In this document: positions 1 to 64,000 of the stretch, one piece after another | Layout: every line of letters starts with the position of its first letter | Position numbering within the stretch: the stretch's first letter is position 1 | Source: Tenacibaculum sp. AHE14PA | Lineage (GTDB): Bacteria; Bacteroidota; Bacteroidia; Flavobacteriales; Flavobacteriaceae | DNA length: 64,000 bases | NCBI RefSeq assembly: GCF_019278465.1 | Contig: NZ_CP058983.1 | Span: forward strand, 2,169,501 to 2,233,500 | Direction: 5' to 3' | The notes under the pieces: generated by a model | The model's database searches: none | The model's input: the letters and a program-made list of their open reading frames with translations, nothing else | What the model was told of the DNA's origin: nothing | Translations under genes and position numbers: made by a program

Positions 1-458
1 GGATCGCTTGCAGTACCAATATCAAAACCATCAGTAATTAAATGTTGCGTGGTAATTTCTACCTCACGCATATTTACACGTCCTGAAAGATATAAATACT
101 TGTTTAAAGTATCTCCATGACGATTTTCTTCCGCCGTCCAAGCACGAATCCATTTTGCCCAACCGTTATCTGGGTGTTGTGTTATTCCATCTAAATCCAA
201 CAACCAAGACTCGTAAGTTGGTAGTGCTTCTTCTGTAATTGTATCTCCTACCAATACTACCCAAAAGTCATCATCTAATTCTTTAGATAATTCTCTAATT
301 TCTTCAACTTCAGAAATAAAAGTATCTTTTTGTGAGTTTGGTAAAAAATCTGTTGGTTGCCAAATTTTTTCCGCGGGTATTAAAAATTTTTCTACGAAAC
401 TATCGATATTCTTCTCGAGCGTTTTCATTACTTCCTTTCGGATATTTTGTACTGACAT
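1..458 (-). CDS. acyl-[acyl-carrier-protein] desaturase, 3' part cut by window edge
   Basis: The 152 N-terminal residues of a soluble di-iron desaturase that introduces a cis double bond into acyl-ACP for membrane lipid synthesis. The translation begins MSVQNIRKEV and contains AEENRHGDTLNKYLYLSGRV, the family's first EExxH iron-ligand motif with its typical context. The ATG at 458 follows an AT-rich leader with no clear Shine-Dalgarno, as is usual in Bacteroidota. The rest of the protein, including the second EExxH, lies outside the window. plsC lies 23 bp upstream on the same strand, so the two may be co-transcribed for phospholipid synthesis. Confidence 0.9.
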   Translation of the reverse strand, partial: MSVQNIRKEVMKTLEKNIDSFVEKFLIPAEKIWQPTDFLPNSQKDTFISEVEEIRELSKELDDDFWVVLVGDTITEEALPTYESWLLDLDGITQHPDNGWAKWIRAWTAEENRHGDTLNKYLYLSGRVNMREVEITTQHLITDGFDIGTASD

Positions 459-481
459 AATTTTTTATAATTTATAAGTGA

Positions 482-1210
482 TTATAAAATTGATTCTTTA
501 ATCGTATTTTCTACTGTTGCCACCAATTCATTAAACGGTAAACTGTTTACCTTTATTGGCGCGTGTGTCTTAATTTTTATTGGACTTCCCAAACCTAACG
601 GAAATTTACCATACTTGAATACTTTCCATGAATTATTTATGGTTAGTGGCACAATATAAGCTTCTGGGTTGTACTTTGTAATCATTTTTAAGCCATTTAT
701 TGAGAATGACTTTGGTTTACCTGTTCTACTTCTTGTTCCTTCAGGAAAAATAACCGCAGACCATTTGTTTTTATTTATATTTTTTGAAAAACTTGCCAAC
801 TCAGTTAATGCTTGTCTTGCATCTTTACGATCGATTAAAGCAGCGCCACCGTGTCTTAAATTAAAAGAGATACTTGGTATTCCTTTTGCTAGTTCTTTTT
901 TAGATACAAATTTCGGAAAGTGTTTTCTAAAATGCCAAATAATTGGTGGAATATCAAAAGTACTTTGATGGTTTGAAACGAATATTAAAGTGGTGTTTTC
1001 TGGTAAATCTTGTTCATTTTCTACCTGAACACGAACTCCTAAAATCAAAAGTGATTTTATTAATACCCAATTCATAATATTTACTACATTCTGATGACCA
1101 TTTTGACCGAACAATTTTAACCCTAACCATTGCAATGGTTGAAATATGATTAATAGTAAAAAAAACACCAATGCGAATATTGATGAAACGATATAACTTA
1201 TGAATTTCAT
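482..1210 (-). CDS. plsC: 1-acyl-sn-glycerol-3-phosphate acyltransferase
   Basis: Inner-membrane acyltransferase converting lysophosphatidic acid to phosphatidic acid. It has 242 residues, a normal length. A hydrophobic N-terminal anchor covers roughly residues 5-35. The catalytic HX4D motif is NHQSTFD (His81, Asp86), and the acceptor-binding FPEGTR lies at 155-160. The ATG at 1210 begins MKFISYIVSS. It sits directly upstream of the acyl-ACP desaturase, which suggests a small lipid operon. A hairpin terminator lies just upstream, isolating it from the preceding membrane-protein gene. The family assignment is firm; the acyl-donor preference is not visible. Confidence 0.93.
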   Translation of the reverse strand: MKFISYIVSSIFALVFFLLLIIFQPLQWLGLKLFGQNGHQNVVNIMNWVLIKSLLILGVRVQVENEQDLPENTTLIFVSNHQSTFDIPPIIWHFRKHFPKFVSKKELAKGIPSISFNLRHGGAALIDRKDARQALTELASFSKNINKNKWSAVIFPEGTRSRTGKPKSFSINGLKMITKYNPEAYIVPLTINNSWKVFKYGKFPLGLGSPIKIKTHAPIKVNSLPFNELVATVENTIKESIL

Positions 1211-1238
1211 TTTAAAATATTTAATAGCTTACAAAAAT

Positions 1239-1262
1239 AAAAAATCCCGCGAGAGCGGGACT
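1239..1262 (-). terminator. intrinsic terminator after the 1274-1684 gene
   Basis: A stem TCCCGC/GCGGGA with a four-base loop (1245-1260) is followed, reading the minus strand, by a T-rich run. It lies 14 bp beyond the stop of the small membrane protein gene. Confidence 0.8.
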
Positions 1263-1273
1263 ATATTTTGTAA

Positions 1274-1684
1274 TTAAAACCAATTACTCCAAGGAATTCT
1301 TGATAATATTAGTAGCAATGCGATTCCGTAAAAAATTGCAAAGGTTTTAAATTTAGCCTCACTTTTCACTTGTTTCTTATGTTTAGACCATCCGATGGTT
1401 ATTAACACAATTGCTAAGATCATCATTAATGGATGTTCTAAAGCTAAGAGTCGTACAGGAGCATCTTTCATATCTCCCAGTCCTTTTTGAAAACCTCCTA
1501 TGAAATACACCAAAAACCCTAACAATAACTGAATATGTGTTGTTATTAAACTAAACAACCCCAAACGGAATTCTTTATGGGTAAATTCTTTTTTCTGTAC
1601 TAAACCTATAATTGCGTTTATTACTGTAAAAATTAATACAGCCAATACAATATATGCCCAATAAGAGTGTAATGTTTTCATCAT
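1274..1684 (-). CDS. small four-helix membrane protein (flavobacterial 'cytochrome B'-like)
   Basis: A 136-residue protein with about four hydrophobic helices, starting MMKTLHSYWAY and ending SRIPWSNWF. It resembles the short proteins often labelled cytochrome B in Flavobacteriaceae. Two histidines in the third helix region (LEHPLMM, and SKHKK after it) could be heme or metal ligands, but this is only inference. I chose the ATG at 1684 (or 1681). The longer frame from 1741 would start inside the terminator hairpin of the neighbouring lipoprotein gene and adds 19 residues unlike the family. It is flanked by terminators on both sides, so it is probably monocistronic. The function is unknown. 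Confidence 0.7.
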   Translation of the reverse strand: MMKTLHSYWAYIVLAVLIFTVINAIIGLVQKKEFTHKEFRLGLFSLITTHIQLLLGFLVYFIGGFQKGLGDMKDAPVRLLALEHPLMMILAIVLITIGWSKHKKQVKSEAKFKTFAIFYGIALLLILSRIPWSNWF

Positions 1685-1732
1685 AATATCATTGTTTTTA
1701 ATAATGGTAAATGTACTAATTTTTACGCATAA

Positions 1733-1762
1733 AAAAGCCACCTCAATTGAGGTGGCTTTAAA
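1733..1762 (-). terminator. strong intrinsic terminator, possibly bidirectional
   Basis: A perfect 10-bp stem (1737-1756, GCCACCTCAA paired with TTGAGGTGGC) is flanked by A and T runs on both sides. It ends the TonB receptor/lipoprotein transcription unit that terminates at 1789. Confidence 0.9.
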
Positions 1763-1788
1763 AATATTATTTGTGTTTTTAGCAAATA

Positions 1789-2982
1789 CTATTGCTTAAC
1801 CCACTCACCTGACTTTTTAATAAGTCCAAAACTTTCTGTAGCACTAGAACCGTTAAATACGCTAATTGAAACTAAATACTTTTGATCTTCATCTGCAGAT
1901 GGATCTAAATTATTTAAAACAATTGCCAAAGCTCTGTAAACCATAAGGTCATTCCAACTACTAGCTCCTGATGGCTCATCACCTTCTGCACTACCAGTTC
2001 TATTGATATTACCAAATCGAGCTAAGTTAGATATAGCTGATTCATAACCTGTCACATCTTTTAATTCGCTATTTGCTATTAAATCGTAATCTTCTGTAGT
2101 TAATGTATAAGCTATTGTATTGTCTGGTACCCAAGTAACACCATCATGACCAAACTGTATAGATTCCTCTACTGTGTTATCATATGGTAACCAATCTGCA
2201 CCATCATACACAAAATAAGTAACATAGCTATAAGTAGTTCTATCGTCAGTTCTTCCATCACCATCTACATCATCTTCATCTGTAACAAATAATTTATACA
2301 TAAATGGCTCAATATCACCTTTAACTTTTGGACTAAATTTAAAGTTTTCTTTTAAGAATATTGGTAATACTGACAATGCTTCTTCCTCATCTGAAAAATT
2401 AGGAAATCTTTCTCCGGCTGCTGCATATTGATCATCAGTTAAACCTGTTACCTTAACCCATTCACCCTCTGTAAAGAAGAATCCATCATTAAGTTCGTTT
2501 ACACTTCCATTAAAAAAGTCGTAAGTTAAAGAAACTAACACTCTATCATCAGGCGTAGGATATTTAGCCTCTAAGAAATCAAATATTTCACTATCATTAG
2601 AGAAATTAGGAAACCTTAAACCTTGTGCATCATAATCAGCTCTTGTTACCTCATAAACTATTAAACTTCTTTCAGTACGCTTTGGAGCATATAGCTTATA
2701 GGTAATTAATGCAGTAGAACCATTACCTAATATTGGATATTTATTTGTTAAAAAAGCTGGTACTTCAGCCTTTACATCATCTACAGAGTTGAAGTTAGGA
2801 AAGCGAAAACCTAACCCACCATCTTCAACTTCTTCTGTATAATCATCATTTGTTAGTGTATAAACTATGTTATCAACAATTGAAGTTTCTTGAGCATCAA
2901 TTTGTTCATTAATATCTTCTAATGGGTTACAAGAAGATAAAACAAGTGTAAATATTGCGAAAAAATATATAATTTTTTTCAT
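1789..2982 (-). CDS. surface-type lipoprotein with internal RFPNF repeats, partner of TonB receptor
   Basis: A 397-residue lipoprotein with a signal peptide and lipobox LSSC (Cys18). I do not recognise a named family. Four related segments begin near residues 40, 109, 177 and 290 with a pattern like VYTLTNDDY. The first three carry an exact RFPNF motif (60-64, 123-127, 192-196); the fourth has lost it. A DVDGDGRTDD stretch near 238-247 looks like a calcium-binding loop. The gene follows the TonB-dependent receptor by 18 bp and shares its terminator. It is therefore probably the outer-membrane lipoprotein of a receptor/lipoprotein uptake pair, analogous in position to SusD but not similar in sequence. 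The substrate is unknown. Confidence 0.75.
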   Translation of the reverse strand: MKKIIYFFAIFTLVLSSCNPLEDINEQIDAQETSIVDNIVYTLTNDDYTEEVEDGGLGFRFPNFNSVDDVKAEVPAFLTNKYPILGNGSTALITYKLYAPKRTERSLIVYEVTRADYDAQGLRFPNFSNDSEIFDFLEAKYPTPDDRVLVSLTYDFFNGSVNELNDGFFFTEGEWVKVTGLTDDQYAAAGERFPNFSDEEEALSVLPIFLKENFKFSPKVKGDIEPFMYKLFVTDEDDVDGDGRTDDRTTYSYVTYFVYDGADWLPYDNTVEESIQFGHDGVTWVPDNTIAYTLTTEDYDLIANSELKDVTGYESAISNLARFGNINRTGSAEGDEPSGASSWNDLMVYRALAIVLNNLDPSADEDQKYLVSISVFNGSSATESFGLIKKSGEWVKQ

Positions 2983-3000
2983 CTCTAAATTGTTTTATAA

Positions 3001-5565
3001 TTAAAATTTAACTTTTAAACCTAAACTAAATGTTCTACCTGCACCATAGTACACTAAAGAATCATCTACAGTGTGAGAACTACCGTCTCTTGCATCAGAA
3101 ATATATTCTGTATTGAAGATGTTGTTTAATTTTCCTGATAAGGTAGAATCAAAATCTCCTATAGTAAAACCGTGAGAGAATCCTAAGTCAAATAAATGAA
3201 AGTTAGGTAACTGCCAAGTATCTTCTCTATCACTAGGGTTTGTTCTTCTAACTACATCCATAGTAGCATAGTTATCACCTGCATAGTTATAATCTACAAA
3301 GAAAGAAGTTCTTTGTGCTGCTTTATAGTTTAAACCTAAAGCCCAAGTTGTTTGTGCAGCATCTGACACTTTTAAACCGTCTGCATAAATATTAGTTTGG
3401 CTCACGAAATTTCCCGCTCCATCAAAAAGATCACCTGATGCATCACTTGTCCAGTTCCAGTCTCCTAAAGAAACCATACCTGTAAGTTTTAAATTATCAG
3501 TCATTTTATAAATAAAATCTAATTCAACACCTTGGTGTAATGCATCTAATCCTGTTACGTTAGCTACAGGAATCTGTCCTGAAATAGGATCTGGTTGTCC
3601 AGAAACAACTCTTGATCTATCTAACCAAGAAGTTCTATACACATTTAAATTTGCTGATAACTTTTCACTTCTAAACCCGTATCCAACTTCTGCTGAAAAT
3701 ACTTTTTCGTTTACAGCATCTTCATTTATACTACCTGACTCTCTTCTTGAAAAAACACTTGCTGCTAAAAAAGGTGCTCTAGAGAAATATCCTACATTAG
3801 CAAAAACATTATGATTTGCATCGATGTTATAATTTGCCCCTCCTTTAATACTATATCCTAAAAAGCTAACATCATCAGAATCTCTACCATTTGGATTTAA
3901 AGCATCATTTAAGTTGTTAGTTTTGTTATATTCTGTGTTAGACATAGATGACGCTAAGAATAAAGACAAGTCATTTTTAGAATACTCTAACTGTGCAAAA
4001 TAACCATATCTTAAAACTCTACCTACGTAATCGTATCTTAAACGATCACCTACTTCTAAGGCTTCACCAAAATTATTAGTGTTGTTGTATTCGTTAATAT
4101 AAAAATCTCCTCCTAATAAATCAGCAACTTCATAATAATGAATACCTTCATAATATCTACCATCTAAACCTCCTGAAAAAGTTAACTCGTCTGTTAAATC
4201 AGTTTTAAAAGTAGACAATACTCCGTACCAGTTATGGTTGTTTACTGAGTTTAAGAAAACATCTGAAGAACCTTGTGTACCTCTTGTTTTATTTTCATCA
4301 ACAATTTTATCATAATCAATTGGGCTATCAAAACCTCCTAGCCTGTATTCATCTTGACCAACACCAAAAGCAAACTTAGATGAACCTGGATTTGATCTTC
4401 TACCACCACCTTTACCAAATGATGTATATAATACTGTAGTTAAAAATGTTTTATCAGAAATAACCCAATCATAATTTAAAGAAATCTGTGGTTTATGATA
4501 ATAATTAAAAGAACTATTTTCAATTTGTCCATTTCTGTAACCCCAATCTGGATTAAATCTTTTCCCACCTCTTTCAGTAGCTCTGTTTACAGCCACAGTA
4601 GTTCTATTAAATCTTTGTCCGTGCTCTTGTTGCGCTCCAAAAACTGTAAAAGAAAGCTTGTGATTATCATTAAATTTTTTAGCTACGTTTAAGAAATAAT
4701 TAAACCCATCAAACCATAAACCATCTACATAACCATCACCTTTAATAGTAGCTGCAGATGCTGTAATAGCCAATCCGTTCTCCATTAAACCTGTTGATAA
4801 TGTCATTCCGTATTTTTGATAACCGTCATTAGCTGTTGAAGCTCTTACCATACCTCCTTTTTCAGCGTCAGTAGATTTTGAAAGAATGTTAATTGTACCC
4901 CCAACAGAAGGAACAGCTACTTTAGAAGCACCTAAACCTCTTTGAACTTGCATTGCAGATGTAACATCTGATAAACCAGCCCAGTTAGACCAATATACGT
5001 TTCCGTTCTCCATATCATTAACAGGAACCCCATTAATCATTACGGCAACGTTCTGAGATCTAAACCCACGTAAGTTAATTCTTGAATCTCCGTATCCCCC
5101 ACCTTGTTTAGTTGCGTATACACCTGGAGTTGATTTTAAAATCTCAGGAAATTCCTGAGTTCCTAATTTCGCTTCAATTTCTGATGCTTTAATTGTAGAT
5201 ACTGCTACTGGAGTTTTTCTATCAACAGCAAAAGATGTTGCTGTTACTACTATTTCGCTTAAAACATTTGAAGGTTCTAACTCAATAGAGCCTAAATTTA
5301 TTTTTGAAGCTGAATAAGCTACTTCTTTATTGTTGTACCCTATAAAAGATAATACAACAGTACCTGAAGTAGATTTAGCGTTTAACATAAACTTACCGTC
5401 AAAATCTGTTGCCGTTCCGTTTGATGTTCCTTTAACTACAACTCCAGCTCCTGGTAATGGCTCTCCCATTTCGTCAACAACTGTACCTGTTAGTTTAGTT
5501 TGCCCTAAAACAGTAGCTGTTACAATGAACAGTGCTACTAGTAAAACATTTTTAAAATTTTTCAT
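3001..5565 (-). CDS. TonB-dependent receptor with carboxypeptidase-regulatory-like N-terminal domain
   Basis: An outer-membrane active transporter of 854 residues. A signal peptide is followed by a CarboxypepD_reg-like domain (TKLTGTVVDEMGEPLPGAGV, roughly 23-105). Next come a plug domain (roughly 115-230, with ESQN-type segments such as INLRGFRSQNVAVMINGVPV) and a large beta barrel ending in FSLGLKVKF with a terminal aromatic. It has no SusC-type partner SusD; instead a repeat-bearing lipoprotein follows. The ATG at 5565 fits a normal signal peptide. Inverted and direct repeats upstream suggest specific regulation. The ligand cannot be read from the sequence. Confidence 0.92.
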   Translation of the reverse strand: MKNFKNVLLVALFIVTATVLGQTKLTGTVVDEMGEPLPGAGVVVKGTSNGTATDFDGKFMLNAKSTSGTVVLSFIGYNNKEVAYSASKINLGSIELEPSNVLSEIVVTATSFAVDRKTPVAVSTIKASEIEAKLGTQEFPEILKSTPGVYATKQGGGYGDSRINLRGFRSQNVAVMINGVPVNDMENGNVYWSNWAGLSDVTSAMQVQRGLGASKVAVPSVGGTINILSKSTDAEKGGMVRASTANDGYQKYGMTLSTGLMENGLAITASAATIKGDGYVDGLWFDGFNYFLNVAKKFNDNHKLSFTVFGAQQEHGQRFNRTTVAVNRATERGGKRFNPDWGYRNGQIENSSFNYYHKPQISLNYDWVISDKTFLTTVLYTSFGKGGGRRSNPGSSKFAFGVGQDEYRLGGFDSPIDYDKIVDENKTRGTQGSSDVFLNSVNNHNWYGVLSTFKTDLTDELTFSGGLDGRYYEGIHYYEVADLLGGDFYINEYNNTNNFGEALEVGDRLRYDYVGRVLRYGYFAQLEYSKNDLSLFLASSMSNTEYNKTNNLNDALNPNGRDSDDVSFLGYSIKGGANYNIDANHNVFANVGYFSRAPFLAASVFSRRESGSINEDAVNEKVFSAEVGYGFRSEKLSANLNVYRTSWLDRSRVVSGQPDPISGQIPVANVTGLDALHQGVELDFIYKMTDNLKLTGMVSLGDWNWTSDASGDLFDGAGNFVSQTNIYADGLKVSDAAQTTWALGLNYKAAQRTSFFVDYNYAGDNYATMDVVRRTNPSDREDTWQLPNFHLFDLGFSHGFTIGDFDSTLSGKLNNIFNTEYISDARDGSSHTVDDSLVYYGAGRTFSLGLKVKF

Positions 5566-5594
5566 TTTTAATCTAATTGTTATTAAATGCGGCG

Positions 5595-5667
5595 CAAAGG
5601 TCTTGCTTTTATAAGTTGCTAATATTAATTTAATGTTAAGCTTTTTAACATTACCTTAACAAGGTAA
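5595..5667 (-). promoter_or_regulatory. promoter region with operator-like repeats for the TonB receptor
   Basis: Reading the minus strand, GACCTTTG (5595-5602) is one base off the TAnnTTTG -7 consensus. Upstream are the inverted repeat AATGTTAA/TTAACATT (5632-5652) and TTACCTT/AAGGTAA (5651-5667). In the transcribed orientation TGTTAAGGTAA is followed by TGTTAAAAAGC, an 11-bp direct repeat as in Pho boxes. The regulator is not identified. Confidence 0.45.
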
Positions 5668-5699
5668 GTTCAATAAAACCACATTAAAAAAAAGATTCC

Positions 5700-7268
5700 T
5701 TAATTATTTAACATTTTTTTAGCCAGTTCCTTACCTAACTCCACTCCAAACTGATCAAAAGAATAAATATTCCATATAACACCTTGTGTAAATATTTTAT
5801 GCTCATAAGTAGCGATTAACATTCCTAAAGATTTTGGTGTAAGTTTTTTTAAGAGCAGCGAATTAGTTGGTCGATTTCCTTTAAATGTCTTATAAGGCAG
5901 TAGTAAATTTATTTGATCTAATTTATTTTCAATTTTTAACTCTAAATGTATTTCTTCTTTTGTTTTACCATAAGCTAAGGCATCCATTTGAGCATAATAA
6001 TTAGCCATTAATTTTTTATGTGAATCTACCAAACCATATAATGACTCTTCAAAACCAATAAAATCAGCCGGAATTAGTTTTGTTCCTTGATGTACTAATT
6101 GCATAAAAGCATGTTGCATATCTGTACCCGCTGCTCCCCAAATAATATTTCCTGTTTGATAGTTTACTGGTTTACCATTTCTATCAACACTTTTCCCATT
6201 ACTTTCCATAACAGATTGCTGCAAGTAAGAAGGAAACTTTGACAAGTGATAGCTATATGGTAAAACTGCTTCTGTCTCGCATTTAAAGAAATTATTCATC
6301 CAAACACTTAACAAAGCTAATATTACAGGAATGTTTTCTTTAAAATTAGCATCTTTATAGTGTTCGTCAACTTCTTCTGCTCCGTTTAATAATTCTTTGA
6401 AATTATCATACCCTATAGACAAACTAATAGACAGCCCTACGGCTGACCATAATGAAAATCGTCCTCCAACCCAATTCCACATTGGAAAAATATTCTTTTT
6501 GTCTATCCCGAAATTAACTGCTTCTTCAATATTAGAAGACACAGCTACAAAATGTTTAGCTACATCAAAAACAATGGCCGATTTTAAAAACCAATTTCTA
6601 ATGATATTTGCATTCGTTATAGTTTCATCTGTAGTAAATGATTTTGATACAATTACAAATAAAGTGGTTTCAGGATTAAGCTTACTTAAAATTTCAAATA
6701 CATGATCTCCATCTATATTAGAAACAAAATGTGTGGTTAATTTGTTTTTATAAAACTGCAATGCCTCCACAACCATACGCGGACCTAAGTCAGAACCTCC
6801 TACTCCAATATTTACAACATCCGTAATTGGTTTACCTGTAAAACCTTTCCATTTCCCTGAAATAACTTTATTGCTAAAGCTTTTCATTTTTCTAAGAGCG
6901 GTTTGTATTTTGGGTCTTATATCTTTTCCATCAACTAAAAGAGGACTATTTGAGTTACTCCTTAAAGCTGTATGCAAAACAGCTCTATTTTCTGTAACAT
7001 TAATTTTATCGCCCGAAAAATATTTATCAATAGCGTCTTTTAACTTAGTTTCTTCTGCTAATGAAACTAATAAATCAATTGTTTCCTGAGTAATGTGGTT
7101 TTTAGAATAATCAACTTTAAAATCACCTAAAGAAATAGAAAATTGTTCTTTTCTGTTTTTATCTTTGCGAAACAATTCTTTTAACTCATATTTTTTTGCT
7201 TCACTAAAGTGGTCGATTAACTTTTTCCACGCTTCGGTTTGAATTGGATTTATATTTTCTAAAGCCAT
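5700..7268 (-). CDS. pgi: glucose-6-phosphate isomerase
   Basis: Cytosolic enzyme interconverting glucose-6-phosphate and fructose-6-phosphate in glycolysis and gluconeogenesis. The 522 residues are near the usual length for the long bacterial form. Family signatures are visible: NIGVGGSDLGPRMV in the phosphate-binding region, the VSKSFTTDETITNA loop, GGRFSLWSAVGL (PGI signature 1) and GVIWNIYSFDQFGVELGK near the C-terminus (signature 2). The ATG at 7268 is 3 bp downstream of the stop of the M23 peptidase gene, so the two are probably co-transcribed, although their functions are unrelated. Confidence 0.97.
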   Translation of the reverse strand: MALENINPIQTEAWKKLIDHFSEAKKYELKELFRKDKNRKEQFSISLGDFKVDYSKNHITQETIDLLVSLAEETKLKDAIDKYFSGDKINVTENRAVLHTALRSNSNSPLLVDGKDIRPKIQTALRKMKSFSNKVISGKWKGFTGKPITDVVNIGVGGSDLGPRMVVEALQFYKNKLTTHFVSNIDGDHVFEILSKLNPETTLFVIVSKSFTTDETITNANIIRNWFLKSAIVFDVAKHFVAVSSNIEEAVNFGIDKKNIFPMWNWVGGRFSLWSAVGLSISLSIGYDNFKELLNGAEEVDEHYKDANFKENIPVILALLSVWMNNFFKCETEAVLPYSYHLSKFPSYLQQSVMESNGKSVDRNGKPVNYQTGNIIWGAAGTDMQHAFMQLVHQGTKLIPADFIGFEESLYGLVDSHKKLMANYYAQMDALAYGKTKEEIHLELKIENKLDQINLLLPYKTFKGNRPTNSLLLKKLTPKSLGMLIATYEHKIFTQGVIWNIYSFDQFGVELGKELAKKMLNN

Positions 7269-7271
7269 AGT

Positions 7272-8555
7272 TTAATGTATCAGTAATAGTTCTTTCTCAA
7301 TTAAAGGCTTAGAAATTGTATCCTTTTTAGTCAATTCAATTTTATCTAACTGCTCTTTAAGCGGCTTTATAAATTCAAAATACGCTGGTTTCATGTTCGG
7401 ATCTAAAGGCTCTGCTGAAGGCAATTTTTCTCTAAACGGATCTACTTCTCTTCCGTATTTCCAAAAACGATAACAAACATGTGGCCCACTTGTATTTCCC
7501 GTCATACCTACATACCCTATAATATCTCCTTGCTTAACATAATCTCCTACTTTAACATTTCTGCGTTTCATATGTAAATACTGAGTACTATAAGTGCTGT
7601 TGTGCTTTACTTTTACATAATTTCCGTTACCACCACGTCTTGCTGATTTCACTACGGTTCCGCTAGCTGTTGTCATAATTGGAGTTCCGTATCTTGCTGC
7701 AAAATCGGTTCCTCTATGTGCACGCACTCTACCATAAAGTGCTATTTTTCTCCTTAAATTATAACGTGATGAAATACGATATTGAAACTTAATTGGTGAT
7801 TTTAAAAATGCTCTTCGCAACATATTTCCTTTTTCATCATAAAATTCAGGAATCTTATTTATCGTATCTCCAACAAACTTATAGGCATGCAAATCATCTC
7901 CTTTATGATTAAAAACCGCTGCTTTTACTTCACCATATCCTACAAAAACAGAATCGTTGATGAATTTTTCTTCATAAATTAACTTAAAACGATCTCCTTT
8001 TTGCAAACCATAAAAATCTAAAGTCCACGCATAAATATCAGCAACAGTATTTGTTAAGGTTGGTTTTAAGCCTAAACTATCCATAGTAACTGATAAGCTA
8101 GAAAAAATTTCTCCTGCAATTTCTTTTTCTAGAATTTTAATTTTTTTCTTAATTCTATATGCCGATATAACAGAATCTTTAAAATTGATTACTGTAGCGT
8201 CAACTTTGTTGTGTTTATATATAAAAACTTGTGCTTTTTCAAGAGAATCTTTAGAGGTAAGTATCGTATATGCTTTACCTGAACGAACTCGTCTAACATC
8301 AAAAGTATCTTTAATTACTGTTGCTATTTCGTTTATTTTAGGATACATAACATGATGCCTGTCTAAAATAACCCCAAAACTTTCTCCACTTTTTATGGTA
8401 TCGTTTATCAAATTGTAGTTATCTAAATTAAAACCAAAGGCAAAAACAGGTTTTGGCTTTTCTATTTTAATCGGAATTTTTATAGGATCTTTCTTTTCTT
8501 CTTTACAAGATAAAAAAAAACAAAAAAGAAGAAGTGGGAAAATAAATTTTTTCAA
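7272..8555 (-). CDS. M23 family metallopeptidase lipoprotein
   Basis: A cell-envelope peptidoglycan hydrolase of 427 residues. The lipobox region is FFLSCKEEK, with Cys near residue 17. The C-terminal third is a LytM/M23 domain: HRGTDFAARYGTP supplies the HxxxD zinc ligands, YLHMKRRNVKVGD follows, and GNTSGPHVCYRFWKYGREVD closes the domain. In classical M23 enzymes the last segment reads GPHLHFE; the HVC form seems normal for flavobacterial members. The N-terminal two thirds probably form an OapA/LysM-like spacer. A -7 box (caaaaata, 8585-8592, minus strand) lies 29 bp upstream. Confidence 0.88.
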   Translation of the reverse strand: MKKFIFPLLLFCFFLSCKEEKKDPIKIPIKIEKPKPVFAFGFNLDNYNLINDTIKSGESFGVILDRHHVMYPKINEIATVIKDTFDVRRVRSGKAYTILTSKDSLEKAQVFIYKHNKVDATVINFKDSVISAYRIKKKIKILEKEIAGEIFSSLSVTMDSLGLKPTLTNTVADIYAWTLDFYGLQKGDRFKLIYEEKFINDSVFVGYGEVKAAVFNHKGDDLHAYKFVGDTINKIPEFYDEKGNMLRRAFLKSPIKFQYRISSRYNLRRKIALYGRVRAHRGTDFAARYGTPIMTTASGTVVKSARRGGNGNYVKVKHNSTYSTQYLHMKRRNVKVGDYVKQGDIIGYVGMTGNTSGPHVCYRFWKYGREVDPFREKLPSAEPLDPNMKPAYFEFIKPLKEQLDKIELTKKDTISKPLIEKELLLIH

Positions 8556-8650
8556 AAAAAGTGGTTTAAATTTGTGTTTATCTGCAAAAATACAAATAAA
8601 AAATATTGTTTATGACACTTTAACGATAAGTAAACTATCTATATTATTTT

Positions 8651-9427
8651 TTAATCAAAAACTATTTCAAAAGGATTTGCTAATCCTTTATACGCATCTA
8701 ACTCCGCACGAAGAGAACCTACAGATAATGAAGCATTTATTTTTATTGGTATTTTATTATCATCTGCAGTAATCCATACTGTTACACTTTCCTCTGCTTT
8801 AAATACTCTACCTGACTGAACGATTGGTCTAAACTTTTGCGTTTTAACTTTCCCGAACTTTGTTTTTAGAGTTTCATTACCTAAAAAGCGTAATTTAAAA
8901 GGATAACTTTTATTATCAAAAAACATATCTATACTTATTTCCTCTCCCTTTTTCATTCCTTTAGTATCATAACTTCTTAAAAAGTAGAAAGTCGAAATCA
9001 TATCCTGAGGTTCGTTTACTGAAATAAGTGTATCTGTTTTTTTTCTAAAATCTTCTACATATGCAGTATTATCTTCCTGATTAAATGTTATTTGTTTGTT
9101 TTTCTTGTAACCGCCTTCGTTAATTTTTCTTTTAAACAAATATGGTTTACCGGTTTGAATATCAAAGTATGATTGGTAATTATCATTTACCTTAAAAAAC
9201 CACTTAATCATTCCTGTGGTTTTTCCTTTTCCTGTTGCATGTAATATTTTTTTACCATTTAAAACTTCTTCTTTTACTGATAATGTAGCTTCACCGGCTT
9301 TTAAAAAACCGCTGTAACTCATTTTAAACTTAAGCCATTCGCCATCTTTAAAAGCTACTGGTTTTTGTTGACCAAAAGTAATTATGGTAAAAAATAGTAC
9401 GGAAATAAAAAATAGTTGTTTCTTCAT
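8651..9427 (-). CDS. DUF3108 domain-containing exported protein
   Basis: A 258-residue protein with a signal peptide (MKKQLFFISVLFFTIITFGQQ), followed by a DUF3108-type beta-rich domain. I see the typical opening GEWLKFKMSYSGFLKAGEATLSV and a later WITADDNKIPIKINASL. Family members are periplasmic or outer-membrane-associated, with no established function. The upstream ATG at 9436 is rejected because a perfect -7 box (TAAGTTTG, 9434-9441, minus strand) overlaps it. The ATG at 9427 would give a nearly leaderless mRNA. It lies between the M23 peptidase gene and a terminator, so it is its own unit or the head of the peptidase-pgi unit. Confidence 0.8.
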   Translation of the reverse strand: MKKQLFFISVLFFTIITFGQQKPVAFKDGEWLKFKMSYSGFLKAGEATLSVKEEVLNGKKILHATGKGKTTGMIKWFFKVNDNYQSYFDIQTGKPYLFKRKINEGGYKKNKQITFNQEDNTAYVEDFRKKTDTLISVNEPQDMISTFYFLRSYDTKGMKKGEEISIDMFFDNKSYPFKLRFLGNETLKTKFGKVKTQKFRPIVQSGRVFKAEESVTVWITADDNKIPIKINASLSVGSLRAELDAYKGLANPFEIVFD

Positions 9428-9474
9428 AGTATTCAAACTTATGAAAAAAGTAAGACAATTACTGTTCCAAACTA

Positions 9475-9513
9475 AAAAAAGCCGCTTGATTTTAAAATCA
9501 AGCAGCTTTTTTA
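9475..9513 (-). terminator. intrinsic terminator of the aromatic catabolism operon (bidirectional shape)
   Basis: The arms GCCGCTTGATTTT and AAAATCAAGCAGC (9481-9506) pair almost perfectly and are flanked by A7 and T7 runs. It lies 17 bp past the tryptophan dioxygenase stop. Confidence 0.9.
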
Positions 9514-9529
9514 CTATTGTTAATCAGGA

Positions 9530-10450
9530 TTAAAATGTTCCCCAATTTTTTAGTTCTTCTTCACTCCACAAATACGGAAAAAATATTCTGCGTTGGTATT
9601 TCGGATGCATATATTTACGCCAATTACTTCCACCTGTAGCTTCTAAATCTTTATCTCCGCCACCTAAATATTTCCCCGCAGCGTTATAATGTGCCATTAC
9701 CCATTTTACATTTACCGTGTAATCGTAATGACGCATTGCTTTAACTAATTCTTCATTTTTTTGAACGCCCTCTGGAAGCTGTTTAAATTTTGTAGATAAG
9801 TTACAGTCATTATAATCTTCCATAAAATCGATAAAATCACCCATATACTTTTTCTCGAAAAGTTTAATTAAGATTGATTTATTACCTGTTTGATGATTTT
9901 TACCAGCTGCTTGCCAATACAAATGGTCGAAAGCATTTTTAAAAGACGAGTTCCTATCAATCGTATCTCTATAACGAGCATCAATTAAATTAATTAGTTC
10001 TGTTGATGCAAATTCAATTTTTCGATATTGCGCACTTTGAAATCCGCTTGCAGGCGCCAACGTATTTCTAAACTTTAAATATTGCTCTACATCCATTCCG
10101 TCTTGCATAACGGTAAACGAATTACACAACATATCAAAATACCTACTGATACGCATTAAGTGTTTTGAGAATTTATCTGCAGTAATTGCTTCTTCAGAAA
10201 GTGAAATTTGATCAATTTCCCATAACACCATTTTAAACAACAGCTCATTTACTTGATGATACATAATAAAAACCATTTCATCAGGCTCTGTTGTTCTTGG
10301 TATTTGCAATCCTAATAAGGCATCGGTTTGAATATAATCCCAATAAGTTATTGGTGTGCTGTGCAACAAACCTTCTAACATTGTTTCTAACGGAACACCT
10401 AACTTTTCGTACTTATTTTCTATTGCTTTTAGCAATTCGTCTTTATTCAT
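9530..10450 (-). CDS. kynA: tryptophan 2,3-dioxygenase
   Basis: Heme enzyme opening the indole ring of L-tryptophan to N-formylkynurenine, the first step of the kynurenine pathway. The 306 residues match the family. The distal-pocket motif FIMYHQVNELLFKMVLWEID is characteristic, as are SGFQSAQYRKIEFAS and the C-terminal GGSNWRKYMHPKYQRR. It is the last gene of a minus-strand group with hppD and hmgA (tyrosine catabolism), so the group handles both aromatic amino acids. No kynurenine formamidase or kynureninase gene is in the window. The start ATG at 10450 lies 87 bp after hppD. Confidence 0.95.
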   Translation of the reverse strand: MNKDELLKAIENKYEKLGVPLETMLEGLLHSTPITYWDYIQTDALLGLQIPRTTEPDEMVFIMYHQVNELLFKMVLWEIDQISLSEEAITADKFSKHLMRISRYFDMLCNSFTVMQDGMDVEQYLKFRNTLAPASGFQSAQYRKIEFASTELINLIDARYRDTIDRNSSFKNAFDHLYWQAAGKNHQTGNKSILIKLFEKKYMGDFIDFMEDYNDCNLSTKFKQLPEGVQKNEELVKAMRHYDYTVNVKWVMAHYNAAGKYLGGGDKDLEATGGSNWRKYMHPKYQRRIFFPYLWSEEELKNWGTF

Positions 10451-10537
10451 TTTTCTTTTTTAGAATAGAGAAAAAAGAGTCAAGAAAAAAGACAAACCTC
10501 TCTTAACTCTTGACTCTAACCTCTTGTTTCTATATTT
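10451..10537 (-). terminator. hairpin in purine-rich spacer between hppD and kynA
   Basis: The arms AGAGTCAAGA (from about 10476) and TCTTGACTCT (ending near 10517) can form a 10-bp stem; on the minus strand it is followed by TTTTTTCTC. It may act as an attenuator or terminator inside the operon. The surrounding AGAATAGAGAAAAAAGAG tract resembles the flanks of the nearby four-helix-bundle pseudogene. Confidence 0.45.
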
Positions 10538-11701
10538 CTACAACGTTCCTCTTTTTTCTTGTTCTCTCTCAATAGATTCGAACAATGCTTTAAAGTTACC
10601 TGCTCCAAATCCACGAGCTCCCATTCTTTGAATGATTTCAAAAAATAACGTTGGTCTGTCTTCAATTGGTTTTGTAAAAATTTGTAATAAATACCCTTCT
10701 TCATCAGCATCAATCATGATACCCAAACCTTTTAATTTTTCGATATCTTCTCTTAATTCATGGCTAAATTCTTCTAATCTTCCAGGAACTGACCTGTAAT
10801 ATTCTTCTGGTGGCGTTGATAAAAACTCTACTCCGTTTGCTTTTAATTGAGATACTGTTTTAATAATATCATCTGTTGCAACTGCAATATGCTGCACACC
10901 TGCACCTTCGTAAAAATCTAAATATTCTTCTATCTGAGAACGCTTAGCTGCCTTTGCTGGTTCGTTTATTGGAAATTTAATACGGCCATTTCCGTTAGAC
11001 ATTACTTTACTCATTAATGCCGAATATTCTGTGTGAATTTGCTTATCATCAAAAGATAAAAAGTTTTCAAACCCCATAACATCTTCATACCATTTTACCC
11101 AAACATCCATTTGGTTCCAACCAACATTACCAACCATATGATCGATAAATTTTAAACCTGCACTTGGCGGATTGTAGTCTGATTCCCATTTTTGAAAACC
11201 TGGTAAGAATGCACCGTTGTAGTTTTTACGCTCTACAAACATGTGCACCGTTTCACCGTACGTATAAATTCCTGCCCTTACAACTTCACCATGTTCATCT
11301 GTTTCTACAGTAGGTTCCATATAGGATTTTGCGCCTCTTGATGTTGTTTCCTCGTATGCTTTTCTTGCATCTTCTACCCAAAGAGCTACAATTTTTACAC
11401 CATCACCATGTTTTACAATATGGTCATTTATTGGCGATTTACTATTTAACGGAGTTGTTAGCATCAACTTAATTTTGTCTTGTGTTAACACATAACTCAC
11501 AGAATCTGTTGACCCTGTTTCTAATCCGCGATATGCGTGTGATTGGAATCCGAATGCTGTTTTATAAAAATGTGCTGCTTGTTTCGCATTACCTACGTAA
11601 AACTCAACGTAATCGGTGCCTAGTAATGGAAGGAAATCTTGTGCTCCTTCAAATATTTTTTCTAAACCGTATTCTACTGATTTTATATCTTTTTTGCTCA
11701 T
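10538..11701 (-). CDS. hppD: 4-hydroxyphenylpyruvate dioxygenase
   Basis: Non-heme iron dioxygenase converting 4-hydroxyphenylpyruvate to homogentisate in tyrosine degradation. The 387 residues hold two VOC half-domains. The C-terminal one carries the iron ligands in IDHMVGNVGWNQM (His), GVQHIAVATDDI (His) and RPTLFFEIIQRMGARGFG (Glu). The N-terminal half begins LGTDYVEFYVGNAKQAAHFY. Its product is the substrate of homogentisate dioxygenase encoded upstream, consistent with one catabolic operon, although 437 bp with a broken gene lie between them. Confidence 0.96.
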   Translation of the reverse strand: MSKKDIKSVEYGLEKIFEGAQDFLPLLGTDYVEFYVGNAKQAAHFYKTAFGFQSHAYRGLETGSTDSVSYVLTQDKIKLMLTTPLNSKSPINDHIVKHGDGVKIVALWVEDARKAYEETTSRGAKSYMEPTVETDEHGEVVRAGIYTYGETVHMFVERKNYNGAFLPGFQKWESDYNPPSAGLKFIDHMVGNVGWNQMDVWVKWYEDVMGFENFLSFDDKQIHTEYSALMSKVMSNGNGRIKFPINEPAKAAKRSQIEEYLDFYEGAGVQHIAVATDDIIKTVSQLKANGVEFLSTPPEEYYRSVPGRLEEFSHELREDIEKLKGLGIMIDADEEGYLLQIFTKPIEDRPTLFFEIIQRMGARGFGAGNFKALFESIEREQEKRGTL

Positions 11702-11748
11702 GTTTGTGTTTTATAGAAAAGAGAGAAGAGATGCAAGAAAAAAGACTT

Positions 11749-12102
11749 TTACAGCTTATTTTGGAAGCCCATTGTCATCTTTTGAAATTCTTGAATTTTT
11801 ACTTCAATCTTTGTTAATTGTTCTTTATTTATATAATTTCTATTGCACGCTATTATTAATTGTGTTTCAAATTCGAAAGAAGAACCAGGAGAAATATCAA
11901 TAAAATGTGAAAAAGATTTATCTGTTCTTGATGAACCTTCTGGAATATTACTAGAAATAGAACATCTATTAATTTATAATACTAATCCAAACTTTTCTTC
12001 CTCTGGAAAAGAATTAGTGATTTTAAAAACATCATCTACAATATCAATTCCGATTTTCCAAATCTTTAAGTTCTTGTAGTTATGTCTTTTTCTATCGCTC
12101 AA
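11749..12102 (-). pseudogene. four-helix bundle protein (23S rRNA-intervening-sequence protein family), disrupted
   Basis: Translated on the minus strand the region reads HNYKNLKIWKIGIDIVDDVF, then NSFPEEEKFGLVL, a stop, then INRCSISSNIPEGSS, and after RTDKSFSHFIDIS it ends in GSSFEFETQLIIACNRN and a C-terminal helix. That is the four-helix-bundle (IVP/S23-like) family. The in-frame TAA at 11974-11976 sits where a glutamine codon (CAA) would be expected, so one C-to-T change would explain it. About two residues of the usual PSNIAEG turn also seem missing, and no ATG is available (only TTG at 12102). I infer a decayed gene inserted between hmgA and hppD. It is bordered by purine-rich tracts at about 11703-11745 and 12103-12135. 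Confidence 0.8.
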
Positions 12103-12138
12103 TTTCTCTATTCTTTTTTCTAATTTCTTTTATCTTTT

Positions 12139-13296
12139 TTATTCCAACCAAGATTTATAATAGTCTTCATCGGCAATTTTCATTGCTTCTTCGGTTACTT
12201 GTAACGGCTTAAATGTATCTACCATTACAGCTAATTCTTCGGTTTTTGTATGCCCGATACTGCGCTCGGTTGCTCCTGGGTGCGGACCATGAGCTATACC
12301 TGCCGGGTGCAGTGAAATATGACCTTGATCGATATCATTTCTGCTCATAAAATCACCATCTACATAATACAAAACTTCATCTGAATCGATATTACTGTGG
12401 TTGTATGGAGCAGGAATTGAATCTGGATGGTAATCGTACAAGCGAGGTACAAAACTACAAATTACAAATGCGTTTGTTTCGAATGTTTGGTGCACTGGTG
12501 GCGGTTGATGAATACGACCTGTTATTGGCTCGAAATCGTGAATTGAAAAAGCATACGGAAAATTATAGCCGTCGTAACCAACCACATCAAAAGGATGTGA
12601 AGCATAGACCATTTCTATAATTTCTCCTTGCTTTTTTACTTTGATTAAGAAATCGCCTAACTCGTTATAAGTTTCTAATTCTTCTGGTCTTCTTAAATCG
12701 CGTTCACAAAATGGTGAATGTTCTAAAAGTTGCCCAAAGTAGTTTCTGTAACGTTTTGGAGTGTAAACCGGACTGTAAGATTCTACTATGAAAAGTCGGT
12801 TATTTTCATCATCAAAATCTAATTTATAGATAATCCCACGTGGAATTACTAAATAATCTCCGTATTTAAAATCGATATTTCCAAGGTGTGTTCTTAGTTT
12901 ACCGGTTCCTTTATGGATGAAAATTACCTCATCAGCATCGGTGTTTTTATAAAAATAATCGGTTGTAGATTTTTTTGGCGCCGATAAAATTATATTACAA
13001 TCTGAATTCGTTAAAACAACCTTTCTGCTTTCTAAATAATCGTTTTCTGGCTTTACTTGAAATCCACGAAAACGATACGATTGAATATTATTTGCTTTCG
13101 CTATTTTGGGTGCAACAGAGTATTGCTTGCGAATTTCTTTGACCATTGTAGGTCTGTGTTCGTGATATGAATTGGTAGACATTCCGTCGAAACCAATCGT
13201 ACCAAACAATTGTTCGTAATACAAACTTCCGTCTTCTTTACGAAACTGTGTGTGTCTTTTTGGAGGAATATTTCCTAACTTATGATAAAAAGGCAT
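12139..13296 (-). CDS. hmgA: homogentisate 1,2-dioxygenase
   Basis: Non-heme iron enzyme cleaving homogentisate to maleylacetoacetate in tyrosine and phenylalanine catabolism. At 385 residues it is shorter than the proteobacterial and eukaryotic enzymes but typical of Bacteroidota. Cupin segments carry likely metal ligands: DSDEVLYYVDGDF, HPAGIAHGPHPGATERS, and the N-terminal YHEHRPTMVKE. It appears to be the first gene of the hmgA-hppD-kynA group. A -7 box lies 170 bp upstream, giving a long 5' leader. Maleylacetoacetate isomerase and fumarylacetoacetase genes are not in the window. Confidence 0.93.
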   Translation of the reverse strand: MPFYHKLGNIPPKRHTQFRKEDGSLYYEQLFGTIGFDGMSTNSYHEHRPTMVKEIRKQYSVAPKIAKANNIQSYRFRGFQVKPENDYLESRKVVLTNSDCNIILSAPKKSTTDYFYKNTDADEVIFIHKGTGKLRTHLGNIDFKYGDYLVIPRGIIYKLDFDDENNRLFIVESYSPVYTPKRYRNYFGQLLEHSPFCERDLRRPEELETYNELGDFLIKVKKQGEIIEMVYASHPFDVVGYDGYNFPYAFSIHDFEPITGRIHQPPPVHQTFETNAFVICSFVPRLYDYHPDSIPAPYNHSNIDSDEVLYYVDGDFMSRNDIDQGHISLHPAGIAHGPHPGATERSIGHTKTEELAVMVDTFKPLQVTEEAMKIADEDYYKSWLE

Positions 13297-13466
13297 ATTG
13301 CTTAATAGTTTAATAAATTAATATAACAATGTAACAATTAAGTATTGCTACATTTTAACATTGATAGATTATTCCATTAATTATTCGGGATTGCGTTTTA
13401 TCAAAAATTTTAAATGTGATAGTAAGTCTAAATACATTTTTTAGCCTTTTTAAGTTGCTTACTCCA

Positions 13467-13474
13467 CAAATATA
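13467..13474 (-). promoter_or_regulatory. -7 promoter element for the hmgA group
   Basis: A perfect TATATTTG on the minus strand (caaatata on plus). It lies between the ferredoxin stop and hmgA and predicts a leader of about 165 nt. No convincing -33 TTTG was seen. Confidence 0.5.
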
Positions 13475-13494
13475 CAGAAAGTTTCAGTTATTAT

Positions 13495-13827
13495 TTAACT
13501 TTCAGGTGCTAGTTCAACCTCTAAACCATCAAGTGCTGGAGTTATTGCTAGTTGACAGCCTAAACGGCTATTATCTTCTACATAAAAAGCTTCTGCTAAC
13601 ATTGCATCTTCATCATCGCCCATTTCTGGCAATTCATGTGCTGATTTTATATAACATTGACAAGAAGCACACATTGCCATTCCACCACAAATTCCAATTG
13701 TTCCTTCTGGCGCTAATTCGTACGAACGTACAACCTCCATTAAATTCATTGCCATATCTGTTGGCGCTTGAATTTCGTGTAAAACACCTTCTCTATCAGT
13801 TATTTTTAGGGTGATATCTTGTTCCAT
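13495..13827 (-). CDS. [2Fe-2S] ferredoxin, adrenodoxin type
   Basis: A soluble electron carrier of 110 residues. The cluster-binding pattern is CGGMAMCASCQCYI, with a further Cys in SRLGCQLAI, matching the vertebrate/adrenodoxin-like spacing. The start ATG at 13827 is 1 bp from the end of the fatty-acid hydroxylase gene, so translation is probably coupled. Upstream in the same group is an FAD/NAD(P)-dependent reductase. The natural inference is reductase to ferredoxin to di-iron hydroxylase electron transfer. It could also serve other oxygenases. Confidence 0.9.
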   Translation of the reverse strand: MEQDITLKITDREGVLHEIQAPTDMAMNLMEVVRSYELAPEGTIGICGGMAMCASCQCYIKSAHELPEMGDDEDAMLAEAFYVEDNSRLGCQLAITPALDGLEVELAPES

Positions 13828-13828
13828 A

Positions 13829-14725
13829 TTACAAATTCATTTTTTTACGTAATGTTTTTGCTCGTTTATCCTCTCCATCATGCGTCCAACCTGGTGAGTT
13901 GAAAATATAATTTAGCTTGTCAGAAAATTTACGAGCTCTTTTTATATCTTTTAAAATTGCCGAATATTCGTGTGTTGCAACTTTTATTGGATTATACGTT
14001 TCAATATTTACTGTTAAACCGTAAACGGGATGTTCTATATCTTTTAATTCTTCAGAAAAAGTACCAAAAATACGATCCCAAATAATTAAAACTCCAGCAT
14101 GATTACAATCTAAATAACGAATGTTAGATGCATGATGTACTCTATGATGCGAAGGTGTGTTAAAAATAAATTCAATCGGTTTTGGTAGTTTATCTACCAA
14201 TTCGGTATGAACAAAAAATTGATAAATTAAACTTACAGACATCATTACAAAAATCATTAATGGATCGACACCTAATAAAGGAATCCATATCCAAAAGAAA
14301 AATTTATGAATACGCTCACCAACTCCTTGACGCAGAGCTGTACCTAAATTCATGTGTATTGATGAATGATGCGGCACGTGACCTGCCCAAAACAAACGGA
14401 CTTCATGGTTTAAGCGATGAAACCAGTAATAGGCAAAATCATCTGCAAAAAACAGCAATATCCACACCCACCATTGTCGTTGTACAATGTCTTTTAACGG
14501 ACTTAACTCATGTAAATAGAAGAAAACAACAAAAGCTATTATCTTAGGAAAAAACTCTACAAATGCAGAGAAAACCATCATTAAGATTGATATCCCTGTG
14601 TCTTTTGCATTGTATTTTTCTTTTGATATTTTATACTCTACCAACATCGAAATTAAAAATATTGGCAATGCAAAATACAAGAGTTTATCTTGTGATAATT
14701 GTTCTATGTAATCTATTAACGTCAA
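13829..14725 (-). CDS. sterol desaturase / fatty acid hydroxylase family membrane protein
   Basis: An integral membrane di-iron oxygenase of 298 residues with several hydrophobic helices in the first 160 residues. The histidine clusters are clear: HRLNHEVRLFWAGHVPHHSS and later SHHRVHHASN, with a further H in DCNHAG. Members hydroxylate or desaturate fatty acids, sterols, carotenoids or ether lipids; the substrate here cannot be decided. It lies between an FAD reductase gene (40 bp upstream) and a ferredoxin gene (1 bp downstream), which probably supply electrons. Confidence 0.88.
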   Translation of the reverse strand: MTLIDYIEQLSQDKLLYFALPIFLISMLVEYKISKEKYNAKDTGISILMMVFSAFVEFFPKIIAFVVFFYLHELSPLKDIVQRQWWVWILLFFADDFAYYWFHRLNHEVRLFWAGHVPHHSSIHMNLGTALRQGVGERIHKFFFWIWIPLLGVDPLMIFVMMSVSLIYQFFVHTELVDKLPKPIEFIFNTPSHHRVHHASNIRYLDCNHAGVLIIWDRIFGTFSEELKDIEHPVYGLTVNIETYNPIKVATHEYSAILKDIKRARKFSDKLNYIFNSPGWTHDGEDKRAKTLRKKMNL

Positions 14726-14765
14726 ATTTTATCTATTTATAAACCAGCTAAAGTTAGTTAAAATA

Positions 14766-15821
14766 CTACTCTATTTTTTTAACTACTGCTTTCGGAGCTT
14801 CTTTACGTGTACCATCAAAACCATCTATTCCACCAACTGTGGTATATTTCATTACGTATTTTTTATCCGGAAAAATACGCTGAAAAGCACTTTGACACAT
14901 TAACGTTGCTTCGTGAAAACCACAAAGAATCAACTTTAATTTACCTGGATAGGTATTTACATCGCCAATCGCATAAATACCAGGAATATTCGTTTGATAA
15001 TCTAATGCATTATTTACTTTAATGGCATTTTTTTCAATTTCTAACCCCCAATTTGCAATAGGTCCTAGTTTTGGTGATAATCCAAAAAGCGGAATAAAAT
15101 GATCACATTTTAACGTGTATTGCTCTTTATCTTTTTGTTCGATTAAAACACCTTCAACATTATTTTCACCAACGATTCCTTTAACCTCAGCTGGTGTAAC
15201 TAAATTAATTTTACCTGCATCTTTTAATTCCTGTACTTTATCAACAGAATCTAACGCTCCGCGGAATTCATTTCTACGGTGCACTAAAGTTACAGATTTA
15301 GCTATATCTGTTAAGAAAATAGACCAATCTAAAGCAGAATCTCCACCTCCTGCAATAACCACATCTTTATCTCGGTAAAGCTCTGGCTCTTTAATCATGT
15401 ACTCAACTCCCTTATCTTCATAATCTGCAATACCAGGAATTGGAGGCTTACGTGGCTCAAAACTTCCTAAACCACCTGCAATTGCTACTACAGGTGCTTG
15501 GTGTTTTGTACCTTTATTAGTGGTTACTATAAAATTACCATCTTCTTGTTTTTCTATTGTCTCAGCGCGTTCTCCTAAGGTAAATCCTGGTTCAAATTGT
15601 TTAATTTGTTCCATTAATTTATCCGTTAAATCGCCTGCCAAAATCTCTGGATACGCTGGTATATCGTAAATAGGTTTTTTAGGGTAAATTTCTGAACATT
15701 GCCCTCCTTGTTGTGGCAATGCATCAATTAAGTGACAACGTAATTTTAATAATCCTGCTTCAAATACGGTGAACAATCCTGTTGGACCTGCTCCTATAAT
15801 TAGTATATCTGTTTGTATCAT
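14766..15821 (-). CDS. thioredoxin-reductase-like ferredoxin:NAD(P)+ oxidoreductase
   Basis: A 351-residue flavoprotein. The N-terminal FAD-binding motif is IIGAGPTGLFTVFEAG, the second dinucleotide motif is VVIAGGGDSALDWS, and the C-terminal FAD motif is GIYAIGDVNTYPGKLKL. No CxxC redox pair is seen in the central domain, so this is the thioredoxin-reductase-like ferredoxin-NADP reductase (FNR2) type rather than a true thioredoxin reductase. It heads the reductase-hydroxylase-ferredoxin set. The ATG at 15821 is preceded by a 202-bp spacer holding a hairpin and a REP-like element. Confidence 0.87.
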   Translation of the reverse strand: MIQTDILIIGAGPTGLFTVFEAGLLKLRCHLIDALPQQGGQCSEIYPKKPIYDIPAYPEILAGDLTDKLMEQIKQFEPGFTLGERAETIEKQEDGNFIVTTNKGTKHQAPVVAIAGGLGSFEPRKPPIPGIADYEDKGVEYMIKEPELYRDKDVVIAGGGDSALDWSIFLTDIAKSVTLVHRRNEFRGALDSVDKVQELKDAGKINLVTPAEVKGIVGENNVEGVLIEQKDKEQYTLKCDHFIPLFGLSPKLGPIANWGLEIEKNAIKVNNALDYQTNIPGIYAIGDVNTYPGKLKLILCGFHEATLMCQSAFQRIFPDKKYVMKYTTVGGIDGFDGTRKEAPKAVVKKIE

Positions 15822-15852
15822 TTTAATGACAAGAATTTTCTTTTTTATACTG

Positions 15853-15884
15853 ATATTCCTGTCTTTTTTTGAAGACAGGAATAT
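15853..15884. repeat. 13-bp perfect inverted repeat (hairpin)
   Basis: The arms 15853-15865 and 15872-15884 (ATATTCCTGTCTT and its complement) pair perfectly around a 6-base loop. No T-run follows on either strand, so this is either a weak terminator for the nfu unit or part of the neighbouring REP-like element. Confidence 0.7.
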
Positions 15885-15894
15885 ATGCGTTAGT

Positions 15895-15977
15895 GATTGA
15901 GCGGCTTGTTTGAGCTCTTTTTAAAAATATTTTTCTATTTTTAAAAAAGCGAGTAGCGAAAGCGCGCTCGAACGCCC
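15895..15977. repeat. REP-like palindromic element, copy 1
   Basis: It starts GATTGAGCGGCTTGTTTGAG, has an inner A/T hairpin (TTTTTAAAAAT against ATTTTTAAAAAA), and ends GCGAGTAGCGAAAGCG plus CGCTCGAACGCCC. The outer GAGCG/CGCTC arms can pair. The blocks TTGTTTGAGCTC and GCGAGTAGCGAAAGCG recur in altered form at 47064-47140. Its position is intergenic, between nfu and the FAD reductase. Confidence 0.6.
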
Positions 15978-16023
15978 AAAAATAATAAGTTTGTAGTTAT
16001 TAAAACCTGATAAAAATCAAGTT

Positions 16024-16260
16024 TTAAGCTACATTAATTACTTCTTCTATTGATGGAACATATTTTTTTATAGTTGCCTCAACGCCGTTTTTTAACGTCA
16101 TTTGATTTACTGTACAGCCACTACAAGCTCCTTCTAACTGAACTTTTACTTTATTATTTTCGATAGATAATAACTTAATGTTTCCTCCGTCACTTATTAA
16201 AAAGGGACGAATTTCTTCTAAAGCTTTTTCTACGTTATCTTTTATTTCTGTTGCTGTCAT
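16024..16260 (-). CDS. NifU-like iron-sulfur scaffold protein
   Basis: A 78-residue protein consisting only of the NifU C-terminal domain, with the cluster-binding CSGCTVN (CxxC) motif near residues 41-47. It delivers or holds [Fe-S] clusters in the cytoplasm. It is encoded 10 bp downstream of an Mrp/ApbC-type ATPase, another Fe-S carrier, so the pair forms a cluster-delivery operon. It is close to the ferredoxin module, which needs such clusters. Confidence 0.93.
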   Translation of the reverse strand: MTATEIKDNVEKALEEIRPFLISDGGNIKLLSIENNKVKVQLEGACSGCTVNQMTLKNGVEATIKKYVPSIEEVINVA

Positions 16261-16270
16261 AATCTTTTAA

Positions 16271-17401
16271 CTATTTAGTACTACAACCGCTCATTGTAGT
16301 AATACGAACTACTTCGGTAGCTGGCAAATTAGCATTTCTTTTTAATAATTGAGAAACCATTTCTTTGGTTACATCTGTAAATGCTTTTTGTAAAGGGCTG
16401 TTTTCTTGTAATGCCACTGGATGACCTACATCACCTGCTTCACGAATACTTTGCACTAATGGTATTTCACCTAAGAAACTAGTTTCGATATCTTCCGCTA
16501 AATTCTTAGCACCACCTTTACCAAAAATGTAATATTTATTTTCTGGTAATTCTTCTGGTGTAAAATACGCCATGTTTTCTACGATACCTAATACTGGTAC
16601 ATTAATACTTTCTTGCTTAAACATTGCAACACCTTTTTTAGCATCAGCTAAAGCAATGTTTTGCGGTGTACTTACCACTACAGCTCCGTTAATTGGTACT
16701 GCTTGTACGATTGATAAATGCACATCTCCTGTTCCTGGAGGTAAGTCGATCAATAAGAAATCTAATTCTCCCCAATCTGCATCAAAAATTAATTGATTTA
16801 ACGCTTTTGAAGCCATTGGCCCACGCCAAATTACTGCTTGGTTAGGGTCTGTAAAGAAACCTAGAGATAATAATTTTACGCCGTAATTTTCAACAGGTTT
16901 CATTTTAGAACGTCCGTCAACTTTTACTGCTAATGGTTTTTCCTTCTCTACATCAAACATTAAATGTTGAGATGGCCCGTAAACATCAGCATCTAAAACA
17001 CCAACTTTAAAGCCCATTTTAGCTAAAGACACTGCCATGTTAGAGGTAATTGTAGATTTACCTACACCTCCTTTACCAGACGCTATTGCAATAATATTTT
17101 GAATATTAGGAATTGATTTTCCTTTTATTTCATTCGGATTTTCTTTCTCCTTTACCTCAACTTTTACATTCACCTTTACATCGATTGCTTTATCAACGTG
17201 CTCGTGAATTGCTTTCGTAATTTCTACTTCTGCCTTCTTTTTAGCCTGTAAAGATGGGTTTGAAATTGTTACATCAACAATAACTTCGTTACCAAAAGTA
17301 ACGATGTTTTTTATGTTTTCGTTTTCAACTAAACTCTTACCTTCTCCTGGTGCAGTTATAGTTTCTAACGCTTTGTATATATCTTGTTTTTTAAAACTCA
17401 T
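16271..17401 (-). CDS. apbC: Mrp/NBP35-type P-loop ATPase, iron-sulfur cluster carrier
   Basis: A cytosolic P-loop protein of 376 residues that transfers Fe-S clusters to apo-enzymes. An N-terminal MIP18/DUF59 domain (about 1-85) precedes the deviant Walker A IASGKGGVGKSTITSNMA, the switch segment DLPPGTGDVHLS, and VVVSTPQNIALADAKKG. The C-terminus ends MSGCSTK with one visible cysteine there; the usual internal CxxC of bacterial Mrp is not evident, which seems common in Bacteroidota members. It is the first gene of the mrp-nfu operon. Confidence 0.93.
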   Translation of the reverse strand: MSFKKQDIYKALETITAPGEGKSLVENENIKNIVTFGNEVIVDVTISNPSLQAKKKAEVEITKAIHEHVDKAIDVKVNVKVEVKEKENPNEIKGKSIPNIQNIIAIASGKGGVGKSTITSNMAVSLAKMGFKVGVLDADVYGPSQHLMFDVEKEKPLAVKVDGRSKMKPVENYGVKLLSLGFFTDPNQAVIWRGPMASKALNQLIFDADWGELDFLLIDLPPGTGDVHLSIVQAVPINGAVVVSTPQNIALADAKKGVAMFKQESINVPVLGIVENMAYFTPEELPENKYYIFGKGGAKNLAEDIETSFLGEIPLVQSIREAGDVGHPVALQENSPLQKAFTDVTKEMVSQLLKRNANLPATEVVRITTMSGCSTK

Positions 17402-17436
17402 TAGAGTGTTTAATTAAATTAATTAATACCTAACTG

Positions 17437-17444
17437 CAAAGATA
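17437..17444 (-). promoter_or_regulatory. -7 promoter element for mrp-nfu
   Basis: A perfect TATCTTTG on the minus strand, 36 bp upstream of the mrp ATG. The spacer continues to 17561 without other visible features. Confidence 0.5.
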
Positions 17445-17561
17445 CGTTTTAGACGTCAGAAAATAAAGGGAGTTAGATTGTGATTATTTATGAAGTGATA
17501 ATTCTATTTTATGGCATATTTTTAATCCAAAAAAACGAAGATAAACGCCTTTATTTAGAAG

Positions 17562-17906
17562 CTAAAGCTCTTCTTCAGGTCGCAGTTCGTTTATCGGATT
17601 CCAAAAAACAGTTTTAAAATCTTGTATCTGATTTTCAAATACAACAATACCTTCATTTTCTAAAAGCTGTTGCATTAAGTTTGTACCATCGAAATGTTGC
17701 TTCCCTGTAAGTAGGCCTATTCGGTTTACGACTCTATGAGCTGGTATGTTTTTAGAATGAGAATTATTCATTGCCCAACCAACCATTCTTGCAGATCTTG
17801 CAGCACCTAAATAGGTTGCAATTGCACCATAACTAGTTACTCTTCCGTGTGGAATTAACTTTGCTACCTTGTAAACTCTTTCGAAAAAATTTTGATTTTT
17901 ACTCAC
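17562..17906 (-). CDS. MGMT-family alkyltransferase-like (ATL) protein
   Basis: A 114-residue DNA-binding domain of the O6-methylguanine methyltransferase family. The active-site segment reads NIPAHRVVNRIG, with alanine where the acceptor cysteine of PCHRV would be. It therefore cannot transfer the alkyl group and is expected to act as an ATL protein that binds alkylated bases and recruits nucleotide excision repair. uvrC is elsewhere in the window. The helix-turn-helix part GRVTSYGAIATYLG is intact. It lies 9 bp downstream of trmB on the same strand. Confidence 0.88.
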   Translation of the reverse strand: MSKNQNFFERVYKVAKLIPHGRVTSYGAIATYLGAARSARMVGWAMNNSHSKNIPAHRVVNRIGLLTGKQHFDGTNLMQQLLENEGIVVFENQIQDFKTVFWNPINELRPEEEL

Positions 17907-17915
17907 CGAGTAAAA

Positions 17916-18587
17916 TTAGTAATTTAATTTAAATCGGATATAAGTAATTGGCTTCCCTACTTCTAAATATTGTTTTTCGTAGAAAGTTTGGGTAGAAGTT
18001 ACCTCTTCTGGTGCGCCTTCGTTTTTATACACATTATGATTTGCGTGTATAATCTCATGACCTTCACCATGCAACAAACCTAAAGTATAACCGTGCATAA
18101 ATTCGCTATCGGTTTTTAGGTTCATGATTCCGTTTTCTTTTAAAATATGGTGATATCTTTTTAAGAATGCTGTATTGGTCATTCTATGCTTTGTACGTTG
18201 ATATTTTATTTGTGGATCTGGGAATGTTATCCAAATTTCATCAACTTCATTTTTAGCAAAAATGTAATCTACCAACTCTATTTGTGTTCTAATAAAGGCA
18301 ACATTTTGCATGTCGTTTTCTATTGCGGTTTTTGCACCACGCCAAAAACGAGCTCCTTTAATATCAATACCAATAAAATTTTTATCTGGGTTTTTCTCTG
18401 CCAAAGCAATAGTATACTCCCCTTTACCACATCCCAACTCTAAAACAATTGGATTGTCGTTTTTAAAAAAAGTATGCCATTTTCCTTTTAAAGAAAAATC
18501 ACCAACTACTTCTTCTCTTGTAGGCTGAAGTACGTTAGCAAACGTTTCATTTTCTTTGAAACGTTTTAATTTATTTTTGCTTCCCAA
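17916..18587 (-). CDS. trmB: tRNA (guanine-N7-)-methyltransferase
   Basis: SAM-dependent enzyme forming m7G46 in tRNA. It has 223 residues. The SAM-binding segment is VLELGCGKGEYTIALAEKNP, the family motif FPDPQIKYQRTKHRM is present (canonical FPDPW.K.RH.KRR), and the C-terminal EVTSTQTFYEKQYL is typical. It is grouped with the ATL gene (downstream) and a small membrane protein gene (upstream, 12 bp). Confidence 0.95.
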   Translation of the reverse strand: MGSKNKLKRFKENETFANVLQPTREEVVGDFSLKGKWHTFFKNDNPIVLELGCGKGEYTIALAEKNPDKNFIGIDIKGARFWRGAKTAIENDMQNVAFIRTQIELVDYIFAKNEVDEIWITFPDPQIKYQRTKHRMTNTAFLKRYHHILKENGIMNLKTDSEFMHGYTLGLLHGEGHEIIHANHNVYKNEGAPEEVTSTQTFYEKQYLEVGKPITYIRFKLNY

Positions 18588-18599
18588 TGTGTATCTAAA

Positions 18600-18818
18600 T
18601 TAAGCTTTATCTTCAGTTCCTTCTTTTAAGAAAGTTGCCGATTGCCACATCCAGTATCCAAATAAAACGATTAACACCAATACAAATAGCCAGTTTACAG
18701 CATTTGATGTCCACCATCCATAATCTCCTTTAGCAACTTCTAGTCGCAACCATTTGAATGGAATTAAAATGTATTGAAATAAATCTCCAATTAATCTAAA
18801 AATATTTAATCCTAACAT
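18600..18818 (-). CDS. small membrane protein, DUF6341-like
   Basis: A 72-residue protein with an amphipathic N-terminus (LFQYILIPFKWLRLEV) and one transmembrane helix (NWLFVLVLIVLFGYWMWQSA). It resembles the small flavobacterial proteins classed as DUF6341, usually found near a DUF6427 gene and upp, as here. Function is unknown. A -7 box (TACTTTTG, 18841-18848, minus strand) lies 22 bp upstream, back to back with the promoter of the divergent gene. Confidence 0.75.
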   Translation of the reverse strand: MLGLNIFRLIGDLFQYILIPFKWLRLEVAKGDYGWWTSNAVNWLFVLVLIVLFGYWMWQSATFLKEGTEDKA

Positions 18819-18832
18819 AACTTGATTATCTT

Positions 18833-18848
18833 TACGTTTGCAAAAGTA
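18833..18848. promoter_or_regulatory. abutting divergent -7 promoter boxes
   Basis: TACGTTTG on plus (18833-18840) is directly followed by the complement of TACTTTTG (18841-18848). This forms a near-palindromic 16-mer that serves the plus-strand 18861 gene and the minus-strand 18600-18818 gene. Confidence 0.5.
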
Positions 18849-18860
18849 TAAAAAGAAACC

Positions 18861-19763
18861 ATGTTAGCCAATTTTTTCGGTAAATCAAAACCTGTAAATT
18901 TCATAGTGCTGTTTGCGCTGTTTTTAATTTACTTTTCTTTCAGTTTATTTTCTAAAGAATTATCTCTTAATCTCTTTAAAGAATTGCTTGGGTTTATTGT
19001 TGTTTTTTCTATTTTCAACTTTATTCTTGCTAAAAATCAATTAACATTCGATAATTCTTTTGCTTTTTTATTTTTCGTAATACTTATCGGATTTTTTCCT
19101 GATGTAATAATTATTAATAGTACGTTTTACGCATGCTTAACTGTTTTACTGTTTTTACGTAAGGTGTATAGTTTAAAATCACAAAAAAACATTCTGCATA
19201 AATTATTTGATGGTGGTTTATGGCTAGGTGTTTCTTTTTTAATAGAGCCTTACACCGCTTTATTTGCCGTACTTCTATACATATCTATATATCTGCATCA
19301 ACAATATACTTACCAAACACTTTTAACGCCTTTAATAGGTTTTGGAAGCGTGGTGTTTTTATTTTTTACCTATTGTTTTTGGTATGATAAGTTGACTGAC
19401 TTCTACCTTCTTTTCGATTGGAGTATTCACTACGACTTTAACTTATACTTAAGTACCAAGTATTTATTTCAGAATACATTTATTACTTCTTTGGTTATTA
19501 CTGCGGTTGTTTTAAAAAGCCCTAAGACATTAGCAATACTTAATACTTTTAGGAAAAACTGGATTTTAACTATTATTCACCTAATAATTTCTCTACTAAT
19601 TATCCTTTTAATGAGCAACAAAGCGAGTAGTGAATTATTATTCGTGTTTTTTCCTGTAGCGGTAATATTAGCAAACGGACTAGAATTATATCAACATAAA
19701 TGGATTGCCAATGTATTATTGTTGTTGTTTTTAGCTATATCGATTATCACAAACTTTATATAA
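18861..19763 (+). CDS. polytopic membrane protein, DUF6427-like
   Basis: A 300-residue protein with about 9-10 hydrophobic helices and few charged residues. It begins MLANFFGKSKPVNFIVLFAL, matching the opening of DUF6427 flavobacterial proteins. It resembles glycosyltransferase-family-like polytopic proteins in composition only; no catalytic motif is visible. It converges on upp (3 bp between stops). Conserved association with upp and the small DUF6341-type gene is known for this group from genome context. The function is unknown. Confidence 0.75.
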   Translation: MLANFFGKSKPVNFIVLFALFLIYFSFSLFSKELSLNLFKELLGFIVVFSIFNFILAKNQLTFDNSFAFLFFVILIGFFPDVIIINSTFYACLTVLLFLRKVYSLKSQKNILHKLFDGGLWLGVSFLIEPYTALFAVLLYISIYLHQQYTYQTLLTPLIGFGSVVFLFFTYCFWYDKLTDFYLLFDWSIHYDFNLYLSTKYLFQNTFITSLVITAVVLKSPKTLAILNTFRKNWILTIIHLIISLLIILLMSNKASSELLFVFFPVAVILANGLELYQHKWIANVLLLLFLAISIITNFI

Positions 19764-19765
19764 GG

Positions 19766-20419
19766 CTACATTTTAACGCCAAAAGCCAAATCACCTGCAT
19801 CTCCTAAACCAGGAACAATATATCCTTTGTCATTTAATTCTGCATCGATATCTGCAATCCATAAATTGGTGTCTTCAGGAAAAAATTCCTCAATATACGC
19901 TACACCTTCTGCTGAACCAATTACCGATACTATCTCAATTTTTTTTGGTGTTCCGTGTTTTTTAATTGCTTCATAAACCGCTACAATCGATCTACCTGTA
20001 GCTAACATAGGGTCTACTAACAATAATGTTTTACCATCTATTGATGGAGAGGCGAAATATTCTACAATAATATCAAACTCTTCATCATTATTCGGGTGAT
20101 GGCGGTAAGCTGAAATAAAAGCATTTTCTGCATCATCAAAATAATTTAGCAATCCATTATGTAAAGTCAATCCCGCTCGAAGAATTGAGCACAAAACCAC
20201 ATCGTTAACTGGAGTTTCTATAGACATTGCACCTAAAGGTGTTTTAATCTCTTTGTTTTCAAAAGATAATTCTTTACTTAATTCATATCCCAAAATCTCG
20301 CCAATTCGCTCAATATTTCTACGAAAACGCAGAGAATCTTTCTGAACATCTACATTTCTTATTTCTGCTAAAAATTTATTTAAAATAGATTTTTTTGTTG
20401 CTAGGTGATGAATTTTCAT
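19766..20419 (-). CDS. upp: uracil phosphoribosyltransferase
   Basis: Pyrimidine salvage enzyme making UMP from uracil and PRPP. It has 217 residues. The PRPP loop is DPMLATGRSIVAVYEAIKKHG, the uracil-binding C-terminal stretch is YIVPGLGDAGDLAFG, and VVLCSILRAGLTLHNGLL is typical. It is convergent with the DUF6427-like gene. The C-terminal motif is intact, so it should be active. Confidence 0.95.
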   Translation of the reverse strand: MKIHHLATKKSILNKFLAEIRNVDVQKDSLRFRRNIERIGEILGYELSKELSFENKEIKTPLGAMSIETPVNDVVLCSILRAGLTLHNGLLNYFDDAENAFISAYRHHPNNDEEFDIIVEYFASPSIDGKTLLLVDPMLATGRSIVAVYEAIKKHGTPKKIEIVSVIGSAEGVAYIEEFFPEDTNLWIADIDAELNDKGYIVPGLGDAGDLAFGVKM

Positions 20420-20456
20420 AAGTATCTTTTTTACATTGCAAAGAAACAGAAAATAT

Positions 20457-21236
20457 TTAGCCTTTAATAAATTTCTTTAAAGCAGCTATTAATTCATCTT
20501 TATCTTCTATGTGACTCATATGACCTCCAGATAGTTTTATTAAAGATGTTTTTGTTCGCTTAGCCTCTTTAACAATCGAATTAAAATGTGTTACAGGGTC
20601 ATTTTCACCAGCAATTATAAGCCTTTTAGGAATAGTTTGTAAAACAGCTTCTTTATTTTCTCTTAGTTGCATTCCTTTTGTTGCGGCAATATACCCTTGT
20701 ACAGAAGTTTGTAATGCTTCTTTTTTTATCTGTGCTATTTCTGAAGTAAAAATCGCTTTAGTTTCAGTTAAAAATAAATTTGAGATAGACATTCTTACCA
20801 AATTACTATAATTCTTTTTGGCCATTTCACCTACTCTAGTACGCAACTCTTTTCGCTCTTCAGAATCTGCTTGTGCAGATGAATTTAACAAACACAATCC
20901 CTTTATGTTTTTTAAATATTTTTCTGCAAATGCTAGAGAAACATACCCTCCCATTGAATGACCAATTATATAAAATTTTCTGAGGCGTAAAAAATTTAAA
21001 ATTTCTTTTACTGCTTCTGCCATATCGTTCATCGTATGAACATAACCAATACAGTCTGATTTTCCATGACCTAAAAGATCAATACATATTACCCTATTTG
21101 TTTTAGACAATTCTTTTACCACGCCATTCCACATGGTAGCATTTTCTAAAAAACCATGAAGCAAAACTATCGTAGTTCCTTTTCCAACATCTAAATATGC
21201 TATTTTACTATTTTTGTAACTGATAAAGTTCTGCAT
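20457..21236 (-). CDS. alpha/beta hydrolase
   Basis: A 259-residue alpha/beta fold enzyme. The oxyanion segment is VLLHGFLENATMW and the nucleophile elbow is GHSMGGYVSLAF (Ser). The late catalytic histidine is in GGHMSHIEDKDEL and the acid is probably in GENDPVTHF. The substrate is not predictable; relatives include esterases and MenH-like enzymes. A -7 box (TATTTTTG, 21241-21248, minus strand) ends only 4 bp before the ATG, suggesting a leaderless transcript. Confidence 0.87.
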   Translation of the reverse strand: MQNFISYKNSKIAYLDVGKGTTIVLLHGFLENATMWNGVVKELSKTNRVICIDLLGHGKSDCIGYVHTMNDMAEAVKEILNFLRLRKFYIIGHSMGGYVSLAFAEKYLKNIKGLCLLNSSAQADSEERKELRTRVGEMAKKNYSNLVRMSISNLFLTETKAIFTSEIAQIKKEALQTSVQGYIAATKGMQLRENKEAVLQTIPKRLIIAGENDPVTHFNSIVKEAKRTKTSLIKLSGGHMSHIEDKDELIAALKKFIKG

Positions 21237-21278
21237 CCTGCAAAAATATGTATCTTTCGCTTGTGTTTTTATAAAATT

Positions 21279-21836
21279 ATGTTAAGCTCTCCATTTTCTA
21301 TATTAGATAATAAAACTGAAAAAATAGTCACTTTTTTTTTGGCTATTATGACTATTTGTATTGGATATGCTATGCTAAGCATTGATTATTTTTTAATTAA
21401 TGATATTTGTGAAAACGGAATTATATCTTTTGAGTTAGCCAAAGATATTCGCATATCTCAAGCTATTCTAAATTCTTGGGATGCAAATGCAAAAATTAAT
21501 GCAGGTATAAGTTTAGGTCTCGATTTTTTATTCTTAACTATTTATCCAGCCTTAATAGCGTTGTTAATTCACAAACTCAATAAAATACTTTGGCACGGAA
21601 AACCATTTTATTTAGTTGGACTTGTCTTATTGTTTTCTCAATTTTTTACCGCCTTTTTTGATGCTATTGAAAATATAGGATTAATACATATATTATTAGG
21701 TAGTACTGATAAAAATTTAGCTTTAATGGCTTACTACTTTGCTACTATAAAATTTACACTAATTATCGTTGCTCTTTTATACTTATTTATAAATTTTATC
21801 ATCTATATAATTACAAACACAAATAAGAATGAATAA
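21279..21836 (+). CDS. hypothetical membrane protein
   Basis: A 185-residue protein with about four or five transmembrane helices (for example FFLAIMTICIGYAML and FLTIYPALIALLIHKLN). I do not recognise a family. The ATG at 21279 (MLSSPFSILDNK) is preferred to an upstream TTG. Its end overlaps the start of brnQ by 8 bp, so the two are probably translationally coupled. Confidence 0.65.
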   Translation: MLSSPFSILDNKTEKIVTFFLAIMTICIGYAMLSIDYFLINDICENGIISFELAKDIRISQAILNSWDANAKINAGISLGLDFLFLTIYPALIALLIHKLNKILWHGKPFYLVGLVLLFSQFFTAFFDAIENIGLIHILLGSTDKNLALMAYYFATIKFTLIIVALLYLFINFIIYIITNTNKNE

Positions 21837-23106
21837 AACTAAAGATATATACATCACCGGTTTCGCCTTGTTTTCTATGTTTTTTGGAGCAGGAAACTTA
21901 ATTTTACCTCCTTTTTTAGGTAAAAATTCGGGCGATTTATGGAGCTGGGTTACAATTGGTTTTTTTATTACCGCAGTATTCATTCCTATATTAGGAATTT
22001 TAGCACACGCCAAATTACAAGGTACTATGTATGACTTTGGTAAAAAAGTTTCCCCTACCTTTAGCCTTATATATTGTTTTGTTATCTATACAATTTGCAT
22101 TGCGTTACCAGCGCCAAGAACTGCTTCGGTTACTCATGAAATGGCTATTGCTCCTTATTTTAATAATGTTAGCTCTTTAATCACCAGTAGTATTTACTTC
22201 GGATTTGTTTTTTTGTTTGCCATGAACCGATCTAAAATACTAAATCTTATAGGTAAGTTTTTAACTCCGCTTATAATATGCATGTTACTTTCTATTATTT
22301 TTATTGGAATTTTTACTGCTCCAGATGCCATAAACACAAGTACTCTTAAAACACCTTTTGTTGATGGATTGTTAGAAGGCTATCAAACTTTCGATGCCAT
22401 TGCTTCGATAGTAGTAGGTGGTGTTTTGGTTATCTCTATGAATTTTAACAAAGAAGCAACTTTTAACTACAAAAAAGAACTGATAACTAAAGCTGGTTTT
22501 ATTGCTGGTTTAGGACTCTTAATTATTTATGCAGGCCTTATTTATAATGGAGTTTTGTTTAGCTCAACTTTTCCTGAAGAAGCTAATAGAACAGAAATTT
22601 TAAAATCATTAAGCAACCAAACTTTAGGTAATATAGGTAGTATTTTCTTAAGTGTTTTAGTTGCCTTAGCTTGCTTTACTACTGCTGTAGGAATTATTAC
22701 TGGTACTGCTGATTATTTTAAAGGAATTAGTAACAACTCTCAAAAAGTGTTTACAATTACCGCGGTAATTGGATGTATTCTTGGCGTTTTAGTTGGTCAG
22801 TTTGATGTAACTTATATTATAAACATTGCCCTACCTGCATTGATGTTTATCTACCCAATAACAATTATTTTAATTATTTTAAATGTAATTTCAAGTAGAT
22901 ACACATCAAGTATCGTTTTTAAAGTCGTTGTGGTCGTTACATTTCTATTCAGTATCCCTGATTTTTTAGGATTCATTATTCCAGGTGCATACTTAACAAC
23001 TATTAAAAACTATATTCCTTTAGCTAATTATAGTTTAGGTTGGGTTATACCAGCCTGTATAAGTTTTATTTTAGCTAATGTTATACAAACAAAAAAGCTT
23101 GCATAA
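21829..23106 (+). CDS. brnQ: branched-chain amino acid transport system II carrier protein
   Basis: Inner-membrane symporter of the LIVCS family importing leucine, isoleucine and valine. It has 425 residues and about 12 helices. The N-terminal signature GFALFSMFFGAGNLILPPFLG and CIALPAPRTASVTHEMA are diagnostic. It overlaps the preceding membrane gene by 8 bp, and its stop codon lies inside the loop of the terminator hairpin. Confidence 0.93.
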   Translation: MNKTKDIYITGFALFSMFFGAGNLILPPFLGKNSGDLWSWVTIGFFITAVFIPILGILAHAKLQGTMYDFGKKVSPTFSLIYCFVIYTICIALPAPRTASVTHEMAIAPYFNNVSSLITSSIYFGFVFLFAMNRSKILNLIGKFLTPLIICMLLSIIFIGIFTAPDAINTSTLKTPFVDGLLEGYQTFDAIASIVVGGVLVISMNFNKEATFNYKKELITKAGFIAGLGLLIIYAGLIYNGVLFSSTFPEEANRTEILKSLSNQTLGNIGSIFLSVLVALACFTTAVGIITGTADYFKGISNNSQKVFTITAVIGCILGVLVGQFDVTYIINIALPALMFIYPITIILIILNVISSRYTSSIVFKVVVVVTFLFSIPDFLGFIIPGAYLTTIKNYIPLANYSLGWVIPACISFILANVIQTKKLA

Positions 23107-23117
23107 CGCAAGCTTTT
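23091..23117. terminator. bidirectional terminator between brnQ and the 23142 gene
   Basis: AAAAAGCTTGC and GCAAGCTTTTT flank a 5-base loop that contains the brnQ stop. A and T runs on both sides allow it to serve the converging genes. Confidence 0.9.
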
Positions 23118-23141
23118 TAATCATTTTATTTCAGTTTTACA

Positions 23142-23645
23142 CTAAAATCTATATCCTACATTAATACCAACTCTTGGCACTACAGAGCGCGATTCTGAAG
23201 AAAACATATTTCTTCCTAAACCTGCATGAACATCAATAACAAAACCTCCTGATGACACATATTTAGAACCAAAAGCAATACCTAAAGCTCCGTCTGTATA
23301 TTCTTTATACTGTTTTATTGTGCTACCTTCTACTTCAATTTCTTTTTCGCCTGTATTAATCCCCATAAAAACTTCACCAAAATAATTCCAATTAGTATTA
23401 TTTGTAAAATAATGACGAAAATAAGGTGTAATCATTAACTCTTCATTGTATCTAAAATCCGATGATTTTTTCTCAAAATTAAACAAGGCAGAAATACCGA
23501 TAGATGATTGCTCACTAGTATAATATTCGTAAGAAACCTCTACTGTTTTTAATGCCAGAGCATCTAATATATCTACTTTTACCTCTTGTTGTGCTTGTGC
23601 AAATGAGCTGATAAAGATAACAGCTATTAAAAATGCTTTTTTCAT
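23142..23645 (-). CDS. outer-membrane beta-barrel protein
   Basis: A 167-residue exported protein: signal peptide MKKAFLIAVIFISSFAQAQQ, then alternating amphipathic strands, ending VPRVGINVGYRF with a terminal Phe typical of OmpA-like small barrels. It resembles DUF3575/porin-like flavobacterial proteins; the ligand is unknown. A -7 box TATGTTTG (23700-23707, minus strand) and a GATGTA/TACATC inverted repeat (23669-23683) lie upstream. Confidence 0.75.
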   Translation of the reverse strand: MKKAFLIAVIFISSFAQAQQEVKVDILDALALKTVEVSYEYYTSEQSSIGISALFNFEKKSSDFRYNEELMITPYFRHYFTNNTNWNYFGEVFMGINTGEKEIEVEGSTIKQYKEYTDGALGIAFGSKYVSSGGFVIDVHAGLGRNMFSSESRSVVPRVGINVGYRF

Positions 23646-23754
23646 ATTTATATTTTAAATCAATTATAGATGTAGGTTACATCATCAATTACAATACCAC
23701 AAACATACATTAATTGCCTAAAGTGTTACAAATAAAAAATATATTATTTATTGA

Positions 23755-23868
23755 TTAAGAACAATTGCAATCCGTATTACAACCTTTGTTATTTTTTTTA
23801 ATAAAAAACTTTTTCACTAAAAAAAACACTGCTAAACCTACTGCGATATACGTAATAATTTCTTGCAT
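23755..23868 (-). CDS. FeoB-associated Cys-rich membrane protein
   Basis: A 37-residue protein, MQEIITYIAVGLAVFFLVKK followed by a basic stretch and the C-terminal cysteines of GCNTDCNCS. It is one transmembrane helix plus a Cys-rich tail, as in the small FeoB-associated (FeoC-like) proteins. The start ATG overlaps the feoB stop by one base (TAATG), which fixes the start. A longer frame from 23994 is rejected because it would lie inside feoB. It probably assists ferrous iron transport. Confidence 0.85.
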   Translation of the reverse strand: MQEIITYIAVGLAVFFLVKKFFIKKNNKGCNTDCNCS

Positions 23869-25973
23869 TAACTTAAAGTTTGATATGCTATAAATGCCGT
23901 TAAATATGCCAATGCTCCCATACCTATAAGTTGTATTATTGGCCATTTCCAACTTTTCGTTTCTCTCTTTACGATGGCTAAAGTTGCCATACATTGCATT
24001 GCAAATGCATAAAACAACAACAAAGATATTCCGGTAGCAAAATTGTATCGTTTTTCACCTGTTTCACGGTTTATTTCAGCCGCCATCTTTTGTTTAATTG
24101 TCGAAATATTTTCATCATCGTTTTCAACACTATAAATTGTTGCTAACGTACCTATAAAGACTTCTCTTGCAGCAAATGAAGCTATTAAACCAATTCCTAT
24201 TTTCCAATCGTAACCTAATGGTTTCACGGCAGGTTCTATTGCTTTACCTGCAATACCTATATAAGAATTTTCTAATTTAGCGGATGCTATTTTTTGCGAT
24301 AATTCAGCTGCTGATAATTGTTGATTTGCAACATTCTCTATTACATTTTTCTCTGCGTTCTCAAAGGCTGATGGCCCGTTCGAAGCTAAAAACCATAATA
24401 CAATTGAGATGGCTAAAATTATTTTTCCGGCTCCGAAAACAAAGGCTTTCGTTTTTTCTAACACATCAAAAAATACATTTTTTGCTGAAGGCAGCTTGTA
24501 ATTAGGCATTTCTACTACGAAAAACGAAGTGTTGTTTATTTTTAATGTTTTATGTAAAATGTAAGCACCTATTATTGCTGCTGCAAACCCTATAAAATAT
24601 AACCCTAATAATGTTAATCCTTGTAAACTTAATATTCCGAATATTTTGGTGTCTGGAATAATCAGGGCTATTAAAATAGCATATACAGGTAAACGTGCCG
24701 AACAGGTTGTAAAAGGCGTTACTAAAATGGTTATTAAGCGCTCTTTCCAACTAGAAATAGTTCGTGTTGCCATTATTGCAGGTATTGCACATGCAGTACC
24801 AGAAATTAACGGAATTACACTTTTACCGCTCATTCCAAAACGACGCATAATTTTATCCATCAAAAAAACAACTCTGCTCATGTAACCTGTTTCTTCTAGA
24901 ATGGCAATAAATAAAAACAGAATGGCTATTTGCGGAATAAAAATAACAACACCACCTATTCCCGGAATAATTCCCTCCGTTAATAAATCGGTAAACATAC
25001 CGGCTGGTAAGTTTGTTTTAGTTAAATCAGCAATATTTGCAAATAAGCCGTCTATTAAATCCATTGGTGTTGATGCCCAATCGAAAACTGATTGAAAAAT
25101 CAACAATAATAACCCAAAGAAAATAATATAACCGAATATTTTGTGTGTAAAAACACGATCTAACTTTGCACGTAAATCTGTTGCTTTAGAGGCATCAACT
25201 TTATATGTTTTATTTAAAATCGAATTTATTTTCTGATATCGATAAATTGTTTCTTTATGCTGATATTTTTTTTGCTTAACACCTGCGTCGTTAAAAAATA
25301 GTAACTGCTCTTTTTCTTTATCAGAAAGCAAAGAAATATGCTGCTTTGTAAGCATCATCCATAATTCATATGATGAAAAATTTGGACTTATTTTTTCTAG
25401 CTCACTAAAATAAGCTGCATCTATTTTAGTAGAAATCTCATTAAAATTAGAGTGTGGTTTTAATACGCTATAATTCTCAATTTCTTTTTTTACGTCGTTT
25501 ATTCCTTCGTTTTTTCTAGCAGATATTAAAACTACTTTTGTGTGTAGTTCTTTTTCTAAACTCTCAATATCTATTAAAATACCTTTACGCAGCATTTGAT
25601 CTGCCATATTTAAGGCTAAAATCGTGGGTATTTCTAAATCTTGAATTTGAGAAAAGAGTAATAAATTTCGCTTTAAATTCTCTACATCTGCAACCACTAC
25701 AATTACATCAGGCTTTTCATCTTCCTGAGAACTTAAAAGGGTTTTTAAAACAATACTTTCATCAATAGAGGTTGGATTAATGCTGTATGTTCCTGGTAAA
25801 TCGGTAATAATTGCAGTATTTTTACCTGACAACTTACAAATTCCTTGTTTTTTATCGACCGTTACACCGGGATAGTTACCAACTTTTTGGTTTAAACCCG
25901 TTAATTGGTTAAATAATGATGTTTTTCCCGTGTTTGGATTTCCAACCAAAGCTACTTTAATACGCTTATCCAT
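23868..25973 (-). CDS. feoB: ferrous iron transport protein B
   Basis: Inner-membrane Fe(II) transporter with an N-terminal GTPase. It has 701 residues. G1 is GNPNTGKTSLFNQL, G3 is DLPGTYS and G4 is LNMAD, followed by the polytopic region with gate motifs (for example IPLISGTACAIPAIMATR and PFTTCSARLPVYAIL). The start is the ATG at 25973 (MDKRIKVALVG); the codon before it is TTG. It is 3 bp after feoA and overlaps the Cys-rich gene by 1 bp. Confidence 0.97.
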   Translation of the reverse strand: MDKRIKVALVGNPNTGKTSLFNQLTGLNQKVGNYPGVTVDKKQGICKLSGKNTAIITDLPGTYSINPTSIDESIVLKTLLSSQEDEKPDVIVVVADVENLKRNLLLFSQIQDLEIPTILALNMADQMLRKGILIDIESLEKELHTKVVLISARKNEGINDVKKEIENYSVLKPHSNFNEISTKIDAAYFSELEKISPNFSSYELWMMLTKQHISLLSDKEKEQLLFFNDAGVKQKKYQHKETIYRYQKINSILNKTYKVDASKATDLRAKLDRVFTHKIFGYIIFFGLLLLIFQSVFDWASTPMDLIDGLFANIADLTKTNLPAGMFTDLLTEGIIPGIGGVVIFIPQIAILFLFIAILEETGYMSRVVFLMDKIMRRFGMSGKSVIPLISGTACAIPAIMATRTISSWKERLITILVTPFTTCSARLPVYAILIALIIPDTKIFGILSLQGLTLLGLYFIGFAAAIIGAYILHKTLKINNTSFFVVEMPNYKLPSAKNVFFDVLEKTKAFVFGAGKIILAISIVLWFLASNGPSAFENAEKNVIENVANQQLSAAELSQKIASAKLENSYIGIAGKAIEPAVKPLGYDWKIGIGLIASFAAREVFIGTLATIYSVENDDENISTIKQKMAAEINRETGEKRYNFATGISLLLFYAFAMQCMATLAIVKRETKSWKWPIIQLIGMGALAYLTAFIAYQTLS

Positions 25974-25976
25974 CAA

Positions 25977-26201
25977 TTATATTTTGGTAATTACAATTTT
26001 GCTTGCCGTTTCTTTTCGTATTGCCAAGTGACTGCCGTTTACACAAATGTATAACGGATCTTTAAAAGGAGCTATCTGCAACAACTCTACTTCTGTTCCT
26101 GGTAAGCAACCCATTTCTAATAATTTTAAAGGAATAACATCTAAACATTGTTCAGATATAATACCTCTTTCTCCTAGCTGTAAATTTGCGATTGAATTCA
26201 A
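25977..26201 (-). CDS. feoA: ferrous iron transport protein A
   Basis: A 74-residue SH3-like cytoplasmic partner of FeoB. It shows the FeoA pattern LLEMGCLPGTEVELLQIAPFKDPLYICVNG with SHLAIRKETASKI at the end. It is the first gene of feoA-feoB-FeoB-associated protein; all three overlap or nearly so. An inverted repeat next to the promoter suggests control by an iron-sensing repressor. Confidence 0.93.
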   Translation of the reverse strand: MNSIANLQLGERGIISEQCLDVIPLKLLEMGCLPGTEVELLQIAPFKDPLYICVNGSHLAIRKETASKIVITKI

Positions 26202-26223
26202 ATGAGACGTATAAATTGGGTCA

Positions 26224-26250
26224 CAAATATACTAAAATAGAACCGTTCTA
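26224..26250 (-). promoter_or_regulatory. feo operon promoter with palindromic operator candidate
   Basis: A perfect -7 box TATATTTG (26224-26231, minus strand) lies just downstream of the palindrome TAGAAC-n-GTTCTA (26238-26250), which occupies the -10 to -33 spacer. Position and iron-uptake context suggest a Fur- or DtxR-type operator (inference). Confidence 0.55.
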
Positions 26251-26290
26251 AACAATTAGCCTCAAACAATCTGTTCTTTCTTTTTATTGG

Positions 26291-26320
26291 TTGTTCTCTA
26301 TATTTGAAATCTTATATTTG
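26291..26320 (+). promoter_or_regulatory. promoter for holB: TTG-N19-TATATTTG
   Basis: TTG at 26291-26293 and TATATTTG at 26313-26320, with an ideal 19-bp spacer. A second TATATTTG lies at 26299-26306. Only 4 bp separate the first box from the ATG, so its transcript would be leaderless; the second box would give a short leader. Confidence 0.55.
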
Positions 26321-26324
26321 TTGC

Positions 26325-27476
26325 ATGACTTTCGATAAAATTATAGGACAGGAACATATTAAAAAGCATTTACAGCAATCTGCTGAGAATAACCGAATTC
26401 CGCATGCGCAACTTTTTGTTGGTAAAGAAGGTTCTGGTACTTTGCCAATGGCAATTGCTTATGCTCAATTTTTATTATGTAAATCATCAAACAACGAAGA
26501 AGCTTGTAATATAAAATGTAATAAATTACAACACCCTGATTTACATTTTGCCTTTCCTGTAACCACAAACGATGCTGTAAAAAAACACCCTGTTAGCAAT
26601 TTGTTTTTAAATGATTGGAGAAGTTTTATAGAAACGCAACCTTACGGAAGCATTTTCGACTGGTCTAAACATATTGGTATAGAAAATAAACAAGGTCAAA
26701 TAGGTGTTGATGAAGCCTTAGATATTGTTAAAAAGCTACAATTAAAATCTTACGAAGGTGGTTTTAAAGTGATGATTATTTGGATGGCTGAAAAAATGAA
26801 CATTGCAGCTTCTAATAAATTATTAAAATTGATTGAAGAACCGCCAAACAAAACCATTTTCTTATTAATTACTGAAGATGAAGAGCAAATTATAAACACC
26901 ATAAAATCTCGCTGTCAAGCATTAAATTTCCCTTCTTTAAGTGATGCCGATATTGCTAATACTTTAGTTAAAAACCAGAATGTTGCAGAAAATGAAGCTA
27001 TAAAAATAGCGCATCAATCTGAAGGGAATTACAACAAAGCATTACGTATATTAAACAACAACTCTAATGATTTAATTTTTGAAGAATGGTTTATTACATG
27101 GATTCGTGCTGCCTTTAAAGCCAAAGGAAATGCTGCTGTAATTCAGGATTTAATAAAATGGTCTGAAGCTATTGCTAAATCGGGTAGAGAAACACAAAAA
27201 CAATTTTTACAATATTGTTTGCAGTTTTTTAGGCAAGCCTTGCTATTAAATTACGGAACACCAGACTTAGTTTTCCTAGAAACAAAATCTGCTAATTTTC
27301 AATTAGAAAAATTTGCACCTTTTATACACAGTGCAAATATTTTAGTTATTGAAAAGGAGGTAAGTGATGCTCAATATCACATTGAAAGAAACGGGAATGC
27401 TAAAATAATCTTATTAGATTTATCAATTAAATTAACTCGCCTTTTACACAGTAAAGAAGACAAAATTAAATCTTGA
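26325..27476 (+). CDS. holB: DNA polymerase III subunit delta'
   Basis: Clamp-loader AAA+ subunit, 383 residues. It opens MTFDKIIGQEHIKKHLQQSA; HAQLFVGKEGSGTLPMAIAY is the modified P-loop (not a true Walker A, as expected of delta'). Later come GVDEALDIVKKLQLKSYEGG, ASNKLLKLIEEPPNKT and the SRCQAL sensor region. I chose the ATG at 26325 over an upstream TTG because it begins at the family's conserved N-terminus and next to the promoter. The lipoprotein gene follows within 3 bp. Confidence 0.9.
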   Translation: MTFDKIIGQEHIKKHLQQSAENNRIPHAQLFVGKEGSGTLPMAIAYAQFLLCKSSNNEEACNIKCNKLQHPDLHFAFPVTTNDAVKKHPVSNLFLNDWRSFIETQPYGSIFDWSKHIGIENKQGQIGVDEALDIVKKLQLKSYEGGFKVMIIWMAEKMNIAASNKLLKLIEEPPNKTIFLLITEDEEQIINTIKSRCQALNFPSLSDADIANTLVKNQNVAENEAIKIAHQSEGNYNKALRILNNNSNDLIFEEWFITWIRAAFKAKGNAAVIQDLIKWSEAIAKSGRETQKQFLQYCLQFFRQALLLNYGTPDLVFLETKSANFQLEKFAPFIHSANILVIEKEVSDAQYHIERNGNAKIILLDLSIKLTRLLHSKEDKIKS

Positions 27477-27478
27477 TT

Positions 27479-27940
27479 ATGAAAATAAAACTAGCAGCTA
27501 TTATAAGCTTTGGAATACTTTTTGTAAGTTGTAATCAACATAAAAAAACTACTTTAAGTAATTACCTAGTTGGTAATTGGGAAACCACTTATTTAAAAAT
27601 TAAAATGATTACCGTAAACAAAACTGATAGTACTTCTGTTTTTGAAGATGATTTTAACAAACCCAATTCAGGTAAGGCGCAATCATCTTACAAAAAAGAC
27701 GGAACATTTTCTGCATGGTTTAAACAACCTAACGGAGAAAAATTAGACCAGACTAATGGTAAATGGAAGATGAAAAAAGATAGTTTATTTATTGATTATT
27801 TTTATATGGGTAAACAAGTACAGGCTTGGTATAAAATACAACAAATAGAAAATGGTTTTAAAGGAACATCAATATACGATTGGGATAATGATGGTCAAGC
27901 CGACGACACCTTAATTATGAATACTAAAAGAATAAAATAA
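27479..27940 (+). CDS. lipocalin-like lipoprotein, hypothetical
   Basis: A 153-residue lipoprotein with lipobox LFVSCNQ and a beta-rich domain (LVGNWETTYLKIKM, TNGKWKMKKDSLFIDY, GTSIYDWDNDGQADDTL). The pattern resembles small lipocalin-like Bacteroidota proteins; function is unknown. A DWDNDGQADD segment could bind calcium. The start is the ATG at 27479, just after the holB stop, so it is in the same transcription unit as holB and the downstream kinase. Confidence 0.7.
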   Translation: MKIKLAAIISFGILFVSCNQHKKTTLSNYLVGNWETTYLKIKMITVNKTDSTSVFEDDFNKPNSGKAQSSYKKDGTFSAWFKQPNGEKLDQTNGKWKMKKDSLFIDYFYMGKQVQAWYKIQQIENGFKGTSIYDWDNDGQADDTLIMNTKRIK

Positions 27941-27945
27941 TAAAT

Positions 27946-29406
27946 TTGCTAAATATTAAAAATATATCACTACGAATTAGAATCTTTTTATCAATGATAC
28001 TTTTAGTATTGTTGGCCTCTATTTTAATTTTAATAGTTACCATAGTTCAATACGGTGAACAAACAGATGATTATAATATTTTACGCTTCAGTAGAAAAGA
28101 AAATGCCACAAAACACGATATAGAAATCGAGTTAAAGCGCAAAACAACATACCCTATAACAACTAGTAATTTAGCTAAAATATTTCAAGATCGTATTTAT
28201 GATATTGCATATGTTCATAAACTTACCGTATCTATGTATGATATGGATGGAGGTCTTTTAAAATCATCTATTCCTTATAATTTTGATAAAAAAGAAGGCA
28301 CCAATTTATCTATAGATATTATAAAAGAACTTGCTAACAATTCTGACCATAAAGTTATAAAAGATCGAGATGAAAAAGGAATTACCTATCAATCATCGTA
28401 CACTTATATAACTGATACTAGGTTTAAACGAATTGGTATTTTAAAACTACAAATAGCACAAGACAATGAAGAGCAAGAAAAAGAGTTACGTGAATTTATA
28501 TCACGTCTCTCACTAGTTTACCTCTTAATGTTTATTACCGCTATTTCATTAGCATATTTTTTATCGAGTTATATTACGCGTTCTATCCAAGCAATTTCTG
28601 AAAAAATTAAAGAAACCCGTTTAAATCAGCGGAATGAAAAAATTACGTTGAATTCTGCCAGTTCAGAAATAAACTCTTTAATTGATTCTTACAATAATAT
28701 GATTGATCAGTTAGAAGAAAGTGCTGTAAAACTTGCTAAAAGTGAACGTGAACAAGCTTGGAGAGAAATGGCCAAACAAGTAGCACATGAAATAAAAAAT
28801 CCGCTTACACCAATGCGTCTTTCAGTTCAAAGCTTCGAAAGAAAGTTTAACCCAGAAGATCCGGCCATAAAAGAAAAATTATCTGAATACAGTGAAACAT
28901 TAATTCAACAAATTGATGTAATGAGCTCTATTGCTTCTGCTTTTTCAGACTTTGCAAAAATGCCTACACAACGTCGCGAAAGATTAGATGTAGTTGATAT
29001 TGTTAAACATTCTTTAGATATTTTCTCTGAAGATTACATACATTACATTCCGCAAGAAACCGAACTATTTGCTAATTTAGATAAGACTCAATTAATTAGA
29101 ATTTTAACTAATTTAATAAAAAATGCAACGCAGGCAATTACAGAAAATACAGCTACTCCTAGAATTGAAGTAAAGGTAACTTCTGAAGGGAATAATGTTA
29201 AAATTACTGTTTCCGATAACGGAAAAGGAATCATAGAACAAAATAAAGAATTAATTTTCGAGCCTAAGTTTACCACCAAAACAAGCGGAATGGGCTTAGG
29301 TTTAGCCATGATAAAAAATATAATTGAAGCATATGACGGCTCTATCAGTTTCACCTCAACAGAAAACATAGGAACCGTTTTTACAGTTATTTTACCTAAA
29401 AATTAA
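27946..29406 (+). CDS. NtrY-like sensor histidine kinase
   Basis: A 486-residue membrane kinase. TM helices lie near residues 11-33 and 190-207 and enclose a periplasmic sensor region. A HAMP segment is followed by the H-box QVAHEIKNPLTPMRLSVQSF (His near 281), N-box NLIKNATQAI, and G-boxes DNGKGI and GMGLGLAMIKNI. The H-box context is of the NtrY class. No ATG lies between the preceding stop and the conserved N-terminus, so TTG at 27946 is the likely start. No cognate response regulator is adjacent. Confidence 0.87.
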   Translation: MLNIKNISLRIRIFLSMILLVLLASILILIVTIVQYGEQTDDYNILRFSRKENATKHDIEIELKRKTTYPITTSNLAKIFQDRIYDIAYVHKLTVSMYDMDGGLLKSSIPYNFDKKEGTNLSIDIIKELANNSDHKVIKDRDEKGITYQSSYTYITDTRFKRIGILKLQIAQDNEEQEKELREFISRLSLVYLLMFITAISLAYFLSSYITRSIQAISEKIKETRLNQRNEKITLNSASSEINSLIDSYNNMIDQLEESAVKLAKSEREQAWREMAKQVAHEIKNPLTPMRLSVQSFERKFNPEDPAIKEKLSEYSETLIQQIDVMSSIASAFSDFAKMPTQRRERLDVVDIVKHSLDIFSEDYIHYIPQETELFANLDKTQLIRILTNLIKNATQAITENTATPRIEVKVTSEGNNVKITVSDNGKGIIEQNKELIFEPKFTTKTSGMGLGLAMIKNIIEAYDGSISFTSTENIGTVFTVILPKN

Positions 29407-29454
29407 AAATTTACGCCTAGAGAATTTTCGCCAGGCCTTAAAAAACTCAATCAA

Positions 29455-30234
29455 ATGAATTTCGAAAACATCTTAGTTTCTATCACTAACCAATTAGCAA
29501 CAATTACTATTAACAGACCAAAAAAGTTAAATGCTTTAAATAGCGCTACAATTGAAGAGTTAAGTACAGCTTTTGAAGACTTAGAAGATGATGCAAATGT
29601 AAAAACAATTATTATTACTGGAAGTGGTGAAAAGGCATTTGTAGCTGGGGCAGATATTTCTGAATTTGCAAACTTCTCTGTAGAAGAAGGTGGTAGATTA
29701 GCTAGATTAGGACAAGAGTCGTTATTTAATCTCGTAGAAAACTTATCAACTCCTGTAATTGCAGCTGTAAATGGTTTTGCTCTTGGTGGCGGATTAGAAT
29801 TAGCAATGGCTTGTCATTTTAGAGTAGCATCAGACAGTGCTAAAATGGGCCTACCTGAAGTATCTTTAGGTGTAATTCCTGGTTATGGTGGTACACAACG
29901 TTTACCTCAATTAGTTGGTAAAGGAAAAGCAATGGAATTAATTATGACAGCAGGAATGATATCTGCCGAAGATGCTAAACAATGGGGATTAGTAAATCAT
30001 GTTGTTTCTTTAGAAGAATTAATACCTTTAGCAGAAAAACTAGCTGGTAAAATAATGCGCAATTCTTCTGTAGCAATTAGCGCAGCAATTAGAGCCGTAA
30101 ATGACAACTTTAAAGACGGTGTAAATGGTTATGAAACCGAAATAGCTGAGTTTGGTGATTCTTTTGGAACAGAAGATTTTAAAGAAGGAACAACCGCTTT
30201 TTTAGAAAAAAGAAAACCAAATTTTCCTGGATAA
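29455..30234 (+). CDS. enoyl-CoA hydratase/isomerase
   Basis: A crotonase-fold enzyme of 259 residues hydrating trans-2-enoyl-CoA in fatty-acid or butanoate metabolism. The oxyanion hole comes from FVAGADISEF and NGFALGGGLELAMACHFRVAS. Both catalytic acids appear present, in LELAMAC and in MGLPEVSLGVIPGYGGTQRL. The start ATG at 29455 is supported by the conserved start MNFENILV. The exact acyl-CoA substrate is not determinable. Confidence 0.9.
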   Translation: MNFENILVSITNQLATITINRPKKLNALNSATIEELSTAFEDLEDDANVKTIIITGSGEKAFVAGADISEFANFSVEEGGRLARLGQESLFNLVENLSTPVIAAVNGFALGGGLELAMACHFRVASDSAKMGLPEVSLGVIPGYGGTQRLPQLVGKGKAMELIMTAGMISAEDAKQWGLVNHVVSLEELIPLAEKLAGKIMRNSSVAISAAIRAVNDNFKDGVNGYETEIAEFGDSFGTEDFKEGTTAFLEKRKPNFPG

Positions 30235-30240
30235 TAATTT

Positions 30241-31959
30241 ATGGCACCTAAAAAAACTCTTCTTTTTTTTCTTTTTTTATTAACTATTAATCTTTCTGCA
30301 CAAGAGATTAATAAAGATACTTATAAAGAAAAAATACTTAGTCTTTCGAACATCTTAGAAACTGAAAGTGAAGCAAGAAATCAGGTTGTTATAATTCAAA
30401 AAATGCTAAACCTGTCTAAAAAGAATAAAGATACTTTTCAGACAATTAGATTACTACATCAAATGGGACGGAAGTCTCAATTCCTTAACGAATATCATGT
30501 TTCAATAAAATCTTTTGAAAAAGAATTAGTATTATTTAACGCTTATAATTTAAGTAAACAAGAAAAAGAGATTATAGATTCTTTAAAAATTACACCTATC
30601 GAAATAATAGTTCAGCTAGGTAATAGTTATGCTGCTGTTGGTGAAACGAAAACGGCTTTAGCTTTTTATTCTAAAAGTGAACTTATTGCTAGTCAAGAAA
30701 ATTTACAGTTTTACAAAGCTGTTATTCCTGTGCTTATTGGGGCTATGAATTATTCTGCAGGAGATTACAAGAAAGCTTTATTAAACTATAAAAAAGGATT
30801 AAATAGATTACAAACTACAACGGAAATTGATGAACGAAACAAAAATTTTAATAGTGCAATAACCATAACAAGTATTAGCGATACCTACATAAAACTTAAA
30901 AATATAGATTCTGCAAAATTAGTATTAAAAAAAGCTATCAAACAAGGATTAGATACACTTAATAATTTTATTCGGATAGGTTTTTATAGTCAAAATGCTA
31001 AAATTTTAATTGAAGAAAAAAAATATTCTGAGGCTTTAAATAAAATTAAGCAACTAAGTATTTTAAGCCACAAACATGACCCTAATTCTGGAAACTATTA
31101 TTATTACAAAGAATTAACAGCAGCTTATACTGGTTTAAAAAAATACGACTCAGCTATTGCTGTTATGGAAAAAGGGATTGAAATTGGATTAACAAAAACT
31201 AAAGAATTTTATTTAGTTGATGATTATAAAACTCTTGCAAAGACTTACAAGAAATCTGGCAATATTAAAAAATCAAATGAATATTTCGAGAAATATGTTT
31301 TGAACCAAACAGCATTAGAAAAAAATAAAAAAAACATTATAAATTCTTTTCATAATAAAGAGTTATCTAGTTTAGAATCTGAAAAAGAAAATCAAAAAAA
31401 AACAACTAAATATTTAATGATTACAAGTAGTAGTATTATTTTGTTACTTGTTTTATACTTACTTCGTTTATCTAGCAGAAAGAAAAAAGATTCTGATCGT
31501 TTTATTAAATTAATAAACAAGATAAACTCACTAGAGCAACAACAAAAAATAATAGATACAAAAGATAAAATTTTAGAGGAAAAATTATCTATAGATATTA
31601 ATAAGGAAACATTTAATGAAATTTTAGCCGGATTACATAAAGTAGAAGAACAACACTATTATTTAAAACAAGAATGTAATTCATATAACATTGCACGAAA
31701 AATAAAAACAAATACCTCTTATTTATCTAAAGTTATAAACACACATTATCAGAAGAATTTTAATACTTATATAAATGATCTCAGGATAAACTATGTGCTA
31801 TTAAAACTAAAGAAAGATTCTAAATTTAGAGCCTATGCTGTTCAATCTATCTCTGAAGAAATAGGTTATAAAAGCACAGACTCATTTACCAAATATTTTA
31901 GAAAAAGAACAGGGCTGCTACCTTCTGTTTATATTAAAAAATTGAACTCTATTAACTAA
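30241..31959 (+). CDS. TPR - transmembrane - AraC-type HTH regulator
   Basis: A 572-residue one-component regulator. A signal peptide (LLFFLFLLTINLSAQEI) is followed by TPR-like repeats (about 40-370) that would lie outside the cytoplasmic membrane. A single TM helix follows (about 393-410, YLMITSSSIILLLVLYLL), then a cytoplasmic coiled stretch and a C-terminal AraC-type DNA-binding domain (about 483-572; SYLSKVINTHYQKNFNTYIN, then VQSISEEIGYKSTDSFTKYF). Such proteins would bind DNA while membrane-bound. It lies 6 bp after the enoyl-CoA hydratase gene and is followed by a 48-bp palindrome and small exported proteins that may be its targets (inference). Confidence 0.88.
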   Translation: MAPKKTLLFFLFLLTINLSAQEINKDTYKEKILSLSNILETESEARNQVVIIQKMLNLSKKNKDTFQTIRLLHQMGRKSQFLNEYHVSIKSFEKELVLFNAYNLSKQEKEIIDSLKITPIEIIVQLGNSYAAVGETKTALAFYSKSELIASQENLQFYKAVIPVLIGAMNYSAGDYKKALLNYKKGLNRLQTTTEIDERNKNFNSAITITSISDTYIKLKNIDSAKLVLKKAIKQGLDTLNNFIRIGFYSQNAKILIEEKKYSEALNKIKQLSILSHKHDPNSGNYYYYKELTAAYTGLKKYDSAIAVMEKGIEIGLTKTKEFYLVDDYKTLAKTYKKSGNIKKSNEYFEKYVLNQTALEKNKKNIINSFHNKELSSLESEKENQKKTTKYLMITSSSIILLLVLYLLRLSSRKKKDSDRFIKLINKINSLEQQQKIIDTKDKILEEKLSIDINKETFNEILAGLHKVEEQHYYLKQECNSYNIARKIKTNTSYLSKVINTHYQKNFNTYINDLRINYVLLKLKKDSKFRAYAVQSISEEIGYKSTDSFTKYFRKRTGLLPSVYIKKLNSIN

Positions 31960-31972
31960 ATAATTTTACTAA

Positions 31973-32020
31973 TATATATATGAAGCCCTAAATTTATAAA
32001 TTTAGGGCTTCATATATATA
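31973..32020. repeat. 48-bp perfect palindrome (terminator-like)
   Basis: The arms 31973-31996 and 31997-32020 are exact complements with no spacer; the core is AGCCCTAAATTTA/TAAATTTAGGGCT and the ends are (TA)n. It starts 13 bp after the AraC-type gene. No T-run follows. It may end that transcript or act as a binding or processing site. Confidence 0.85.
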
Positions 32021-32185
32021 ACAATTCATTAAAGACAAAAAACAACCAAAAGCCTTGTTAACAAAGAGTTAAAATATTTTTTTAACACCCTAATTTTCTA
32101 AAACTAGGTTTACTTTTCTTTTATAAAGGTATATTATGTATAATATTTGTTTCAGGAAATTAATCCTAATAAATAAATCAGAAGC

Positions 32186-32575
32186 ATGGAAAAATTAACG
32201 AAAACAATAGTAAGAGCAACTTTATTTTTATGTCTTGGCGGGTTATTTGGTTATACAGTTACAACTACAATAAAAAGCATAGATAAATCAAGTAATATTA
32301 TAGAGGTATTAAAAGACAATTGCGATTGTAAGGAAGTAAACCAAATTATATATGCAAAAGGAATTCAGGTTGGTAAAAACGGATTAAGTACTGAAAAAGG
32401 AGAATATCAACTAATTGACTGTAAGTTTGAATCAATAAAAAAAGAAACGGGAAAAATTCAAAACCTATTAAAATCAAAGATTAAAGGTTATGAGAATATT
32501 GATTTATTAGAACTAGAATTCGTAAACGGACAAAAAACTGAAACTGTAGTTATTAAGGATGGTATAATTCAATAA
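32186..32575 (+). CDS. hypothetical exported or membrane-anchored protein
   Basis: A 129-residue protein with one N-terminal hydrophobic segment (ATLFLCLGGLFGYTVTTTI, about 10-28), followed by a soluble domain with the paired cysteines CDC and one in LIDCKF. No known family is recognised. It is encoded 226 bp after the TPR-AraC regulator. An imperfect inverted repeat (CCTAATTTT/AAAACTAGG, 32088-32107) lies in the leader region and may be an operator. It could be a target of the regulator (inference only). Confidence 0.6.
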   Translation: MEKLTKTIVRATLFLCLGGLFGYTVTTTIKSIDKSSNIIEVLKDNCDCKEVNQIIYAKGIQVGKNGLSTEKGEYQLIDCKFESIKKETGKIQNLLKSKIKGYENIDLLELEFVNGQKTETVVIKDGIIQ

Positions 32576-32582
32576 AAATATT

Positions 32583-32657
32583 ATGATATCAATAATAACA
32601 AAAATAGTCATAAAGAGTATAATTATAATTGTTACTTTCTTAGCTGTAATATTTTAA
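32583..32657 (+). CDS. candidate 24-residue hydrophobic peptide
   Basis: ATG at 32583 encodes MISIITKIVIKSIIIIVTFL followed by AVIF and a TAA: one membrane-spanning helix with two lysines. It begins 7 bp after the stop of the preceding gene. It could be a small membrane protein or toxin-like peptide, or chance AT-rich coding. No homologue is known to me. Confidence 0.3.
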   Translation: MISIITKIVIKSIIIIVTFLAVIF

Positions 32658-32736
32658 TAAAATATCTCATTATTTACAAAGCTTAGATACAATTTTTTCA
32701 TATTCATTTAATATTAAAAACCTTAAAACCTAAACA

Positions 32737-32770
32737 ATAAAAAAGCATCTAGAAATCTAGATGCTTTTTT
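32737..32770. terminator. bidirectional intrinsic terminator
   Basis: AAAAAAGCATCTAGA and TCTAGATGCTTTTTT around a two-base loop form a 15-bp stem with T runs in both directions. It ends the 32186 unit (plus) and a putative short minus-strand RNA. Confidence 0.9.
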
Positions 32771-32831
32771 AACAATTTAGGGGATTGTTATAGTTAATAA
32801 AGGGGAATTACTAACTCTTAAAACAAATATA
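32737..32831 (-). ncRNA. candidate short minus-strand RNA with C-rich segments
   Basis: A perfect -7 box TATATTTG on the minus strand (32824-32831) is followed by a non-coding stretch of about 50 nt with two C-runs (AATTCCCC, AATCCCC) and the strong terminator at 32737-32770. That predicts an RNA of about 80 nt. On the plus strand the same segment (GGGGATT, AGGGGAATTA) resembles the G-rich segment of the candidate RNA at 39881-39971. The rest of the 32576-32913 interval is AT-rich and otherwise empty. Confidence 0.35.
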
Positions 32832-32913
32832 TATTATTTTCAAACACTCACAACTTATATTGCGGTTTTTTTATTTAAAATAAAAAATAAATAAACTATT
32901 CTTAAATAAACCA

Positions 32914-33570
32914 CTATTTAACACCATTAAACTCATCGTAAAACTGTTGTAAAAAACCTTTCATATAAAAATGTCTTTCGTTGGCAATTTTTTTACCAGT
33001 TTCCGTATTCATCTTATCTTTTAAAAGTAATAACTTTTCATAAAAATGATTAATTGTTGGTGCTGTAGATTTTTTATACTCTTCTTTTGTCATATTTAAA
33101 TTCGGAGCTATTTCTGGATCATATAAAGCTCTATTTTTAAATCCTCCATAATTAAAGCAACGTGCAATTCCAATCGCTCCAATCGCATCTAACCTATCTG
33201 CATCCTGAATAACACTTAGTTCTGGTGAGCTAAATTTTTCTCCGTTCGTCAAACTTGTTTTAAAAGAAATATAATTAATAATATTTTCTATATGTATAAT
33301 AATCTCTTCAGTAACTTGCTCGCTTTCTAAAAAATCTCGTGCCAACTTTGGCCCAACAGTTTCATCTCCGTCATAAAACTTAGCGTCGGCAATATCGTGT
33401 AATAACGCACCTAGCGATACAATAAATTCATCAACATCTTCATCTTTGGCAATTAATAAAGCATTTTTATATACACGCTCTATATGAAACCAATCATGTC
33501 CTCCTTCTGCTCCCTTTAACGTTTCTTTTACAAATACTATGGTATTTGTAGTTATTAGTTCTTTATTCAT
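32914..33570 (-). CDS. HD domain phosphohydrolase
   Basis: A 218-residue metal-dependent phosphohydrolase of the YedJ/YpgQ type. The metal ligands are in GHDWFHIERVYKNA (first H), LGALLHDIADAKF (HD motif) and VIQDADRLDAIGAIGIAR (final D). Relatives hydrolyse nucleotides or are of unknown substrate. It is encoded just after asd on the same strand but separated from it by a terminator, so it is likely its own unit. Confidence 0.88.
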   Translation of the reverse strand: MNKELITTNTIVFVKETLKGAEGGHDWFHIERVYKNALLIAKDEDVDEFIVSLGALLHDIADAKFYDGDETVGPKLARDFLESEQVTEEIIIHIENIINYISFKTSLTNGEKFSSPELSVIQDADRLDAIGAIGIARCFNYGGFKNRALYDPEIAPNLNMTKEEYKKSTAPTINHFYEKLLLLKDKMNTETGKKIANERHFYMKGFLQQFYDEFNGVK

Positions 33571-33581
33571 TCTTCAAAAAT

Positions 33582-33607
33582 AAAAACCCTGTACTAATTA
33601 GCACAGG
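33582..33607 (-). terminator. intrinsic terminator of asd
   Basis: CCTGT-n-CTAA/TTAG-n-ACAGG with one mismatch (33588-33607), followed on the minus strand by a T-rich run. Confidence 0.75.
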
Positions 33608-33631
33608 ATTGTATACATATAAAATTACATT

Positions 33632-34639
33632 TTAAACTGTAATCGATTTCTTAATCAAGTTATTAGCAACTAAATATTCAGCTATTTGTACCGTATTAGT
33701 TGCAGCTCCTTTACGAAGGTTATCAGAAACAACCCAAAGATTTAAGGTGTTATCTTGAGATTCATCTCTACGAATCCTTCCTACAAAAACTTCATCTTTA
33801 TTGTGTGCTGTTATTGGCATTGGATATAAGTTATTCGCTACGTCATCTTGCACTATAATTCCGGCAGTATTATTTAAGATTTCACGAACTTCCTTTAAAT
33901 CGAAATCATTTTTAAACTGTACGTTTACAGCTTCTGAATGCCCTCCTGCTGTAGGAATTCTAACCGCAGTTGCAGTAACAGAAAAAGAAGCATCACGTAA
34001 AATCTTCTTTGGTTCTTTTACCAATTTCATCTCTTCCTTAGTATATCCGTTTTCTAAAAAAACATCGCAATGTGGCAAAGCATTTCTTCCTATTTTATGA
34101 GGATAAGCCATTTCACCGTCAATACCAGCCTCTTCGTTGGCTAATTGTTGTACTGCTTTTATACCGGTTCCTGAAACAGATTGATAGGTAGAAATTACCA
34201 CACGCTTCATCGTGTATTTTTTATGCAAAGGCGCTAATGCCATTACTAGCTGAATCGTGGAACAGTTAGGGTTTGCAATAATTTTATCTTCGGACGTTAG
34301 CACATCTCCGTTAATTTCTGGAACCACTAATTTTTTGGTTGAATCCATTCTCCAAGTAGAAGAGTTATCAATTACCGTGGTACCAATTTCTGCAAACTTT
34401 GGTGCCCAAATTAAAGAAGTTTCGCCTCCTGCAGAAAACAATGCCAAATCTGGCTTCATTTTAACGGCTGTTTCTAAACCAACAACAGTATATTCAGTTC
34501 CTTTAAAATCAATTTTATTACCAACTGAACGTTCAGAAGCAACAGGAATTAATTCTGTTACGCCAAAGTTACGTTCTGCTAATATTTGTAACATTACATT
34601 ACCTACCATTCCGGTGGCACCAACAACTGCTACTCTCAT
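33632..34639 (-). CDS. asd: aspartate-semialdehyde dehydrogenase
   Basis: NADPH enzyme reducing aspartyl phosphate to the semialdehyde, at the branch to lysine/diaminopimelate, methionine and threonine. It has 335 residues. The N-terminal VAVVGATGMVGNVMLQIL binds the nucleotide; the active-site cysteine is in IANPNCSTIQLVMALAPLH; the substrate arginine and histidine are in VRIPTAGGHSEAVNVQF. It is flanked by a terminator, so monocistronic. Confidence 0.96.
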   Translation of the reverse strand: MRVAVVGATGMVGNVMLQILAERNFGVTELIPVASERSVGNKIDFKGTEYTVVGLETAVKMKPDLALFSAGGETSLIWAPKFAEIGTTVIDNSSTWRMDSTKKLVVPEINGDVLTSEDKIIANPNCSTIQLVMALAPLHKKYTMKRVVISTYQSVSGTGIKAVQQLANEEAGIDGEMAYPHKIGRNALPHCDVFLENGYTKEEMKLVKEPKKILRDASFSVTATAVRIPTAGGHSEAVNVQFKNDFDLKEVREILNNTAGIIVQDDVANNLYPMPITAHNKDEVFVGRIRRDESQDNTLNLWVVSDNLRKGAATNTVQIAEYLVANNLIKKSITV

Positions 34640-34795
34640 TTTTTATTATTTAGTTCTGTTAATCTATAATGATACAAAGGTTTAAAAAAATTGAATTAGT
34701 TGTATCTGTTTTTATTGATATTTTTAGTTAAAGTTCAAAAAACATCAAATTAAAGTAAAAAGTGTGGTTTTAAACAAAAAAAATCAAAAAAGAAG

Positions 34796-34803
34796 TACAT
34801 TTG
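34796..34803 (+). promoter_or_regulatory. -7 promoter element for trhO
   Basis: A perfect TACATTTG, 53 bp upstream of the ATG at 34857. The asd-trhO spacer is otherwise AT-rich and featureless. Confidence 0.5.
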
Positions 34804-34856
34804 CAAAGATTTTATAAAAATCAACAAATATTTTGACTAACTAAAAAAAGTATAGC

Positions 34857-35888
34857 ATGCAACTGTACAATAAGTTAAGCGCAAAAGAACGCGCTGCATT
34901 AATTGACGAAGCCGGTAAGGATCGTTTAACAATTTCTTTCTATCAATATTTTAAGATAGAAAATCCACAATTATTTAGAGATAAATTATTCCTAGAATGG
35001 AATGATTTAGAGGTTCTTGGTAGAACATACGTTTCTTACGAAGGAATTAACGCCCAAATGTCTGTTCCCGCTGATAATTTCTTACAACTTAAAGAACAAT
35101 TAGATGCTATTTCTTTTTTAAAAGATATTAGATTAAATGTTGCAGTTGAACACGATAACAAATCATTTTTAAAATTAAAAGTAAAGGTTCGTAACAAGAT
35201 TGTAGCCGATGGTTTAAATGATGATACTTTTGATGTTACCGATAAAGGTGTGCATTTAAATGCGAAAGAGTTTAATGAAATGTTAGCCAACCCAAACACT
35301 GTTTGTGTTGATATGCGTAATCATTACGAAAGTGAAATTGGGCATTTTAATGGCGCAATTACACCTGATGTAGATACTTTTCGAGATTCTTTAGATATTA
35401 TTGAAGAAGATTTAAAAAACAATAAAGAAGATAAAAATTTATTGATGTATTGTACTGGCGGAATTCGTTGTGAAAAAGCTTCTGCTTATTACAAACACAA
35501 AGGTTTTAAAAACGTTTTTCAGTTAGAAGGTGGAATTATAGAATATACGCGTCAGGTAAAAGATGAAGGTATTGAGAATAAATTTATTGGTAAAAACTTC
35601 GTTTTCGATCACCGAAGAGCGGAGCGAATTACAGACGATGTAGTTTCTAATTGTCATCAATGTGGTAAAGCTTGCGATGAACATACTAACTGCGCAAACG
35701 AAGGTTGTCATTTATTATTTATTCAGTGTGATGAATGTGCAGAAAGAACAGAAAACACATGTTCTTCTGATTGTCAAGAAATTATTCAACTATCATACGA
35801 AGAACAAAAAGAATTACGAAAAGGCACACATGCCAGTAATAAAATATTTAAAAAAGGGCGATCTGAAGTTCTTAAATTTAAAAAGTAA
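34857..35888 (+). CDS. trhO: tRNA uridine(34) hydroxylase (rhodanese-domain)
   Basis: Oxygen-dependent enzyme forming 5-hydroxyuridine at the wobble position of tRNA. It has 343 residues. An N-terminal acylphosphatase-like segment (VLGRTYVSYEGINAQMSVP) precedes the rhodanese domain with CTGGIRCEKAS holding the catalytic cysteine. The C-terminal Cys-rich zinc region (CHQCGKACDEHTNC, then CSSDC) is complete. It was formerly annotated as YceA. It is followed by its own terminator. Confidence 0.92.
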   Translation: MQLYNKLSAKERAALIDEAGKDRLTISFYQYFKIENPQLFRDKLFLEWNDLEVLGRTYVSYEGINAQMSVPADNFLQLKEQLDAISFLKDIRLNVAVEHDNKSFLKLKVKVRNKIVADGLNDDTFDVTDKGVHLNAKEFNEMLANPNTVCVDMRNHYESEIGHFNGAITPDVDTFRDSLDIIEEDLKNNKEDKNLLMYCTGGIRCEKASAYYKHKGFKNVFQLEGGIIEYTRQVKDEGIENKFIGKNFVFDHRRAERITDDVVSNCHQCGKACDEHTNCANEGCHLLFIQCDECAERTENTCSSDCQEIIQLSYEEQKELRKGTHASNKIFKKGRSEVLKFKK

Positions 35889-35896
35889 ATCAATTT

Positions 35897-35925
35897 AAAA
35901 GCACTCTTTCGAGTGCTTTTTCTTT
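35897..35925 (+). terminator. intrinsic terminator of trhO
   Basis: AAGCACTC/GAGTGCTT with a TTTC loop, followed by TTTCTTTT. Confidence 0.9.
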
Positions 35926-35965
35926 TTAAATGCCTAATTTTATATTCTAATTTAGCATCCTAAAA

Positions 35966-37048
35966 ATGTCTCTTCAACCACCATATCGTAAAATTATTCA
36001 TGTAGACATGGATGCCTTTTATGCTTCGGTTGAGCAATTAGATAATCCTGACTTAAGAAATAAACCTCTTGCTGTTGGTGGTAATGAAATACGCGGTGTG
36101 GTTTCAGCTGCTAGCTACGAAGCTCGAAAATTTGGCGTTAGATCTGCTATGAGTGGTTTTCTCGCTAAAAAAAAATGCCCTCATTTAATATTTGTTCCCC
36201 CTAGGTTTGATCGTTACAAGGAAATATCTTCTAAGATTAGAGCAATTTTTTATGATTATACCGATTTGGTTGAACCTCTTTCTTTAGATGAAGCTTATTT
36301 AGATGTTACCGAAAATAAAAAAAGTAATTTATCGGCTAGTTTAATTGCCGAAGAAATTCGTGAACGTATTTGGAACGAACTCGAGTTAAGAGCATCCGCA
36401 GGAATATCAATTAATAAATTTGTAGCTAAAATTGCTTCTGACATTAACAAACCTAATGGTCAGAAAACTATTAATCCTGATGATGTTATTCCCTTTTTAG
36501 AACAGCTGTCTGTCAATAAATTTTACGGCGTAGGTAAAGTTACCGCTGCTAAAATGCATAATTTAGGTATTTTTAAAGGGCTAGATTTAAAGAAAAAAAC
36601 ACTAGAAGAACTTACTCTTTTATTTGGCAAATCTGGACTACATTATTATAATATTGTAAGAGGAATTCATAATAGTGAGGTAAAGCCAAATAGGATTCGA
36701 AAATCAGTTGCAGCAGAAACTACTTTTAATGAAAATTTATCTTCGGAAATTTTTATGCTACAACCTCTCGAAAAAATAGCAGATGAGTTAGAACGAAGAA
36801 TGAAAAAATCGAATACAAAAGGAAAAACGATTACTTTAAAGATAAAGTACAGTGATTTTACACAACAAACTAGAAGTAAAACTACTGATAATTATATTCA
36901 GGATAAACAAGATTTTTATCCTATTATAAAAAAACTATTATATCAAGAATCTTTAAAAAACTCTGTTCGGTTACTTGGTATTTCTTTTAGCAACCTAAAT
37001 ACCGAAATAAAAGAAGCAATATGGGTACAATTAAAGTTTAATTTTTAA
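35966..37048 (+). CDS. dinB: DNA polymerase IV (Y-family)
   Basis: Error-prone translesion polymerase, 360 residues. The catalytic motifs are HVDMDAFYASVEQLDNP and PLSLDEAYLDVT (SLDEAYLD acidic pair). GISINKFVAKIASDINKPNG and the GVGKVTAAKMHNLGI helix-hairpin-helix are present, and a little-finger domain follows. The C-terminus is WVQLKFNF with no obvious beta-clamp-binding pentapeptide. Its stop overlaps the end of the convergent histidine kinase gene by 4 bp. Confidence 0.95.
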   Translation: MSLQPPYRKIIHVDMDAFYASVEQLDNPDLRNKPLAVGGNEIRGVVSAASYEARKFGVRSAMSGFLAKKKCPHLIFVPPRFDRYKEISSKIRAIFYDYTDLVEPLSLDEAYLDVTENKKSNLSASLIAEEIRERIWNELELRASAGISINKFVAKIASDINKPNGQKTINPDDVIPFLEQLSVNKFYGVGKVTAAKMHNLGIFKGLDLKKKTLEELTLLFGKSGLHYYNIVRGIHNSEVKPNRIRKSVAAETTFNENLSSEIFMLQPLEKIADELERRMKKSNTKGKTITLKIKYSDFTQQTRSKTTDNYIQDKQDFYPIIKKLLYQESLKNSVRLLGISFSNLNTEIKEAIWVQLKFNF

Positions 37049-38958
37049 ATTAAAGGTAGTTTTAAAGATACTTTTGTTCCTTTAATATTACCACTTTCAT
37101 CAAGTAAATCGACATAAACTAATGAATAATCGTTTTGAAACTGAGAAGAGAAATTCATTAATCTTTCTTTCGTTAAATCAATGCCTATTGATTTTCTATT
37201 TAACGTTTTGTTACTTTTAATTCTAAAAGCTTCTTTACGACCAATTCCATTATCAACTATATCTATTTGAACAAATTCATCAGATATTTTCTCAACAGAT
37301 AATACAACTTTTTTATCTCCCTTTTTTGAAGAAAGTCCATGCCAAATAGCGTTTTCTAAAAATGGCTGTAAAATTAATGGCGGTATTTTAATAACTTCTA
37401 AGTTAACAATTGAGCTTATTTTTTCTTCATATACTATTGCATTTGAAAAACGAATATTTTCAATACTCATATATAAAGTCATTGTTTTAAGTTCTTCTGC
37501 AAGGTTAACTTCTTTTACCGTACTAGATTCCAGAATACTTCTAATTAACTTTGAGAATTTATTTAAATATCGAACTGCATTTTTTTGTTCGTTATTTATA
37601 ATATATAGTTTAATAGAATTCAACGCATTAAACACAAAATGAGGATTCATTTGTATTCTTAAAGCATCTTGCTCTAAAAGTAATATTTGTTTATCATTTT
37701 TTAACAAACGTTGTCTGTATATCGAGTACAATAAAACTCCAAATAAAGCAATCGATACCAGCGCGATAATTAAAATATTACGATTTCTTAGCAGTTTTAA
37801 TTTAGTAATTTCATTTTCTTTTGCTAAGTCTTTTATTTTATTAGTATTTACTTCGCTATCATACCTATCTATAAGACTATTTACATACCTAACATTTTTA
37901 TTGTTGTAAGTTCTTCTTTCTACATCTATAGATTTATGATAGTATTCTAAAGCTTTTTTATAATTCTCTTTTTTTTGATTTAACTCAGATAAGTGTGCAT
38001 ATGATAAAGTTAAGCTTGAAAGAATATTATTTTCTAAGCCTATTTTAAGTGCCCTTTCTAAATAGTCTTCAGCATCCTCATCTTTATTTAATTTTATTGA
38101 AACCCAACCATATGTATTGTAAACTTCAGACAAGTAATATCTATTACTTATTTCTTCTGCAGAAGCAACAACCTCTGCAATGTATTCGTATGCTTCATTA
38201 TATTTTCCTTTTTGAATTAAAACATCAGCGATACTATTATGGCAAATTACTTTTCCTAATTTATCATTATTTAAGGTGTTATATCTTAAAGACTTTTGGT
38301 AATTTTCTAAAGCTAAATCTAAATCGCCAATATTTTTATAAGCGTATCCAATATTTTGATGATTAATTGCTAAACCTCTTTTATCATCTAAGCTATCCTG
38401 AATAAGAATAGATTGGTTAAACTTTTCTAAAGCTCTTCCATATTGTTTTAAAGCCAAATAAATATTCCCAATACTATTTATAGTAATACTATTACTCTTT
38501 TTAATATCTTCATTTGGACTTTCTATTTGAGTAACAATCTCTAAAGCTGCTTGATGGTTGTTTAATGCAGATCTAATTTTATCTTGACGCCTGTAAACAA
38601 CCCCTAACTGATTTAATATTACGATTTCAGCCTCTTTACTTTCTATTTCTTTAGCGAGTCTTAGCGCCTCGTTATAGCTTTCTACTGCCTTATCATACTC
38701 TGTAATATTTCTAAATAAACGCCCTTCTACTTTTTTTGCAAATATTTCTCCTATTACATAATTACTCTTTTTGCTTTCCTCTAAAAGATTTTTTATCTGA
38801 TTATCAGTAAACCTAGCTCTTTTAAAATGCTGTTGGAGTTTAAAGTAACTAGTTTCTTTTTTCAATAAAGCGCCAGTGATTAAACTGTCAACGTTATTTT
38901 GTGATAGACAGGTGATAGTATTTAAAAAGAGTAAGATTGTTACAAGGAAGGATTTCAT
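37045..38958 (-). CDS. TPR-containing LytS/YehU-type histidine kinase
   Basis: A 637-residue sensor kinase. A signal peptide (MKSFLVTILLFLNTITCLSQ) precedes TPR repeats in the periplasmic part (about 60-360), including AINHQNIGYAYKNIGDLDLA. A TM helix follows (about 395-414) and then a His_kinase domain with MNPHFVFNALNSIKLYIINN (His near residue 439). The HATPase segment has LQPFLENAIWHGL and DNGIGR. It follows the LytTR response regulator gene by 2 bp: a typical flavobacterial pair. The signal is unknown. Confidence 0.93.
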   Translation of the reverse strand: MKSFLVTILLFLNTITCLSQNNVDSLITGALLKKETSYFKLQQHFKRARFTDNQIKNLLEESKKSNYVIGEIFAKKVEGRLFRNITEYDKAVESYNEALRLAKEIESKEAEIVILNQLGVVYRRQDKIRSALNNHQAALEIVTQIESPNEDIKKSNSITINSIGNIYLALKQYGRALEKFNQSILIQDSLDDKRGLAINHQNIGYAYKNIGDLDLALENYQKSLRYNTLNNDKLGKVICHNSIADVLIQKGKYNEAYEYIAEVVASAEEISNRYYLSEVYNTYGWVSIKLNKDEDAEDYLERALKIGLENNILSSLTLSYAHLSELNQKKENYKKALEYYHKSIDVERRTYNNKNVRYVNSLIDRYDSEVNTNKIKDLAKENEITKLKLLRNRNILIIALVSIALFGVLLYSIYRQRLLKNDKQILLLEQDALRIQMNPHFVFNALNSIKLYIINNEQKNAVRYLNKFSKLIRSILESSTVKEVNLAEELKTMTLYMSIENIRFSNAIVYEEKISSIVNLEVIKIPPLILQPFLENAIWHGLSSKKGDKKVVLSVEKISDEFVQIDIVDNGIGRKEAFRIKSNKTLNRKSIGIDLTKERLMNFSSQFQNDYSLVYVDLLDESGNIKGTKVSLKLPLI

Positions 38959-38960
38959 TT

Positions 38961-39695
38961 TTAAAATTTTTCTAGAAAATCAGATTTTCTCTGACGTGAA
39001 ACTGGTATTTTATGATTGTCCTCTAAGACCACATAACCATCCGACCTTAAAAATTCTTTAATCTTGTTTAAGTTGATAATAAATGAATTATGTATTCTAA
39101 AAAAATGTTCTTCTGGGAGTAATAAATTAATCTCTTTTAACTTTTTTGTTATTACAATTTTTTTATTGTTGACTGTATGAATAGAACAATAATTACCGTC
39201 AGATTCAACAAATAAAATTTCCGATTCTTCTAAAAAAATTAATTTACCATCGGTATTTATTGTTATTTTTCTTTTTTTGAATTTTTTATTAAAGTTTGTT
39301 AGTATTTGCTCGAATTTTTCGTGGTTATTATTTTTAACATGATGACTTTTAACTCTGTTTAATGTTTCCTCTAAATCATCAGAATCTACAGGTTTAAGCA
39401 AATAATCGATCGCTTCATTTTTTAAAGCCTTTATTGCATACTCATTATAAGCTGTTGTAATTACAATTGCAAAATCTTTTTTATCTAATCTATCAAGCAA
39501 TTGAAAACCGTCCATTGTTGGCATTTCAATATCTAAAAAAAGACAATCGATGGCATTACTATTAATATATTTAATAGCCTCTTCTGCCTCCGTAAAGGTT
39601 TCTATAACCTCTAAATCAGTGTCAAAATTAGACAATTCCCAAGTAAGTCCCTGTATAGCTTTAGGCTCGTCATCAACAATTACAGCTTTTAACAT
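38961..39695 (-). CDS. LytTR-family response regulator
   Basis: 244 residues: a receiver domain with phospho-acceptor Asp near 54 (CLFLDIEMPTMDGF), Thr in VITTAYNEYA, and Lys in YLLKPVDSDDLEE, followed by a LytTR DNA-binding domain (about 140-244, ILFVESDGNYCSIHT and EHFFRIHNSFIINLNKIKEF). It is co-transcribed with the TPR kinase. A -7 box lies 17 bp upstream. It probably controls nearby targets, perhaps including the small RNA candidate on its 5' side (inference). Confidence 0.94.
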   Translation of the reverse strand: MLKAVIVDDEPKAIQGLTWELSNFDTDLEVIETFTEAEEAIKYINSNAIDCLFLDIEMPTMDGFQLLDRLDKKDFAIVITTAYNEYAIKALKNEAIDYLLKPVDSDDLEETLNRVKSHHVKNNNHEKFEQILTNFNKKFKKRKITINTDGKLIFLEESEILFVESDGNYCSIHTVNNKKIVITKKLKEINLLLPEEHFFRIHNSFIINLNKIKEFLRSDGYVVLEDNHKIPVSRQRKSDFLEKF

Positions 39696-39711
39696 ATAGT
39701 AGTATTTCTAT

Positions 39712-39719
39712 CAAATGTA
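39712..39719 (-). promoter_or_regulatory. -7 promoter element for the LytTR/TPR kinase operon
   Basis: A perfect TACATTTG on the minus strand, 16 bp upstream of the response regulator ATG. Confidence 0.5.
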
Positions 39720-39867
39720 ACTGATATTAATGTAATAATAAAACGTTAAAAATGAAGAAACGATCTAAAGAACATAAAAAATTACCTAAAAAAACAATAC
39801 AAAAACCATCTACACACAAATTAAGACCATTTACACATTAGTAACTTTTTAAAATATATTTACGCCA

Positions 39868-39971
39868 TATATTTGTTATATAATACACAAGGGAATCGTA
39901 TTGATAAATTGGGGGATTAATCAATAAGAAATTAAAAAAACAAGCATTACTTTATAGTAGTGTTTTTTTTT
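39868..39971 (+). ncRNA. candidate small RNA: -7 box, G-rich leader, terminator
   Basis: TATATTTG (39868-39875) is followed by about 65 nt containing AAGGGAATCG and ATTGGGGGATTAATC, then a stem (GCATTACT/AGTAGTGT with G-U pairs, 39943-39961) and nine Ts. No ORF of note lies inside. The predicted RNA is about 90 nt. It lies divergent to the LytTR operon. The rest of the 39696-40054 spacer holds only the promoter above, a doubtful 29-codon ORF and the rpmA terminator. Confidence 0.45.
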
Positions 39972-40000
39972 GCATTAAATTTAATTTCGTTTTAAAACAT

Positions 40001-40033
40001 AAAAAAGCTCAAACAACAAGTGTTTGAGCTTTA
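40001..40033 (-). terminator. intrinsic terminator of rplU-rpmA
   Basis: AAAGCTCAAACA and TGTTTGAGCTTT around a five-base loop, with a T-run following on the minus strand. Confidence 0.92.
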
Positions 40034-40054
40034 ATTTATTAAATCAAAAATTTC

Positions 40055-40315
40055 TTAAGCCTCGAAAGGAACTATAGAAACGTATGACCTGTTGTCTCTT
40101 TTCTTTCTGAATTCAACTACACCATCAACTCTAGCGTGTAAAGTATGATCTTTTCCCATGTAAACATTTTCACCTGGGTTGTGAGTTGTTCCTCTTTGAC
40201 GAACAATAATGTTTCCTGCAATTGCAGCTTGTCCTCCAAAAATCTTTACTCCTAGTCGTTTCGATTCTGATTCTCTACCGTTCTTCGAACTACCGACACC
40301 TTTTTTATGAGCCAT
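40055..40315 (-). CDS. rpmA: 50S ribosomal protein bL27
   Basis: 86 residues: [20 protein letters not shown] begins the conserved L27 sequence, followed by [20 protein letters not shown]. There is no extended N-terminal cleavage sequence as in Firmicutes. It is encoded 22 bp after rplU in the usual rplU-rpmA operon and ends at the terminator. Confidence 0.98.
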
Positions 40316-40337
40316 CTCTCTAAGTTTTTAAAGTTAA

Positions 40338-40823
40338 TTATTTGCTTAACGCTTCAATTAATTCTGCTTTCTTTAAAGAAGTATATCCTGAGATACCTTT
40401 TTCTTTAGCTAAAGCTTTTAATTCAGCAACAGTCATTGAACTTAAGTCCTTAGATTCAGCTTTTGCCTCAACCTTAGGAGTTTCTTTTTTAGTTACTGTT
40501 TTTTTAGCACCAGATGCAGCAATTCCTTCGATTTGAATCTCAGTTAAATACTGTCTGTGTCCGTTTTTCTTCTTGTAACCTTTTCTTCTTTTCTTCTTGA
40601 AAACGATTACTTTATCACCTTTTAAGTGACGTAATACCTTTGCAGTTACTCCTGCACCTGTTATAGCTGGGGCGCCAATAGTTACGTTCCCTTTGTCTTC
40701 AATTAGCATTACATTATCAAAAATTACTTCTGATCCTTCTGCGTCTTGTAAACGGTGTACGAATACCTTTTGGTCTTTTGCTACTTTAAATTGCTGCCCT
40801 GCTATCTCTACGATTGCGTACAT
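40338..40823 (-). CDS. rplU: 50S ribosomal protein bL21 with C-terminal extension
   Basis: 161 residues: a normal L21 domain (about 1-103, MYAIVEIAGQQFKVAKDQKV to HRQYLTEIQIEGI) is followed by a lysine-rich linker. The tail from about 127 contains LSSMTVAELKALAKEKGISG and a further YTSLKKAELIEALSK, which resembles a Rho-N/SAP-like helical domain. Bacterial bL21 is usually about 103 residues; such tails occur in some Bacteroidota. Its promoter has a perfect -7 box. Confidence 0.96.
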   Translation of the reverse strand: MYAIVEIAGQQFKVAKDQKVFVHRLQDAEGSEVIFDNVMLIEDKGNVTIGAPAITGAGVTAKVLRHLKGDKVIVFKKKRRKGYKKKNGHRQYLTEIQIEGIAASGAKKTVTKKETPKVEAKAESKDLSSMTVAELKALAKEKGISGYTSLKKAELIEALSK

Positions 40824-40877
40824 ACTTTTTGTTTTGCGTTATACTTATTTTACACTTTCTTAGTGAAAATGCGGATG

Positions 40878-40885
40878 CAAATATA
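40878..40885 (-). promoter_or_regulatory. -7 promoter element for rplU-rpmA
   Basis: A perfect TATATTTG on the minus strand with TTG 16 bp further upstream. It predicts a leader of about 50 nt. Confidence 0.6.
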
Positions 40886-40931
40886 CATTTTTTACAACAA
40901 ACAAGCTTTAATTCAGTAAATTAATATTCAG

Positions 40932-40961
40932 TTTGTAAAAAAATAATTTATTCTACCTTTT
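40932..40961 (+). promoter_or_regulatory. promoter for the M16 peptidase operon
   Basis: TTTG (40932-40935), an 18-bp spacer, then TACCTTTT (40954-40961), one base off the -7 consensus. Confidence 0.4.
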
Positions 40962-41028
40962 TTAATGTAACGAATATCCTAATTTCACGTCACATATAAT
41001 AAAATCAGTTAAAACTAAAATTTTATCA

Positions 41029-42342
41029 ATGAAAAAAAGTATTATAACTCTTAGTGCTGCTTTGTTTATTGGCTTTGCTGCTAATGCACAAAAAGTAGCC
41101 TTTGAAGAGTACGATTTAAGTAATGGAATGCATGTGATTTTACATCAAGATAAATCTGCACCTGTAGTAACAACAGCTGTAATGTATCATGTTGGAGCAA
41201 AAGATGAACAGCCAGATAGAACAGGTATGGCTCATTTTTTCGAACACTTATTATTTGAAGGAACTAAAAACATTAAAAAAGGAGATTGGTTTAAAATTGT
41301 TTCTTCTAACGGAGGTAAAAACAATGCAAATACAACCGATGATAGAACATATTACTACGAAGTCTTTCCTTCTAATAATTTAGAGTTAGGTTTATGGATG
41401 GAATCTGAACGTTTATTACACCCGGTTATTAATCAAGGTGGAGTTGATACTCAAAATGAAGTTGTAAAAGAAGAAAAAAGATTACGTGTAGATAATCAGC
41501 CTTACGGTAGCTTTTTAGAGAACGTTAAAAAGAACATCTTTAAAAAACACCCTTATAAAGGAACTACTATTGGAAAAATGAAACATTTAGATGACGCTAC
41601 TTTAGCTGAATTCTTAGCGTTCAATAAAAAATTCTACGTTCCTAATAATGCAACTTTAGTTGTTGCTGGTGATATTGATATTAAAACAACCAAGAGAATG
41701 GTACAAGATTATTTTGGCCCAATTCCTAAGGGTGCAGAAATAACCAGAACCTTCTTAAAAGAAGATCCTATTACTAAGCAAATAAATGCAAAGGCATACG
41801 ATGCTAACATTCAAATACCTGCTATAGTTAATGCCTACAGAACTCCATCTATGAAAACAAGAGATGCTAGAGTTTTAGATATGATTTCTACTTATTTAAG
41901 CGATGGTAAAAGCTCTGTTTTATATAAAAAATTAGTAGATACTAAAAAAATGGCATTACAAGTTGGAGCTTTCAGTTCTAACCAAGAAGATTACGGAACC
42001 TATATTGTTTATGGTCTTCCTTTAGGAAAAACATCTTTAACTGATTTAACTAAAGAAATTGATGAAGAGATTGCAAAGATTCAAACGAACTTAATTTCTG
42101 AAAAGGCGTATCAAAAATTACAAAACAAATTCGAAAACAATTTTGTGAATGCGAACGCTAGTGTTGAAGGAATTGCGAATTCATTAGCTCGCTACAATGT
42201 TTTATATGGTGATACTAATTTAATTAACACAGAAATTGACATTTACCGTTCAATTACCCGTGAAGAAATTAAAGAAGTTGCTAAAAAATATTTAAACCCT
42301 AATCAACGATTAGTTTTAGAATATTTACCAAAAAAGAAATAA
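41029..42342 (+). CDS. M16 family zinc metallopeptidase (catalytic subunit)
   Basis: A 437-residue exported peptidase: signal peptide KKSIITLSAALFIGFAANAQ, then the inverted zinc motif HFFEHLLFEGT (HxxEH) near residue 68 and the downstream glutamate in NEVVKEEKRLRVDN. It resembles the processing-peptidase beta subunit. The next gene encodes a partner with a degenerate motif, so the two probably form a heterodimer in the periplasm, as is common in Bacteroidota. Confidence 0.92.
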   Translation: MKKSIITLSAALFIGFAANAQKVAFEEYDLSNGMHVILHQDKSAPVVTTAVMYHVGAKDEQPDRTGMAHFFEHLLFEGTKNIKKGDWFKIVSSNGGKNNANTTDDRTYYYEVFPSNNLELGLWMESERLLHPVINQGGVDTQNEVVKEEKRLRVDNQPYGSFLENVKKNIFKKHPYKGTTIGKMKHLDDATLAEFLAFNKKFYVPNNATLVVAGDIDIKTTKRMVQDYFGPIPKGAEITRTFLKEDPITKQINAKAYDANIQIPAIVNAYRTPSMKTRDARVLDMISTYLSDGKSSVLYKKLVDTKKMALQVGAFSSNQEDYGTYIVYGLPLGKTSLTDLTKEIDEEIAKIQTNLISEKAYQKLQNKFENNFVNANASVEGIANSLARYNVLYGDTNLINTEIDIYRSITREEIKEVAKKYLNPNQRLVLEYLPKKK

Positions 42343-42363
42343 ATCAAAAGACAATAATATATT

Positions 42364-44415
42364 ATGAAGACAAAAATAGTATCACTTATCGCAATTTTAG
42401 CAATGTCTTTTGCTACAACTGCACAGATAGATAGAAGCGTACAACCCAAGCCAGGACCAGCACCAAAAGTACAGTTAGGTAAAGTTGATAAATTCACATT
42501 GCCAAACGGGCTACAGGTTATAATGGTTGAAAACCATAAATTACCAAGAGCATCTGCAAGTTTAACTATTGATAACAAAGCTGTTGCTGAAGGAAACAAA
42601 GCTGGTTTATCTGGTATGATGGGAAGCTTATTAGGCCGCGGAACTACAAATATTACAAAAGATGAATTTAACGAAAAGGTAGATTATCTTGGTGCTCGTG
42701 TTAACTTTTTTAGTTCTGGAGCTGCTGCTGCATCATTAAAAAAATACTTTCCTGAAGTATTAGGGTTAATGGCAGACGGTGTTAAGAACTCTCAGTTTAC
42801 CCAAGAAGAATTCGACAAAGAGGTTAAAGTTACTTTAGACGGATTAAAATCAAATGAAAAAAGTGTAACAGCAATCGCAAGAAGAGCTGAAGGTGCTTTA
42901 ATTTATGGTAAAAATCACCCTTTTGGTGAATTTACAACCAAAGAATCTATCAGTAATATTACACTTACAGATGTTCATAATAATTTTAATACCTACTACA
43001 AACCAAATAATGCTTACTTAGTAATTGTTGGAGATATTGATCCTTCAGAAACTAAAAAAATGGTAACAAAACTATTTGGTGACTGGAAAAAAGGAAATGT
43101 ACCTGCGGTTGCTTTTTCTAAGCCAGAAAACGTAAATACTACCGAAATTAACTTTATCAACATGTCTAATGCTGTACAATCAGAAATTGTAGTTGCAAAT
43201 AACATCGATTTAAAATTAGGTGATAAAGATTATTATGCTGCTTTATTAGCAAACAGTATTTTAGGTGGTGGCGGAACTGCTCGTTTATTCATGAATTTAC
43301 GTGAAGATAAAGGGTATACTTATGGCTCTTATTCTAGTGTTAGACAAAGTAGAGATGCTGCAACATTTAGAGCAACAGCAAGTGTTCGTAATGCTGTAAC
43401 AGATAGCTCTGTTGTAGAAATACAAAAAGAAATCAACAAAATTCGTTATCAAAAAGTATCTGCTGAAGAATTAAAAAATGCGAAAGCTAAATATGTTGGT
43501 GGTTTTGTAATGGAGGTTCAAAAGCCTGCAACCGCTGCTCGTTATGCTTTAAATATTGCACTTTATAACTTGCCTGTAGATTTTTATGAAAACTACTTAA
43601 AAAATATTAACGCTGTAACTTTAGACGATGTTCAAAATGCAGCAATTAAATATTTTAGAGGTGATAAAGCGCGTATTATAATTACTGGTAAAGGAATTGA
43701 AGTTTTAAAGAATTTAGAAAAAAATTCTGATTATAAAATCAACTATTTCGATACTGAAGGAAACCCTACTACTAAGCCAGCAATGACGCTACCTATTCCT
43801 GCAGGAATGACTTCTGCAAATGTTGTAAATAAATATTTTACTGCAATTGGAGGGAAAGACAAAGTTAAGGCTGTTAAAACAGTAACTATAGTTTCTAACG
43901 CAACAATTCAAGGAACTCCGTTAGCGATGACTGTTAAAGCTGCTGCACCAAACAAAACGTCTCAGTCAATTGCTGTGATGGGTAATGTAATGCAGAAATC
44001 TGTTTTTGACGGAACTAAAGGATATTCTGAAGCTAGAGGTCAGAAAACAGCTATGACGCCAGAGCAAGTTGAAAAAGCAAAAAATAGTAATGCTCTTTTT
44101 AGTGATTTAAAATACACTGCAGGTAAATTATTAAGAGTAGAACCAATAGAGGGTAAAAATGCTATTGTTTTAAAATATAATGACACTGAGGTTTATTATG
44201 ATATGACTTCTGGATTAAAAGTAAAAGAAGTTAAAACAGTAAAAACTCCAGATGGTAAAGAAACTAAAGTACCAACTGTGTTTTCTGACTATAAAGAAGT
44301 AAACGGAATTAAATTCCCACATTCAATTGGATTAAAATCAGGACCAATGAATTTAAACTTCGTAGTAAAAGAAATAAAAATTAACGAAGGTGTTTCTGAT
44401 GCTGATTTTCAGTAA
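42364..44415 (+). CDS. M16 family peptidase-like protein (inactive subunit) with C-terminal extension
   Basis: A 683-residue exported protein. The M16 region aligns with its neighbour, but where HxxEH should be it reads SGMMGSLLGRGTTNI, so it lacks zinc ligands. It retains GGGGTARLFMNLREDKGYTYG (the substrate-binding R/Y segment of the non-catalytic half). After about residue 480 a beta-rich domain (YFTAIGGKDKVKAVKTVTIV and onward) follows that is not part of M16 and looks like a lipoprotein-carrier (LolA)-type fold. It is 21 bp after the catalytic subunit gene. Confidence 0.88.
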   Translation: MKTKIVSLIAILAMSFATTAQIDRSVQPKPGPAPKVQLGKVDKFTLPNGLQVIMVENHKLPRASASLTIDNKAVAEGNKAGLSGMMGSLLGRGTTNITKDEFNEKVDYLGARVNFFSSGAAAASLKKYFPEVLGLMADGVKNSQFTQEEFDKEVKVTLDGLKSNEKSVTAIARRAEGALIYGKNHPFGEFTTKESISNITLTDVHNNFNTYYKPNNAYLVIVGDIDPSETKKMVTKLFGDWKKGNVPAVAFSKPENVNTTEINFINMSNAVQSEIVVANNIDLKLGDKDYYAALLANSILGGGGTARLFMNLREDKGYTYGSYSSVRQSRDAATFRATASVRNAVTDSSVVEIQKEINKIRYQKVSAEELKNAKAKYVGGFVMEVQKPATAARYALNIALYNLPVDFYENYLKNINAVTLDDVQNAAIKYFRGDKARIIITGKGIEVLKNLEKNSDYKINYFDTEGNPTTKPAMTLPIPAGMTSANVVNKYFTAIGGKDKVKAVKTVTIVSNATIQGTPLAMTVKAAAPNKTSQSIAVMGNVMQKSVFDGTKGYSEARGQKTAMTPEQVEKAKNSNALFSDLKYTAGKLLRVEPIEGKNAIVLKYNDTEVYYDMTSGLKVKEVKTVKTPDGKETKVPTVFSDYKEVNGIKFPHSIGLKSGPMNLNFVVKEIKINEGVSDADFQ

Positions 44416-44440
44416 ATAGAAAAACGTTAAAATAAGTAAG

Positions 44441-44474
44441 AGAGCCAAAGCGAAAGTTTTGGCTCTTTTTTATT
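44441..44474 (+). terminator. intrinsic terminator of the M16 operon, overlapping the EamA stop
   Basis: GAGCCAAA and TTTTGGCTC around GCGAAAG, followed by T6. It overlaps the convergent transporter gene's stop codon. Confidence 0.88.
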
Positions 44475-45342
44475 TTGATCTATTTGTAATCCAAACTCCA
44501 AATAAGATAACTCCACCAGCAAGCAATTGAATTACACTTAATTGCTCTCCGTCTATAATTCCCCACATTACTGCTATAATCGGAATTAAATAAGTTACCG
44601 AAGAAGCAAAAATTGGTGAAGAAATATGTACTAAATCATTAAATATCACCTTTGCAATTGCTGTTCCTAAAATTGATAAAACAATTATATATAATAACGC
44701 TAGCTTAGTTTCAGAGTTTAATTCAAATTCAGTAAAAAAACCTGTACAACCTAATATTATTAACACAGGAATTATCACTATTAAAAAGTGCCCAGTAGTA
44801 ATAGTAAGCCCATCTAAATCATGTAAGTATTTCTTTATAATATTTACATTAAACGCATAACCTACTGAAGAAATAATTGGCAACAAAGCATACCAATAAT
44901 TCTGATTTGGATTTAAGTCTGCTCCTTTTAAAATTAAAATTAGCGTTCCTACCAAACCTATAAAAATTCCTATAAACTGTCTTTTCTTAAAAGCAAAACC
45001 AAACACTAAAGCACCAATAATAAAAGTATTAAATGGTGTTAGTGAATTTAATATTGATGCTATTGAGCTATCGATTCCTTTAATTGCGTATGCAAACAAA
45101 AACGCTGGAAAAAAGGTACCTACTAAAGTACTTATGAAAACATATTTCCAATGTCTTTTTTTTATTTTTCGTAAACTTTTAAAACCAACTATAATCACAA
45201 AAATAGCAGCAAAAAAAGTTCGTAAAGCAGCCACATGTATAGGCGATATACTTATTAATGCTTTTTTCATTAAAATAAAAGAACTTCCCCAAACTAGTGA
45301 AAGAACTACTAAATAGAACCATTTTCGTTGTTGATTATTCAT
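44470..45342 (-). CDS. EamA/DMT family transporter
   Basis: An inner-membrane exporter of the drug/metabolite superfamily: 290 residues with ten hydrophobic helices in two EamA repeats. The opening WFYLVVLSLVWGSSFILMKK and the later half-repeat YLIPIIAVMWGIIDGEQLSV are characteristic. The start is the ATG at 45342 (MNNQQRKWFY); an upstream TTG frame is less likely. The substrate is unknown. Confidence 0.9.
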   Translation of the reverse strand: MNNQQRKWFYLVVLSLVWGSSFILMKKALISISPIHVAALRTFFAAIFVIIVGFKSLRKIKKRHWKYVFISTLVGTFFPAFLFAYAIKGIDSSIASILNSLTPFNTFIIGALVFGFAFKKRQFIGIFIGLVGTLILILKGADLNPNQNYWYALLPIISSVGYAFNVNIIKKYLHDLDGLTITTGHFLIVIIPVLIILGCTGFFTEFELNSETKLALLYIIVLSILGTAIAKVIFNDLVHISSPIFASSVTYLIPIIAVMWGIIDGEQLSVIQLLAGGVILFGVWITNRSK

Positions 45343-45401
45343 TTTCAATTCATTTAAGCACAAAATTCGTTTATTAATATCTATAAATTTGATTTTATTA
45401 A

Positions 45402-45409
45402 TAACTTTG
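45402..45409 (+). promoter_or_regulatory. -7 promoter element for the HMA lipoprotein gene
   Basis: A perfect TAACTTTG, 22 bp upstream of the ATG at 45432. Confidence 0.5.
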
Positions 45410-45431
45410 CTAAATAACTCAATAAATTAAA

Positions 45432-45908
45432 ATGATGAAAATTCAAAAAATAATATTCGCTTTAACTCTTGTTAGTTTTTTAGCCGTTGGATGCAAAAAC
45501 GAAGCAAAGAAAGATGACGCTACTAAAGAAGAAAAAACTGAAGTTGCTGCAAATACAAAAGAGCTTTCTTTAAGTATTTCAGGAATGACCTGCGAAATAG
45601 GATGTGCTAAAAAAATAGCATCTGATTTATCTAAAAAAGAAGGAGTAATAGAAGCTAACGTGGTATTTAACGATAGTATTGCCAATGTAAAATATGATGC
45701 AAACATTACAAATAAAGCCGATTTAATTGCTTTTGTTGAAGGGATTGGTAGTGGCGACATGTACAAAGCTTCAGAAACAAGTAAAAAAGAATGCAAAGAA
45801 GGTTGCACTATGGCTTGTTGTGCAAAAAAAGACACAGATAAGAAAACCTGTGACGCTGACTGTAAAAAAGAATGCTGCACAAAAGGTGATGCTGAGAAAA
45901 AAGCATAA
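45432..45908 (+). CDS. lipoprotein with heavy-metal-associated domain and Cys-rich tail
   Basis: 158 residues. A lipobox (SFLAVGCKNE) places it in the envelope. An HMA-like domain (about 43-108) has ISGMTCEIGCAKKIA: the ligand pair is CxxxC rather than the canonical CxxC. The C-terminal 45 residues hold ten cysteines in CKEGCTMACC, KKTCDADCKKECC patterns. It probably binds copper or another soft metal in the periplasm (inference). It is followed by a terminator and then ctaA, itself part of copper-dependent oxidase assembly. Confidence 0.82.
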   Translation: MMKIQKIIFALTLVSFLAVGCKNEAKKDDATKEEKTEVAANTKELSLSISGMTCEIGCAKKIASDLSKKEGVIEANVVFNDSIANVKYDANITNKADLIAFVEGIGSGDMYKASETSKKECKEGCTMACCAKKDTDKKTCDADCKKECCTKGDAEKKA

Positions 45909-45930
45909 ATTTTATCTTAAAAATAAAAAT

Positions 45931-45959
45931 CAAGCTCCTCTTTTGAGGGGCTTTTTTTG
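45931..45959 (+). terminator. intrinsic terminator of the HMA lipoprotein gene
   Basis: AAGCTCCTC/GAGGGGCTT with a TTTT loop, followed by seven Ts. Confidence 0.9.
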
Positions 45960-45995
45960 TGCGTTTATATTATCTTTGCAAAAACATTTCTTCTG

Positions 45996-47042
45996 ATGAA
46001 AAAACATTTTCCGCTCATAGTAAAAATTTCGTTGATTGCTGTATACCTTATTTTTTTAGCAGGATCTGTAGTTCGTATGACAGGATCTGGAATGGGCTGC
46101 CCAGATTGGCCAAAATGTTTCGGGTATTACATTCCACCAACCTCAGAAGAGCAAATTACTTGGCAACCCAACACTACATATGAAGAAGGAATGATAATCG
46201 TTAAAAACGAGGTTTTATTCGTTGCTGAGAGTGATTTAAAAACAACAACAGAGTTTAACAATAACAATTGGGTTAAATACACAAAACACAGCTACGCAAA
46301 ATTTAATAAATTTCATACCTGGACAGAGTACATCAACCGATTAGCTTCAGCTTTAGCTGGAATTCCGTTTTTGTTTTTAATTTTTGTTTCTACTAAATTC
46401 TGGAGAGAAAAGAAAATCATTACTCTTTTATCATTCGGTGCTTTCTTTTTAATGCTTTTTGAAGCTTGGCTAGGTAAAACTGTAGTAGATTCTAACTTAA
46501 AACCTACCATTATTACCATTCACATGGTTGGTGGTTTAGTTATTGTTGGCTTGCTATTATGGTTGCTATTTATAGTTTCTAAAGACAAAAAAACATCAAC
46601 TACGATAGAGGAAACAAACAAAAGGAAATACAATTCGCTTTTTAACAAATTGTTAATCGTTTCGGTAGTATTTTCTTTAGTTCAAATTGCACTAGGAACT
46701 CAAGTTCGTCAATTTATCGATGAGCAAGTAAAATTATTCGGATTCGACAATAAACATTACAGCTTGCTAAACCCTAGTTTTAAGTTTTACTTTCACCGCT
46801 CATTTACCATTGCTATTGTGTTGGTAAACTTGGGGATATTTTACTTAAACCAAATTAAAAACTTAGGCTACAAATTGGTAAACTGGATTGTGTTCTTGAT
46901 TTTTTTAGAAACAATGACAGGTATTTTAATGTATTATGCTGATTTCCCTATCGGAACGCAAGCAATACATTTACTTTCTGGAGCTATCTTATTCGGATTA
47001 CAATTTTACTTATTACTACAAAATAGAAGTGTAAAAGAATAA
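45996..47042 (+). CDS. ctaA: heme A synthase (COX15/CtaA family)
   Basis: An inner-membrane enzyme oxidising heme O to heme A for cytochrome oxidase. It has 348 residues and about eight helices. The signature MTGSGMGCPDWPKCFGYYIP is present, with the conserved histidines in KFHTWTEYINR, ITIHMVGG, and the C-terminal half (YFHRSFTIA, QAIHLLSGA). The start is the ATG at 45996 (MKKHFPLIVKIS); a TTG further upstream would fall in the terminator. A -7 box TATCTTTG (45971-45978) lies 17 bp upstream. Confidence 0.92.
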   Translation: MKKHFPLIVKISLIAVYLIFLAGSVVRMTGSGMGCPDWPKCFGYYIPPTSEEQITWQPNTTYEEGMIIVKNEVLFVAESDLKTTTEFNNNNWVKYTKHSYAKFNKFHTWTEYINRLASALAGIPFLFLIFVSTKFWREKKIITLLSFGAFFLMLFEAWLGKTVVDSNLKPTIITIHMVGGLVIVGLLLWLLFIVSKDKKTSTTIEETNKRKYNSLFNKLLIVSVVFSLVQIALGTQVRQFIDEQVKLFGFDNKHYSLLNPSFKFYFHRSFTIAIVLVNLGIFYLNQIKNLGYKLVNWIVFLIFLETMTGILMYYADFPIGTQAIHLLSGAILFGLQFYLLLQNRSVKE

Positions 47043-47063
47043 GTTCGAGGTAACAAAACTTCA

Positions 47064-47140
47064 TGAAATTTCTAGCCCTGATTGTAGCATTTGTTTGAGC
47101 TCCTCGCAGAGAGCGAGTGCGAAAAGCGGGAAATAGCTTC
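47064..47140. repeat. REP-like palindromic element, copy 2
   Basis: It contains CTAGCCCTGATTGTAGC, TTGTTTGAGCTC, an inner stem CTCGC-AGAGA-GCGAG, GCGAAAAGCGGG and AAATAGC at the end. The outer CTAGCCC / GCGGGAAATAG ends can pair in part. It is related to the element at 15895-15977 and lies between ctaA and gldD. Confidence 0.6.
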
Positions 47141-47148
47141 AACAAAAA

Positions 47149-47700
47149 TTAATCCTCCCACTCTAAGGTTTCCAACATATGAATCATATCTTTTTTGATA
47201 TATTCAACTGCTGGTAAAATAGAATCGTAATTAGGTTTTGTGTAAAAAAACAGTGATCCTTTTAAAAAATGATTTGTGCTGTCGGTAACATGAAATTGAA
47301 TTTGTGAAGCCGCATTTCCTGATATTTCACACATTTTACCATATATTTTTTTATCGGTATCTGCATAATCTCTCCAAGAAATATGGTCGGCTTTTACGGT
47401 ATGTTCTAGCACCAATTTTTCAGCTTCAACCAGCAACTCTTTTAAATTATCATTTACAGGTCGGTACGTAATATCTACCGAAGCCTTTAATTTAGGGTAT
47501 TGTATTTTTAACCAATTTTGCGGCAAAGTTTTAACAGTCGCGTTTTTTGCAACATCAAAACGGTAAGGTCTTGTTTTATTTAACTTATTATATTCTGTTT
47601 CGGGATACTCAAGACTTAAATAACCTTTAGGTTTTGGTAAACTTTCTTCACCACAACTTAATAATAACATTGCTGACATCAACAATAAAAATTTATGCAT
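47149..47700 (-). CDS. gldD: gliding motility lipoprotein GldD
   Basis: 183 residues. The lipobox (AMLLLSCGEESLPKP) is followed by the conserved GldD opening KPKGYLSLEYPETEYNKL. It is needed for gliding motility and type IX secretion function in Flavobacterium. It overlaps gldE by 8 bp, as in known gldE-gldD pairs. The context mutY-ssb-gldE-gldD is the standard flavobacterial arrangement. Confidence 0.93.
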   Translation of the reverse strand: MHKFLLLMSAMLLLSCGEESLPKPKGYLSLEYPETEYNKLNKTRPYRFDVAKNATVKTLPQNWLKIQYPKLKASVDITYRPVNDNLKELLVEAEKLVLEHTVKADHISWRDYADTDKKIYGKMCEISGNAASQIQFHVTDSTNHFLKGSLFFYTKPNYDSILPAVEYIKKDMIHMLETLEWED

Positions 47701-48994
47701 TTCGTGTTGCTTTTACTTGTTTTATACGCTTCTTATCTAACGCTTCTATAGTAAACGTATAAATGTTAAAGATTATTTTCTCGCCCTTTTTAGGAAACTT
47801 ACCAGACACTTCTAAAATAAAACCTGCTAAGGTTTCGCTTTCGCCTTTTAACTCTTCAAACTTCTCTTCATCATCATCATCTAATACACGACAAAAATCT
47901 TTGATGGTTGTTTTACCTTCAAAAATATAATTGTTTTCATCAATTTTAGAATACGTTAAATCTTCATCATCAAATTCGTCATTTATATCTCCTACAATTT
48001 CTTCTATAACATCTTCTAAGGTTACAATTCCGCTTGTTCCGCCATATTCATCTACAACAATTGCTAAGTGTTTTTTCATTTCTTGAAACTCACTTAACAA
48101 ATCATCTAATTTTTTGTTTTCTGGTATAAAAAAAGCTTCGCGTAATAATTTTTGCCACTGAAAACTCTTCTTATTTAAATATGCTAATAGATCTTTTGCA
48201 TATAAAACACCTCTAATATTGTCTATATTCTCGTGATAAACAGGAATTCTTGAATACCCATTTTTTAAAATCATCTTTAAAACCTCTTCATATGAAGTAT
48301 CGTCTGCAATTGCACAAACATCGGTTCTCGGTTTCATAATTTGCACTGTTTCTGTATTACCAAAACTTACAATTCCTTCTAATATTTTTTGTTCTTCTTT
48401 TGTTGTTGCTCCGCTTGAAGTTAATTCTAAAGCTTGTGATAAACGTTCTACAGAAAGGTTATTATTCTTATTACCTAGCTTATTTTCTACAATACTAGTT
48501 AACTTTATAAGTGGTGTGCTTAGCGGAGTTAAAAGAATATTTAAAACCTGAATAGGCTTCGCCATAAAACTTGCAAATTTCATCGATTTTCTGGTCGCAT
48601 ATACTTTTGGCAAAACCTCACCAAACAATAAAATTAAAAAAGTTACTAAAACAACTTCTATTAAAAATTTTACTCCACTAGAAAGTCCGCTAAAAAAAAC
48701 CTCGCCTAAAGAGGCAAATATTAGTACAATAAGAATATTTATAAAATTATTTGTTATTAAGATTGTTCCTAATAATTTCTTCGGATCCTCTAGAAGCGTT
48801 ACAACGGTACTTTGTCCTTTTGATGAAGATGAAAGTTCGTCTATTTGAGGTTGTGAAATTGAAAAAAAGGCCACTTCGGTTCCTGAAACCAAAGCTGAGC
48901 AAACTAATAAAAAAAGTAATGCAATACAGTTTATTGTGGTTAACCAATTAATGGTTGATAAGACTAAAAACAAGGAGTTGGGTTCTGTATCCAA
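47693..48994 (-). CDS. gldE: gliding motility-associated protein GldE (CNNM/CorC-like)
   Basis: 433 residues. A CNNM-type transmembrane domain (about 15-190, IALLFLLVCSALVSGTEVAF) precedes two CBS domains (about 205-330, MKPRTDVCAIADDTSYEEVL) and a CorC_HlyC transporter-associated domain. The frame opens LDTEPNSLF; homologues start MDPEP or MDTEP, so the TTG at 48994 is taken as the start codon. It is linked to gliding motility by its partner gldD. It lies 19 bp after ssb. Confidence 0.92.
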   Translation of the reverse strand: MDTEPNSLFLVLSTINWLTTINCIALLFLLVCSALVSGTEVAFFSISQPQIDELSSSSKGQSTVVTLLEDPKKLLGTILITNNFINILIVLIFASLGEVFFSGLSSGVKFLIEVVLVTFLILLFGEVLPKVYATRKSMKFASFMAKPIQVLNILLTPLSTPLIKLTSIVENKLGNKNNNLSVERLSQALELTSSGATTKEEQKILEGIVSFGNTETVQIMKPRTDVCAIADDTSYEEVLKMILKNGYSRIPVYHENIDNIRGVLYAKDLLAYLNKKSFQWQKLLREAFFIPENKKLDDLLSEFQEMKKHLAIVVDEYGGTSGIVTLEDVIEEIVGDINDEFDDEDLTYSKIDENNYIFEGKTTIKDFCRVLDDDDEEKFEELKGESETLAGFILEVSGKFPKKGEKIIFNIYTFTIEALDKKRIKQVKATRNA

Positions 48995-49013
48995 TTTTTA
49001 TAATTTAATTAAA

Positions 49014-49445
49014 CTAGAATGGTAAATCATCATTATTTGGTGGTGCTACATTAGGTGCAGCATTATTTTTTTGTACTATTTCGGTATTAGAACCTCCGCT
49101 AGTTAGGTCTTTTTTTGTTGACAGAAAGGTCATTTCTTGTACTTGAATTTCTGTAGCATAACGTTTTTGTCCGTCTGCTTCATACTGACGCGTTTTAATT
49201 CGTCCTTCGCAATACACTTTATCTCCTTTTGTTAAATATTTTTCACAAATTTCTGCTAGTTTATTACGTACAACAATATTATGCCATTCTACATTGGTGA
49301 CTTTCTCGCCTGTTTGGCGATTTGTATACGTTTCGTTTGTTGCCAATGGAAAACGACCAATAGCATTACCGCCTTCAAAATAATGCATTTTTACGGCATC
49401 ACCTAAATGACCTATTAAAATAACTTTATTAATTGTACCTGCCAT
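49014..49445 (-). CDS. ssb: single-stranded DNA-binding protein
   Basis: 143 residues with an OB fold (MAGTINKVILIGHLGDAVKM to EIQVQEMTFLS), a short low-complexity linker and the C-terminal acidic tip NNDDLPF that binds partner proteins. A -7 box TATATTTG (49464-49471, minus strand) lies 18 bp upstream. It lies between mutY and gldE. Confidence 0.97.
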   Translation of the reverse strand: MAGTINKVILIGHLGDAVKMHYFEGGNAIGRFPLATNETYTNRQTGEKVTNVEWHNIVVRNKLAEICEKYLTKGDKVYCEGRIKTRQYEADGQKRYATEIQVQEMTFLSTKKDLTSGGSNTEIVQKNNAAPNVAPPNNDDLPF

Positions 49446-49480
49446 AACTTAGTTGTATAAAATCAAATATACAAAATTTA

Positions 49481-50524
49481 CTATTTGTTATCTGAAAATT
49501 CGTTTAAAAACTTATCAATCAAAACAGGCACCGGATATTGCTTAATGTCTTGCCATAAAATAGTTTTCTCTTCGGAATTTGAAATTTTAACAATCCAAAA
49601 TTTTGTAAATAAATGCTGATGTGATAATTTATGAACAATATCTTCTTTATTAAATAAAGACAACAACGTTTCTTGAGGGAAAAGAGTTAAAAATTGCTCA
49701 CTAGCAACTAATGCATTTTCAGATATTGGTTCTTTTGTTTCAATTAACGGAAATTGATACATTCCTTGCCAAATACCTTTACCTATTCTTTGCTCGATAA
49801 TTGTTTTTTTATCATCTGTAACAACTACCAAGAAATTAAAATAACGCTTTTTTATTTTGATTTTCTTCTCTTTTACTGGAAGTTCTTTAATTTGCTTTTT
49901 AGCCAACGCAATACAGCTTTCAGATAACGGACAAGAATCACATAGCGGATTTTGTGGTTTGCACTGCGTTGCTCCGAAATCCATTATAGCCTGATTATAA
50001 GTTCCTGGCTGAGAAACATCAATTAATGTTTGTGCTAATTCTTTAAACTCCTTTATTCCTTTTAATGAGTTTATTGGCGTGCTGATTCCGTAATAACGCG
50101 CCAAAACTCGGTACACATTTCCATCAACAACTGCCACAGGTTCATCATAACAAACAGAGGCTATTGCAGAGGCTGTATAATCTCCAATTCCTTTTAATTT
50201 TAAGAGCTCTTTATAGTTTTTTGGAAAAACTCCGTTAAGTTCATTTGCAATGTATTTTGCGGTAAAATGTAGGTTTCTTGCCCTTGAATAATACCCTAAA
50301 CCTTGCCACAATTTAAGCACCTTGCTTTCATCAGCCTTTGCCAAGTCAAACACTGTTTCAAACTCTGTTGTAAAGGTCGTAAAATATGGCAATCCTTGTG
50401 CTACTCGTGTTTGTTGTAACATAATTTCACTTAACCAAACCAAGTAAGGGTCTTTAGTTTTACGCCAAGGCAAATCTCTTTTGTTTTTTAAATACCAGTA
50501 AATAAGTTGGTTAGCAAATATCAT
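49481..50524 (-). CDS. mutY: A/G-specific adenine glycosylase
   Basis: 347 residues removing adenine opposite 8-oxoguanine. The N-terminal LPWRKTKDPYLVWLSEIMLQ is typical. The helix-hairpin-helix LKGIGDYTASAIASVCYDEP is followed by the catalytic Asp of VAVVDGNVYRVLARYYG. The Fe-S cluster cysteines are in CKPQNPLCDSCPLSESC (C-x6-C-x2-C-x5-C). A NUDIX-like C-terminal domain follows. It is the first gene of mutY-ssb-gldE-gldD. Confidence 0.96.
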   Translation of the reverse strand: MIFANQLIYWYLKNKRDLPWRKTKDPYLVWLSEIMLQQTRVAQGLPYFTTFTTEFETVFDLAKADESKVLKLWQGLGYYSRARNLHFTAKYIANELNGVFPKNYKELLKLKGIGDYTASAIASVCYDEPVAVVDGNVYRVLARYYGISTPINSLKGIKEFKELAQTLIDVSQPGTYNQAIMDFGATQCKPQNPLCDSCPLSESCIALAKKQIKELPVKEKKIKIKKRYFNFLVVVTDDKKTIIEQRIGKGIWQGMYQFPLIETKEPISENALVASEQFLTLFPQETLLSLFNKEDIVHKLSHQHLFTKFWIVKISNSEEKTILWQDIKQYPVPVLIDKFLNEFSDNK

Positions 50525-50606
50525 TTATGTAAATTGAGCCAGCGAAAGTACTCTATTTTATTTACATTTTTTTATTCTTATTATTTTCGGAATAGATTAA
50601 TTATCA

Positions 50607-50614
50607 TATATTTG
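50607..50614 (+). promoter_or_regulatory. -7 promoter element for HU
   Basis: A perfect TATATTTG, 39 bp upstream of the ATG. Confidence 0.55.
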
Positions 50615-50653
50615 CACCCTCATTTTTAAAAATAAATTCAAAATATATATAGA

Positions 50654-50947
50654 ATGACAAAAGCAGATATCGTATCTAAAATTTCAGATAAGAGTGGAAT
50701 TGAAAAAGCAGATGTTTTAGCAACTGTTGAGGCGTTTATGGACGAGGTAAAGGATGCATTAGAGAGCGGAGATAATGTATATTTAAGAGGTTTTGGTAGT
50801 TTTATCATCAAAACTAGGGCAGAAAAAACTGGTAGAAATATTTCAAAAAATACGACTATTAAGATTCCTGCACACAACATACCTGCTTTTAAACCATCAA
50901 AAGTGTTTACAGAAGGTGTGAAAACTAAAGTTTCTGTAAAAGAATAA
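50654..50947 (+). CDS. HU/IHF family DNA-binding protein
   Basis: A 97-residue nucleoid protein. MTKADIVSKISDKSGIEKAD is the usual start; the beta-arm region is GDNVYLRGFGSFIIKTRAEKTGRNI, followed by IPAHNIPAFKPSK. It bends DNA. It precedes the MPSGKKRKR-type small protein and RNase G, a gene order shared by many Bacteroidota. Confidence 0.95.
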   Translation: MTKADIVSKISDKSGIEKADVLATVEAFMDEVKDALESGDNVYLRGFGSFIIKTRAEKTGRNISKNTTIKIPAHNIPAFKPSKVFTEGVKTKVSVKE

Positions 50948-51001
50948 AATTATTAATCAGAGGTCTTTAACTTCTAAAGACTTTATAAAACATTTAAAAT
51001 T

Positions 51002-51091
51002 ATGCCAAGCGGTAAAAAAAGAAAAAGAGCTAAGATCTCTACACACAAAAGAAAGAAAAGAGCAAGAGCAAATCGTCACAAGAAAAAGTAA
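51002..51091 (+). CDS. 29-residue basic protein, AURKAIP1/COX24-like (ribosome-associated)
   Basis: MPSGKKRKRAKISTHKRKKR, then ARANRHKKK: 29 residues, more than half of them Lys or Arg. It is the tiny conserved protein found next to HU and RNase G in Bacteroidota and labelled AURKAIP1/COX24-domain. That domain is shared with mitochondrial mS38, so a ribosomal role is likely. The stop codon is inside the following terminator hairpin. It is 54 bp after HU and shares its transcript. Confidence 0.85.
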   Translation: MPSGKKRKRAKISTHKRKKRARANRHKKK

Positions 51092-51111
51092 GCTAACGCT
51101 TACTTTTTCGT
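51086..51111 (+). terminator. intrinsic terminator overlapping the small basic protein stop
   Basis: AAAAAGTAAGC and GCTTACTTTTT with a TAAC loop: an 11-bp perfect stem. Confidence 0.92.
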
Positions 51112-51244
51112 TGCTTTTATAAGCTTATTAAGTTCATTGACATTAAGGTTTAAACACCTTAAAATGGTATAAAAATTATACCTGTTTACAAATTTTAATC
51201 CGTCTTCGTAAAAATTATTACGTTGGCACAAAACTATATTCAGA

Positions 51245-52783
51245 ATGAAAACAGAATTAATAATTCGTTCAAATTCTTCTGATATTGATTTCGCCTTACT
51301 AAGAGATGGTAGACTTATTGAATTAAACAAAGAAACAAGCGATAATAAATTTTCAGTCGGAGATGTTTTTCTAGCAAAAATAGGAAAAGTGATGACTGGT
51401 TTAAACGCCGCTTTTGTAAATGTTGGTTACCCTAAAGATGGTTTTTTACACTATCATGATTTAGGGCCACAAGTACAATCTTTAAACAAATTCATTAAGA
51501 AGGTAAGCACAGGTAATTATAAAGAATTCACTTTAAAAAACTTTCGCTCTGAGAATGATATCAATAAAGACGGGAGTATTAATGATGTACTAAAATCAGG
51601 TCAAAATTTATTAGTACAAATTGTAAAAGAACCAATATCTACCAAAGGTCCGCGTATTAGCTCGGAACTATCAATAGCTGGTAGGTTTTTAGTTTTAGTT
51701 CCTTTTTCTAACAGAGTATCTGTATCTCAGAAAATAGCAGATCCAAAAGAAAAAGAACGTTTAAAAAAATTAGCAAAAAGCATCAAACCAAAAGGGTTTG
51801 GGCTTATTTTACGTACTGTTGCCCAGAATAAAAAGGTAGCAGAACTAGATAAAGATTTACAAAATTCACTTGAACGTTGGGAGAAAATGTGTAATAGCAT
51901 CGCTAACAAAAACACGCCAACAAAAATATTAAGTGAGTTAAACAGAGCATCTTCTATTTTAAGAGATGTAATGAATGATTCTTTTACAAGTATTGTAACC
52001 AACGATAAAGATTTAATGGTTGAGATTAAAGAGTATTTACAAGAAATATCTCCTGAAAAGGAAAGTATTGTAAAACTTCATAAATCTGACACTCCAATTT
52101 TCGAAAAATTCGGTATTGAACGTCAGATAAAAACATCGTTTGGTAAAACAGTTTCTATGAGCAAAGGTGCGTATTTAGTTATTGAACACACCGAAGCTTT
52201 ACATGTTATTGATGTAAATAGTGGTAATCGCTCAAACAAAGCTTTAAGCCAAGAAGAAACTGCTTTAGAAGTTAACTTAATTTCTGCTACAGAAATAGCA
52301 CGACAGTTACAACTGCGTGATATGGGTGGAATTATAGTGGTTGACTTTATTGATATGAAGAGTACTGAAAATAGACAGAAATTATATCAGCATTTAAAAG
52401 ATGCAATGTCATTAGATCGTACAAAACACAAAATTTTACCTCCGAGTAAATTTGGTTTAGTACAGATTACAAGACAACGTGTACGACCTGAATTAGAAAT
52501 AAAAACACGTGAACCAAACCCGAATAAAAACGGAGAAGTTGAGGCTCCTATTGTTTTAATAGATAAAATAGAAGCTGAATTAGAACGCATATTAAATAGC
52601 GGTAAAGACTACAAGGAAATTACATTAAATACACATCCTTTTATAGCTGCTTATTTAACTAAAGGCGTAAACTCTATTCGTTTTAAGTGGTATGTTCAAC
52701 ACAAAAAGTGGATTAAAATATTACCTAGAGATGCATACCAATACTTACAGTATAAATTCTTTTTGAAAAAAAAGGACAAGTAA
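51245..52783 (+). CDS. rng: ribonuclease E/G
   Basis: 512 residues processing rRNA and mRNA. An S1 domain at the N-terminus (about 35-130, VGDVFLAKIGKVMTGLNAAF) is followed by the RNase E/G core. Catalytic acids are in VIDVNSGNRSNKALSQEETA and IIVVDFIDMKS. The zinc-link cysteines of RNase E are not evident, consistent with the G type. It has no long C-terminal degradosome scaffold. Confidence 0.95.
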   Translation: MKTELIIRSNSSDIDFALLRDGRLIELNKETSDNKFSVGDVFLAKIGKVMTGLNAAFVNVGYPKDGFLHYHDLGPQVQSLNKFIKKVSTGNYKEFTLKNFRSENDINKDGSINDVLKSGQNLLVQIVKEPISTKGPRISSELSIAGRFLVLVPFSNRVSVSQKIADPKEKERLKKLAKSIKPKGFGLILRTVAQNKKVAELDKDLQNSLERWEKMCNSIANKNTPTKILSELNRASSILRDVMNDSFTSIVTNDKDLMVEIKEYLQEISPEKESIVKLHKSDTPIFEKFGIERQIKTSFGKTVSMSKGAYLVIEHTEALHVIDVNSGNRSNKALSQEETALEVNLISATEIARQLQLRDMGGIIVVDFIDMKSTENRQKLYQHLKDAMSLDRTKHKILPPSKFGLVQITRQRVRPELEIKTREPNPNKNGEVEAPIVLIDKIEAELERILNSGKDYKEITLNTHPFIAAYLTKGVNSIRFKWYVQHKKWIKILPRDAYQYLQYKFFLKKKDK

Positions 52784-52806
52784 GTAAGGCAATCTTATTA
52801 TGAAAT

Positions 52807-52839
52807 AAAAACCCGTTTCTTTCGAAACGGGTTTTTTTA
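52807..52839 (+). terminator. intrinsic terminator of rng
   Basis: AAAACCCGTTTC/GAAACGGGTTTT, followed by TTTT. It lies between rng and the convergent patatin gene. Confidence 0.92.
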
Positions 52840-52843
52840 TGCG

Positions 52844-55033
52844 CTAAAACCAAAAACCTAAATTAAATAACCAGTATTTTTCTTTATGATCTGGCGACCA
52901 TGTATATTTTAATTCTACTGGACCTAAAAAAGTTTCAACACTATACCCTAAAGCATAGCCCGATTTGGTGTTTTTAAACAGATTTGGGTCAGAAAAAACA
53001 TCTTCATCTACTCTAGCGTAATTGGCAATAAAAGAAGCATAATGCTTCTCTATAACCTGATACCTGAAATTAAACTCTGATTTTAAAAAAGACTGATCAC
53101 TTAAAACCCCTGTTTCATATCCGTAAAAGGGTTTAAAATTATTAATATAGTTTTGGTTATAACCTCCCAAACGATAATTAAACATTAAAGATGTTTTATC
53201 ACCCAAAGTATAACCTGCTTGTGATGTATATTGAAATGTAAGTTTATTGTAAAAAGTGGTTGCGAAACCTAATGTTCCACCAGCTTGAGAAAATTGCTGA
53301 AAAGGTTCGCTATCTGGTACTAATCTTGATAATTTATCATTTCTATCTGACCAAACAAACCACTTTAAACCAACGTCTGCATAAAAACCTTTTGTAGGAA
53401 ACATCTCTTTATTATAAGTATCTAACTTTAAAAAGGCATATGTATTTATATAATTACTATCATCAAAAAATGTTTCCTGACCGTTACTTAATACATTACT
53501 AGATTTTATTTCTATCTTCTTTTGTTCAACACCTACGCCTATTGCAAACTTTTTATCCATTGTTGTTTGCAAAAAAAACGAGTTTGTAAAATCGGCATAC
53601 CTCACATTTATTAAATCAGCATCATACAAAAAATCGTTGTTAAATGTATTGTATCTAGATTTTACACCATAGCTTGGTAATAAGCCATTATCTATAAAAT
53701 ACTGGAAATCATACCTTATTTTATCTCCTATTCCTACGTCTAGAGATAACTCATCATTTTGAGTTAGTAATTTTTTGTGATTATAATTTAATAACACAGC
53801 CGACTTATATAACAAATCGTAATGCAATCCGAATCTCAAATAAGATTCTACATCATCTTCTTTTACTACTAATTCAAGTTTTTTTCCTTCAAATGATTTT
53901 CTGAAATGATAATCTATTCTTTTAAAATTTTTAGAAGCTGTTAGTGTATTTATTTTTCTTGAAATATCACTATATGAAATACTATCACCCTCCTTTAACT
54001 GCAGTTTACCTAAAATATAATTATTTGTATATTTTTTATTTCCCTTTATAATAATTCTATCTACTAAAAATTTATTTTTTTTAACTTCTATTTTTTTAGG
54101 TTTCTTTTTATTGTATTGAAGTTTAGAGATGCTATCAAAAACATTCTTAAAAGTTTTAGCTATTTTTTTTCCTTCGCCAATAATTTCCTCTTTTTTATCG
54201 AAAGAAATCACATTATACTCTTCAACTTTTGGTTTAATGTAAACATTTAACAACTTAACTTGATCATCTGCTTTTTCATACATTTTAAAATTTACAATTT
54301 GCATTAGTAAAGACGCTACAGATGATAGCTCTTCTCTTTTAAGCAACTCTCCCTGAACACTAACTCCAATTATAATGTCCATATTTTTTTCCTTCATAAT
54401 ATCAACAGGAAAGTTATTTACAACACCACCATCTACTAATAATTCCCCATCAATTTCAACAGGATTTAATAACGATGGAAAAGAACCACTTGCTCTTAAC
54501 GCTAAAGGCAAAGAACCTTTATCTAAAAGAACCTCTGCGCCTGTTTCAATATTTGTTCCTAGACAATAAAATGGAATTGGTAGTTGAGAAAAATCACGAA
54601 TATTATCTACAGAAGCTAGCAACTCTGTTAAAAAATTTAATATGTTTTGCCCTTTCGATAACCCTAACGGAAGTCCTATTTTACCTTCTTTTATAGGCAA
54701 GCTAATAGCATATTTTTCTCCATTTTCTTTATTAAAAAGAGGTTTTTCTCTCCTAGAAATTTTATCTCTTATAATTGTTTCAAAATCGGTGTTTAAAATA
54801 ATCTCTTCAATTTTATCTGCAGAATATCCAGCAGCATATAAACCACCAACAATGGCTCCCATACTTGTACCGCCAATATAATCTATTTGTACTCCTGCCT
54901 TTTCTAATTCTTTTAAAACGCCAATATGAGCAAAACCTTTAGCCCCACCTCCACTTAAAACTAATCCTACTTTAGGTTGGTTTTGTGCCAGCATAATTGC
55001 AGGTAAAAACAAAATAATTAATAGTTTTTTCAT
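52844..55033 (-). CDS. patatin-like phospholipase with POTRA and outer-membrane barrel (type Vd-like)
   Basis: 729 residues. A signal peptide (KKLLIILFLPAIMLAQNQ) precedes a patatin domain with GLVLSGGGAKGFAHIGVL (oxyanion hole), GGTSMGAIVGG (catalytic Ser) and LLVDGGVVNNFP (catalytic Asp). A POTRA-like segment (about 325-395, VDRIIIKGNKKYTNNYILGK) leads into a C-terminal BamA-type barrel ending KEKYWLFNLGFWF. This matches PlpD-like type Vd proteins, in which the barrel displays or secretes the lipase; here the patatin is presumably periplasmic or surface. It overlaps uvrC by 4 bp (ATGA). Confidence 0.9.
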   Translation of the reverse strand: MKKLLIILFLPAIMLAQNQPKVGLVLSGGGAKGFAHIGVLKELEKAGVQIDYIGGTSMGAIVGGLYAAGYSADKIEEIILNTDFETIIRDKISRREKPLFNKENGEKYAISLPIKEGKIGLPLGLSKGQNILNFLTELLASVDNIRDFSQLPIPFYCLGTNIETGAEVLLDKGSLPLALRASGSFPSLLNPVEIDGELLVDGGVVNNFPVDIMKEKNMDIIIGVSVQGELLKREELSSVASLLMQIVNFKMYEKADDQVKLLNVYIKPKVEEYNVISFDKKEEIIGEGKKIAKTFKNVFDSISKLQYNKKKPKKIEVKKNKFLVDRIIIKGNKKYTNNYILGKLQLKEGDSISYSDISRKINTLTASKNFKRIDYHFRKSFEGKKLELVVKEDDVESYLRFGLHYDLLYKSAVLLNYNHKKLLTQNDELSLDVGIGDKIRYDFQYFIDNGLLPSYGVKSRYNTFNNDFLYDADLINVRYADFTNSFFLQTTMDKKFAIGVGVEQKKIEIKSSNVLSNGQETFFDDSNYINTYAFLKLDTYNKEMFPTKGFYADVGLKWFVWSDRNDKLSRLVPDSEPFQQFSQAGGTLGFATTFYNKLTFQYTSQAGYTLGDKTSLMFNYRLGGYNQNYINNFKPFYGYETGVLSDQSFLKSEFNFRYQVIEKHYASFIANYARVDEDVFSDPNLFKNTKSGYALGYSVETFLGPVELKYTWSPDHKEKYWLFNLGFWF

Positions 55034-56826
55034 TCTTTTTCTTTTTGATAAAATTGATATACTTTTTGAGCTCTTGAGAACCCAACAATTTCTTTTAATT
55101 CTTCTAACGTAGCTTCTTTTACTCTTTTTGCTGATTTAAATTTACGTAATAAATTAGTAATGGTTTGTTTACCAATATCAGGAATTTGTTCTAATTCTGA
55201 TTGGATAGCACTTTTACTTCGCTTATTTCTGTGCAACGTAATTCCGAATCGATGGGCTTCGTTTCTTAAAAACTGAATTATTTTTAAACTTTCTGATTTT
55301 TTATCTAAATATAAAGGCACAGAATCTCCTGGATAATAAATTTCTTCTAATCGTTTTGCAATTCCGATAATAGCTATTTTTCCTCGCAAACCTAAAGCGT
55401 CTAAACTTTTTAAGGCTGATGATAATTGTCCTTTTCCTCCATCAATAACAATTAACTGAGGTAACGGTTGCTTTTCTTCTAACAAGCGCCTGTAACGACG
55501 AAAAACCACCTCTTCCATCGATGCAAAATCATCGGGTCCTTCAACAGTTTTAATGTTATAATGACGATATTCTTTTTTACTCGGTTTTCCGTCTTTAAAA
55601 ACCACACAAGCCGCCACAGGATGCGTTCCTTGAATATTTGAATTATCAAAACACTCTATATGGCGTGGCTCTACATGCAAACGTAAATCTTTTTGCATTT
55701 GACTCATGATTCGTTTTACATGACGATCTGGATCTACAATTTTTATTTGCTTAAACTGCTCCATGCGATAATATTTCGCATTTCTTTCTGATAAATCTAC
55801 AATCCGTTTTTTGTCTCCTAATTTAGGTACGGTCACTTTTATTTGCTCTCCTAAATTGACTTTAAAAGGCACATAAACTTCTCTTGACAACGAATTAAAT
55901 CGGTTTCGAGTTTCTATAATAAACAACTCTAACAGTTGCTTATCAGTTTCTTCTAGTTTCTTTTTTATTTCTGTGGTGTATGATTGCACGATTGCGCCAT
56001 TCATCACTTTAAAAAAATTTGCGTAACCGTGAGTTTCATCAGAAATAATAGAAAAAACATCTACGTTATTAATAGACGGATTTACAATAGTAGATTTTGC
56101 TTGATAATTTTTTAAAGAATCTAATTTATCTTTAATTTTTTGAGCTTCTTCAAATTTCATATCCGAAGCAAAATCGAGCATTATTTGTTGTAATCGCTCT
56201 AAAATTTCTTTAAAATTTCCTTTAAGAATATTTCTAATTGCCTTAATTTCTTCTAAATAATTATCTTCATGCTGATGCCCTTCACAAGGCCCTTTACAAT
56301 TACCTAAATGGTATTCTAAACAAACTTTATACTTGTAAGAATCTATTTTTTCTTGACTTAAATCGTATGTACAAGTTCGCAGCGGATACAACTCTTTAAT
56401 TAAACTTAAGAGTGATTGCACCATTTTCATGTTGGTGTAAGGTCCAAAATATTCAGAACCATCTTTAACAACTCTTCGAGTAGAAAAAACTCTCGGAAAA
56501 CGTTCTTTTTTTATACAAAGCCACGGATAAGATTTATCATCTTTTAATAAAACATTGTAACGCGGTTTATACTTTTTAATTAAGTTATTTTCTAGCAATA
56601 ATGCATCCGTTTCTGTATCGACAACAACATGCTCTATCCGAACAATTTTTTTGACTAAAATTCGCGTTTTACCATTCTCATGAGTCTTCGTAAAATAAGA
56701 AGAAACACGTTTTTTTAAGTTTTTAGCCTTTCCTACATATATAATCACCTCATCTTTATCAAAATATTGATAAACTCCTGGTGAAGAAGGTAGTGTTTTT
56801 AGCTGAAGTTCTAATGAAGTTGGCAT
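55030..56826 (-). CDS. uvrC: excinuclease ABC subunit C
   Basis: 598 residues of the nucleotide excision repair nuclease. The N-terminal GIY-YIG domain has SSPGVYQYFDKDEVIIYVGK. A UVR motif lies near 200-235 (DFASDMKFEEAQKIKDKLDS), and the C-terminal nuclease has IECFDNSNIQGTHPVAACVV. A terminal HhH region (IPDIGKQTITNLLRKF) follows. The start is the ATG at 56826 (MPTSLELQLKTLP); a TTG upstream is rejected. It overlaps the patatin gene by 4 bp. Confidence 0.96.
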   Translation of the reverse strand: MPTSLELQLKTLPSSPGVYQYFDKDEVIIYVGKAKNLKKRVSSYFTKTHENGKTRILVKKIVRIEHVVVDTETDALLLENNLIKKYKPRYNVLLKDDKSYPWLCIKKERFPRVFSTRRVVKDGSEYFGPYTNMKMVQSLLSLIKELYPLRTCTYDLSQEKIDSYKYKVCLEYHLGNCKGPCEGHQHEDNYLEEIKAIRNILKGNFKEILERLQQIMLDFASDMKFEEAQKIKDKLDSLKNYQAKSTIVNPSINNVDVFSIISDETHGYANFFKVMNGAIVQSYTTEIKKKLEETDKQLLELFIIETRNRFNSLSREVYVPFKVNLGEQIKVTVPKLGDKKRIVDLSERNAKYYRMEQFKQIKIVDPDRHVKRIMSQMQKDLRLHVEPRHIECFDNSNIQGTHPVAACVVFKDGKPSKKEYRHYNIKTVEGPDDFASMEEVVFRRYRRLLEEKQPLPQLIVIDGGKGQLSSALKSLDALGLRGKIAIIGIAKRLEEIYYPGDSVPLYLDKKSESLKIIQFLRNEAHRFGITLHRNKRSKSAIQSELEQIPDIGKQTITNLLRKFKSAKRVKEATLEELKEIVGFSRAQKVYQFYQKEKE

Positions 56827-56901
56827 ACAACGAAAATACAATTTTATAAAGATATGTAAGTTGCTATATGTACATTTACACTAATATTTATTTACTACAC
56901 A

Positions 56902-58671
56902 ATGCAACAACCAATTCCTTTTTATAAAGAAGAAATCAATAGTTTAAATACCCTTTTAATTGCGTTAAAAAAACGATTACTAATAACTCGTGTTTTACGT
57001 CTTTTGGCTTTCTTAACCATTTCTTTTTCAGCCTATATAGCTATTACAAAAAACAACTTATTTTTTATTGCAAGTGTTATCGCTTTAATTGCTTTTGTTT
57101 ATTTAGTAACAAAACACTTACGTTTAAAACAAACAAAAAGTCTTCTAGAAGCAAAACTGACTATTAATAAAACAGAAATAGCTGTTTTAAATGGTGCTTT
57201 TTCTGATTTAGAGGGTGGAAAAGAATTTACAAATCCCGAGCATTATTTTAGCAATGATATCGATTTATTTGGCATTGGTTCTTTCTTTCAATACATAAAC
57301 AGAACGGCAACCAATGAAGGAAAAAAACTATTAGCTACTATTTTAACAAGCAACGATATTAACAGTATTGAAGAAAAACAAAAAATAACACAAGAACTTG
57401 CGTCAAAAGTAAAATGGCGTCAACACTTTACGGCTGTTGCTAGTTTAATAAACACAAAAACGGCAATACCTGTTATTGTAAAATGGGTGCATTCTTATGA
57501 GCAGAAGCTCCCTACTTTCTTAACACTGTTTTCGTATGTTTTTTCTGCTATTTCAATTGTTTTAATTGGCTTATTAAGTTTTGCTATTATTCCGTTTTCT
57601 ATACTTTTAATATGGTTTATTATTGGTTTAGTAACGACTGCTTTCTTTTTTAAAAATATTCAAGAATTAGCGACTGAAACCACCAAAGCAAAAGAAAATT
57701 TTAATCAATACCACCAGTTATTAGCACAAATAGAAAATGAGGAATTCACCAATTCAACATTAAAAAACAAACAAGCACAAATTAAAAAAGAAAACAAAAA
57801 AGCATCTACCATATTTAAAGAGTTTTCTAAAAAACTAGATGCTTTCGATCAACGTAATAATATTATTATTGCTGTTGTTGGTAACGGACTTTTTCTTTGG
57901 GATATTCGCAACACTATTAAAATAGAAAAATGGATTACTACCTACAAAAGCACTGTTGAAGAATGGTTTAATGTTGTTTCTTTTTTTGATGCACAAAATT
58001 CGTTAGCAAACTTTGTTTTTAATAAACCCCAGTATATATTTCCTACTATAAATAACGAAAAATCAGTTTTAAACGCAGTAAATTTAGGACATCCTTTATT
58101 GAATGTGACAAAAAGGATAGACAATGATTTTGTAATAGATAATGAAGCATTTTTTATTGTTACTGGCGCAAATATGGCAGGAAAAAGTACTTTTTTAAGA
58201 GCTGTTTCGTTAGCAATTGTAATGTCTAATACTGGTTTACCAATATGTGCTGAAAAGGTAAAATACAATCCGGTTAAATTAATTACAAGTATGCGTACTT
58301 CAGATTCTTTAAACGATGATGAATCTTACTTTTATGCCGAACTAAAACGTTTAAAGTTTATCGTAAACGAAATTAAAACAGAAAATTATTTTATCATTTT
58401 AGATGAAATTTTAAAAGGAACAAATAGCATGGATAAAGCAATTGGTTCTAAAAAATTCATTGAAAAACTAAACAAATCAAACTCTACCGGAATAATCGCC
58501 ACACACGATGTTAGTTTATGTGAATTATCATCAGAATATACGACCATTAAAAACTATTATTTTGATGCTGAGATTATAAATAACGAGTTGCATTTTGATT
58601 ATAAAATGAAAAACGGCGTGTGTAAAAACATGAACGCTTCCTTTTTATTAAAGAAGATGGAAATTGTTTAA
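56902..58671 (+). CDS. membrane-anchored MutS-family ATPase
   Basis: 589 residues. Two pairs of hydrophobic helices (about 32-48, 52-70, and a pair within 205-250) are unlike canonical MutS and suggest membrane association. The C-terminal ATPase is clearly MutS-like: VTGANMAGKSTFLRAVSLAI (Walker A near 421-430), RTSDSLNDDESYFYAELKRL and IILDEILKGTNSMDKAIGS (Walker B). The mismatch-recognition domain I (Phe-x-Glu) is absent. It is known in Bacteroidota as a MutS-related protein; its role is unestablished. Confidence 0.9.
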   Translation: MQQPIPFYKEEINSLNTLLIALKKRLLITRVLRLLAFLTISFSAYIAITKNNLFFIASVIALIAFVYLVTKHLRLKQTKSLLEAKLTINKTEIAVLNGAFSDLEGGKEFTNPEHYFSNDIDLFGIGSFFQYINRTATNEGKKLLATILTSNDINSIEEKQKITQELASKVKWRQHFTAVASLINTKTAIPVIVKWVHSYEQKLPTFLTLFSYVFSAISIVLIGLLSFAIIPFSILLIWFIIGLVTTAFFFKNIQELATETTKAKENFNQYHQLLAQIENEEFTNSTLKNKQAQIKKENKKASTIFKEFSKKLDAFDQRNNIIIAVVGNGLFLWDIRNTIKIEKWITTYKSTVEEWFNVVSFFDAQNSLANFVFNKPQYIFPTINNEKSVLNAVNLGHPLLNVTKRIDNDFVIDNEAFFIVTGANMAGKSTFLRAVSLAIVMSNTGLPICAEKVKYNPVKLITSMRTSDSLNDDESYFYAELKRLKFIVNEIKTENYFIILDEILKGTNSMDKAIGSKKFIEKLNKSNSTGIIATHDVSLCELSSEYTTIKNYYFDAEIINNELHFDYKMKNGVCKNMNASFLLKKMEIV

Positions 58672-58683
58672 TACCTTTACAAT

Positions 58684-59676
58684 ATGAGCAAACTTATTGA
58701 TAATTTCGGCAGACAAATTAGCTATGTTCGATTGGCAGTAACCGATCGTTGCAACCTTCGTTGCCAATATTGTATGCCTGCTCATGGTATTAATATTGTA
58801 CCACGAAAAGAGCTATTAACCTATAAAGAAATGTACCGTCTTATTCGCGTACTTACCGAATTAGGTGTAAACAAAGTTCGTTTAACAGGTGGTGAGCCTT
58901 TTGCTCGTAAAGATTTTATGTCGTTTTTAGACATGCTATCTTATAACGATTTGTTAGATGAAATTAATATTACTACAAACGGAGCATTAGTTGCTAACCA
59001 TATTCAAACTTTAGAAAAGTTAGAGAAAATAAAAAACATCAATTTAAGTATTGATAGTTTAGACACTCATAAATTTGCGAAAATTACACGTCGCGATGTG
59101 TTTCCTGAAGTGTATAAAACTTTCGAATTATTAGAAAATAGCTCGTTAAACTTAAAGTTGAATGTAGTGGTGCAATCTGGTTTTAATACTGATGAAATAA
59201 ACGATTTTGTAGCCTTAACCAAAGATAAAAATATTGCAGTTCGTTTTATTGAAGAAATGCCGTTTAACGGAAAAGGGCAACGAGAAATGAAAGAAAGCTG
59301 GAATTATAATAAAATTATAGAAGAAATAAAATCTGAGTATACTGTTGCGCCTATCGTTTCAGAAAAATCATCTACATCACGTAATTTCTCTATCGAAAAT
59401 CATCAAGGAACCTTAGGGATTATTCCTGCATTTACACGTACTATTTGTAACGATTGTAATCGAATAAGAATTACCTCAACCGGTACTTTTAAAAACTGTT
59501 TATTTGATGATGGTGTTTTTAACTTGCGTGATTTTATTCGTAACGGTGCAAGTAACGACGATTTAAAAGAACTTTTTTTATCTCTGATAAAAGAAAAGCC
59601 CGAAAATGGATTTATAGCAGAAGCAAATCGTAAAAAAGGAATTGTTACTGAAAGTATGAGCACAATTGGTGGGTAA
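58684..59676 (+). CDS. moaA: GTP 3',8-cyclase
   Basis: A radical SAM enzyme for the first step of molybdopterin synthesis, 330 residues. The N-terminal cluster is CNLRCQYCMPAHG and the C-terminal cluster is in CNDCNRIRITSTGTFKNC. The C-terminus ends STIGG with the essential double glycine. It lies 12 bp after the MutS-like gene. The other moco genes lie about 0.9 kb on, separated by a minus-strand lipoprotein gene. Confidence 0.96.
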   Translation: MSKLIDNFGRQISYVRLAVTDRCNLRCQYCMPAHGINIVPRKELLTYKEMYRLIRVLTELGVNKVRLTGGEPFARKDFMSFLDMLSYNDLLDEINITTNGALVANHIQTLEKLEKIKNINLSIDSLDTHKFAKITRRDVFPEVYKTFELLENSSLNLKLNVVVQSGFNTDEINDFVALTKDKNIAVRFIEEMPFNGKGQREMKESWNYNKIIEEIKSEYTVAPIVSEKSSTSRNFSIENHQGTLGIIPAFTRTICNDCNRIRITSTGTFKNCLFDDGVFNLRDFIRNGASNDDLKELFLSLIKEKPENGFIAEANRKKGIVTESMSTIGG

Positions 59677-59710
59677 TAATATATTAAAAAGCTGATATAT
59701 TCACAAAAAT

Positions 59711-59752
59711 AAAAAGAGATTGATAGTTTAAAACTACCAATCTCTTTTTATT
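59711..59752. terminator. bidirectional terminator between moaA and the lipoprotein gene
   Basis: AAAAAGAGATTG and CAATCTCTTTTT with an interrupted inner stem (TAGTTT/AAACTA). Confidence 0.85.
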
Positions 59753-59803
59753 AAAAGCAAGTTAAAAAACTACTCTTAATTTTTATTCATAAAATAAAGA
59801 ATA

Positions 59804-60283
59804 TTATTTCTCTAAATCATCAGCTAACTTCTCAAAGCTATTCTCTACATCTTTATATGCTTTTTCAAAGCCATCTTTTACATCTTGCCAGTTATCCTCT
59901 GTACTGTTACCTAACTTATCAAAACTTTCTCCTAATGCAGCTCTTTTAGCTTTTAATTCAGCCAACATCTCATTATTTTTCTCTTTAGTTTCAGCTTTAG
60001 CTTCGTTAAAGTTATTCTCTAAACTTTCAATTTCAGCATCTAGTTTTTTCATACTTTTATTAACCTCTGTTTCTAAATCAGATTTCTTAGCGTATGTATA
60101 ATCACCTAAATTATCAAAACCCTCTTCAATCTCATCTGCAACATTTTCCATGCTTTCTTTAACATCTTCTACTAATTCTTTAGTATCTTCAGTTATTTGC
60201 TCTTTTTTGGTTTTATTGTTATCACAAGACACTAATACTAATGATAAAACTAATGTTATAGCTGTTAATTTAATTAATTTCAT
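59804..60283 (-). CDS. coiled-coil lipoprotein, hypothetical
   Basis: 159 residues with lipobox LVLVSCDNNKT and then an almost entirely helical, highly charged domain of repeated heptads (for example VEDVKESMENVADEIEEGF and FEKAYKDVENSFEKLADDL). It looks like a periplasmic coiled-coil or apolipoprotein-like protein; no catalytic motif is visible. The 301-bp spacer to moeA (60284-60584) is AT-rich and holds only the moeA promoter. Confidence 0.7.
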   Translation of the reverse strand: MKLIKLTAITLVLSLVLVSCDNNKTKKEQITEDTKELVEDVKESMENVADEIEEGFDNLGDYTYAKKSDLETEVNKSMKKLDAEIESLENNFNEAKAETKEKNNEMLAELKAKRAALGESFDKLGNSTEDNWQDVKDGFEKAYKDVENSFEKLADDLEK

Positions 60284-60528
60284 TTTTTTGTTTTTAAAGT
60301 TGATGCCTACTATTTTAAGGATGTTCGGCTTTAATCCTTATGCTGGTACAAAACTAAACAGATAAAAAGCATAAGTATTGCTCAAATAAGAATAAAATTA
60401 ACTCATTTAAAAAAGTATTATTAAAACCTACTGATAATTAAACATCATTATATTTAATAAAACAACGACTAAACACATATAAAATATACAAAAATGTAAA
60501 CCTCATATTTTCTGACTAAATAAATTCA

Positions 60529-60536
60529 TAACTTTG
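60529..60536 (+). promoter_or_regulatory. -7 promoter element for moeA
   Basis: A perfect TAACTTTG, 48 bp upstream of the ATG at 60585. Confidence 0.5.
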
Positions 60537-60584
60537 ATTTTTAACAAAAGAGACATCATTATTAGACCTCTGATAACTTAAAAT

Positions 60585-61823
60585 ATGATTTCTGTAAAAG
60601 AAGCTAAACATCTAATTTCACAAAGCACTCAAGATTTCGGTACAGAAGAAATTCCGTTTATAGAATCTGTAGGTAGAATTTTAAAAGAAGATATTATTGC
60701 CGATAGAGATTTCCCGCCTTTTAATCGCGTTGCTATGGACGGAATTGCAATAAATCATTCTTATTTTAAAAACGGGCAACGAAGTTTTAAAGCAGAAGCA
60801 ATTCAGCCAGCCGGCAGCAAGCAATTATCTATGCAAAATTCAGAAAATTGTATAGAAGTAATGACTGGCGCCGTATTACCTAATAACTGTGATACCGTAA
60901 TTCGTTATGAAGATATTGAAATAGAAAACGGAATTGCAAGAATTACTGTTGATGTTATAAACAAACATCAAAACATCCATCCAAAGGGAAAAGACAAAGC
61001 ACAAGGAATTGTTTTAATTAACAAAAACACTATTATTTCTCCTGCTGAAATCGGTGTGATTGCTACTGTAGGTAAATCGACTATTAAAGTAGCCAAACAA
61101 CCGAAAGTAATGATTATTTCTACTGGTGATGAATTAGTTGATGTGCATGAAACTCCTTTAAATTATCAAATAAGAAAATCTAATGTATATACGTTGGTTT
61201 CGTTATTAAATGAACTGAACATTCCTTCTAAAACAGCACATATTACTGATAATAAAACTATCTTAAAAGAAAAGATTGCTGGCTACCTGCAAGAATATGA
61301 CGTGCTTTTATTTAGCGGAGCGGTGAGTAAAGGTAAATTCGATTTTTTACCCGAGGTGTTAACTGAATTAGGAGTAAACAAGTTGTTTCATAAAGTAACT
61401 CAACGCCCAGGGAAACCTTTCTGGTTCGGCCTCACAGATGCTTTAGGTATTAATGAGCAACATGTTTCCGTGAATGAAAAAAACAAAACAGTTGTCTTTG
61501 CTTTTCCTGGAAATCCGGTTTCTACTTTTGTAAACTGTTTAGTTTATTTTTATCCTTGGTATTATAAATCAGCAGGTATAAAAGCAAATGAAAAAACAGC
61601 TATCTTAGCTCATGATATTGAATTTAAACCTAATTTAACTTATTTTTTACAAGTAAAATTAAGTTATCGTTTTGGGCATTTAATTGCAACTCCTATAAAA
61701 GGAAATGGTTCTGGAGATTTAGCAAGTTTAGTTGCTGCTGATGGTTTTATTGAAATTCCGAAAACAACACAAATTGAATTTAAATCAGGAAGTACTTTTC
61801 CTGTAATTAGATATAAAAAATAA
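60585..61823 (+). CDS. moeA: molybdopterin molybdenumtransferase
   Basis: 412 residues inserting molybdate into adenylated molybdopterin. ADRDFPPFNRVAMDGIAINH is the MoeA start region; IISTGDELVDVHETPLNYQI, FSGAVSKGKFDFLPEVL and VFAFPGNPVSTFVNC are domain III motifs. The last 26 codons (from 61742) duplicate a sequence found just before moaC. The intact ORF therefore uses the proximal copy and ends in TAA instead of the TGA seen in the distal copy. Confidence 0.95.
   Translation: MISVKEAKHLISQSTQDFGTEEIPFIESVGRILKEDIIADRDFPPFNRVAMDGIAINHSYFKNGQRSFKAEAIQPAGSKQLSMQNSENCIEVMTGAVLPNNCDTVIRYEDIEIENGIARITVDVINKHQNIHPKGKDKAQGIVLINKNTIISPAEIGVIATVGKSTIKVAKQPKVMIISTGDELVDVHETPLNYQIRKSNVYTLVSLLNELNIPSKTAHITDNKTILKEKIAGYLQEYDVLLFSGAVSKGKFDFLPEVLTELGVNKLFHKVTQRPGKPFWFGLTDALGINEQHVSVNEKNKTVVFAFPGNPVSTFVNCLVYFYPWYYKSAGIKANEKTAILAHDIEFKPNLTYFLQVKLSYRFGHLIATPIKGNGSGDLASLVAADGFIEIPKTTQIEFKSGSTFPVIRYKK
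61742..61821 (+). repeat. 80-bp direct repeat, proximal copy (moeA 3' end)
   Basis: It encodes GFIEIPKTTQIEFKSGSTFP plus VIRYKK. It matches 62719-62798 at 78 of 80 positions; the two changes give Ile/Val and Arg/Lys differences. Confidence 0.97.
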
Positions 61824-62335
61824 AATCTCGATACTAATTTGTTTTTACTATCGGACATCAAACTCACTCGATATGACAATACTATTCGTTTATTTTATTA
61901 AATTCAACCTGTCTTTTCGAGTGGTTTTATTAAAGTGACAATGGAAATAAAAGTGTATCGAGAACTATTATACAATCAACATAAATAATAATGGAAATTG
62001 TCAGTTCGAGTGGTTTTATTGAAGTGATAATGGAAATAAAAGTGTATCGAGAACTATTATACAATCAACATCTCGATACAAATTTGTTTTTCCTATCGGA
62101 CATCAAATTCACTCGATGTGACAATATAAATTGTCAGTTCGAGTAGTTTTATTGAAATGATAATGGAAATAAAAGTGTATCGAGAACTATTATATAATCA
62201 ACATTTCGATACAAATTTGTTTTTCCTATCGGACATCAAATTCACTCGATGTGACAATATAAATTGTCTGTTCGAGTAGTTTTATTGAAATGACAATGGA
62301 AATAAAAGTGTATCGAGAACTATTATACAATCAAT
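61824..62335. repeat. tandem array of palindromic repeats (133-bp unit)
   Basis: The phrase GTATCGAGAACTATTATACA recurs at about 61954, 62043, 62176 and 62309; the last two full units are 133 bp each and about 129/133 identical. Each unit is an imperfect palindrome with outer arms TCTCGATAC/GTATCGAGA and inner arms CACTCGATGTGACAA/TTGTCAGTTCGAGT. Each unit ends with the sequence that forms the leader of the GIY-YIG gene. Confidence 0.9.
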
Positions 62336-62626
62336 ATGAAAATCTATTATGTTTACATCTTAAAATGTTCTGACAAATCATATTATACTGGTTTTACTTC
62401 TAACCTTGAAGAAAGATTAATGGAACATAAAGAAGGAAAACACATAGGTAGTTATACGTTTAAAAGAAGACCTTTAAAATTAGTTTTTTATTGTGAGTTT
62501 ACAAATGTAGCATTAGCGATTGCAAAAGAAAAACAACTAAAAAATTGGTCAAAAATTAAAAAAGAGGCTTTAATAAATGGTGCTTTTGAAAATCTTCCTA
62601 ATTTAGCAAAGAAGAAGTTTAAATAA
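62336..62626 (+). CDS. GIY-YIG nuclease family protein (UPF0213/URI type)
   Basis: 96 residues: MKIYYVYILKCSDKSYYTGF carries the GIY (YVY) and YIG (YTG) elements. The catalytic Arg is probably in LEERLMEHKEGKH, and RRPLKLVFYCEF with KEKQLKNWSKIKKEALI follows. It is a single-domain nuclease of the kind dispersed in many copies in flavobacterial genomes. The ATG abuts the last tandem repeat, and CTCGATAC palindromes follow the stop. It probably drives or accompanies mobility of the cassette (inference). Confidence 0.92.
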   Translation: MKIYYVYILKCSDKSYYTGFTSNLEERLMEHKEGKHIGSYTFKRRPLKLVFYCEFTNVALAIAKEKQLKNWSKIKKEALINGAFENLPNLAKKKFK

Positions 62627-62718
62627 CTTCTCGATACAATTTTCTCATAAAATCGAAAATTACTCGAAGTGACACTATCATATTAAAATGAAATAACAAT
62701 TCAACATGTCAGTTCGAT

Positions 62719-62798
62719 TGGTTTTATTGAAGTTCCGAAAACAACACAAATTGAATTTAAATCAGGAAGTACTTTTCCTGTAATTAAATATAAAAAAT
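62719..62798 (+). repeat. 80-bp direct repeat, distal copy (ancestral moeA end)
   Basis: It encodes GFIEVPKTTQIEFKSGSTFP plus VIKYKK and then TGA, which overlaps the moaC ATG as ATGA (62797-62800). This is the arrangement expected before the insertion. Confidence 0.95.
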
Positions 62799-63273
62799 GA
62801 ACAAATTCACGCACATAAACGAGCAGAATCAACCTAAAATGGTGAATGTTTCTGATAAGAAAATTACCAAGCGAACTGCGGTTGCAAAAGCTACGATGTT
62901 TTTAGGAGCTGAAATTATTTCTCATTTTAAAAATGAGGACTTAATTACTAAAAAAGGACCCGTTTTTCAAACCGCAATTATTGCTGGCATTCAAGCTGTA
63001 AAAAAAACATCTGATATTATTCCTATGTGTCATCCGTTATTAATTAACGGTGTAGATATTGATATAAATATTGTTGACGATGAACAATTAGAGGTTTTTT
63101 GTAAAGTAACTATCGAAGGAAAAACAGGTGTTGAAATGGAAGCTTTAACGGGCGCTTCTGCAACTTGTTTAACTATTTATGATATGTGCAAAGCCATCAA
63201 TCAAAAAATGGTGATTAAAGAAGTAAAATTAGTAGAAAAAACTGGCGGTAAATCAGATATTAAAAATGGGTAA
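62797..63273 (+). CDS. moaC: cyclic pyranopterin monophosphate synthase
   Basis: 158 residues; converts the MoaA product to cPMP. MVNVSDKKITKRTAVAKATM begins the conserved core, with PMCHPLLINGVDIDI and EALTGASATCLTIYDMCKA holding active-site residues. The ATG at 62797 overlaps a remnant moeA stop. It overlaps the next gene by 8 bp. Confidence 0.95.
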   Translation: MNKFTHINEQNQPKMVNVSDKKITKRTAVAKATMFLGAEIISHFKNEDLITKKGPVFQTAIIAGIQAVKKTSDIIPMCHPLLINGVDIDINIVDDEQLEVFCKVTIEGKTGVEMEALTGASATCLTIYDMCKAINQKMVIKEVKLVEKTGGKSDIKNG

Positions 63274-64000
63274 AAAACATCAAAAACACGCAAATATCAC
63301 TAAAAAATTCAACGATAATTTTGCTACCAATGAAGTTGCTATTTTGGGAACTAAATGTGGAGTTATTGCTGATTTAGTTACAAAGGTTTCAACTAAATTA
63401 TCAAACTATAACTTAGGGTATTTCGATGCTTCTCACGCAAAAGACCTTGATAAAAACATCGTAACCGAATATACCTTTCACCATGAAGGTAATTTACAAG
63501 TAAACACAACCTCAAGCGTTAATAAGTTTGAGCAACGTTTACAGTTTATTAATCATGATTTTGTGCTTATAAACGGGAATCATTACGAAGGTGCTAAACA
63601 AATTCTGATTCTAGATGATGAAAAAGAAGCTTCTATAGAAAAGAGATTAGATCAAATTACAAACATCCAATTTATTGTAAAACTAAATTCGGATACTAAG
63701 ATTTTTGATTGTTTAATCGAAAAATTTCCACTGATAGAAAATACAACTTGTTACACGATTCATGATGTTGATAAAATTACAAATCACATTCATAATTTAA
63801 TCAAAGAAAATATTGCTCCTGTTAAAGGGTTGGTATTAACTGGTGGAAAAAGTACCCGAATGGGAACAGATAAATCTGAATTAGATTATTATGGAAAACC
63901 TCAAAAAGAATACACAAAAGAACTCCTAGAAAACAATGCTTTAGAAACATTTTATTCTGTACAATTACCTTCTAAAAAACCAGCTGAAATTCACGACACT
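63266..64000 (+). CDS. mobA: molybdenum cofactor guanylyltransferase-like protein, partial
   Basis: 245 residues are visible before the window ends. The C-terminal part begins a nucleotidyltransferase domain with VKGLVLTGGKSTRMGTDKSE (MobA signature, about 191-210) and YYGKPQKEYTKELL. The first 190 residues form another domain (EVAILGTKCGVIADLVTKVS) that resembles MobB in position but shows no Walker A lysine motif. It overlaps moaC by 8 bp, so it is part of the moco operon. The ATG is at 63266. Confidence 0.85.
   Translation, partial: MGKKHQKHANITKKFNDNFATNEVAILGTKCGVIADLVTKVSTKLSNYNLGYFDASHAKDLDKNIVTEYTFHHEGNLQVNTTSSVNKFEQRLQFINHDFVLINGNHYEGAKQILILDDEKEASIEKRLDQITNIQFIVKLNSDTKIFDCLIEKFPLIENTTCYTIHDVDKITNHIHNLIKENIAPVKGLVLTGGKSTRMGTDKSELDYYGKPQKEYTKELLENNALETFYSVQLPSKKPAEIHDT

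Follow-up and report, generated by a model that had tools for sequence, protein, structure and literature searches.

A GIY-YIG gene and its palindromes between moeA and moaC in Tenacibaculum, and a copy of the moeA tail that may have overwritten a palindrome arm

Organization of the locus

The window, a 64,000-nucleotide stretch of the Tenacibaculum sp. AHE14PA genome, contains moeA and moaC with a cassette between them that comprises a small GIY-YIG gene and several palindromes (Table 1). The moeA product has the MoeA N-terminal, middle and C-terminal domains, the moaC product is MoaC, and the product of the cassette gene matches PF01541 with 62.3 bits (cut-off 22.6), which places it in the GIY-YIG nuclease superfamily. 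The palindrome unit recurs in the left part of the cassette as direct repeats with a period of 133 bp, the third unit (62256) being only 68% alike and extending into the GIY-YIG gene. When folds were compared with those of 200 shuffles, one arm had a z of -2.5 (5/200 shuffles equally stable), the two-arm unit a z of -3.5 (0/200) and the right end of the related locus L040 a z of -2.2 (7/200).

Table 1. Features of the moeA–cassette–moaC locus (window coordinates)
Feature	Position	Strand	Remarks
moeA	60585..61823	+	Intact, 412 codons, stop TAA
Repeat, proximal copy (native moeA 3' end)	61742..61821	+	
Left-hand palindrome arm, directly 3' of moeA	61826..61878	+	
Class-A palindrome units, 133-bp period	61990..62388	+	Copies at 61990, 62123 and 62256
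GIY-YIG nuclease gene, clade A	62336..62626	+	96 aa
Right-hand palindrome pair, first arm	62628..62674	+	From sequence and alignment
Spacer between right-hand arms	62673..62706	+	
Right-hand second arm, start only, cut short	62707..62731	+	
TGGTTTTATTGAA, final 13 bases of the shortened second right-hand arm, common to moeA	62719..62731	+	
Repeat, distal copy of moeA tail	62719..62798	+	78/80; mismatches at 62732 and 62787
moaC	62797..63273	+	Start overlaps TGA of distal copy (ATGA, 62797-62800)

The repeat of the moeA tail is as the earlier note described it: the two copies align without gaps, 897 bp lie between them, the proximal copy completes moeA, and the distal copy keeps the moeA frame up to the TGA that overlaps the moaC start. 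This distal frame is open from 62687 only, and no ATG, GTG or TTG was found in it. The sole mismatches are at repeat positions 14 (A in the proximal copy, G in the distal) and 69 (G and A, respectively), and the core between them, positions 15-68, is identical.

The distal copy begins within the second right-hand palindrome arm, at a block that moeA and the cassette palindrome have in common. The block had been given as 12 bp and is in fact 13 bp long (TGGTTTTATTGAA), and no cassette palindrome arm has a longer exact match to moeA. It exceeds nearly all chance versions: 13 bases were never reached in 300 Markov-1 versions of full-length moeA (mean 8.6, maximum 12), and were reached once in 300 further versions cut to the last 150 bases (mean 6.9).

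The moeA–moaC junction in the genus

We compared 137 scorable moeA–moaC junctions in Tenacibaculum, leaving out six loci that did not contain both genes (L042, L069, L109, L158, L161, and L192). The two genes overlap in 39 of the 137, and 29 contain a GIY-YIG gene of the window's kind or a remnant of one. The long moeA-tail copy was found in the window only, that is, in one of the 95 junctions with a gap of >25 bp. Gapped alignments in L049, L117, and L132 scored above their shuffles (19, 19, and 21 against maxima of 15, 16, and 18) and were rejected as tail copies as they are unlike a copied tail end; a match in L081 is made of palindromes. Among 52 other junction inserts, 26 encode one protein, presumably of the four-helix bundle type, 16 have other frames (some on the far strand or pieces of moeA) and 10 have no 60-codon frame.

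The fork that defines the window's clade of 10 rows has a support of 87, unstarred. Within this clade fused-type junctions occur in L100 (G113), which has the same ATGA overlap, and in L043, with a 4-bp gap; palindromes lie between moeA and moaC in the sister row L039 (G092) and also in L097, L040, and L105. The presence of the GIY-YIG gene in 29 rows requires 27 changes on the moeA+moaC tree, against a mean of 26.8 for shuffled presence, and alleles with and without the gene therefore plausibly coexist. On the GIY-YIG tree the window's protein falls together with proteins of T. ovolyticum and a T. finnmarkense/T. dicentrarchi set whose genes also lie at this site (93/91, marginally under the star level).

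The age of the palindromes relative to the tail copy could be approached through the spacer of the right-hand pair. When 165 other genomes of the genus were searched, with the five best candidates scored per genome, only two had a full-length match to a 70-bp stretch around this spacer: G124 (E 7e-15) and G080 (E 5e-10; a shorter spacer match). Both matches are at moeA–moaC, next to moaC, and in both the second arm runs on as a normal palindrome that contains TGGTTTTATTGAA. Because the spacer is matched elsewhere only at this junction, with the palindrome continuing, we conclude that the window's right-hand palindrome is evidently inherited and that its second half was evidently overwritten later with moeA sequence, joined at TGGTTTTATTGAA.

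At the left border, five relatives (L039, L040, L105, L070, and L071) have a class-A arm directly after moeA, in the same place as in the window. We did not accept this border as proof of inheritance, as the left-hand arm scores slightly higher against internal arms of the window itself (42) than against arms of relatives (40 or less); inheritance there is suggested by position and one base only.

Both mismatches were compared with relatives. At position 14 the G of the distal copy corresponds to the palindrome form GAAGT, which also occurs at 62014 within the same cassette; among the nine other rows of the clade, the base in the moeA tail is A in eight and C in one. At position 69 the distal A is also found before moaC in L071 and L072 (TTAAATATAAAAAAT), and all nine of the other moeA tails have G; this base is not diagnostic alone, because the position before moaC is G in L040 and L105 and C in L097. 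A short match to the moeA end, with no long copy, precedes moaC in L097 (CATATAAAAAATGAAC), L040, and L070-L072, and such matches therefore supply a return point for copying.

Flanking duplications at other GIY-YIG loci

Direct repeats across the GIY-YIG gene numbered 477 in 112 of 172 loci and were largely palindrome arrays. A further screen, for repeats of 35 bp and over and without L319, which has no left flank, kept 24 loci, all of which except the window, L080, and L327 were read as palindrome pairs or spacers. A flanking duplication of mostly non-palindrome sequence was thus recognized, by eye, at 3 of 153 distinct loci; the shorter flank is 710 bp or less at 71 of the 172 loci, and distant copies would therefore be missed. 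The duplication in L080 is 159 bp long, 98.7% identical, and starts at a palindrome head. That in L327 is a 102-bp, 95% copy of the 3' end of a Fic gene on the far side of the cassette, a gene tail like that in the window, which makes L327 a second locus arranged in this way. The earlier note had held that cassettes free of duplications would point to an unrelated local event; this largely applies, as none was counted at 150 of the 153 loci, although erosion of old redundant copies would be expected and flanks were often short.

Repeats without class words were seen in L198, L199, L213, L219, L224, L229, L233, L248, L249, L281, L289, L297, and L298. These were rejected as tail copies because by eye they look like spacers of arrays, palindrome variants outside the word list or gene copies in tandem; a second GIY-YIG gene is present in both L224 and L248.

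Origin of the tail copy

The earlier note traced the duplication to the insertion of the cassette that separated moeA from moaC. This origin does not fit the comparisons above, in which relatives have the cassette or palindromes at the junction with no long tail copy, the right-hand palindrome that bears the junction is evidently inherited, and the GIY-YIG protein groups with relatives from the same site. We propose instead, with about even confidence, that the cassette was resident first and that its last arm was partly overwritten later with the moeA tail via TGGTTTTATTGAA, in the window's lineage only. The GIY-YIG gene and its palindrome class would already have been at moeA–moaC when the window's lineage and its near relatives diverged. 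Copying (or recombination) would then have crossed from the last arm before moaC into moeA at TGGTTTTATTGAA, taken in the final ~66 bases of that gene, and rejoined the native sequence ahead of moaC at another short match (ATATAAAAAAT), leaving a moeA-tail tract in place of part of the arm, with the moaC start kept and moeA whole. We favor template switching within one molecule, in which the template would be the cell's own moeA, ~900 bp upstream, and the switch would occur at the hairpin-forming arm. Against this proposal stand the short and A-rich return point, the base at position 69 that is not diagnostic alone, the limited evidence at the left border, the unstarred fork of the 10-row clade, and the Fic-tail copy of L327, which shares only ~8-9 bases with its palindromes at the inner end.

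A tract of this kind could also come from recombination between two alleles, one with the cassette and one with fused moeA–moaC, with crossovers at the 13-base block and in ordinary moaC homology, so that the distal tail would be the tail of the fused allele. The end of the distal copy is exactly like a fused junction, such junctions are common in the genus and occur within the window's own clade, and the coexistence of alleles with and without the gene is plausible. Set against this are the palindromes between the genes in L039, L097, L040, and L105, and the need for a donor, which is unseen among the rows compared (the window's species is represented by one strain); we regard this origin as possible, though rather unlikely.

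A trigger could be added to the proposal of template switching, without excluding it, if the GIY-YIG nuclease had made a break in the palindrome or close to it that was then repaired from moeA, the copy being a by-product. All three duplications end at or near a palindrome arm (~25 bases off in L327), and GIY-YIG clades match palindrome classes, as described below; palindromes, however, stall replication without any nuclease, and we consider the involvement of a cut doubtful.

Duplication of a target of ~80 bp by the inserting cassette, like a very long target-site duplication, appears very unlikely for the window, where it is contradicted by the inherited spacer and the GIY-YIG tree, both of which make the cassette and its right-hand palindrome older than the copy. 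The cassette does seem mobile, as 9 of the best 30 loci in the genus are away from moeA–moaC, with neighbors that we take to be rsmI, mfd, phoA and a flotillin-like gene. In G063, likewise, the broken copy at moeA–moaC has as its sister an intact one near phoA (99/68). The flanking copies of L327 and L080 could also be read in this way, and the short moeA-end remnants that precede moaC at several loci with the cassette could be what erosion has left of longer copies. Transposon target-site duplications, in contrast, are direct repeats of fixed length at most copies, whereas here the lengths vary widely (80, 102, and 159 bp), none was counted at the other 150 loci, and one end of the window's copy is inside a palindrome arm rather than at its edge.

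GIY-YIG clades and palindrome classes

The clade of a GIY-YIG gene and the class of its palindromes are associated, in the case of clade A across genera. In a test of nine sets comprising 91 of 92 loci (L242 was left out), the best-word statistic was 0.917, against a mean of 0.31 and a maximum of 0.40 in 200 shuffles of the labels, which repeat the choice of words and not the drawing of the sets (A-H named), made by eye on a tree with many weak forks. The match is weaker in sets E (5/10) and G (2/3), sets F and H have the word GTCATTGCGA in common, and two E loci have a B-like word.

The number of palindromes also follows the gene. Across the 37 genomes that have the gene, the median count of the class-A word TGTCAGTTCGAGTG is 14, against 1 across the 129 that lack it (Mann-Whitney p 7e-14, uncorrected for relatedness and genome completeness), where presence was an E of about 1e-33 or better and remnants in G041 and G077 were counted as without. 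Exceptions are G036, with 33 words and no gene, and G146 and G163, with the gene and one word each. At 90 of 91 distinct clade-A loci (L319, with too short a flank, was left out), the word faces the gene on the left in 58 and has the other sense in 10, the corresponding numbers on the right being 66 and 24; both arms are inverted in 51 of 90, and hence not at every locus by this word test. Only 14 of 80 clade-A loci adjoin moeA or moaC, the others being elsewhere, including in other genera.

Based on these associations, we tentatively suggest, at slightly less than even confidence, that small GIY-YIG nucleases may spread and maintain clade-specific REP-like palindromes in flavobacteria, much as RAYTs, an unrelated enzyme family, do in other bacteria, and that gene-tail copies may be scars of arm breaks or stalls repaired from a gene nearby via a chance match. 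We see the cassette as the larger result. The tail copy is itself a modest rearrangement, albeit one that has a direction and can be placed in order with the cassette, and it illustrates how a palindrome arm may be rewritten from a host gene. If the suggestion is true, a second, unrelated nuclease family, matched by clade to its palindromes, would mean more than one origin of the REP way of life, and palindrome spread in flavobacteria would be directly testable with a nuclease and an oligonucleotide.

Comparison with known systems

REP palindromes are common in bacteria, and RAYTs are, to our knowledge, the one known enzyme family that mobilizes them. The cassette looks like a partnership of nuclease and repeat DNA that we found undescribed in the literature searched: among the matches listed, none was found to connect GIY-YIG genes with REP palindromes, subscription journals being mostly outside the scope. 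In the one paper with both GIY-YIG and REP terms, PMC9465073, the portions available name them apart; the text of PMC1564403 does not contain "palindrom", nor that of PMC12306157 "nuclease".

Judged by the REP–RAYT features given in the available part of Nunvar et al. (2010; PMC2817692), the cassette is alike in having one small nuclease-like gene with inverted palindromes on either side, a gene type matched to a palindrome class, and many extra palindromes in the genome whose copy number is linked to the presence of the gene. It differs in its enzyme, which is GIY-YIG (PF01541) rather than HUH/Y1, and, as to transposition, the cassette is known from sequence alone. PF01797 (Y1 transposase) had no match in the window's genome, in a search whose control was positive in E. 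coli and four other genomes.

With free-standing GIY-YIG homing endonucleases (partly after the accessible text of PMC1564403) the cassette shares the catalytic domain and the repeated occurrence of the gene at one intergenic site that is empty in some close relatives, a likeness in the pattern of presence and absence alone. Unlike them, it has no intron or intein that we could see, its clade is also found at other sites and in other genera, and nearly all copies have palindromes.

The tail copy resembles the products of microhomology-mediated template switching or break-induced replication in being a non-reciprocal tract delimited on each side by a short shared block, although in the window such an event is proposed from the DNA sequence only. 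Prophage e14 in icd restores the 3' end of its host gene, and elements of this type are alike in leaving the host gene whole with a second tail copy present. They differ in that e14 brings a replacement tail by site-specific integration, whereas in the window moeA keeps its native tail and the additional copy adjoins moaC.

The moeA tail copy and its junction

The two 80-bp segments reported in the earlier note are present as claimed, with 78/80 positions identical and starts 977 bp apart, and the moeA frame is indeed open through the distal copy to a TGA that overlaps the moaC ATG; no ATG, GTG or TTG start was found in that frame within the distal copy. The junction also lies at a block common to moeA and the cassette palindrome, as had been proposed, although this block, TGGTTTTATTGAA, is 13 bases long rather than 12. 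Sharing of 13 bases with the arm was seen in 0/300 Markov-1 versions of the whole of moeA and in 1/300 versions of its last 150 bases.

The copies agree throughout positions 15-68 of the repeat, their two mismatches falling at 14 and 69. The first of these is G in the distal copy, which is the palindrome base (GAAGT, compare 62014; other cassette arms have GAAAT); in the clade's other nine rows the moeA tail carries A eight times and C once (locus L097). At position 69 the distal copy has A, the base also found before moaC in L071 and L072, and all nine moeA tails have G. Since the corresponding base before moaC is G in L040 and L105 and C in L097, the match at position 69 is only suggestive. 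A second short shared block, ATATAAAAAAT, occurs before moaC in L097 without the long copy. Both mismatches fit a copied tract ending in short blocks shared at each side.

Positions of features around GIY-YIG genes
Feature	Location	Positions	Details
moeA tail, proximal and distal copies	window	61742-61821 and 62719-62798	80 bp
Class-A palindrome units	window	61990-62388	133 bp; first two 95% alike
Spacer between right-hand arms	window	62673-62706	
Fic gene 3' end copies	L327 (Flavobacterium metagenome assembly)	2410-2511 and 3383-3484	102 bp, 95%
Copies around GIY-YIG gene	L080 (G063, locus reversed)	576-734 and 2007-2165	159 bp, 98.7%
GIY-YIG matches in a row	G121:C1	1996460-1998045	one long, several partial, some with stops

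Origin of the copy

The earlier note had the tail duplicated as the cassette inserted, which was not borne out: relatives share the right-hand arm, and there it continues as a normal palindrome. The spacer between the two right-hand arms is near-identical in L105 (genome G124) and present in a shorter version in L040 (G080, Tenacibaculum ovolyticum DSM 18103). A search of 166 genomes for a 70-bp sequence around the window's spacer, in which each genome's five best candidates were scored, gave full-length matches in G124 and G080, both adjoining moaC, and partial matches from base 20-29 onward (the palindrome-arm part) in G163, G120, G021 and at a second place in G000. In G124 and G080 the second arm continues as a normal palindrome, after which comes GATATAAAAATTAAATGAAC; in the window it ends after TGGTTTTATTGAAG, followed by the moeA tail. 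The window's arm is thus inherited, with its second half replaced.

The duplication is a secondary rearrangement, and the original interpretation is partly supported, in its shared-block junction. As mechanism we favor a template switch, in which synthesis would have stalled or broken at the hairpin-forming arm (fold z-scores of -2.5, -3.5, and -2.2), restarted at the shared block of moeA, then switched back to the native sequence before moaC. The GIY-YIG nuclease might have made a first cut. Recombination with a fused moeA-moaC allele would yield the same sequence, and the window's clade does include a fused junction (L100) and a 4-bp gap (L043); on the one genome per species read, this route is a plausible but less favored alternative.

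The duplication survey covered 172 GIY-YIG loci, 153 of them distinct. Two-copy flanking duplications, mostly non-palindrome by our reading, numbered three; the expectation that other GIY-YIG genes would show them held for L327 and L080 and nowhere else among the distinct loci, and the window is therefore not unique. The L327 layout is that of the window, namely a gene with its native tail, the cassette, and on its far side an extra tail adjoining the next gene (HNH), the copy's inner end lying ~25 bases from a palindrome arm. In L080 both copies begin at the palindrome head TCAGTTCGAG and hold no long frame; a nearby gene is presumably phoA. Either such events are rare or their traces fade. 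In L040, L070-L072, L076, L082, L084, and L097, short stretches before moaC that resemble the moeA end may date from the first insertion or be what is left of eroded copies.

The moeA-moaC junction across the genus

The host genome is a single contig of 2.82 Mb, and the genus group comprised 166 genomes. The best 30 GIY-YIG loci of the window type in the genus lie at moeA-moaC in 21 cases (one a contig with moaC only) and elsewhere in nine. Among 137 junctions read with both genes, 29 carry a GIY-YIG gene of the window kind or a remnant (L159 is counted here for a 58% relative, L053 and L098 for short remnants), eight palindromes only, 52 another insert, and 48 nothing or a gap of ≤45 bp; moeA and moaC overlap in 39. 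The site is alternately occupied by the cassette, one protein gene (26/52 other inserts; we take it to be of a four-helix type), other small frames, or nothing, and occupancy differs between close species.

On the moeA+moaC tree, gene presence required 27 changes for 29 rows against a shuffled mean of 26.8, so turnover at the site is fast. Taken together, the four junction states required 59 against 66.6 (equally low in 2/200) and are somewhat clustered. The window's 10-row clade (support 87) has the gene in five rows, palindromes only in three, and nothing in two. The GIY-YIG tree places the window in one group with the T. finnmarkense/T. dicentrarchi set and G080 (93/91, below the tool's star and with the bootstrap not settled); loci L069, L070, and L072 belong to the two species named. 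This grouping and the clade's gene rows indicate that the gene was probably at the site before the window's lineage split off.

GIY-YIG clades and palindrome classes

The host genome has three small GIY-YIG genes, one of them with a short frame, and each lies among a different palindrome family. With 60 further genus loci added, sets and words were compared in 91 loci; agreement was 0.917 against a maximum of 0.40 with shuffled labels, rows within a set being related and some sharing a site. The word GTCATTGCGA is common to F and H and the B-like word occurs in two E loci, so the classes are not wholly separate. Particular palindrome families, among them the CTCGACTGCGCTCGAG, TGAACTTGTTTCA, CTTCGACAAGCTCAG, and GTCATTGCGA types, flank the GIY-YIG clades in L193, L194, and L195-L254.

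Palindrome words inside and outside each GIY-YIG set
Set	Word	Inside	Outside
A	TCTCGATACA	30/30	3/61
B	GCGCAGTCGA	17/17	0/74
C	TCATGCTGAA	11/11	0/80
D	CTTCGACAAG	8/8	0/83
H	AGATTACTTC	6/6	0/85
F		3/3	1/88
B-like		3/3	1/88
E		5/10	0
G		2/3	0

Set A keeps the same palindromes at moeA-moaC, at four further types of location within the genus (their gene names are our assumption from translations), and at different sites in other genera. The window's protein retrieved 80 loci of named genomes, 19 of which duplicate loci of the genus set; TTCTCGATAC lies ≤500 bp away in 73 of the 80, and the others are six Chryseobacterium loci and one Arenibacter locus. Median TGTCAGTTCGAGTG copies per genome were 14 in 37 with the gene vs. 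1 in 129 without, with exceptions in both directions. Class-A palindromes are many in G036 (33), G008 (28), and G119 (26), with no clade-A gene among the matches listed; the gene was possibly lost recently. Inverted arms face the gene in 51/90 loci.

The units upstream of the window's gene suggest recent local amplification, and the G121 array looks like local amplification and decay. The L080 gene is sister to a broken moeA-moaC copy of the same genome (99/68), and this pair is the best sign of the putative movement of the gene.

Comparison with REPs and RAYTs

The nuclease-palindrome pairing is the part deserving follow-up; the tail duplication is of modest interest. No match to a Y1 transposase was found in the host genome, and no pairing of GIY-YIG with REP palindromes among the literature matches listed. 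The same kind of gene-palindrome pattern is described for REPs and RAYTs (REP-associated tyrosine transposases; PMC2817692). The cassette resembles these in pattern but differs in its enzyme, a GIY-YIG nuclease.
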